From: a virus
Length of the DNA: 23,565 nt
Strand: one strand, 5' to 3'
Virus record (IMG/VR): IMGVR_UViG_3300044638_000839
Span: 1 to 23,565 of that record
A program made the translations under genes and the position numbers. Under the pieces are notes generated by a model. That model worked only from the letters and a program-made list of their open reading frames with translations. It searched no databases and was not told the DNA's origin. Positions 1-23,565 of this stretch are shown here, in pieces. Positions within the stretch are counted from its first letter, which is position 1, and every line of letters begins with the position of its first letter.

Positions 1-312
1 GCTGATGGCGGCTCGATGGTGGCAACTGCTGCCAACGTGTTGACAGGCATCATCACTGCTACTCCAACTTCAGCCCGTGACATTCAATTGCCAACAGGTG
101 CAAACCTTGATTTGGCAACTGAGTGGGCAATCGGTGATTCGTTTGACTTCAGCGTCATCACTTTGGCTGCATTTGCTTTGACTCTCACAGTCAATACAAA
201 CGTGACCATCGTTGGTTCTGCTGCAACTGCGGCCACGGCTGGTGCATCTGCACGATTCCGTTGCCGTAAGACTGCGGCTGATACCTTTGTTGTTTATCGT
301 ATCGGTGGTTAA
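1..312 (+). CDS. C-terminal part of a capsid-region virion protein
   Basis: The frame is open at the left edge, so the true start lies outside the window; an internal ATG at position 16 is not needed as a start. The visible ~103 residues are rich in Ala, Thr and Val with alternating hydrophobic residues, and end in Tyr-Arg-Ile-Gly-Gly. This looks like a beta-rich decoration or structural domain. The gene sits just upstream of a strong terminator and a gp4-like gene, which is where P22-type phages keep coat or coat-associated genes. I infer a virion protein from position and composition. I cannot say whether it is the coat protein itself, a decoration protein or something else. Confidence 0.6.
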   Translation, partial: ADGGSMVATAANVLTGIITATPTSARDIQLPTGANLDLATEWAIGDSFDFSVITLAAFALTLTVNTNVTIVGSAATAATAGASARFRCRKTAADTFVVYRIGG

Positions 313-319
313 ACCAAGA

Positions 320-347
320 CAGGCCAGCAGAGATGTTGGCCTGTTTT
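320..347 (+). terminator. Intrinsic terminator with GNRA loop
   Basis: CAGGCCA (320-326) pairs with TGGCCTG (337-343). The stem extends inward through a G-T pair and two Watson-Crick pairs to a GAGA tetraloop (330-333). TTTT follows directly at 344-347. The site is 8 bases after the first gene's stop and would uncouple its expression from the genes behind it. Confidence 0.8.
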
Positions 348-361
348 ATATGGAGAACGAA

Positions 362-523
362 ATGATGAAAAAAGGTTACTCAGACAAGACTGTTTCCAAG
401 AATATTAAAATGGAAATGAAAGCAGGCAAGCCCCAAAAGCAAGCCGTTGCAATGGCACTTGGCATGGCAAGCAAGTCGGCAAAAGCCGCTGGCAAGCCTA
501 GCAAAGCACCGATGAAAAAATGA
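362..523 (+). CDS. Small basic protein (53 aa), DUF6496-like
   Basis: Start chosen at 362 because GGAG (352-355) lies six bases upstream; an in-frame ATG at 350 has no ribosome binding site and would fall inside the terminator tail. The protein is Lys-rich throughout, starts Met-Met-Lys-Lys-Gly-Tyr-Ser, and ends in an Ala/Lys/Pro/Ser-rich tail resembling histone-like sequence. From memory it resembles the DUF6496 group of phage proteins; function unknown. Its stop overlaps the next start (ATGA). Position among capsid and adaptor genes and the high positive charge make a DNA-binding or minor virion role possible, but that is inference. Confidence 0.7.
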   Translation: MMKKGYSDKTVSKNIKMEMKAGKPQKQAVAMALGMASKSAKAAGKPSKAPMKK

Positions 524-837
524 TTAAGTCAGCCGCAATCATTAAGACCAAGACTCTCGCCCCGTGGCGGGAGTTGCGTATTCAAAAGCGCAAGCTCAAA
601 AAAGAGCAAGCCATTGAGCGCAGATTGACAAAAGTTTGCTTTCCATCACCCATTGGTGCTGTTGTGCAGCAAGTGGAGATTGTGGAAGTAGGCGAGCCAA
701 CACGTGATGAAATGTTAAAGCAAGCTGCTAAAATCGGCCTCAAAGTGGACAAGCGTTGGTCAGACGAAACTCTGCTCAATCGCATCAATCAGGCTATGGA
801 GGCCGCATCATGGGATACAGCAAGCGCCAGTTCGTGA
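520..837 (+). CDS. Small protein with basic N-terminus and possible HeH/LEM-like C-terminus
   Basis: 105 residues. Residues 1-35 are strongly basic (Lys/Arg helices). Residues 61-94 read as two short helices around Gly-Leu-Lys-Val-Asp-Lys-Arg-Trp, a pattern like HeH/LEM or SAP-type helical motifs in phage proteins, some of which bind DNA. The start overlaps the previous stop by ATGA, and the 3' end overlaps the next gene's start by 28 bases. No enzyme motif is seen. Function unknown; a structural or packaging-related role is suggested only by location. Confidence 0.65.
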   Translation: MIKSAAIIKTKTLAPWRELRIQKRKLKKEQAIERRLTKVCFPSPIGAVVQQVEIVEVGEPTRDEMLKQAAKIGLKVDKRWSDETLLNRINQAMEAASWDTASASS

Positions 838-1292
838 CCGCTGCCTTTGAGGAGATCGGTCTTGCCTCTTATGTGTTCGACCTGAACCCCGAACAGATGG
901 AATCGGCATTGCGTAGGCTGGATGCAATGATGGCAGATTGGAACGCCAAGGGCATCCGCTTGGGTTATCCGCTACCCTCAAGCCCACAAAACAGCGATTT
1001 GGATGAGCAGACCAATGTGCCTGATTCGGCATATGAGGCCATCATTTGCAGCCTGGGCATCAGACTTGCCCCAAGCTACGGCAAGCAAGTGATGATTGAG
1101 ACAAAGACCACCGCCAAGCAGGGTTACGACATCCTGCTTCAGCGTGCGACATTCCCGCTTGAGAAGCAACTCCCGGCAACCACACCCGCTGGCGCTGGCA
1201 ACAAGCCCTGGCGTGTGTACGACAACCCGTTTGTACGCCCACCATATAGCCCTGTTGATGCTGGCCCTGATGGGCCAATCGAATACTACTGA
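810..1292 (+). CDS. P22 gp4-like tail accessory factor / head-tail adaptor
   Basis: 160 residues, close to the 166 of P22 gp4. The N-terminal pattern (a helix ending in Glu-Ile-Gly-Leu-Ala, then Asn-Pro-Glu-Gln-Met, then Leu-Asp-Ala-Met-Met-Ala-Asp-Trp, then Gly-Ile-Arg-Leu-Gly-Tyr) follows the order of gp4. So does the later Arg-Leu-Ala-Pro-Ser-Tyr-Gly segment. gp4 proteins form the ring below the portal that seals packaged DNA and receives the tail hub. Start 810 is preferred because GGAGG (798-802) is seven bases upstream; the longer in-frame start at 756 would overlap the previous gene and lacks such a site. A gp10-like gene lies downstream, as in P22. Confidence 0.85.
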   Translation: MGYSKRQFVTAAFEEIGLASYVFDLNPEQMESALRRLDAMMADWNAKGIRLGYPLPSSPQNSDLDEQTNVPDSAYEAIICSLGIRLAPSYGKQVMIETKTTAKQGYDILLQRATFPLEKQLPATTPAGAGNKPWRVYDNPFVRPPYSPVDAGPDGPIEYY

Positions 1293-1300
1293 GGACAATC

Positions 1301-2359
1301 ATGCCAACAATCAACCAACTGCCAGTGCTGAACACCATCTCCAGTGGTGACCAGCTACCCGTTTACTCTCCCAACAACGGTGATGCTCGCAGAACATCGA
1401 TTGGTTCCTTGCTGACATTTTTTCAGCAAAGTTTTGCATCACCAACCTTATCGGTGAATCTGTATGTTCCTGGTTCTGGGTTCAATATCACTGTACCAAC
1501 CCCTGTCAGCCAAAACCAATGGATGCTGCTGCAACCCGCAGGGACGCTGGCAACAGGCACGATCACGCTGCCTTTGAACACTGGTGTACCTGATGGCACT
1601 ACGGTGCTGATTACCACTACACAAGAAATCACCTCATTGACGATTGCTTTGAATGGTGCATCCGCCATTTTTGGTGCAGTCACAAGTTTGGGCGCAGGGT
1701 GTGCTGCTGTTTATCGCTTTTACCAGCCAACGAATTCTTGGTACAACATTAATGCTGAGACGGTTTTTGCTGCGGGTATTGCTGCATGGCTGACCACCCC
1801 AACAAGTGCCAACCTACGGGCGGCAATGACAGATGAGACCGGAACCGGTCTGTTGGTATTTAATACCAGCCCCACCTTAGTAACGCCTGTGCTGGGTACA
1901 GTGGCAAGCGGCAACATCAGCGCCTGCACAAGCACCAGCATGGTGATGGTCACTCCAATTCTTGGCACACCGACATCTGGAGCGTTGACAAACTGCACCG
2001 GGTTGCCGCTAACAACAGGCGTAACAGGCGCTCTGCCAGTTGCCAATGGCGGCACAGGGGCATCAGCAACGGTTCAGGCATTGAGTGGCCCAGGTGCGGT
2101 AAACATCACCAGCCTTACCACTGCCTTTACATCGACAGCAGCAGGCAATGCGTTGACTCTTGCTGATGGCGCACAGGGCCAACTAAAAACAATTATTTAT
2201 GTCGCAGAAGCGGCTGGTGGTGATACTGGTGTTTTGACACCAGCCAATCTTGGAAGCGCCACCACAATCACTTTCAATGCCGTTGGTGATTCGGTAACTC
2301 TCCAGTTTGCTGGAACTGATTGGTGGGTTGTTGGGTTCCGTGGTGCGGTGGTTGCGTAA
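1301..2359 (+). CDS. Tail fibre-like virion protein
   Basis: 352 residues, Thr/Ala/Gly/Ser-rich, with almost no charged clusters. The N-terminal ~60 residues (Leu-Pro-Val-Tyr-Ser) resemble fibre attachment segments. The middle (about 185-245) holds degenerate repeats of the form Pro-x-Leu-x-Thr-Pro-x-Leu-Gly-Thr followed by Leu-Pro-Val-Ala-Asn-Gly-Gly-Thr-Gly, a motif common in trimeric phage fibres. A distal beta-rich domain ends in Trp-Trp-Val-Val-Gly-Phe-Arg-Gly. A ribosome binding site (GAGG) precedes ATG 1301. It lies between the adaptor and hub genes, where P22 has no fibre, so an accessory head or tail fibre is the best guess. Confidence 0.7.
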   Translation: MPTINQLPVLNTISSGDQLPVYSPNNGDARRTSIGSLLTFFQQSFASPTLSVNLYVPGSGFNITVPTPVSQNQWMLLQPAGTLATGTITLPLNTGVPDGTTVLITTTQEITSLTIALNGASAIFGAVTSLGAGCAAVYRFYQPTNSWYNINAETVFAAGIAAWLTTPTSANLRAAMTDETGTGLLVFNTSPTLVTPVLGTVASGNISACTSTSMVMVTPILGTPTSGALTNCTGLPLTTGVTGALPVANGGTGASATVQALSGPGAVNITSLTTAFTSTAAGNALTLADGAQGQLKTIIYVAEAAGGDTGVLTPANLGSATTITFNAVGDSVTLQFAGTDWWVVGFRGAVVA

Positions 2360-2541
2360 TGGCAACAAAGCCCAAGTCCTCTGTCAATGCGGCTGGCAAC
2401 TATACGAAGCCAACCATGCGGAAGAACCTGTTTGAAAAAATCAAAGCAGGGACAAAGGGCGGCGACCCGGGCGAATGGTCAGCCCGTAAAGCACAACTGT
2501 TGGCGGTGGAGTACAAGAAAAAGGGTGGAGGCTACAAATGA
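2359..2541 (+). CDS. Small basic protein (60 aa)
   Basis: ATG 2359 overlaps the fibre gene's TAA by one base. The protein is Lys/Gly-rich with the core Gly-Glu-Trp-Ser-Ala-Arg-Lys-Ala-Gln-Leu and the end Lys-Lys-Gly-Gly-Gly-Tyr-Lys. Similar short proteins occur in marine and freshwater phages, to my recollection without known function. It heads a run of three small basic genes joined by ATGA overlaps between the fibre and hub genes. The long in-frame upstream extension to 2320 lies within the fibre gene and is not supported. Confidence 0.75.
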   Translation: MATKPKSSVNAAGNYTKPTMRKNLFEKIKAGTKGGDPGEWSARKAQLLAVEYKKKGGGYK

Positions 2542-2771
2542 AAGCCCCGCAAAAAAGCCTGAAAGATTGGGGCGCTCAGAAGTGGCGCACCAAGTCCGGC
2601 AAGCCATCGTCTGAAACGGGCGAGCGTTATCTGCCCGAGAAGGCCATTAAAGCCTTGTCATCGGCTGAATATGCGGCGACCACCAAGGCAAAGCGTGAGG
2701 CCACAGCCAAAGGCCAACAATTTGCAAAGCAGCCCAAGAAGGTTGCCGAAAAAATCAAGAGGTTTCGATGA
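2538..2771 (+). CDS. Small basic protein (77 aa), possibly DUF5872-like
   Basis: ATGA overlap with the gene before it; GGTGGAGG (2524-2531) gives a good ribosome binding site. The conserved-looking block Leu-Lys-Asp-Trp-Gly-Ala-Gln-Lys-Trp-Arg-Thr-Lys-Ser-Gly-Lys-Pro is followed by Gly-Glu-Arg-Tyr-Leu-Pro-Glu-Lys-Ala and a Lys/Ala-rich helical tail. I recall such proteins under DUF5872, from memory only. Function unknown. The strong positive charge and placement in the virion block fit a nucleic-acid-contacting or minor virion protein, which is inference. Confidence 0.75.
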   Translation: MKAPQKSLKDWGAQKWRTKSGKPSSETGERYLPEKAIKALSSAEYAATTKAKREATAKGQQFAKQPKKVAEKIKRFR

Positions 2772-3061
2772 AGACTCCAGCCTATGCACGCAAGGAAGGT
2801 CAGAATCCCCGCGGTGGACTTAACGCCAAAGGGCGTGCTGCTGCCCGTGCTGAAGGTATGAATCTAAAGCCTCCCGTTAAGTCTGGTGACAATCCTCGCA
2901 GGGCATCGTTTCTAGCCCGTATGGGCGGCAATCCTGGCCCTGAATACAAAGATGGTGAACCTACCCGCCTGCTGTTAAGTTTGAGGGCTTGGGGCGCATC
3001 ATCTAAGGCAGACGCGCAAGCCAAGGCAAAGAAAATATCCGCACGGAATAAGGCGAAGTAA
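2768..3061 (+). CDS. Small basic protein (97 aa), possibly DUF6321-like
   Basis: The last of the three-gene basic cassette, again starting by ATGA overlap. The sequence has Asn-Pro-Arg-Gly-Gly-Leu-Asn-Ala-Lys-Gly-Arg near residue 13, then Lys-Ser-Gly-Asp-Asn-Pro-Arg-Arg-Ala-Ser-Phe-Leu-Ala-Arg-Met-Gly. It ends Trp-Gly-Ala-Ser-Ser-Lys-Ala-Asp-Ala followed by a Lys/Ala tail. This matches my memory of the DUF6321 group seen in environmental phages; no function is assigned to it. The gp10-like gene starts at the very next base. Confidence 0.75.
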   Translation: MKTPAYARKEGQNPRGGLNAKGRAAARAEGMNLKPPVKSGDNPRRASFLARMGGNPGPEYKDGEPTRLLLSLRAWGASSKADAQAKAKKISARNKAK

Positions 3062-4471
3062 ATGCAAATACCAATCCTCAACGGTATTTTCACCGACAAC
3101 ACCCCTGAGCTGCGTACATCGTACCCAGTGAATCTGATGCCTGTTCCAAAAGTGTCGGGCATCAGCAATGGGTTCTTGCGTCCCGGTGATGGCATTGTTG
3201 CCAACGGCACTGGCCCAGGGGTTGATCGTGGCGGCATCAACTGGAATGGCGATGTTTACAGGGTCATGGGAACAAAGCTGGTGGAGATCAGCAGCAATGG
3301 TGCAGTGACCATTCTGGGCGATGTGGGCAGCGGTGGGCTTGTGACCTTTGATTACAGCTTTGATGAGCTTGCAGTGACATCGGGCGGGAACATTTACTTC
3401 TGGAATGGCACGACCCTGACGCAGGGCAGTTACCCACTGGTGACGATTGGGCCAATCATTGATTTTTGCTTCATTGATGGGCGTTTTATGCTCACTGATG
3501 GAGAACGGTTGTTCCTTACAGACATTGGCAATCCGCTGGTTATTGGCGCATTTGCCTTTGAAGAGCCTATTGCCGACCCAGATCCAGTGACATCGCTGCT
3601 GCGTTTGCGGAATGAGGTCTACGCCATCAACAGATTCACGATGGAGGTTTACGACAACCTCGGAACTGCTGTGCCGTTTCCATTTGGCGTGATACAGGGC
3701 GCACAGGTTCAAAAGGGCTGCGTTGGTGTTCAGGCTTGCTGTGTCTATCTTGACCAAATTGCATTCTTGGGCAGTGGGCGCAACGAAGCCCCAGGCATTT
3801 ACACTGCGGCATCTGCAACCACTCAAAAAATCAGTACGCAAGAGATTGACAACATCTTACTGGACTTCACAGAGGCGCAGTTGTCCTTGGTCAAGATTGA
3901 GGCCAGAAACGACAAGAACCATGAGCATCTTTATGTGCATCTGCCCAATCAGACGTTAGTTTATGACGCATCGGCATCACAGGCACTGCAAACCCCTGTC
4001 TGGTTCATCTTGGTCAGCACCCTGACGGGTCTTGCCCAATACCGAGCCAGAAACATGGTGTGGGCCTATGACAAATGGCTGGTGGGTGACCCGCAGTCAA
4101 ACAGCATCGGCTATCTGGTACAAGACATTGGCAGTCACTGGGGGCAACAGGTCTATTGGGAATTCGGCACACTGATTGTCTATAACGAGAGCAATGGCGC
4201 CATCTTTAATGAGTTGGAGTTGGTCAGCTTGACGGGAAGCGTTGCCCTTGGCAAGAATCCGCAGATCAGCACCAGCTACTCTTTAGATGGCAAGTCGTAC
4301 AGCCAAGAAAAGTTTATCTCAGTTGGCACGATTGGCAACACCAAGAAGCGCCTTGCATGGTTTCAGCAGGGTCACATGAGAAACTGGCGCATTCAGCGAT
4401 TCAAGGGCGACAGTGATGCCCATGTGTCATTTCTGCGACTTGAAGCTCAGATTGAGCCACTGGCATACTGA
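3062..4471 (+). CDS. P22 gp10-like tail hub / packaged DNA stabilization protein
   Basis: 469 residues; P22 gp10 is about 472. The start (Gln-Ile-Pro-Ile-Leu-Asn-Gly, then Tyr-Pro-Val-Asn-Leu-Met-Pro-Val-Pro-Lys), the repeated beta-propeller-like strands, the Val-Gln-Lys-Gly-Cys-Val-Gly segment and the Thr-Leu-Val-Tyr-Asp-Ala-Ser segment all parallel gp10 in order. gp10 forms the hexameric hub beneath gp4, to which spikes and needle attach. The start directly follows the preceding stop, with no spacer and no obvious AGGAG, so translation is probably coupled. The stop overlaps the next start by one base (TGATG). Confidence 0.85.
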   Translation: MQIPILNGIFTDNTPELRTSYPVNLMPVPKVSGISNGFLRPGDGIVANGTGPGVDRGGINWNGDVYRVMGTKLVEISSNGAVTILGDVGSGGLVTFDYSFDELAVTSGGNIYFWNGTTLTQGSYPLVTIGPIIDFCFIDGRFMLTDGERLFLTDIGNPLVIGAFAFEEPIADPDPVTSLLRLRNEVYAINRFTMEVYDNLGTAVPFPFGVIQGAQVQKGCVGVQACCVYLDQIAFLGSGRNEAPGIYTAASATTQKISTQEIDNILLDFTEAQLSLVKIEARNDKNHEHLYVHLPNQTLVYDASASQALQTPVWFILVSTLTGLAQYRARNMVWAYDKWLVGDPQSNSIGYLVQDIGSHWGQQVYWEFGTLIVYNESNGAIFNELELVSLTGSVALGKNPQISTSYSLDGKSYSQEKFISVGTIGNTKKRLAWFQQGHMRNWRIQRFKGDSDAHVSFLRLEAQIEPLAY

Positions 4472-5304
4472 TGACCAAGTTAAACCTCACCCGTGACCAG
4501 CTTGCGCTGTTCTTAACCGATCAGCAGCAGATTCGGCAGTTTGAATTGTTGTTTTCTACTGTTGACCAACTGCAAGTTATTACAGGCACAGATTTTGAGT
4601 ATCAGGCAGATACGGCGGCAGCCACAGCAAATAGCGCACTGGCCCAACTTGCAGCACTGGCCCAAGAGTCGGCCATTAATTCTGCGCTGGCTGAGAACAA
4701 AGCAAATCAGGCTCTGGAGCTGGTGGATAGCTTGACTAAGGCGGTCCAAGCATTGCAGTTGACTCCATCGCCAAGTCAACTGGATACGCTGACAAAAGCC
4801 ATCGAAGGCTTGCAGATGACCCCACCGCCACGGGAGTTCAAAAGGGCAAGATACGGCTCGTTTTATGACACCACCACTCAGACAGCAACCACGATCAACA
4901 CCGCCAAGGCCATCACGTTTAACAGCACAGACTTGAGCAACGGCGTGTTCATTGGTACGCCCACATCACGCATCATTGTGGACAGCGAAGGCATCTACAA
5001 CTTTGACACATCGTTCCAACTGGACAAGACATCAGGCGGCACGGCTGAGTTCTATTTTTGGTTTCGGCTCAACGGCGTGGATGTGCCAGACAGCGCCAGC
5101 CAGATTAGGATTCAGGGTAACGATGCAGAGATTTTTTCATCGCTGAATTACTTTTTTGACCTTAAGGCTGGCGATTACGTTGAGATGATGTTTTCAACCA
5201 CCAGCTTAAGTGTTGAGTTGCTTTCTGTTGTCGCAACACCACCAGTTCCCGCCATTCCATCCATAATTCTCACAGTTAACAACAATATCGGAGGTGTCCA
5301 ATGA
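4471..5304 (+). CDS. Needle-like or head-fibre protein with coiled coil and C-terminal jelly roll
   Basis: 277 residues in three parts. Residues 1-35 are an attachment-like helix (Leu-Thr-Arg-Asp-Gln-Leu ... Gln-Ile-Arg-Gln-Phe-Glu-Leu-Leu-Phe). Residues about 45-115 are an Ala/Gln/Leu-rich coiled coil. Residues about 125-277 look like a C1q/TNF-type beta jelly roll (Ala-Arg-Tyr-Gly-Ser-Phe-Tyr-Asp ... Ile-Asn-Thr-Ala-Lys-Ala-Ile-Thr-Phe). It sits immediately after the hub gene, where P22 has the gp26 tail needle, and the Sf6 needle is known to end in a TNF-like knob. A needle plugging the hub is therefore plausible. A head fibre of the same layout is the alternative. Confidence 0.6.
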   Translation: MTKLNLTRDQLALFLTDQQQIRQFELLFSTVDQLQVITGTDFEYQADTAAATANSALAQLAALAQESAINSALAENKANQALELVDSLTKAVQALQLTPSPSQLDTLTKAIEGLQMTPPPREFKRARYGSFYDTTTQTATTINTAKAITFNSTDLSNGVFIGTPTSRIIVDSEGIYNFDTSFQLDKTSGGTAEFYFWFRLNGVDVPDSASQIRIQGNDAEIFSSLNYFFDLKAGDYVEMMFSTTSLSVELLSVVATPPVPAIPSIILTVNNNIGGVQ

Positions 5305-5636
5305 CAGTAATCATAAAAGTGCTGATTCCCGCAAAACAGGCAGAGAACAGCCAGACCACCCAATACACAGCAGTCAATGTAAAGGCCATCATTGACAAGT
5401 TCACGGTGACCAATACCAGCGCCAACAATGTAACTTTTAGTTGCAACTTGGTAACAGTCTCTGGTTCTGCGGGGGCGTCAAACTTGATTGTAGATAGCCG
5501 AACCATCGTGCCAGATGAAACCTACACCTGCCCTGAGTTGGTGGGCCAGGCGCTAGAACCAGGTGGGTTTATTTCCACAATCGCAGGGACGGCAACATCG
5601 CTGACCATTCGGGCTTCTGGTCGTGAAATCAGTTAA
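5301..5636 (+). CDS. Small beta-rich virion-associated protein
   Basis: 111 residues, starting by ATGA overlap with the needle-like gene; GGAGG (5290-5294) is upstream. The protein is Thr/Val/Ser-rich with alternating strands. The segments Leu-Ile-Pro-Ala-Lys-Gln-Ala-Glu-Asn and Cys-Pro-Glu-Leu-Val-Gly-Gln resemble a recurrent small phage protein I cannot name. It probably folds as a beta sandwich and may decorate the head or tail. No catalytic motif is visible. Function unknown. Confidence 0.65.
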   Translation: MTVIIKVLIPAKQAENSQTTQYTAVNVKAIIDKFTVTNTSANNVTFSCNLVTVSGSAGASNLIVDSRTIVPDETYTCPELVGQALEPGGFISTIAGTATSLTIRASGREIS

Positions 5637-5646
5637 GGAGTAGGAC

Positions 5647-6042
5647 ATGAAAGAATTTATGATGATTCCCAAAGGCTTTGCTGGCCTACCGATGGACGAG
5701 GGATTCTTGACTACAGCCGAGAACAAAAAAAACTACGCCATTGCCGTACAGGATTGGAACTATGGCCCAGAGATGCCAACTAACGCACCTGGGGCCAACA
5801 AAGAGTTTTATTCAGGGCTGGCAGAAGCCATGCAGTGCGATGAAAAAGACGCACGGCGCAAGCATTGCTCGAACTGTGGTTACTACGACAACAGCTTGAT
5901 GGCGCAAGTCCGTATTGAGCGCATCCCGATGGCCTCATATGACAAAGGCGCTGGGTTTCGTGGTCACTGCGAGAAACTGAACTTTATCTGTAATGACATG
6001 AGAGTTTGCCAAGCATGGGAAGATGATGAGTATGAGGATTGA
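5647..6042 (+). CDS. Cys-rich metal- or Fe-S-binding phage protein (HiPIP-like pattern)
   Basis: 131 residues. AAGGAG (5635-5640) lies six bases before ATG 5647. Cysteines at 64, 74, 77, 108, 115 and 121 cluster in the C-terminal half. Cys74-x2-Cys77 is followed by Gly-Tyr-Tyr-Asp-Asn, then Gly-His-Cys108 and finally Cys121-Gln-Ala-Trp. High-potential iron-sulfur proteins share a Cys-x2-Cys-aromatic, Gly-x-Cys, Cys-x-[AS]-Trp layout, so a 4Fe-4S or zinc site is possible. The N-terminal 60 residues show no known domain. It lies among virion genes, so a metal-carrying virion component is one reading, but this is inference from cysteine spacing only. Confidence 0.6.
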   Translation: MKEFMMIPKGFAGLPMDEGFLTTAENKKNYAIAVQDWNYGPEMPTNAPGANKEFYSGLAEAMQCDEKDARRKHCSNCGYYDNSLMAQVRIERIPMASYDKGAGFRGHCEKLNFICNDMRVCQAWEDDEYED

Positions 6043-6061
6043 GTAAAACTGTGCGAAAATC

Positions 6062-6094
6062 GAGCCGCTGAGTCTATCGGGCCACCAGCAGCTC
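6062..6094 (+). promoter_or_regulatory. Hairpin in the leader of the GNAT-like gene
   Basis: GAGCCGCTG (6062-6070) pairs with CAGCAGCTC (6086-6094), eight of nine positions, around a 15-base loop. No T-run follows, so it is not an intrinsic terminator. It ends ten bases before the AGGAG of the next gene and may set translation or mRNA stability. The rest of the 74-base gap shows nothing else recognisable. Confidence 0.45.
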
Positions 6095-6116
6095 ACCCTG
6101 AACAGGAGTTGTGCAT

Positions 6117-6563
6117 ATGGTCACGGTTGGCATCACAGAGCAGCATTTAGTAGAGGTCTATGCCGACCCCTACATTGCAAAAGTCGGGCATGACCATCGC
6201 CCTGCTGCGCCAATACATGACCCGCAAGTAACATACCTGTCAGCGTGGGTTGGTAGCAATTTTTCAGGCGCTTTCATTGCCATCAAGCAAAGCCCTGTTG
6301 AGCTTGAACTCCACGCCTTACTCAAAAAATCAGCACTCAAGCAATCACGTGATCTTGGCGTGGACTGTTTGGCATGGGCTTTTGCCCAACCAATTTTGCG
6401 AGTCACCGCTTACATCATTGAGGGGCTTGAGTCTGCAAAGAATTATTGCCTCAAATTGGGTTTTAAGGTAGAAGGCCGCTTGCGTTCTGCCTGTGTGCAA
6501 AATGGCGTGGTCAAAGACGTTTATGTGTTGGGTATGACCCGACAAGATTGGGGTGTCATATGA
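6117..6563 (+). CDS. GNAT-like protein, probable P22 gp14 / DUF2824 analogue
   Basis: 148 residues from ATG 6117. This start is preferred because AGGAG (6104-6108) is eight bases upstream, while the in-frame GTG at 6111 is only two bases away. The C-terminal half carries the acetyltransferase-like run Gly-Leu-Glu-Ser-Ala-Lys-Asn-Tyr-Cys-Leu-Lys-Leu-Gly-Phe-Lys-Val-Glu-Gly-Arg-Leu-Arg, typical of the GNAT end (helix, then 'GF..EG'), followed by Asp-Val-Tyr-Val-Leu-Gly-Met. P22 has a small protein of this kind (gp14, DUF2824) between the needle and ejection genes, matching this order. No canonical acetyl-CoA loop is obvious, so enzymatic activity is doubtful. The stop overlaps the next start (ATGA). 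Confidence 0.7.
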   Translation: MVTVGITEQHLVEVYADPYIAKVGHDHRPAAPIHDPQVTYLSAWVGSNFSGAFIAIKQSPVELELHALLKKSALKQSRDLGVDCLAWAFAQPILRVTAYIIEGLESAKNYCLKLGFKVEGRLRSACVQNGVVKDVYVLGMTRQDWGVI

Positions 6564-7414
6564 GTTTTATTCGCAAAGCATTGGGTAGCATCACTGGCGC
6601 AACGGCAGCAGCCAGAGGAGCGCAAGAAGCCTCAGCAACACAAGCGGCCTCAGCAGAACGAGGCATTGAAGAGCAGCGCAGACAGTTTGACAAAATGGTT
6701 GAATTGATGTCGCCCTATTTAGCTGTTGGCGCACCAGCCCTTACAGGACAACAGGCGCTTATAGGACTTCAAGGCCCAGAGGCAGAACAAGCCGCAATTG
6801 ATCGACTTACTGGTGGATCGACCTTCCAAGAACTTTCAAGGCAGGGCGAGGAGGCCATTCTTTCACGGGCATCAGCCACAGGTGGTTTGCGTGGCGGCAA
6901 CGTGCAACAAGCACTTGCTCAGTTCCGTCCGCAGTTACTTAGCGAGTTGATTGAGCAGCAGTACGGGCGACTTGGTGGCCTAGCATCAATGGGACAAAGT
7001 GCAGCAGCGGGTCAAGCTGCTGCTGGACAGCAAACAGGTGCAAACGTAGCAAACTTGTTGGCGAATCAAGGCTCTGCTTTAGCTGGCGGTCAATTGGCAG
7101 CGGGTAATGTGAACAGGCAAATTTTCGGTGACGTTCTTGGCGCTCTAAAAACTGGCGGCGAAGCTTTTAAGGCATTCGGCGGTGGCACCGCAGCAGCAGG
7201 CGGGTCAGGTGCAGCAGCATTTAGCGATCAACGGCTTAAAAAGAATGTCAAGCGCATTGGAACTCGCAAAGATGGTTTGGGCGTTTACGAATTTGATTAC
7301 ATCTGGGGCGGCGCTCGACAGATCGGGTTGATGGCGCAAGAAGTCCAAGCCGTATACCCTGATGCTGTATCTGAAATTGATGGCTTCTTGGCGGTTGATT
7401 ACAGCAAAGTTTAA
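6560..7414 (+). CDS. Ejection-type protein with C-terminal S74-like chaperone motif
   Basis: 284 residues from ATG 6560 (ATGA overlap); the upstream TTG at 6548 is not supported. Residues 1-215 are Ala/Gly/Gln-rich and helical, with Gly-Ala repeats, like gp7-class DNA ejection proteins. Residues about 221-284 carry Phe-Ser-Asp-Gln-Arg-Leu-Lys-Lys-Asn-Val, then Val-Tyr-Glu-Phe-Asp-Tyr and Gly-Leu-Met-Ala-Gln-Glu-Val. This is the signature of the intramolecular chaperone domain (peptidase S74) found at the ends of trimeric fibres; the Ser222-Asp223 pair matches the known auto-cleavage site. The domain is short and may be truncated. It is the first of three ejection-type genes in P22 order. Confidence 0.7.
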   Translation: MSFIRKALGSITGATAAARGAQEASATQAASAERGIEEQRRQFDKMVELMSPYLAVGAPALTGQQALIGLQGPEAEQAAIDRLTGGSTFQELSRQGEEAILSRASATGGLRGGNVQQALAQFRPQLLSELIEQQYGRLGGLASMGQSAAAGQAAAGQQTGANVANLLANQGSALAGGQLAAGNVNRQIFGDVLGALKTGGEAFKAFGGGTAAAGGSGAAAFSDQRLKKNVKRIGTRKDGLGVYEFDYIWGGARQIGLMAQEVQAVYPDAVSEIDGFLAVDYSKV

Positions 7415-7423
7415 GGATTTGAC

Positions 7424-8914
7424 ATGGCGATTAACCCATTTGCACAACCGATAAATTACTCAGCACAGTTTGTTGATCTCACCCCTGCATTCAGGGCAGC
7501 GGGAGAGGGTTTCCGCGCTATTGGCGAAGGCATACAAGAGCGTGAGAAACAAGAACAGGCAATGACTTTGAAGGCGCAATATGCAACAGACTTGCAAAAT
7601 GCGCTGAACAATCCAACACAAGAAACTTGGAGTCAGATGATTGCCAAGTATCCGCAACAGCGTGAAGCATTTGCTGAAGCTCGAAAGGGTTTTGGCAAGA
7701 CTGCATTGGAAAACGAATTCAACCAAGGTTTTGCAGTTTCCACGGCTTTGGAAAATAAAAGACCAGAAGTTGCCATGGAAAGATTGCAGACCTTCATAAC
7801 GGCTCGTAAAAATTCCAATTTGCCTACTGACATTTATGAAGATGCACTAGAGGCATTAGAACGTAATGATGTATTGGGTGCACAAGCCAACGTCAACTCT
7901 GCATTAGCAATGGCAGACCCTGATCGATTCCAAAAGCAAGTAGAGGCAAGAATAAAAGCAAGTACAGCACCAAGCGAAATATCTGAGGCAGCTTCAAAGG
8001 CGGAGAAAGCAAAAACTGAAGCTCAAACTAAAGTTGCAGATTTGCGTATTAAACTGCAAAACGAACCAGTCGAAGCAGAAAGATTGATAATTAAGAGAGA
8101 CCTTGAACTTGCAGAAGCAGATAAAGCAAAAGTTGATGCTGAATTTGCTAGACCTGTGGCAATGGCAGAACTCGCTAAAACAAAGGCGGAAACGCTTGCC
8201 CCATCTGTTCGTGAAGCAATTGATTTCAAGAATTTGAGTCCAGCAGATCAAGCCGTGTTCCAGAATTTGCAAATACTCAAAAAGCCACCAGCAGCCGTTA
8301 CAAATGTCAACGTATCAAACGTAGATAAGACAGCCTCGGGTGAGCTTGGCAAGTTGGTTCCAGACCTTTACAACCAGATGAATGCAGCCGCAGACTTAAC
8401 TGGTGAGCTTGCAAGATACCGCACAGCACTCGGTACTGCAATCACTGGCCCATTTGCGGATAGGCGGTTGCAAGTTGCTCAAATTGCAAATGCTTTCGGT
8501 CTAGTTGGTGACAAGGGCATCAACGCTACTCGGGAGTTAATTCAGGGTAATGCTGAAATGTCTCTTAAAGCCCGGTCTTTGATTGCTGGACAAGGACAAG
8601 GCCCAATTACTGAAGGTGAACAAGCCTTGCTTGTTAAGGCGCGAGCTGGAGACGTTAATTTTACAAAGGGTGAACTCAATACTTTGTTTAATATTTTTGA
8701 TCGTGCCGCAAAAGCGCAATACGATCAAAGTCGCAAATTGCTGCAATCAGCAACAACACAAAGCCCAACAGCGCAATTGTTTCTAGATGCTGCAAAACCT
8801 TTTGGTGCGCAGACTGCCCCACCAGCTCAACCTGCTGCACAAGCGCCGCCAGCACAAGCGGCTCCAGCAGCAGTCGTGCCAGGGATGCCAGCAGGCTTCC
8901 GAGTGATTCGATAA
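7424..8914 (+). CDS. Ejection-type internal virion protein (gp20 position)
   Basis: 496 residues. It begins Met-Ala-Ile-Asn-Pro-Phe-Ala-Gln-Pro and is then almost entirely helical, with Lys/Glu/Ala-rich coiled-coil stretches around residues 180-270. The tail (about 462-488) is an Ala/Pro/Gln repeat region. Length, composition and position (second of three after the gp14-like gene) match the gp20 class of podovirus ejection proteins, which leave the capsid and help DNA cross the cell envelope. I see no enzyme motif. The family call rests on gene order and composition, not on conserved residues. Confidence 0.6.
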   Translation: MAINPFAQPINYSAQFVDLTPAFRAAGEGFRAIGEGIQEREKQEQAMTLKAQYATDLQNALNNPTQETWSQMIAKYPQQREAFAEARKGFGKTALENEFNQGFAVSTALENKRPEVAMERLQTFITARKNSNLPTDIYEDALEALERNDVLGAQANVNSALAMADPDRFQKQVEARIKASTAPSEISEAASKAEKAKTEAQTKVADLRIKLQNEPVEAERLIIKRDLELAEADKAKVDAEFARPVAMAELAKTKAETLAPSVREAIDFKNLSPADQAVFQNLQILKKPPAAVTNVNVSNVDKTASGELGKLVPDLYNQMNAAADLTGELARYRTALGTAITGPFADRRLQVAQIANAFGLVGDKGINATRELIQGNAEMSLKARSLIAGQGQGPITEGEQALLVKARAGDVNFTKGELNTLFNIFDRAAKAQYDQSRKLLQSATTQSPTAQLFLDAAKPFGAQTAPPAQPAAQAPPAQAAPAAVVPGMPAGFRVIR

Positions 8915-8923
8915 GGTCAACAC

Positions 8924-10942
8924 ATGGCAATCTACAAAGTCGAAGCACCAGACGGCAGCATCATTGAGCTGGAAGGCCCAGACAATGCAACAGACGCCCA
9001 AATTGGACAAGCCGCGCAAGCGGCCTTTGCACAGCGCCAGACTTTTAACGTGCAAACGCAAGAGGGTCAGAATGTTGCTGTAGATGTTCGGTTTCCAGAG
9101 GCGGCGCAAGCCCCTGCCCAACAACCTGAACAGCCAGGTGTTTTGCAAGAGCTTGGTAGGCAAGTTGGCCTGACAGGGCGTGGCGCTATTGAAGGTGTTA
9201 CAGGCTTGGCAGGTATAGTGATTGATCCAGTTACAAGGCTGGCTAACATTGCCTTGCCAGCCAGTGCGCAAATACCAACTATGCAGCAAGCCACTGCGCA
9301 GGTGTTGAACACAGCAGGGTTCCCGCAACCTCGTGATGCCGTTGAACGTATGGTTAATCTGGCCATACAAGGGGCGTCAAGTGGTGGCGGGATGGCAGCA
9401 GCAGGTCGAGCGGTACAAACAGCCGCATCGCCTGTTGCCCGTGAAGTTGGACGAATGGTGGCAGCACAACCTGCTGCACAAGTGGCTGGCGGGGCTGGTG
9501 CTGGCGGTGCTGCACAAGCATTCCAAGAGGCCACAAGAGGCACTGAAATCACACCATTGGGCCAAGTTGCGGGGACTATTGCGTCATCTTTGGCAGGTGG
9601 TGTGGCTGGCGCAAGGTTGGCAACACCAAAGGCGCAACCTGTGACACCTACTGCGCAGCCAATTGTTGCTGAGGCTGAAAGACTTGGCGTTCCAGTTTTG
9701 ACATCTGACGTAATTCAGCCTCAATCATTTATTGGCAGAACAGCGCAGCGCATTGGTGAAAGAGTACCAATTGCAGGGACTGGCCCTGTGCGTGTCCAAC
9801 AGCAAGAGGCTAGAGTAGATGCGGTTAAAAACCTGTTGCAAGAATACGGTGCAGATGATGTTGCTAAATTTAGCAAAGACATCATGGCCGATTTATCGAC
9901 CAAGCGAGCTGCTGATTTCGCTAAATACTCGCAAGCCAAAAAAGAGGTCATCAATAGACTTGCAGACAAAGGGACTGTGCCAGTGCCTCGTGCATTAACA
10001 GCCATTGACAAGCAAATTGCTGACCTCGCCAGAAGGCGCACAGAAGGTTCAGATGAGGCCATACAGCGACTTCAGCAAATTAAAACAGATGTGCAGAATC
10101 GTGACTTGTTTCAGATAGAGGCTTATCGCCAGGACGAGTTGGCTAAGATTTTTATGGATGATCCAGCACGACCCATGAGCATCGCTGCCCGTGATGCTGG
10201 TGAAAAGGCGCTGCGTGCTATTTATGGCCCTGTTCGTGAGGACATGGTTGATTTCATCAAGAAGACAGGTGAGCGCCGTGATGTTGACAAATTCATGGTC
10301 ACAAACAAAAGACTCAAAGAGCTAGCTGGCGAACTTGAGATGAATACATTGAAGTCTGTTTTGAAATCAGGCAAAGCAGTGCCAGATGATGTCAACAAAC
10401 TTTTGTTCAGCAAAAAACCAAGCGAAATCAATCAGCTTTACAACAGCCTAACGCCATCAGGTAGAGCAAACGCTCGTTCATCAATCTTGTCGCAAGCATC
10501 AAGCAAGGCTGAGTTCACATTGCCAGATGGCACTCAAATGTTTAGCCCTGAAAAATTTAACGCTGAACTTAAAAGATTGCAGCCCCAAATTGGCGTATTT
10601 TTCAAAGGCGATGATTTGCAAAGAATTCAAGGCTTATCCCGTGTGTTGACAATGACACGAAGAGCTGGCGAAGCGGGAGTAACAACACCAACAGGCCAAG
10701 AAGCCGTGCCTTTTGTTGCTGGTAGCTTTTTGCAAAGCATCTTTGGTAGCCTCGGCGCTTCAGTGGCTGCGGCTGCTGGCGTTGGCGCAACGGCACGTAT
10801 TTATGAGTCTGCGGCAGTTCGTGATTTGTTGATGAAAATTCCAAAAACAGCCCCAGGCGGCACTGAAGAAGCAAAGTTGTTCAAGCGTCTGATGTCAACC
10901 ATTCAGACACAGGTGAATCAATTGCCAGCAGAACAGCCTTGA
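8924..10942 (+). CDS. Large ejection-type internal virion protein (gp16 position)
   Basis: 672 residues. The N-terminal ~50 residues (Tyr-Lys-Val-Glu-Ala-Pro-Asp-Gly-Ser ... Ala-Thr-Asp-Ala-Gln-Ile-Gly-Gln-Ala-Ala) resemble a small domain often seen at the start of large phage internal proteins. Long Ala/Gly-rich amphipathic or membrane-active segments follow at about 70-260, then a charged helical body, then a second Ala/Gly-rich segment near 595-625. This is the third and largest of the ejection-type genes, as gp16 is in P22, and would act by inserting into or crossing the inner membrane. No lytic transglycosylase motif was recognised. Confidence 0.6.
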   Translation: MAIYKVEAPDGSIIELEGPDNATDAQIGQAAQAAFAQRQTFNVQTQEGQNVAVDVRFPEAAQAPAQQPEQPGVLQELGRQVGLTGRGAIEGVTGLAGIVIDPVTRLANIALPASAQIPTMQQATAQVLNTAGFPQPRDAVERMVNLAIQGASSGGGMAAAGRAVQTAASPVAREVGRMVAAQPAAQVAGGAGAGGAAQAFQEATRGTEITPLGQVAGTIASSLAGGVAGARLATPKAQPVTPTAQPIVAEAERLGVPVLTSDVIQPQSFIGRTAQRIGERVPIAGTGPVRVQQQEARVDAVKNLLQEYGADDVAKFSKDIMADLSTKRAADFAKYSQAKKEVINRLADKGTVPVPRALTAIDKQIADLARRRTEGSDEAIQRLQQIKTDVQNRDLFQIEAYRQDELAKIFMDDPARPMSIAARDAGEKALRAIYGPVREDMVDFIKKTGERRDVDKFMVTNKRLKELAGELEMNTLKSVLKSGKAVPDDVNKLLFSKKPSEINQLYNSLTPSGRANARSSILSQASSKAEFTLPDGTQMFSPEKFNAELKRLQPQIGVFFKGDDLQRIQGLSRVLTMTRRAGEAGVTTPTGQEAVPFVAGSFLQSIFGSLGASVAAAAGVGATARIYESAAVRDLLMKIPKTAPGGTEEAKLFKRLMSTIQTQVNQLPAEQP

Positions 10943-10972
10943 GCGACAATCCACCATCTAGGAGAACCAGTA

Positions 10973-11458
10973 ATGTCCGCACTCTCAGTAGAACCGCCAT
11001 ATCCAGCATTTGCCAATGCTGACGGCCAGCCGCTTGAGAACGGCTACATCTTTATCGGTGCGATCAATCTCAACCCTATTGTTAACCCCATCGCTGCGTT
11101 CTTTGATGCTGCGCTGACCATCCCTGCTGTGCAGCCAATCCGCACCTCTGGCGGGTATCCTGTTTATCAGGGTACGCCAACACGCTTTTACGTGGGCAGT
11201 GATTACAGCATCCAAGTCCAGGACAAGAACGGCTCTGTGGTTTACACCTCGCTGAATGGCAATTCTGCTGGTAGTGGATCTGCCGTAACCAATGCTACAG
11301 GCACTGGCGTGCAGACAATATTTTCAGTGTCCTCTGTGCCAATAGCCATTTACATCAACGGCGTGTATCAGAATCAAAACACATACACAGTGACCTCTGG
11401 TTCGGTGACATTCTCAGAAGCGCCGCCATTCACATCGATCATTGAATTCGTGTTCTAA
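10973..11458 (+). CDS. Tailspike head-binding (adaptor) protein
   Basis: 161 residues. AGGAG precedes ATG 10973 within the sequence AGGAGAACCAGT. Residues about 8-90 follow the P22 tailspike head-binding domain: a Pro-rich start, Ala-Asp-Gly-Gln-Pro-Leu-Glu-Asn-Gly-Tyr-Ile-Phe-Ile-Gly, a Pro-Ile-Ala segment, Thr-Ser-Gly-Gly-Tyr-Pro-Val-Tyr, and Tyr-Ser-Ile-Gln-Val-Gln-Asp-Lys-Asn-Gly. Residues about 105-161 form a second small beta domain with Tyr-Ile-Asn-Gly-Val-Tyr-Gln, frequent in fibre proteins. It lacks a receptor-binding beta-helix, so it probably anchors the separate fibre or spike encoded downstream to the tail hub. Confidence 0.75.
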   Translation: MSALSVEPPYPAFANADGQPLENGYIFIGAINLNPIVNPIAAFFDAALTIPAVQPIRTSGGYPVYQGTPTRFYVGSDYSIQVQDKNGSVVYTSLNGNSAGSGSAVTNATGTGVQTIFSVSSVPIAIYINGVYQNQNTYTVTSGSVTFSEAPPFTSIIEFVF

Positions 11459-11469
11459 GGAGAACCAGA

Positions 11470-12030
11470 ATGTTAAAAGCAACATCAAGCATCGTCAACG
11501 TCAGCCAGATCACAGGCGTCCTGCCCGTGGTCAATGGCGGCACAGGCGTAACGACCAGTACGGGCACGGGCAACACGGTGCTATCTGCTGCGCCTACGCT
11601 TTCGGGCAACGTCACACTTTCCACAGGCAACTTGATCGTTGCCAGCGGCCAAGGCATTGACTTTTCTGCCACTCCGGGAACAGGCACAAGCGAGTTGCTG
11701 AACGACTATGAAGAAGGTACTTGGACGCCTAATCAGGGTTCTGGACTTACTGTTGTTGGCGCATTTAGTTCATCTGGAATCTATACAAAAATTGGTAGAC
11801 AAGTGACGGTTACAGGTAGAGTCACGGGAGCAACTTCTGTCGCTGTATCTTCGGGCGGCGTAATTTCTACTAACCTTCCGTTTACGCCTAGTGGCACTTA
11901 CGTTGGGTCAACTATCAATGGCACTGGAACCGTTACATCCGGAATGTATGTTGCTAGTGCTAACGTAAATGCCGCAGAAGCTATGGTTGCCACATCTGAC
12001 ATTTACTTTACTGTTACATACTTTGTTTAA
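11470..12030 (+). CDS. Tail fibre protein
   Basis: 186 residues; AAGGAG lies just upstream of ATG 11470. The N-terminal part has Leu-Pro-Val-Val-Asn-Gly-Gly-Thr-Gly, then Leu-Ser-Thr-Gly-Asn-Leu-Ile-Val-Ala-Ser-Gly-Gln-Gly-Ile-Asp-Phe-Ser. The distal part has Leu-Asn-Asp-Tyr-Glu-Glu-Gly-Thr-Trp-Thr-Pro followed by a beta-rich tip (Tyr-Thr-Lys-Ile-Gly-Arg-Gln-Val-Thr). These are common modules of phage fibre tips. It lies between the head-binding protein and the tailspike, so the three probably form the receptor-binding apparatus. Confidence 0.75.
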   Translation: MLKATSSIVNVSQITGVLPVVNGGTGVTTSTGTGNTVLSAAPTLSGNVTLSTGNLIVASGQGIDFSATPGTGTSELLNDYEEGTWTPNQGSGLTVVGAFSSSGIYTKIGRQVTVTGRVTGATSVAVSSGGVISTNLPFTPSGTYVGSTINGTGTVTSGMYVASANVNAAEAMVATSDIYFTVTYFV

Positions 12031-12071
12031 TTATCTTGGTCAAATTAAACATTTAACAATAAAAGGAAATT

Positions 12072-14114
12072 ATGGCACTGACTAAAGTAACCAACTCGAT
12101 GATCGTTGGCGCTCCAGTGAGCGTTGACGATTATGGTGCAGACCCAACTGGTGTGCTAGACAGCACGACAGCTATTCAAGCAGCGTTCAACACGAATAGA
12201 TCAGTTGTGTTTGGCGCAAGTGGTACTTACAAGATTAGCGGTGATCTGACGCTTGGCGGCAACAATCGCACGATTGCATTAATGGGTGCATCGCTGTTGT
12301 TTCAACGTACAGTGTTGACCATCACAGCAACAGACACAGTGATCGACCTTGGTGGCGGCATCTTGTCGCAAGAATGCGGGTTTGCCACTGTTGCGGTGGA
12401 AACCACAGCAAGCGGCAATACCATCACCGTGACCGACTCTAGCACGCTACGCATAGGTCAACTCATGGCGAGTAGTTGGGGTGATGCAACCAATGGTCAA
12501 TATCCTTTAACGCCTCCAACACCATTCAACACATTGGACGCTAGGGTTCAGTCAATTGCCGGTAATGTGGTCACGCTTAACAAAAATATGCTCGGAGCGG
12601 TATGCACGTTGCCTGTCAATTTGACAGTGGGCGAATTTGCGTTTGCCCCTTTCATCAGCAACGCTTGCACCAACGTGTTGATCTGCAATGGAACCATCAA
12701 ACGTGCGGTCGGCTTTTACACGTTTGTTCCAGCAACTGCGCCTGAGTTTGGCTCTACCACTTTTGAAAACATTTATTTTGAAAGCAACGGTGTTGACCAG
12801 TTTTCTGTCCAACGCAAGCACACCTTGACTTTCAATAGCTGCAATCTAAACCAGCAATGGGACGCTGCCAAGCAAGGCATTGTGTGGAAGGGCGATGCCC
12901 GTGTCTACATTAACGACAGTTTTATGGCTTTGGGAAACCACGACAACGCATTTTTGTTCATCAACGAAAACGATGGAGTTGTGCAAACTGGTTACAGTCG
13001 ATTGATCGCATCCAACTCCAACATTGTTGGGACTGCTGCAATTCCCGGCCCAATTGCCCCCGGCAAAGGAAGTTGGGAAGGAGACGTTCTTTATGTTGTT
13101 GAGGCAACAGACCCCGGCACAATTGAAAAAATTGTGTTTGAAGGCTGCGATATTCAAAACTTCAAACGCTCGTTTTTAACAGGCAGTGCCAACAACAGAA
13201 CGGAGAACATTGTTATTGCTGAAATTCGCGTTGACAACTGTTCTATTGACGCTAACTTTTCCTATTACATTTTTGACGGTGTTGGCGCTGGCTTCAATTG
13301 CCCAAACTGCAACGTCAGCAATACATCTTTTTATCAAGATGTTAATGGAACGGTTTTCCATTACGTGGCTGCAATTAACGGTGCAGTAGTATCGTTCAGG
13401 CCCGTATTTGACAACTGCTATTTCAAGCTGGATAACGACAGCGCACAGTTTGCAACGCCTGCCGTAGTCAGGAACAGCACATTCACAGCAACTCCGTACA
13501 AGCACAGTTCAGGCATTGTGGAGATGCAAAACTGCTTGTTCCAAAACGGTTCAAGCATTGCCATTTCGCCAGCATTCAGCGATGAGTTTTACGGTGACAT
13601 TGAGTCCATCATCGTTGATGATCCAGACTTTCCAGCAAACCCTGCTGGCTTTATCACCATCGCAGGCGGCGCAACCTTCAACGGCGCTCGCGTGGCATCG
13701 GCCCGAAGCATTAACGGTCAGTCCTACTACAACGTCTACAAGCAAGACGTGAACGTGCGGGTCAGCGGTACGTTTTTCAAATCAGATGGCGTGTACTTCT
13801 TGCGCGGTGACGACTACTGCATCCCAATTGGTAGTCAGATCGTGGACATGTATCTGGGCACTACACAGCGCGTGACTTTCAATTTGATTACCGCACTGGC
13901 ATCTGCGGCGGCAAGCGGTGCAACCAGCATTGTCGTGTCCAGCGCGACAAGTGTTGCCATTGGCGATCTGGTCAACGTGGTATTGACGAATGGATTGGTT
14001 GACACCAAAGTCGTTGCTGGCACTTATGCTGGTGGAACGACAATTCCTCTTACATCCGGCCTTGATAGCGCCGCTGCATCAGGAAACGCTGTCAACTTCT
14101 TCCGAGTAGTTTAA
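12072..14114 (+). CDS. Tailspike with pectate-lyase-like beta-helix
   Basis: 680 residues. AAGGA lies just before ATG 12072 in an AT-rich 41-base gap. Residues about 17-38 (Val-Asp-Asp-Tyr-Gly-Ala-Asp-Pro-Thr-Gly ... Asp-Ser-Thr-Thr-Ala-Ile-Gln-Ala-Ala) are the entry signature of the pectate-lyase-fold superfamily. Repeated short beta strands with Asn/Cys/Phe ladders then run to about residue 560, followed by a C-terminal trimerisation-like domain. Such spikes bind and often cleave surface polysaccharide. No catalytic residues could be assigned, so depolymerase activity is inferred from the fold only. It has no head-binding domain of its own. Confidence 0.75.
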   Translation: MALTKVTNSMIVGAPVSVDDYGADPTGVLDSTTAIQAAFNTNRSVVFGASGTYKISGDLTLGGNNRTIALMGASLLFQRTVLTITATDTVIDLGGGILSQECGFATVAVETTASGNTITVTDSSTLRIGQLMASSWGDATNGQYPLTPPTPFNTLDARVQSIAGNVVTLNKNMLGAVCTLPVNLTVGEFAFAPFISNACTNVLICNGTIKRAVGFYTFVPATAPEFGSTTFENIYFESNGVDQFSVQRKHTLTFNSCNLNQQWDAAKQGIVWKGDARVYINDSFMALGNHDNAFLFINENDGVVQTGYSRLIASNSNIVGTAAIPGPIAPGKGSWEGDVLYVVEATDPGTIEKIVFEGCDIQNFKRSFLTGSANNRTENIVIAEIRVDNCSIDANFSYYIFDGVGAGFNCPNCNVSNTSFYQDVNGTVFHYVAAINGAVVSFRPVFDNCYFKLDNDSAQFATPAVVRNSTFTATPYKHSSGIVEMQNCLFQNGSSIAISPAFSDEFYGDIESIIVDDPDFPANPAGFITIAGGATFNGARVASARSINGQSYYNVYKQDVNVRVSGTFFKSDGVYFLRGDDYCIPIGSQIVDMYLGTTQRVTFNLITALASAAASGATSIVVSSATSVAIGDLVNVVLTNGLVDTKVVAGTYAGGTTIPLTSGLDSAAASGNAVNFFRVV

Positions 14115-14162
14115 TCGTGCTGGCCCGAATGACCAGAATTTGGTTTTGATTGGAGTATCAAA

Positions 14163-14420
14163 ATGGCTTTAGAAAAAATTGCAGTCGTTGACCGCATTGA
14201 AGTTGTCGAAAACGGCACACTTCAAGTTCGCACCAAGACCGTTATCAAAGAAGATGGCGTTGAAATCAGCAGCAAGTTTGCCCGACACGTTGTTGCCCCC
14301 GGCGATGATTACAGCGCCGAGGATGCTCGGGTGCAGGCCATGTGTGCTGCCATGCACACTGCTGACGTTGTGGCCGCATACAAGGAATTGCAAAATGCTG
14401 CCCAAACTCCTAAAGTCTAA
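14163..14420 (+). CDS. Small conserved-type phage protein (85 aa)
   Basis: GGAG (14152-14155) lies seven bases before ATG 14163, in the loop of a small inverted repeat. The protein has a beta-strand N-terminus (Val-Asp-Arg-Ile-Glu-Val-Val-Glu-Asn-Gly-Thr-Leu-Gln-Val-Arg) and Pro-Gly-Asp-Asp-Tyr-Ser-Ala-Glu-Asp-Ala-Arg-Val-Gln-Ala, then a helix. Similar short proteins accompany tail genes in other phages, to my recollection; function unknown. Its 3' end overlaps the next gene by 26 bases. Confidence 0.7.
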   Translation: MALEKIAVVDRIEVVENGTLQVRTKTVIKEDGVEISSKFARHVVAPGDDYSAEDARVQAMCAAMHTADVVAAYKELQNAAQTPKV

Positions 14421-14583
14421 AACAGTCCTGTTTGCACTGCTGCTCGCGGTGCTTTCGATTGTGCAAGGGTATGTATTCTTGCTGCCCATTACGCCGACTG
14501 AGCAAATGTTTGTCGGTATCGCCATCTCAATTGCTGTGACGTTACTTCGTATTGTTACAACACAGCCTATTTCTGAAAAATAA
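14395..14583 (+). CDS. Small two-helix membrane protein, holin-like
   Basis: 62 residues from ATG 14395. A basic N-terminus (Lys-Leu-Leu-Lys-Ser-Lys-Thr) is followed by membrane segment 1 (about 11-30), a Pro-rich turn (Pro-Ile-Thr-Pro-Thr) and membrane segment 2 (about 38-54), ending Thr-Thr-Gln-Pro-Ile-Ser-Glu-Lys. This size and topology fit small class II-like holins. Several other membrane proteins follow before the endolysin, so which one is the true holin is unclear. A longer in-frame start at 14179 would overlap the previous gene fully and is rejected. Confidence 0.6.
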   Translation: MLPKLLKSKTVLFALLLAVLSIVQGYVFLLPITPTEQMFVGIAISIAVTLLRIVTTQPISEK

Positions 14584-14603
14584 TTTTTTGAAAGAAACCA
14601 TAA

Positions 14604-14957
14604 ATGTCCTCCAATTCTCAAATTGCATTTGCCCCACTTGGCAACACAGTCCTAATCCCTGCTGCGGCTTCGGCATCCACTGGCGTCCAGGCGCTGGTCG
14701 ATGCACGATTTGATGGTCAGGGTACAGGCCAGTACCGCATCATCAACAGCAGCGCCAACACGGTGTTTCTTGGCGTTGGCCCCACGGCTGCAATCGCTAC
14801 GGCCAATGCAGTGGCCCCGGTCGCTGGCACACCCTCGGCAGCCATCGTGCTTGTGCCTGGTGCTGTTGAGGTCTTGCGTTTTGCCCGTGAGTCATTCTTT
14901 AGCGGCTTGGCCTCGGCTGCGTCATCTGTCTACATCGTGCCGGGGCAGGGTCTTTAA
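14604..14957 (+). CDS. Small Ala-rich virion-type protein
   Basis: 117 residues, Ala/Ser/Val-rich with predicted beta strands (Tyr-Arg-Ile-Ile-Asn-Ser-Ser-Ala-Asn-Thr-Val-Phe-Leu-Gly-Val-Gly). It ends Val-Tyr-Ile-Val-Pro-Gly-Gln-Gly-Leu. There is no signal peptide or membrane segment. The ribosome binding site is weak (GAAAG). The look is of a small decoration or tail-tip protein, but it lies in the lysis region; role unknown. Confidence 0.6.
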   Translation: MSSNSQIAFAPLGNTVLIPAAASASTGVQALVDARFDGQGTGQYRIINSSANTVFLGVGPTAAIATANAVAPVAGTPSAAIVLVPGAVEVLRFARESFFSGLASAASSVYIVPGQGL

Positions 14958-15371
14958 ATGACAGGTTCAGAGGCAGCAAGTGGGTGGCTAATTGAAAAAC
15001 TAGCGCCAGCAATCGGTGGGCTGTTCGGCGGTCTGTCACTTGCTATGTTCTGGACACCTGAAAAACTACGCGAAAAAGGGACTATTGCCAGCGTATTTAT
15101 TGCGGGTGGAATTTCCGCAATGGCGGGATTTAGTTTCACAGGAATGACTGCTTCGTATCTTGGTATATCGGGCGACAAAATAGATGTGGTGATTGGGTTG
15201 GCTTGGCTCCTTGGTTTGTGTTCCGTTGCAGTCATGAATTGGATTGCCAACTTTATGTCCAAGCGCGAACACATGGACATCGCTGAAGTTGCCGAAGAAA
15301 TCAGCAAAACGCGCCAACGCATACAAAAAACAACTCCACGTAAACGTGTTACAAGGATTAGACCAAAATGA
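14958..15371 (+). CDS. Three-segment membrane protein, putative holin
   Basis: 137 residues, beginning at the base after the preceding stop. Hydrophobic segments at about 16-32, 43-60 and 76-97 are separated by charged turns (Pro-Glu-Lys-Leu-Arg-Glu-Lys-Gly). They are followed by a strongly charged cytoplasmic-type tail (Lys-Arg-Glu-His ... Lys-Arg-Val-Thr-Arg-Ile-Arg-Pro-Lys). Three membrane passes with a basic tail fit class I holins. It is part of a cluster of membrane proteins leading to the endolysin. Function by position and topology only. Confidence 0.6.
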   Translation: MTGSEAASGWLIEKLAPAIGGLFGGLSLAMFWTPEKLREKGTIASVFIAGGISAMAGFSFTGMTASYLGISGDKIDVVIGLAWLLGLCSVAVMNWIANFMSKREHMDIAEVAEEISKTRQRIQKTTPRKRVTRIRPK

Positions 15372-15655
15372 ATGTCGGCGCTTGGTTGCTTGCCGTGCTG
15401 ATAATTGAACTGGTCGCCATACTGCTAGTCGCGTATTTGTCGTTTTCGGGTTTCTTTCACGGGATGCGAATACTTGCCAAGATTGGGGTATGGGTAATGA
15501 CCACGGGTTTAATGGTGCAAATCATGCGATCACTGCACTATTTTGAATTTGGCGCGTACCCAATCGACACCATTTTCCCGTTGTGGGTTACCAAGGACAT
15601 CGGCGCATCATTGATTGTTTTTGACCTGTTTTTACTCTCAAGAAAGAGGCGATAA
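15368..15655 (+). CDS. Small membrane protein of the lysis region
   Basis: 95 residues, starting by ATGA overlap with the putative holin. Hydrophobic segments lie at about 5-27, 36-53 and 75-91, with the tail Ser-Arg-Lys-Arg-Arg. No family recognised. It could be a second holin, an antiholin or a membrane accessory. A spanin is unlikely, since there is no lipobox and no long periplasmic domain. Confidence 0.6.
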   Translation: MNVGAWLLAVLIIELVAILLVAYLSFSGFFHGMRILAKIGVWVMTTGLMVQIMRSLHYFEFGAYPIDTIFPLWVTKDIGASLIVFDLFLLSRKRR

Positions 15656-15657
15656 AT

Positions 15658-16149
15658 ATGGATTGGCTTAAACAGATTGCACCCACTATCGCCACTGCGA
15701 TGGGTGGCCCACTGGCGGGTATGGCTGTGTCGGCTATCTCCAAGGCCATTGGCGTGGACCCCGACAAAGTGGGCGACATGATCTCCAACAACAAGCTGTC
15801 AGCAGAGCAGATCGCCCAAGTCAAGATCGCAGAGATCGAATTACAAAAGCAAGCCCAAGAACTTGGCCTCAATTTTGAAAAGCTGGAGGTCGAGGATCGT
15901 AAGTCAGCACGGGACATGCAGGCCACCACTAGAAGCTTGATGCCTCCATTGCTGGCTGGCGCTGTGACCATTGGCTTCTTCGGCATCATGGTGATGATGT
16001 TCTTCAACCAGATCGATAGCAGCAACCCGGCTATCTTGATGATGCTGGGCAGCTTGGGTACTGCGTGGACGGGAATCATCGCTTATTACTTTGGCTCGTC
16101 TGCTGGCTCCCAGGCCAAGACTGACATTCTTTCAAGGACAGCAAAATGA
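15658..16149 (+). CDS. Holin of the 3TM / gene-transfer-release type
   Basis: 163 residues. The layout matches the GTA_holin_3TM family (PF11351). It starts with a hydrophobic helix (about 7-31) in Pro-Thr-Ile-Ala-Thr-Ala-Met-Gly-Gly-Pro-Leu-Ala-Gly. A charged coiled region follows (about 45-88, with Lys-Leu-Glu-Val-Glu-Asp-Arg-Lys-Ser-Ala-Arg-Asp-Met). Two membrane segments at about 95-116 and 124-145 end in Tyr-Tyr-Phe-Gly-Ser-Ser-Ala-Gly-Ser. These proteins let the endolysin reach the cell wall. It overlaps the endolysin gene by ATGA, the usual arrangement. This is the best-supported holin here. Confidence 0.8.
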   Translation: MDWLKQIAPTIATAMGGPLAGMAVSAISKAIGVDPDKVGDMISNNKLSAEQIAQVKIAEIELQKQAQELGLNFEKLEVEDRKSARDMQATTRSLMPPLLAGAVTIGFFGIMVMMFFNQIDSSNPAILMMLGSLGTAWTGIIAYYFGSSAGSQAKTDILSRTAK

Positions 16150-16658
16150 AGGACAACTTCGAATCCGCACTTGAAGCCGTCCTCCACCATGAAGGTGGGT
16201 TTGTAAATCACCCTGCTGATCCGGGCGGCATGACCAACCTGGGCGTGACCAAAAAGGTCTGGGAGGAGTGGGTCGGTCACGAGGTTGATGAAAAGACCAT
16301 GCGTGGCCTGACGCCTGAGATTGTTGGCCCCATGTACAAAGCCAAGTATTGGGACAAAGTAAAGGGCGATGAACTGCCATCTGGCGTGGATTACGCTGTC
16401 TTTGACGCAGCAGTTAACAGTGGCCCTGGGCGTGCTGCAAAGTGGCTGCAAGGCTGTGTGGGCGTTGAGCAAGACGGTGGCATTGGTCCCAAGACACTAG
16501 CAGCAGTTTCCGCTATGAACCCTGTCGAGTTGGTCGATGACTATGCCAAGCGCCGCCTGTCCTTCCTGATGGACTTGCCGCATTGGGATACATTTGGCAA
16601 AGGTTGGGGCCGCCGTGTTGCTGCCGTGCAAACCGTAGCCGCCACCATGACTGCTTAG
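16146..16658 (+). CDS. Endolysin, GH108 muramidase with C-terminal PG-binding domain
   Basis: 170 residues, typical for the family. Residues 14-32 (His-His-Glu-Gly-Gly-Phe-Val-Asn-His-Pro-Ala-Asp-Pro-Gly-Gly-Met-Thr-Asn) are the GH108 signature with presumed catalytic Glu16. The tail (Phe-Asp-Ala-Ala-Val-Asn-Ser-Gly-Pro ... Asp-Gly-Gly-Ile-Gly-Pro-Lys-Thr) matches the PG_binding_3 partner domain. It would cut the glycan strands of peptidoglycan at lysis. No signal peptide is seen, so release depends on the holins upstream. The TAG stop overlaps the stop of the opposite-strand operon. Confidence 0.92.
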   Translation: MKDNFESALEAVLHHEGGFVNHPADPGGMTNLGVTKKVWEEWVGHEVDEKTMRGLTPEIVGPMYKAKYWDKVKGDELPSGVDYAVFDAAVNSGPGRAAKWLQGCVGVEQDGGIGPKTLAAVSAMNPVELVDDYAKRRLSFLMDLPHWDTFGKGWGRRVAAVQTVAATMTA

Positions 16659-16864
16659 GCCAAGTACACGCAAGCCGCCAAGAAAGTCAGCCACACCACG
16701 CCGACAATGCCCAGCAGCATCCACTCAGCGAAGTACCTAAGCTGCTGACGCCAGACGCTTGGCGGCAAAGGTTCGGCGGCCAGCATCACGGGTTTGTACT
16801 TAGCAACACGCACTGGGCAATCCCGGCCTTGGTTGCAGTCTCCAAAATCGTTGCAGCAGTTCAT
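16655..16864 (-). CDS. Small Cys-rich single-pass membrane protein
   Basis: 69 residues. Cysteines at 3, 4, 10 and 16 lie in Cys-Asn-Gln-Gly-Arg-Asp-Cys-Pro-Val-Arg, a motif I associate with small proteins in Burkholderiales phages. One C-terminal membrane segment lies at about 47-67. It is the last gene of the leftward early operon, overlapping its upstream neighbour by four bases. Function unknown. Its end overlaps the endolysin stop. Confidence 0.65.
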   Translation of the reverse strand: MNCCNDFGDCNQGRDCPVRVAKYKPVMLAAEPLPPSVWRQQLRYFAEWMLLGIVGVVWLTFLAACVYLA

Positions 16865-17118
16865 TGAAACTCCCTCAGTTTGTGTTTCAGATCTCTGATC
16901 TCGCCTTGGGCTTTGAGTGCATTGGCACGGGTGCGTTGGTAGTCGCTCGTGGCTTCCTTGGCCGCCGCAAGTGCCTTGTCCAGCTTCTTAGCCTCACGCT
17001 TCAAGATGCGCGTGTGCTCTTTGCGCATGGCGGCAAGCGCAGGTTCGGTGATCGCTGTGACTTGAGCCTCCGTCAACGCCAGAGTGATGACAGGGGCGCG
17101 GTAGATTTTGGCGGTCAT
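16861..17118 (-). CDS. Small helical (coiled-coil) protein, 85 aa
   Basis: Start at 17118 chosen because it forms the ATGA overlap with the preceding gene and has AAGGGGG just upstream; the in-frame extension to 17151 is not needed. After a short N-terminal strand (Ile-Tyr-Arg-Ala-Pro-Val-Ile-Thr-Leu-Ala-Leu-Thr) the protein is one long Lys/Ala/Glu/Arg-rich helix, likely a coiled coil. Function unknown. Confidence 0.65.
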   Translation of the reverse strand: MTAKIYRAPVITLALTEAQVTAITEPALAAMRKEHTRILKREAKKLDKALAAAKEATSDYQRTRANALKAQGEIRDLKHKLREFQ

Positions 17119-17357
17119 GCTTGCCCCCTTGCTTGGATGGCGGCGGCGCATTCCATAGCTATGCCGTAAATGGTGTATTCAGCCACGTTGTTGTTGGGAT
17201 CGCTTGGGTCACCTTCCGCAATTTTTTCACACACCTTTGCACACGCCTCACGCTCATCAGCACGGACAAGGGCTTCAAAGGCTTTGAGTTTTTCCGTCGT
17301 TGGGTAATCAACTGGTGATAACCCAGCCTCACGGGCCATGTCTATCGTGGTTTTCAT
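17115..17357 (-). CDS. Small phage protein with Glu-Arg-Glu-Ala-Cys motif, 80 aa
   Basis: The sequence holds Met-Ala-Arg-Glu-Ala-Gly-Leu and Ala-Asp-Glu-Arg-Glu-Ala-Cys-Ala-Lys-Val-Cys-Glu, and ends Cys-Ala-Ala-Ala-Ile-Gln-Ala-Arg-Gly. This modular pattern recurs in many small proteins of early phage operons, but no function is known to me. ATGA overlaps on both sides place it firmly in the operon. Confidence 0.7.
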   Translation of the reverse strand: MKTTIDMAREAGLSPVDYPTTEKLKAFEALVRADEREACAKVCEKIAEGDPSDPNNNVAEYTIYGIAMECAAAIQARGQA

Positions 17358-17803
17358 GTGTTCCCCTTAATGCCGTGGGCGGCTTCAATAAGATCGATCA
17401 TTTCATATACCACACCATCACCAGCGCACCATTTTTTAACGATTGCTTTGCGCTGCTCATCCGTCAGCGGCTTGCGCTGTGCTGCGGGTGGGGTGGTGGA
17501 CAGCCAGTGCTTGCCAGCCCGTACAACGTATTCGGATGTCAGCATCTTCAGAGTGATGGTGTCCTGCTCAAAGTCTGCTTCCTCAATTTCACAGGGCCAC
17601 GCCACAGGCTCCTGCACAGGTACTGGCTCATAGTCCAGCCCCAACTCTCTGGCGTTTTCTGCTTTCCTGTCGAGGGCTGCGTTTGCAAGGGCTTGCTTGA
17701 TGGCGGTGATAGCTTCAGTTAAGTTGTGATCCAAAGTCCCTGTCCACGGGGCTTCACACATCTCCAGAGCCTCCAGCGCCAGCTTTAATGCTTCGTCTTT
17801 CAT
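17354..17803 (-). CDS. Early-operon protein of unknown function, 149 aa
   Basis: The N-terminal helix (Ala-Leu-Lys-Leu-Ala-Leu-Glu-Ala-Leu-Glu) and Ile-Thr-Ala-Ile-Lys-Gln-Ala-Leu are typical of a mosaic family of small phage proteins. The middle carries Pro-Val-Pro-Val-Gln-Glu-Pro-Val-Ala-Trp, and the later part Ser-Thr-Thr-Pro-Pro-Ala-Ala-Gln-Arg-Lys-Pro-Leu-Thr-Asp-Glu-Gln. These pieces are often shuffled between phages. No catalytic motif. A ribosome binding site (AAGGAGA) precedes the start at 17803. Confidence 0.7.
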   Translation of the reverse strand: MKDEALKLALEALEMCEAPWTGTLDHNLTEAITAIKQALANAALDRKAENARELGLDYEPVPVQEPVAWPCEIEEADFEQDTITLKMLTSEYVVRAGKHWLSTTPPAAQRKPLTDEQRKAIVKKWCAGDGVVYEMIDLIEAAHGIKGNT

Positions 17804-17967
17804 TTGACTCTCCTTACTTTTTCAAATGTCACTTGCTTTTCGGGCGGGGGTGGGGTCATCTTTTCGCTTGGCGGTGTCCAGCCGTACTTACGCCACAAAG
17901 CCTGGACATCTGCGCCTGATGACCATTTGTAATCAGGATGCCCTACGGGGATGTAAGGTTTAGTCAT
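17800..17967 (-). CDS. Small protein, 55 aa
   Basis: ATG at 17967 reads Met-Thr-Lys-Pro-Tyr-Ile-Pro-Val-Gly-His-Pro-Asp-Tyr-Lys-Trp, then Ala-Leu-Trp-Arg-Lys-Tyr-Gly-Trp-Thr-Pro-Pro, a run of four prolines, and a basic end. The stop overlaps the next start by ATGA, and the start overlaps the stop of the gene before it, which closes an otherwise empty gap in the operon. Function unknown; the Trp/Tyr/Pro content is unlike a random frame. Confidence 0.65.
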   Translation of the reverse strand: MTKPYIPVGHPDYKWSSGADVQALWRKYGWTPPSEKMTPPPPEKQVTFEKVRRVK

Positions 17968-18091
17968 CGCTTAACTCCTCGTCAAGTTCGTATTCAGGAT
18001 TACCCAACTCGCTGTTCATCTCGCGCCTGTGACGCTGGCGCTCAAACTTGTCATCGTAGTATTCATCTGGGAGGTCATCGTAATCAGTCAT
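17960..18091 (-). CDS. Very acidic small protein, 43 aa
   Basis: Start at 18091 (Met-Thr-Asp-Tyr-Asp-Asp-Leu-Pro-Asp-Glu-Tyr-Tyr-Asp-Asp), chosen because it overlaps the preceding stop by ATGA with GGTGGA upstream; a longer in-frame reading to 18283 runs through the neighbouring gene and is rejected. Asp/Glu dominate both ends around a short basic segment (Arg-Gln-Arg-His-Arg-Arg). Small acidic phage proteins sometimes mimic DNA, but here there is no evidence beyond charge. Confidence 0.55.
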   Translation of the reverse strand: MTDYDDLPDEYYDDKFERQRHRREMNSELGNPEYELDEELSDD

Positions 18092-18231
18092 AACGTCCAC
18101 CCATAAACCAAAACGGCGGCAAGACCAATGCCGATGACAAGTGCGGTGATTAGGTCCAGCGCAGCCTCGGCACGGGCGTGCAGCTTGGCGGCCTTGACTT
18201 GATAGTGCTGGTGATATTTGTGGTGCTTCAT
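18088..18231 (-). CDS. Small single-pass membrane protein, 47 aa
   Basis: From ATG 18231, with GGAG just upstream: a His/Lys/Tyr-rich N-terminus (Lys-His-His-Lys-Tyr-His-Gln-His-Tyr), an Ala/Lys helix, and one membrane segment (about 26-44, Leu-Ile-Thr-Ala-Leu-Val-Ile-Gly-Ile-Gly-Leu). The start and stop both form ATGA overlaps with neighbours, supporting a real gene. Function unknown. Confidence 0.6.
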   Translation of the reverse strand: MKHHKYHQHYQVKAAKLHARAEAALDLITALVIGIGLAAVLVYGWTL

Positions 18232-18668
18232 GATTTCTCCTCAAGTTTTCGTTTTTTGCCTTTGATGGCCGGACTGTTTTCACCTATGCGTGATTTGCAA
18301 TACTCAATAAACTTGGGCATATTGAGGTTTTCTTTTTGCGTCCCCCATCGCAGGTTTTCTGGTTTGTTGTTGAGGGCGTTTTCATCAAGATGCAAAACCA
18401 CTGCGCGCTCAAACGGGGCCGGGCCGTGAAAGGCTTCGCACACAAGTCGATGGATTTTCAGGTTTCCCAACTTCCTGTTTGACAATCCCATGTATTCGTG
18501 CCGTGCTGTTTTTGATGCCTTGGTTTTGAACCCATATGTAGGTTTTGGTTGATATGCTCGAGTGCCTCCATTTGGCAATGGTGCAACACCATCTGGCAAC
18601 TTCACTCGCCCCAATGAGCTAGCCATTAAGCCTGGCTTGCTCGGTACTGGCTTCCAATGTTCAGTCAT
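18228..18668 (-). CDS. HNH homing endonuclease (NUMOD4-HNH type)
   Basis: 146 residues. The N-terminal His-Trp-Lys-Pro-Val-Pro is a NUMOD4-like start. Residues about 71-81 (Lys-Ile-His-Arg-Leu-Val-Cys-Glu-Ala-Phe-His) and 91-110 (Leu-His-Leu-Asp-Glu-Asn ... Asn-Asn-Lys-Pro-Glu-Asn-Leu-Arg-Trp-Gly-Thr) form the HNH_3 nuclease with His93, Asn97, Asn101 and Asn105. The Lys-rich C-terminus (Lys-Lys-Arg-Lys-Leu-Glu-Glu-Lys) likely touches DNA. Such free-standing enzymes nick or cut near related sequences and spread their own gene. It sits in the early operon, separated by a 23-base gap from the SSB-like gene. Confidence 0.85.
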   Translation of the reverse strand: MTEHWKPVPSKPGLMASSLGRVKLPDGVAPLPNGGTRAYQPKPTYGFKTKASKTARHEYMGLSNRKLGNLKIHRLVCEAFHGPAPFERAVVLHLDENALNNKPENLRWGTQKENLNMPKFIEYCKSRIGENSPAIKGKKRKLEEKS

Positions 18669-18691
18669 TTAGACATGATAGCACATCAATT

Positions 18692-18946
18692 CTAAAAGGG
18701 CAAGTCTGTATCGTCATCAAACGCTGCTGGACGGCGCTCTTGGCGCTCTTCTTGCGGCTTGGGGTCGTTGATGTATGCCCAACCATCCCACCCGCCTTCG
18801 CGCAGTGGGATGCTGTCCAGCTTGAGCATTTCACCGTTTTTGGTGTTGATGATTGAGCCAATACGCTGATAACGTTTTTTGCGCTCTCCGTTGGCGTTTG
18901 TGTACTCGCCTGTAATGCACGAGATTTCTTTGCTGATACGGGACAT
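18692..18946 (-). CDS. Small SSB-like protein
   Basis: 84 residues from ATG 18946, where GGAG is seven bases upstream; an ATG at 18952, overlapping the preceding stop, is possible but leaves only one base after GGAG. A beta-rich core (Tyr-Gln-Arg-Ile-Gly-Ser-Ile-Ile-Asn ... Met-Leu-Lys-Leu-Asp-Ser-Ile-Pro-Leu) is followed by a linker and the acidic tail Phe-Asp-Asp-Asp-Thr-Asp-Leu-Pro-Phe. This copies the C-terminal tip by which SSB proteins recruit partners. It lies next to the YqaJ-type nuclease. Single-strand binding is inferred from the tail and context. Confidence 0.65.
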   Translation of the reverse strand: MSRISKEISCITGEYTNANGERKKRYQRIGSIINTKNGEMLKLDSIPLREGGWDGWAYINDPKPQEERQERRPAAFDDDTDLPF

Positions 18947-18948
18947 TT

Positions 18949-19584
18949 TCATTCTCCAATGATTGATTTAAGGGCGGTGACTTTGGCATCTACTTCAGCC
19001 AAAAACGTGGTGACCTCATCTTCAGCAATCTTCAGCCATTCGGCATTGCGTTCGACTCGGTGAATAAATAACTGGGCCTTGGCTGGCATCCTGGGGTCAA
19101 AGACTACGTAATCGCACCAAGACCGATCAGCGCAGCGCATTTGCCACTGCATCTGGGCGTAGTACTTTGCTTCGACAGGGTTGCCGCCTTGCGAGTGGGT
19201 AAGCCAAACTTCAAGGGCTGTGCTGGATGACGGGCATTTAATCTCGACCATGCCATCATCACCCACCAAGCCATCAGGCGAGGCACCAGCAGCCTCAATG
19301 TCGGGGTGAGGTATGAATCCTACTTCCTCGACCATTTGTCCCGTATGCGCCTCATACGCAGCCCGTGCAAAGGGTTCCTGTTCTGTACCCCACTGCATTG
19401 CTGCATTACTGAATGACTCGGCCTTGGTCTGGGTGATGCGCTCCAGGACAAGCTGTGTCATGTAATTGGTACGGCTTGCGCTGTAACCCGTTTTTGTTTT
19501 GGCAAGCACATCAGCCAAGCGGCTGGCGGTGACTTTGCCCAAGCGGTTGGCAAACCAGCTTTCGGTTCCTTGTTCTTCAGACAT
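18949..19584 (-). CDS. YqaJ-type viral recombination exonuclease
   Basis: 211 residues, usual for the family. Asn-Arg-Leu-Gly-Lys-Val-Thr-Ala-Ser near residue 13, Gly-Thr-Glu-Gln-Glu-Pro-Phe-Ala near 66, and the PD-(D/E)xK core Ala-Ser-Pro-Asp104-Gly-Leu-Val-Gly ... Val-Glu114-Ile-Lys116-Cys-Pro mark a lambda-exonuclease-like nuclease. It would resect double-stranded ends to give 3' single strands for the annealing protein encoded upstream in the same operon. The gene overlaps its upstream neighbour by eight bases. Confidence 0.9.
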   Translation of the reverse strand: MSEEQGTESWFANRLGKVTASRLADVLAKTKTGYSASRTNYMTQLVLERITQTKAESFSNAAMQWGTEQEPFARAAYEAHTGQMVEEVGFIPHPDIEAAGASPDGLVGDDGMVEIKCPSSSTALEVWLTHSQGGNPVEAKYYAQMQWQMRCADRSWCDYVVFDPRMPAKAQLFIHRVERNAEWLKIAEDEVTTFLAEVDAKVTALKSIIGE

Positions 19585-19921
19585 ACGATTCCCCTGTTGT
19601 TTTCTCGATCAACTTCATCGCAGCCTGGATCTCAGGTGGTTGATTTTTGAATGGCATAACTTTGTGGAAATTGTCCTTTTCTTTGTTTGAATACCAACCA
19701 ACAAATGTGCGCAAGAGTTCCAGCATCTCAGGGGCATGGGCAATCAGCATGGCATTGGCCCGTTGTTCAGCATCAGGCACTGTCCTGCGGTTGGGGATGT
19801 TGGCAATCGTTGTGCCATGAACCCCAGGCTTGCGCGTGATGATGCTGTAGGGGTTGGTTGTCCAAGGCGATGAGTAGCGCGTGTTGTCTTGAAAGTGCCA
19901 GCGTTCAGGGGTGTAGCTCAT
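19577..19921 (-). CDS. Early-operon protein with Ala-Asn-Ala-x-Leu-Ile motif, 114 aa
   Basis: Start 19921 chosen for its ATGA overlap and the GAGGGA just upstream; a longer reading to 19966 is unnecessary. It begins Ser-Tyr-Thr-Pro-Glu-Arg-Trp, and the middle has Glu-Gln-Arg-Ala-Asn-Ala-Met-Leu-Ile-Ala-His-Ala-Pro-Glu-Met-Leu. This is the hallmark of a very widespread small phage protein family of unknown function. It lies between the annealing protein and the nuclease in the operon. Confidence 0.7.
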   Translation of the reverse strand: MSYTPERWHFQDNTRYSSPWTTNPYSIITRKPGVHGTTIANIPNRRTVPDAEQRANAMLIAHAPEMLELLRTFVGWYSNKEKDNFHKVMPFKNQPPEIQAAMKLIEKTTGESYV

Positions 19922-20124
19922 ACTTCCCTCGCTTTCAGCATGGCGTCTGCATATTCGTATGCCCACGATGCCGTGGTGCGAGCATCGTCTTGGACAACGG
20001 GCGAATTAAACATAAGTTGCGCCATCGCCTTGGCTGCAAAGTAGTCGCGCAGGGTCATGCCATCATGCAGAATTTGCTTTTCTGTTACCAGTGGAAACGC
20101 TGGCCCACCTGTTTTAGCGCTCAT
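19918..20124 (-). CDS. Small phage protein with Gly-Met-Thr-Leu-Arg-Asp-Tyr-Phe motif, 68 aa
   Basis: Residues 6-11 (Gly-Gly-Pro-Ala-Phe-Pro) and 22-33 (Gly-Met-Thr-Leu-Arg-Asp-Tyr-Phe-Ala-Ala-Lys-Ala) are recurrent in tiny proteins of phage early regions. No function is known to me. It overlaps both neighbours by four bases. Confidence 0.75.
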   Translation of the reverse strand: MSAKTGGPAFPLVTEKQILHDGMTLRDYFAAKAMAQLMFNSPVVQDDARTTASWAYEYADAMLKAREV

Positions 20125-20678
20125 GATTTCTCCTGTTTGGCACGCTCAACCCGAGCTTTTTTGGCTGCAATAACTTTGGCCTGAAGCACCTGGTTGCCAT
20201 CGCAAGCTGCCAGTGCGTCTTTGTAGACCTTTGCCAATTCTTCGCTGTTGGCGCTGGCATCGATTGCAGCCAGATGGTCGGTGATATCTGGAGTTGGAAC
20301 AGCCTTGCGTGTGGCTGCGTTGCCATCGTCATCTTCAGGTGCAATTCCGCAAGCTGCCATTAGGCTGTATCGCCTTGCATATGTGAGAGCAGATCCGTAG
20401 CCTTGCGGGTCTTGCTTGGCTGCTGGCACGTGCAGCTTGCCGCACTCCAGCATCTCGCCTGACTCATGAATGAACACAGTCTCAACGGTGACCCCGGTGG
20501 TGTCCTCGCTGGTGCGTTGGACAAGGGCAATGCCAGCCCCGTTCAAGCCTTCAATGACTGCCTCAACGCAGGCCGACAAATCGGCATAGCGGCTGCGGAA
20601 GTGTGGGTTGGTGCTGCTTTTCAGGGCAGGGCCAAAGGCTTGCTGTGCCTTTACCAGTGCGGTGGCGATGTTCTTCAT
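20121..20678 (-). CDS. erf: ERF-family single-strand annealing protein
   Basis: 185 residues. Residues about 22-42 (Ser-Thr-Asn-Pro-His-Phe-Arg-Ser-Arg-Tyr-Ala-Asp-Leu) and 90-105 (Asp-Pro-Gln-Gly-Tyr-Gly-Ser-Ala-Leu-Thr-Tyr-Ala-Arg-Arg-Tyr-Ser) are the ERF superfamily signature (PF04404), named for P22 Erf. It anneals complementary single strands during recombination or genome circularisation. The C-terminal tail is Lys/Ala-rich. The YqaJ-type nuclease and SSB-like protein downstream in the same operon would complete a recombination module. Confidence 0.92.
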   Translation of the reverse strand: MKNIATALVKAQQAFGPALKSSTNPHFRSRYADLSACVEAVIEGLNGAGIALVQRTSEDTTGVTVETVFIHESGEMLECGKLHVPAAKQDPQGYGSALTYARRYSLMAACGIAPEDDDGNAATRKAVPTPDITDHLAAIDASANSEELAKVYKDALAACDGNQVLQAKVIAAKKARVERAKQEKS

Positions 20679-20956
20679 GCTGTGTACTCCAGTGCTTGTA
20701 ATTTGCTGATGCGCTCATTGATTTCTGTGACCGACTTTTGGTATTCGGCCATAAGTGCTTGTTTGCTGGCAACCAGTGCAGCTATCTGCTGTTGGCGTGG
20801 GTCGTAGTTGTCGGGGATTTCCAATTCAACTTCTTGCTGACCAACAAAAGTGCTGGTAGCTGTGTCGTCAGATTTCCAGGTGTAGGCTTGGTAGCTGCCT
20901 TGATCTTCCCAAGCGTATTGGGTGTGATACACGTAAAGTGCTGTTTTGACTTTCAT
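20675..20956 (-). CDS. Early protein with coiled-coil tail, 93 aa
   Basis: Start 20956 has AGGAG five bases upstream; the longer in-frame reading to 21013 crosses the hairpin region and is rejected. The N-terminal half is beta-rich with many aromatics (Tyr-Val-Tyr-His-Thr-Gln-Tyr-Ala-Trp). The segment Asp-Pro-Arg-Gln-Gln-Gln-Ile-Ala-Ala-Leu introduces a helix ending Leu-Glu-Tyr-Thr-Ala. I recall similar proteins next to ERF/recombinase genes in other phages, without a known function. Its stop overlaps the annealing protein's start. Confidence 0.7.
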   Translation of the reverse strand: MKVKTALYVYHTQYAWEDQGSYQAYTWKSDDTATSTFVGQQEVELEIPDNYDPRQQQIAALVASKQALMAEYQKSVTEINERISKLQALEYTA

Positions 20957-20961
20957 GATTG

Positions 20962-20978
20962 CTCCTAAAAAGACCCTT
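20962..20978 (-). repeat. Leader repeat copy 1, AAGGGTCTTTTTAGGAG
   Basis: A perfect 17-base match to 21204-21220, both on the - strand and both ending in the ribosome binding site of the gene behind. Confidence 0.85.
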
Positions 20979-21003
20979 GCGGGATTGATGGGGCCGAAGC
21001 CCC
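20967..21003 (-). promoter_or_regulatory. Two leader hairpins and T-run before the second early gene
   Basis: On the - strand GGGGC-TTCG-GCCCC (21003-20990), a C(UUCG)G hairpin, is followed by a weak CCC-GCAA-GGG hairpin (20983-20974) and TCTTTTT (20973-20967), directly before the AGGAG. It may be an attenuator, a processing site or a stability element. The second stem is only three pairs, so strong termination is not expected. Confidence 0.45.
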
Positions 21004-21009
21004 GATTGG

Positions 21010-21198
21010 TCAAGAGTACGACAACCCTTGAAACTCAAAGCTGTCAGCCAGTTCTGGTGCAGCAGACTTGCGAATGTTGATGGAAGCGCAAGCAAATCCA
21101 TAACGCTCTGCAAGGTATTGTTTGCCATCTGGCGTGTTGGCAACCACTGTAATTTCAGTGGCGTTGAAGTCTGCGGGAGAGAATGTGAAATCGGTCAT
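21010..21198 (-). CDS. First gene of the leftward early operon, 62 aa, unknown
   Basis: AGGAGG sits just upstream of ATG 21198, the strongest ribosome binding site in the operon; the upstream extension to 21255 crosses the promoter and is rejected. The protein reads as alternating strands (Thr-Glu-Ile-Thr-Val-Val-Ala-Asn-Thr-Pro-Asp-Gly-Lys-Gln-Tyr) and a short helix. First early genes of phages are often host-takeover proteins, but no homologue is recognised, so the role is open. Confidence 0.65.
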   Translation of the reverse strand: MTDFTFSPADFNATEITVVANTPDGKQYLAERYGFACASINIRKSAAPELADSFEFQGLSYS

Positions 21199-21203
21199 GT
21201 GAC

Positions 21204-21220
21204 CTCCTAAAAAGACCCTT
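21204..21220 (-). repeat. Leader repeat copy 2, AAGGGTCTTTTTAGGAG
   Basis: Identical 17-base copy of 20962-20978. Its AGGG can pair with CCCT at 21236-21233 around a 13-base loop, a weak four-pair hairpin at the predicted 5' end of the leftward mRNA. Confidence 0.85.
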
Positions 21221-21245
21221 GGCGAAATTGCTAGGGCATGTGTGA

Positions 21246-21254
21246 ATTCTAGCA
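21246..21254 (-). promoter_or_regulatory. Leftward early promoter, extended -10 TGCTAGAAT
   Basis: The - strand reads TGCTAGAAT from 21254 to 21246 (TG-n-TAnAAT form). Transcription would start near 21239, giving a leader of about 40 bases before the first early gene. No good -35 box is present, which extended -10 promoters tolerate. It overlaps the left arm of the palindrome at 21248-21264. Confidence 0.5.
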
Positions 21255-21264
21255 TAGAGCTAGA
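21248..21264. promoter_or_regulatory. Palindromic operator candidate TCTAGC-N5-GCTAGA
   Basis: Perfect six-base arms around ATAGA, 17 bases in all, overlapping the leftward -10 element. The half site GCTAGA recurs at 21280-21285 and 21334-21339, as expected for a repressor or Cro binding array. The neighbouring YdaS/Cro-like protein is the natural candidate to bind it. Confidence 0.6.
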
Positions 21265-21281
21265 TGATAAAAGCGTATTGC

Positions 21282-21297
21282 TAGAAAATATTTTCTA
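21282..21297. promoter_or_regulatory. 16-base perfect palindrome TAGAAAATATTTTCTA
   Basis: It lies midway between the divergent promoters and overlaps another GCTAGA half site (21280-21285). It is AT-rich and fully self-complementary, so it could be a second operator or an easily melted site. Confidence 0.6.
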
Positions 21298-21332
21298 AGT
21301 ACTTTCCCTAAGTCTGCTGTTGTCTATCAATG

Positions 21333-21341
21333 TGCTAGAAT
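21333..21341 (+). promoter_or_regulatory. Rightward promoter, extended -10 TGCTAGAAT
   Basis: The same nine bases as the leftward promoter. The predicted start is near 21348, one to three bases before the regulator's ATG at 21350. No clear -35 box. It contains the half site GCTAGA, so binding there should block it. Confidence 0.5.
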
Positions 21342-21349
21342 TACAGCCT

Positions 21350-21565
21350 ATGAACACCATCACCGCAGACGAACGCCGACAGCTGGCAGAAAAAGTTGGC
21401 ATCAATGAGCAGTACCTGTACCAATGTTTGACAGGGCGCAGGGATATGTCAGCGATGGAGGCCGTGAGGGTAGAACAGGAAACAGACGGTCGTGTTGGCC
21501 GCAAGATGGTTTGCCAGGGCAGTTGGCGGTCTATCTGGCCTGAACTGGCGAAAGATCAGACATGA
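21350..21565 (+). CDS. YdaS/Cro-like HTH regulator
   Basis: 71 residues. Residues 11-45 (Gln-Leu-Ala-Glu-Lys-Val-Gly-Ile-Asn-Glu-Gln-Tyr-Leu-Tyr-Gln-Cys-Leu-Thr-Gly-Arg-Arg) form a helix-turn-helix of the YdaS/Cro type. The ending (Ser-Trp-Arg-Ser-Ile-Trp-Pro-Glu-Leu) is typical of that family. It probably binds the GCTAGA operators beside it. There is no ribosome binding site before ATG 21350, and the predicted transcript starts almost at the ATG, so the mRNA looks leaderless. The stop overlaps the next start (ATGA). Confidence 0.82.
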   Translation: MNTITADERRQLAEKVGINEQYLYQCLTGRRDMSAMEAVRVEQETDGRVGRKMVCQGSWRSIWPELAKDQT

Positions 21566-21900
21566 CAACACCAGCCAATTTTTTGTGCATCTTTTGCAAT
21601 CTTGAAATACAAAACAGGGATTCTCGGGCAAAAATTTGCTGGCCCTGTGTTGATTCAAACAGAAAACTAAACGGGCAAGTTGCAGCTATGAATGCTGTAA
21701 GCAAAGCTGTCAGGCAAGGCAATTTGCCATCAGTTAAAACCCTTTTGTGCGTTGACTGTGGTAAGCCTGGACAATGTTATGACCATCGTGATTACAACAA
21801 ACCAACAGAGGTTGAGCCTGTTTGCCGCAAATGCAATAAACGCAGAGGGTCTGCAAAGCCTTTGGTGTCATACAGTTTGAACTCAGTCAACACGCTATAA
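21562..21900 (+). CDS. Zinc-binding protein with HNH-like C-terminal fold
   Basis: 112 residues. Two metal sites are visible: Cys9-x2-Cys12 with Cys26-x2-Cys29, and Cys63-x2-Cys66 with Cys88-x2-Cys91 framing Tyr-Asp-His75-Arg-Asp-Tyr. The second resembles a treble-clef HNH nuclease core, but the final catalytic residues cannot be confirmed, so it may only bind DNA. Similar short proteins occur in phage early operons. It is translationally coupled to the regulator by ATGA. Its stop codon overlaps a TATAAT box. Confidence 0.7.
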   Translation: MTTPANFLCIFCNLEIQNRDSRAKICWPCVDSNRKLNGQVAAMNAVSKAVRQGNLPSVKTLLCVDCGKPGQCYDHRDYNKPTEVEPVCRKCNKRRGSAKPLVSYSLNSVNTL

Positions 21901-21901
21901 T
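21896..21901 (+). promoter_or_regulatory. Possible -10 box TATAAT before the DUF1376 gene
   Basis: A consensus -10 spanning the zinc-protein stop codon. The nearest -35-like TTGAAC (21877-21882) is only 13 bases away, which is too close, so the assignment is tentative. The start would be near 21908, directly before the folded leader. Confidence 0.35.
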
Positions 21902-21911
21902 TTTTCTGAAA

Positions 21912-21994
21912 CCCAGCTAGGTCTGAAGTCATGAGCAGACCGAAAAGTGAACCCACCACCTGCTGACGTTTCTTTTCCAGTGGGTTTTGCTGGG
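21912..21994 (+). ncRNA. Structured leader RNA: three-way junction with possible pseudoknot
   Basis: This covers most of the 101-base gap. P1 pairs CCCAGC (21912-21917) with GCTGGG (21989-21994). P2 pairs GGTCTG (21920-21925) with CAGACC (21936-21941). P3 pairs AACCCAC (21950-21956) with GTGGGTT (21980-21986). In addition GAAAAG (21942-21947) matches CTTTTC (21972-21977) inside the P3 loop, an H-type pseudoknot or a competing fold. P1 ends seven bases before ATG 22002 and covers the only weak ribosome-binding GGG, so it could control translation. I match it to no known RNA family. Confidence 0.5.
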
Positions 21995-22001
21995 CGCTTC
22001 A

Positions 22002-22769
22002 ATGCACTATTACCAATTTCACATCGGTGACTACAAGTCACACACACATCATTTGTCCTTGATTGAGGATATAGCTTACCGCCGACTTTTAGACCATTAC
22101 TATCTGCATGAAGTGCCTATCAAGCAGCGTGACATTGCTCGGCAAATAGGCATGAGGGACTACGAGCAAGAAGTCTTGACTGTGCTAGATGAGTTCTTCA
22201 CATCGGCTGAAGATGGCTTCATCCACCCCCGTGCAGATGCTGAGATTGCCAAGTTCAAAGAGTTTATAGAAGCCGGAAAACGTGGGGCGGCTAAGAGGTG
22301 GTCAAAGGGTAGCATTAGGGAGGCTATTAGCCCCCCTAATGCAACCCCAATAGCAACCATAAACCATAAACCAATAACCAATAACCAAGAAGATACATAT
22401 ATATGTCCACCTGACGGTGAACCTGAGGCTAAAGATAGTTTGCCAGTTTGCCAACACAAAGCCGTTATGGACTTGTATCACCAGCACTTGCCAACCCTAC
22501 GCAGGGTGGAAGTCTGGAACGAAACCCGCAAGGGCTACTTGAAGCAAAGATGGCGTGAAGTCGCTGCTGACATTGGGCAGAGTAGGCCAGCTACACAAGA
22601 AGCAGTGTTGGAATGGTGGGCTGGCTTCTTCCAGCACATCAACAAATCCAAGTTCTTGACAGGCAAGGTCAATAGCAAAGATGGCCGAGCTTTTGTGGCC
22701 GACCTTGAGTGGATCATCAAGCCGAGCAACTTCGCAAAAATCATTGAGGGCAAATATCATGGCACTTGA
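22002..22769 (+). CDS. DUF1376 (YdaU-like) replication-region protein
   Basis: 255 residues. The N-terminus (Tyr-Tyr-Gln-Phe-His-Ile-Gly-Asp-Tyr ... Ile-Glu-Asp-Ile-Ala-Tyr-Arg-Arg-Leu-Leu-Asp-His-Tyr-Tyr) is the DUF1376 signature (PF07120), usually found in the replication region of phages and thought to be a winged-helix replication initiator. The middle (about 105-150) is a Pro/Asn-rich linker. A Trp-rich C-terminal helical domain (about 170-250) may bind a helicase or loader. The in-frame TTG at 21987 lies in the folded leader and is rejected as start. No strong ribosome binding site is present. Confidence 0.82.
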   Translation: MHYYQFHIGDYKSHTHHLSLIEDIAYRRLLDHYYLHEVPIKQRDIARQIGMRDYEQEVLTVLDEFFTSAEDGFIHPRADAEIAKFKEFIEAGKRGAAKRWSKGSIREAISPPNATPIATINHKPITNNQEDTYICPPDGEPEAKDSLPVCQHKAVMDLYHQHLPTLRRVEVWNETRKGYLKQRWREVAADIGQSRPATQEAVLEWWAGFFQHINKSKFLTGKVNSKDGRAFVADLEWIIKPSNFAKIIEGKYHGT

Positions 22770-23142
22770 ATCTTGGAAAACAAAACCCGCAGAGCCAGAA
22801 ACCAACGACACGCTTTGCCAGGCGCACGGCTGTCCAAACAGATGGGCCGTGGACACTGGCGGTAGACTTTGCTCGGACCATGCCTGGGCAGATCCACACA
22901 AATGGCCGCAAATCACGCAAGCTCAATTCCATAAGCGCAAGCCTTTGGACAACACAGGATTTGCAAATCCAATGACACAAGCGGAAAAGGTTGCGACCTT
23001 GCACGCACTGCGGGACATGATGAAAACCAGACCAGACCCAAAAGCCTGGGCGCATAAGCTGCGAGACAGAGAAAACGCTGGCGAAGAGTTGACCAGAACG
23101 CAGCGAGAGGCATGGCGCACAGCCTTGAGGAGCAATGAATGA
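22759..23142 (+). CDS. Zinc-finger phage protein, 127 aa
   Basis: Start 22759 (Met-Ala-Leu-Glu-Ser-Trp) overlaps the preceding stop by 11 bases, with GAGGG nine bases upstream; the longer frame from 22681 lies inside the DUF1376 gene and is rejected. Cys20-x4-Cys25 and Cys38-x2-His41 form one likely zinc site (Leu-Cys-Ser-Asp-His-Ala-Trp-Ala-Asp). The C-terminal half is helical and basic. I recall similar proteins after replication genes in related phages; function unknown, DNA or protein binding likely. Confidence 0.7.
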   Translation: MALESWKTKPAEPETNDTLCQAHGCPNRWAVDTGGRLCSDHAWADPHKWPQITQAQFHKRKPLDNTGFANPMTQAEKVATLHALRDMMKTRPDPKAWAHKLRDRENAGEELTRTQREAWRTALRSNE

Positions 23143-23565
23143 GCTGGCTCTTTTCGCAGGCGCTGGTGGAGGAATACTTGGGGGCCATTTGCTCGGATGG
23201 CGAACAGTCTGTGCAGTCGAGTGGGAACCCTACGCAGCTTGCGTACTTGTCGCCAGACAAAATGACGGAGTTCTCCCGCCTTTCCCGATTTGGGATGACG
23301 TTCAAACCTTTGACGGTCAGCCATGGCGAGGAATTGTTGACGTTGTTTCGGGCGGCTTTCCCTGTACGGACATTTCCATCGCAGGCCGAGGCGCAGGGCT
23401 TGACGGAGAGCAGTCCTCAATGTGGTATCACATGGCGCGGGTGGTTAGCGAAGTTCGACCCAGATTCGTATTTGTGGAAAACAGCCCAATGCTCATTCAT
23501 CGAGGACTCGGACGAGTCCTTGGCGACCTTTCCAGTCTCGGGTATGACACGCGATGGACTGTTAT
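23135..23565 (+). CDS. Cytosine-5 DNA methyltransferase, N-terminal part
   Basis: 143 codons are visible and the frame is open at the right edge. Motif I is Leu-Phe-Ala-Gly-Ala-Gly-Gly-Gly (residues 6-13, SAM binding). Motif IV is Ser-Gly-Gly-Phe-Pro-Cys77-Thr-Asp-Ile with the catalytic cysteine. Motif VI is Val-Glu115-Asn-Ser. It would methylate cytosine in phage or host DNA, probably protecting the phage from restriction. ATG 23135 overlaps the preceding gene by eight bases, with GAGGAG (23127-23132) just upstream at only two bases. Overlapped by a second open frame from 23139. Confidence 0.92.
   Translation, partial: MNELALFAGAGGGILGGHLLGWRTVCAVEWEPYAACVLVARQNDGVLPPFPIWDDVQTFDGQPWRGIVDVVSGGFPCTDISIAGRGAGLDGEQSSMWYHMARVVSEVRPRFVFVENSPMLIHRGLGRVLGDLSSLGYDTRWTV
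23139..23565 (+). CDS. Candidate overprinted ORF inside the methyltransferase gene
   Basis: ATG 23139 overlaps the previous stop by ATGA, like most genes here, and the GAGGAG at 23127-23132 is six bases upstream, better spaced than for the methyltransferase. The frame stays open for 142 codons to the window edge. It starts Met-Ser-Trp-Leu-Phe-Ser-Gln-Ala-Leu-Val-Glu-Glu and later has Phe-Asp-Pro-Asp-Ser-Tyr-Leu-Trp-Lys-Thr-Ala-Gln-Cys-Ser. I recall, unverified, phage proteins with this start and the Trp-Lys-Thr-Ala-Gln-Cys motif. The motif lies exactly over the methyltransferase's Val-Glu-Asn-Ser-Pro-Met-Leu, so it could be a passive shadow or a truly expressed overlapping gene. Confidence 0.4.
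   Translation, partial: MSWLFSQALVEEYLGAICSDGEQSVQSSGNPTQLAYLSPDKMTEFSRLSRFGMTFKPLTVSHGEELLTLFRAAFPVRTFPSQAEAQGLTESSPQCGITWRGWLAKFDPDSYLWKTAQCSFIEDSDESLATFPVSGMTRDGLL

Follow-up and report, generated by a model that had tools for sequence, protein, structure and literature searches.

M.EcoHK31I is a C5-methyltransferase that recognises YGGCCR and is made up of two polypeptides. Its small-subunit gene, as described by Lee, Kam and Shaw in 1995, reportedly lies inside the large-subunit gene in another reading frame, and both products are said to be needed. The larger polypeptide comprises motifs I–VIII and X together with the predicted recognition domain, and the smaller comprises motif IX (PMC3404938). 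In M.AquI, too, motif IX and the catalytic motifs belong to different polypeptides, the alpha and beta chains (PMC3404938). Another-frame coding within a phage methylase gene is, in addition, described for ShiLan, in which a mobile HNH endonuclease is encoded by an inserted element (PMC11855218).

The viral locus considered here carries two overlapping frames on one strand, and it is likely that they encode the two subunits, catalytic and recognition, of a heteromeric C5-methyltransferase, with the subunit genes overprinted along the full length of a single stretch of DNA.

The locus and its two reading frames

The window (the whole stretch of DNA that was analysed) is an entire IMG/VR record of 23,565 bases, and the record stops at 23565, inside the methyltransferase gene. 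The features at its right-hand end are as follows.

22759..23142, + strand: upstream gene (MALESWKTK...RSNE), whose open reading frame ends at 23142
23127..23132, + strand: ribosome-binding site GAGGAG, 2 nt from the ATG at 23135 and 6 nt from the ATG at 23139
23135..23565, + strand: frame 1, C5-cytosine methyltransferase catalytic half (motifs I–VIII region), residues 1–143, running off the record (PF00145, family HMM)
23139..23565, + strand: frame 2 (+1), predicted overprinted second protein, residues 1–142 (phrog_1008, family HMM, selection in relatives)
23139..23142, + strand: ATGA, in which the frame 2 start overlaps the stop of the upstream gene, a layout usual for translational coupling
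23153..23173, + strand: frame 1 motif I, FAGAGGG, read as QALVEEY in frame 2
23351..23368, + strand: frame 1 motif IV, GGFPCT, with PCT in place of the usual PCQ
23474..23491, + strand: frame 1 motif VI, VENSPM; frame 2 reads LWKTAQCS across motif VI (23472–23495)
23526..23558, + strand: frame 2 conserved segment TFPVSGMTRDG (consensus SxTxPxWGxMRxG), over LGYDTRW in frame 1

That frame 1 encodes a C5-methyltransferase, as an earlier note on this DNA had proposed, is borne out by the presence of motifs I, IV, and VI in the window and by matches to PF00145 (E=1e-22) and to the family HMM (E=1.6e-98); the frame also matches phrog_363. The same note had mentioned a second type of phage protein, often labelled methyltransferase-related in databases, and a search with frame 2 does lead to phrog_1008 (‘DNA methyltransferase’; E=1e-7), with the family HMM giving E=2e-74. 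Its reading of the WKTAQC segment as out-of-frame motif VI is correct, the segment sitting over ENSPML, and the ATGA overlap and better-spaced ribosome-binding site that it ascribed to frame 2 are both present.

Both frames remain open to the end of the window, frame 1 for 143 codons (23135–23563) and frame 2 for the 142 visible codons previously noted (23139–23564); the third frame contains 8 stops. The openness of frame 2 is not significant in the window alone: when synonymous codons are permuted with the frame 1 amino acids held fixed, 1.6 stops are expected and none is obtained with a probability of 0.14. Relatives are therefore needed to judge frame 2. The window holds only the part of the gene over motifs I–VIII, with the recognition-domain part of frame 2 lying beyond the record end, and the recognition-region results given below come from relatives rather than from the window.

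The likely ATG of the upstream gene (22759) lies shortly before the end of the preceding gene (22769), and the upstream gene is likely to be co-translated. The PCT form of motif IV found in the window occurs in 5 of 203 relatives, PCQ being present in 190; a change between CAG and ACG at this codon would be silent in frame 2, which reads Val-Arg either way.

Openness, selection, and start signals in relatives

A tblastn search with frame 2 returned 27 phage records. Seven relatives, from phages of Pseudomonas, Acinetobacter, Salmonella, Klebsiella, Vibrio, and Microcystis and one from a spring, were translated in full, and both frames span the whole gene in them (about 230–300 codons). Profile scans of viral contigs yielded at least 575 confirmed relatives with the frame 1 profile and at least 560 with the frame 2 profile, and genomes of bacteria taken one per species yielded 197. 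The locus counts that follow are samples among the matches listed, and the sequences are related to one another.

The earlier note had held that stops in the second frame of most homologous genes would speak against an overprinted pair. Among the matches listed, frame 2 stops (counted up to 25 codons before the gene end) are absent from 75 of 76 unique loci sampled by frame 1; permutation of those 76 loci leads to an expectation of 4.6 frame 2 stops per gene and of 0.4 stop-free genes in total. Conversely, an internal frame 1 stop is absent from 77 of the 80 loci sampled by frame 2 among the matches listed, and a third sample, drawn by the motif WVEWLMGWP only, contains both frames in nearly every complete locus. 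The third frame of the relatives has 10–27 stops per gene. The ends of frames 1 and 2 lie no more than 60 nt apart in 184 of 203 complete relatives. Among 80 loci from the one-per-species bacterial genomes, both frames are intact in 72, frame 1 has a stop in seven, one is truncated where its contig ends, and frame 1 is present in all. Searches by the C-terminal motif found no frame 2 without frame 1 in viral contigs or bacterial genomes; a C-terminal-only match on a P. aeruginosa plasmid, considered as a stand-alone frame 2, turned out to be a full pair. One frame is broken in some loci (frame 2 in L119, L246, and others; frame 1 in the seven of 80 bacterial loci), and hence the pair is not always functional.

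Two further loci differ in layout. In L121, frame 1 extends about 100 codons beyond motif X and thus seems to be fused to the following reading frame. L385 (E. coli PT62; 1–529 and 2501–3238) is a prophage-like region in which two C5-methyltransferase genes lie near each other, each showing signs of a frame 2 recognition part.

Selection was assessed by classing substitutions according to their effect in each frame across 47 independent pairs, with bootstrap intervals, and 35 pairs of flanking genes, taken from these loci, served as controls. Both measures of second-frame selection were 0.97 in the flanking controls, as expected without overlap. Over motifs I–VIII, dNN/dSN for frame 1 was 0.18 (0.15–0.20), and for frame 2, dNN/dNS was 0.58 (0.51–0.66) and dSN/dSS was 0.30 (95% interval 0.26–0.37); an unreduced rate of synonymous change, the other outcome that the earlier note had named as contrary to its proposal, was thus found in the controls but not in the overlap. 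Changes that are silent in frame 1 and introduce a stop into frame 2 were about 15-fold rarer than in controls (0.018 versus 0.272). Within the recognition region, frame 1 was neutral (dNN/dSN 1.24, 1.11–1.39) and frame 2 constrained (dNN/dNS 0.44, 0.32–0.56), and over motifs IX–X, both frames gave values of about 0.5. An initial analysis of less diverged pairs agreed with these results.

Rates by codon position follow a similar course along the gene. Up to residue ~160, position 3 of frame 1 evolves fastest, with positions 1 and 3 equal at residues 123–142; over residues ~163–282, it is position 1 of frame 1, which is the third position of frame 2, that changes fastest, and the periodicity of frame 1 returns at 283–302. 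Judged by these substitution patterns, purifying selection acts on both frames of the overlap, and the selected frame switches to frame 2 past motif VIII, with motif X again in frame 1. The overprinted gene pair that the earlier note had suggested is accordingly supported by selection on both frames in relatives.

Start signals are also retained. Frame 2 begins with ATG in 194 of 203 loci, and codon 1 of frame 1 can serve as a start in 178; in all of the remaining 25, an in-frame start lies upstream. At codon 2 of frame 1, AAT occurs 190 times and AAC once, compared with 739 AAT and 1189 AAC at the other Asn codons of the same genes; the T of this AAT makes the ATG of frame 2. The median aligned spacing from the ribosome-binding site in the 203 relatives is 8 to frame 2 and 4 to frame 1. 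From selection and start signals together, we infer that both frames are translated.

What each frame carries, and how the pair may be read

Frame 1 of the 203 relatives contains motif I in 201, motif IV (PC) in 196, motif VI (ENx) in 199, motif VIII (RxR) in 191, and motif X (GNxQV) in 190, and no recognition domain with motif IX was found in it between motifs VIII and X. A motif IX-like W..MG[FW] instead lies in frame 2 of 187 of the 203. AlphaFold places the catalytic part of frame 1 at about 90, residues 183–233 below 50, and the motif X helix above 90; its PDB matches, M.HaeIII and M.HhaI, cover the catalytic domain only (~174 columns). An hhalign comparison of frame 1 with the single-chain family likewise aligned residues 1–167 only (E=1.6e-39).

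Frame 2 proteins are about 230–380 residues in length. Their C-terminal part consists of ‘WPTPxAxDxK’ modules followed by motif IX (NPxWVEWLMGWPxGWTDL), with mostly one to three modules per protein, up to five, and more in longer proteins. Tandem WPTP-type modules in variable number, up to five, are seen in L262, L026, L051, and L231 and, by analogy with multispecific phage methyltransferases, may represent multiple recognition units. When frame 2 was compared by hhalign with 22 single-chain enzymes, only the last module and motif IX aligned (97.1%, E=6.7e-11), and the same module and motif IX occur between motifs VIII and X of Hamulus (HMM E=3e-7). Frame 2 most likely carries the part that tells the enzyme where to act.

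The profile of frame 2 reached a best E of 0.34 against PDB sequences, and no model for frame 2 exists in Pfam or NCBIfam. Predicted alone by AlphaFold, frame 2 scores a pLDDT of 58.6 and a pTM of 0.26, with the C-terminal part at about 75; so poor a model of the lone chain fits a subunit, but also a poor alignment. The first ~65 residues of frame 2 are missing from distant overprinted relatives (for example, the Zerg group). This overprinted N-terminal part may bind the catalytic domain.

Other arrangements of the same parts occur. Mycobacterium phages Hamulus and DotProduct encode similar modules and PEWMMGWPAGWVT in the frame that also holds their catalytic motifs and motif X. Among the actinophage relatives of Hamulus with the recognition region in frame (39 loci), the +1 frame averages 5 stops over that region and 1.6 over the catalytic part, where 2.5 are expected. 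In an actinophage split group (31 loci), the recognition region forms a second gene in +1, which is open over that region and has 2.6 stops over the catalytic part (2.1 expected); frame 1 has 4.5 stops over the recognition region. The Zerg-related and phiGT1-related groups, which are distant and overprinted, have no frame 2 stop over most of the gene in 16 of 19 and 22 of 34 loci, respectively; L408, L440, and L444 are among the exceptions, with a recognition region encoded in frame 1 and with 12, 8, and 5 frame 2 stops. There are also frame-swapped loci, where the catalytic half continues into the recognition half of frame 2 (L233, L234) or vice versa (L178, L184), and these may stem from sequencing error. 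In L233, L234, L178, L184, L266, and L410, one net frameshift swaps the halves, making them natural fusions. In a tree of the catalytic half, built by a quick method and with long branches, loci of like arrangement group together, with several switches from one arrangement to another, of which at least three are forced for ‘overprint’. The record of phiBT1 (L008; 1284–1784 and downstream) states that its DNA methylase ‘may be inactive’. Its recognition region and motif X continue in +1, as in Vash, where they form a second gene; the enzyme is likely to be split rather than inactive.

Several readings of the overprint can be weighed against these observations. Frame 2 could be truly overprinted and yet do a separate job, for example as a regulator or an anti-restriction factor, rather than act as a methyltransferase subunit. 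Its N-terminal part is without a known homologue in PDB, Pfam, or NCBIfam and is under selection of its own, and AlphaFold shows no independent fold for frame 2, all of which would suit such a role. The C-terminal part, however, shares homology with the recognition region and motif IX found in single-chain enzymes, the homology falls exactly where frame 1 has lost constraint and predicted order, and frame 1 is recognisable beside frame 2 in all 80 bacterial loci; a separate job is therefore unlikely. A second reading, programmed frameshifting, would yield one protein by a +1 slip after motif VIII, with frame 2 lacking a start of its own. The selected frame does switch at the border between motif VIII and the recognition region, and the second half of the actinophage split group does continue in +1, but frame 2 is conserved and stop-free along motifs I–VIII and keeps an ATG and a ribosome-binding site, none of which frameshifting requires. 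The return to frame 1 for motif X would, moreover, call for a second slip, and we regard this reading as distinctly improbable. That frame 2 is non-coding, its openness a product of methyltransferase conservation and base composition, agrees with the chance of a stop-free window noted above but is hardly credible and, for the family, is refuted by the permutation, the flanking controls, the rate of stop-creating changes, the AAT:AAC ratio of 190:1, the neutral evolution of frame 1 over precisely the region in which frame 2 is conserved, and the 10–27 stops per gene in the third frame.

The preferred reading, a heteromeric enzyme with overprinted subunits, would work as follows. The frame 1 product would be the catalytic subunit, with motifs I–VIII, a disordered linker in place of the recognition domain, and motif X. 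Frame 2 starts 4 nt later, and both products would be made in parallel from one ribosome-binding site. The first part of the frame 2 product would be encoded over the catalytic motifs, and its last part would supply the target-recognition modules and motif IX. The two products would then assemble, the catalytic subunit methylating where the frame 2 subunit directs. Such assembly and joint activity are predicted.

Spread, annotation, and relation to known systems

The pair is likely to represent a class of C5-methyltransferases that is widespread in phages and prophages, in which a recognition subunit lies in +1 over the full catalytic gene, and which has been overlooked because annotation tools keep just one of two frames. 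Some records annotate frame 2 as hypothetical and not the methyltransferase frame (phPA-G, Vibrio 1.236.O, and a P. aeruginosa plasmid); the plasmid, NZ_CP124656 (L383, 1464–2150), lists only frame 2, as the hypothetical protein WP_232060884.1. The earlier suggestion that the second frame had spread widely under wrong names stands as regards its spread and the misannotated records, but the ‘methyltransferase’ label itself is not simply wrong, because frame 2 carries the recognition region and motif IX.

If so, these would be among the longest (about 700–1100 nt) and most widespread same-strand overprinted pairs in tailed phages. The arrangement would explain why many phage C5-methyltransferases seem to be without a recognition domain, and likewise why a second database family named ‘methyltransferase’ is without catalytic motifs. 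Predicted activities and specificities of these enzymes would have taken the recognition part from the wrong frame, and enzymes assayed as frame 1 only may have been taken for inactive. The existence of single-chain, split, and overprinted lineages would allow direct tests of how overlapping genes, and split enzymes, arose.

A description of this overprint in phages was not found in open-licence papers, and the family is regarded as a variant of the known two-polypeptide C5-methyltransferases. By HMM, frame 2 is a member of phrog_1008, the PHROG name being silent on the overprinting of a catalytic gene, and pieces of frame 2 are also scattered over phrog_26627, phrog_35493, phrog_27243, and phrog_31772. 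The ShiLan insertion shares an other-frame protein within a phage methylase, but its HNH endonuclease is unrelated to frame 2. The single-chain C5-methyltransferases of Hamulus and DotProduct have a homologous catalytic half, modules of the WPTP/LPTP type, and motif IX; unlike the present family, however, they have all of these parts in one frame, and stops abound in their second frame across the recognition region.

Among two-polypeptide enzymes, M.AquI has motif X in the small subunit, whereas the main family here has motif X in frame 1 and a complete overlap. The actinophage split group (31 loci), which is not the group of the window, is M.AquI-like in having motif X in the second polypeptide and neighbouring genes that overlap briefly at most. 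M.EcoHK31I is closer, as far as can be likened from its description, in that frame 1 has motifs I–VIII and X and motif IX lies in frame 2. In its reported layout, too, a second gene overlaps the first in another frame, the overlap here being +1 and full length. The recognition domain of M.EcoHK31I is predicted in the large subunit, whereas here the corresponding region evolves neutrally in frame 1, the constraint being on frame 2. Also unlike M.EcoHK31I, frame 2 extends over the entire gene, beginning at its start, and most of the pairs come from phages and prophages.
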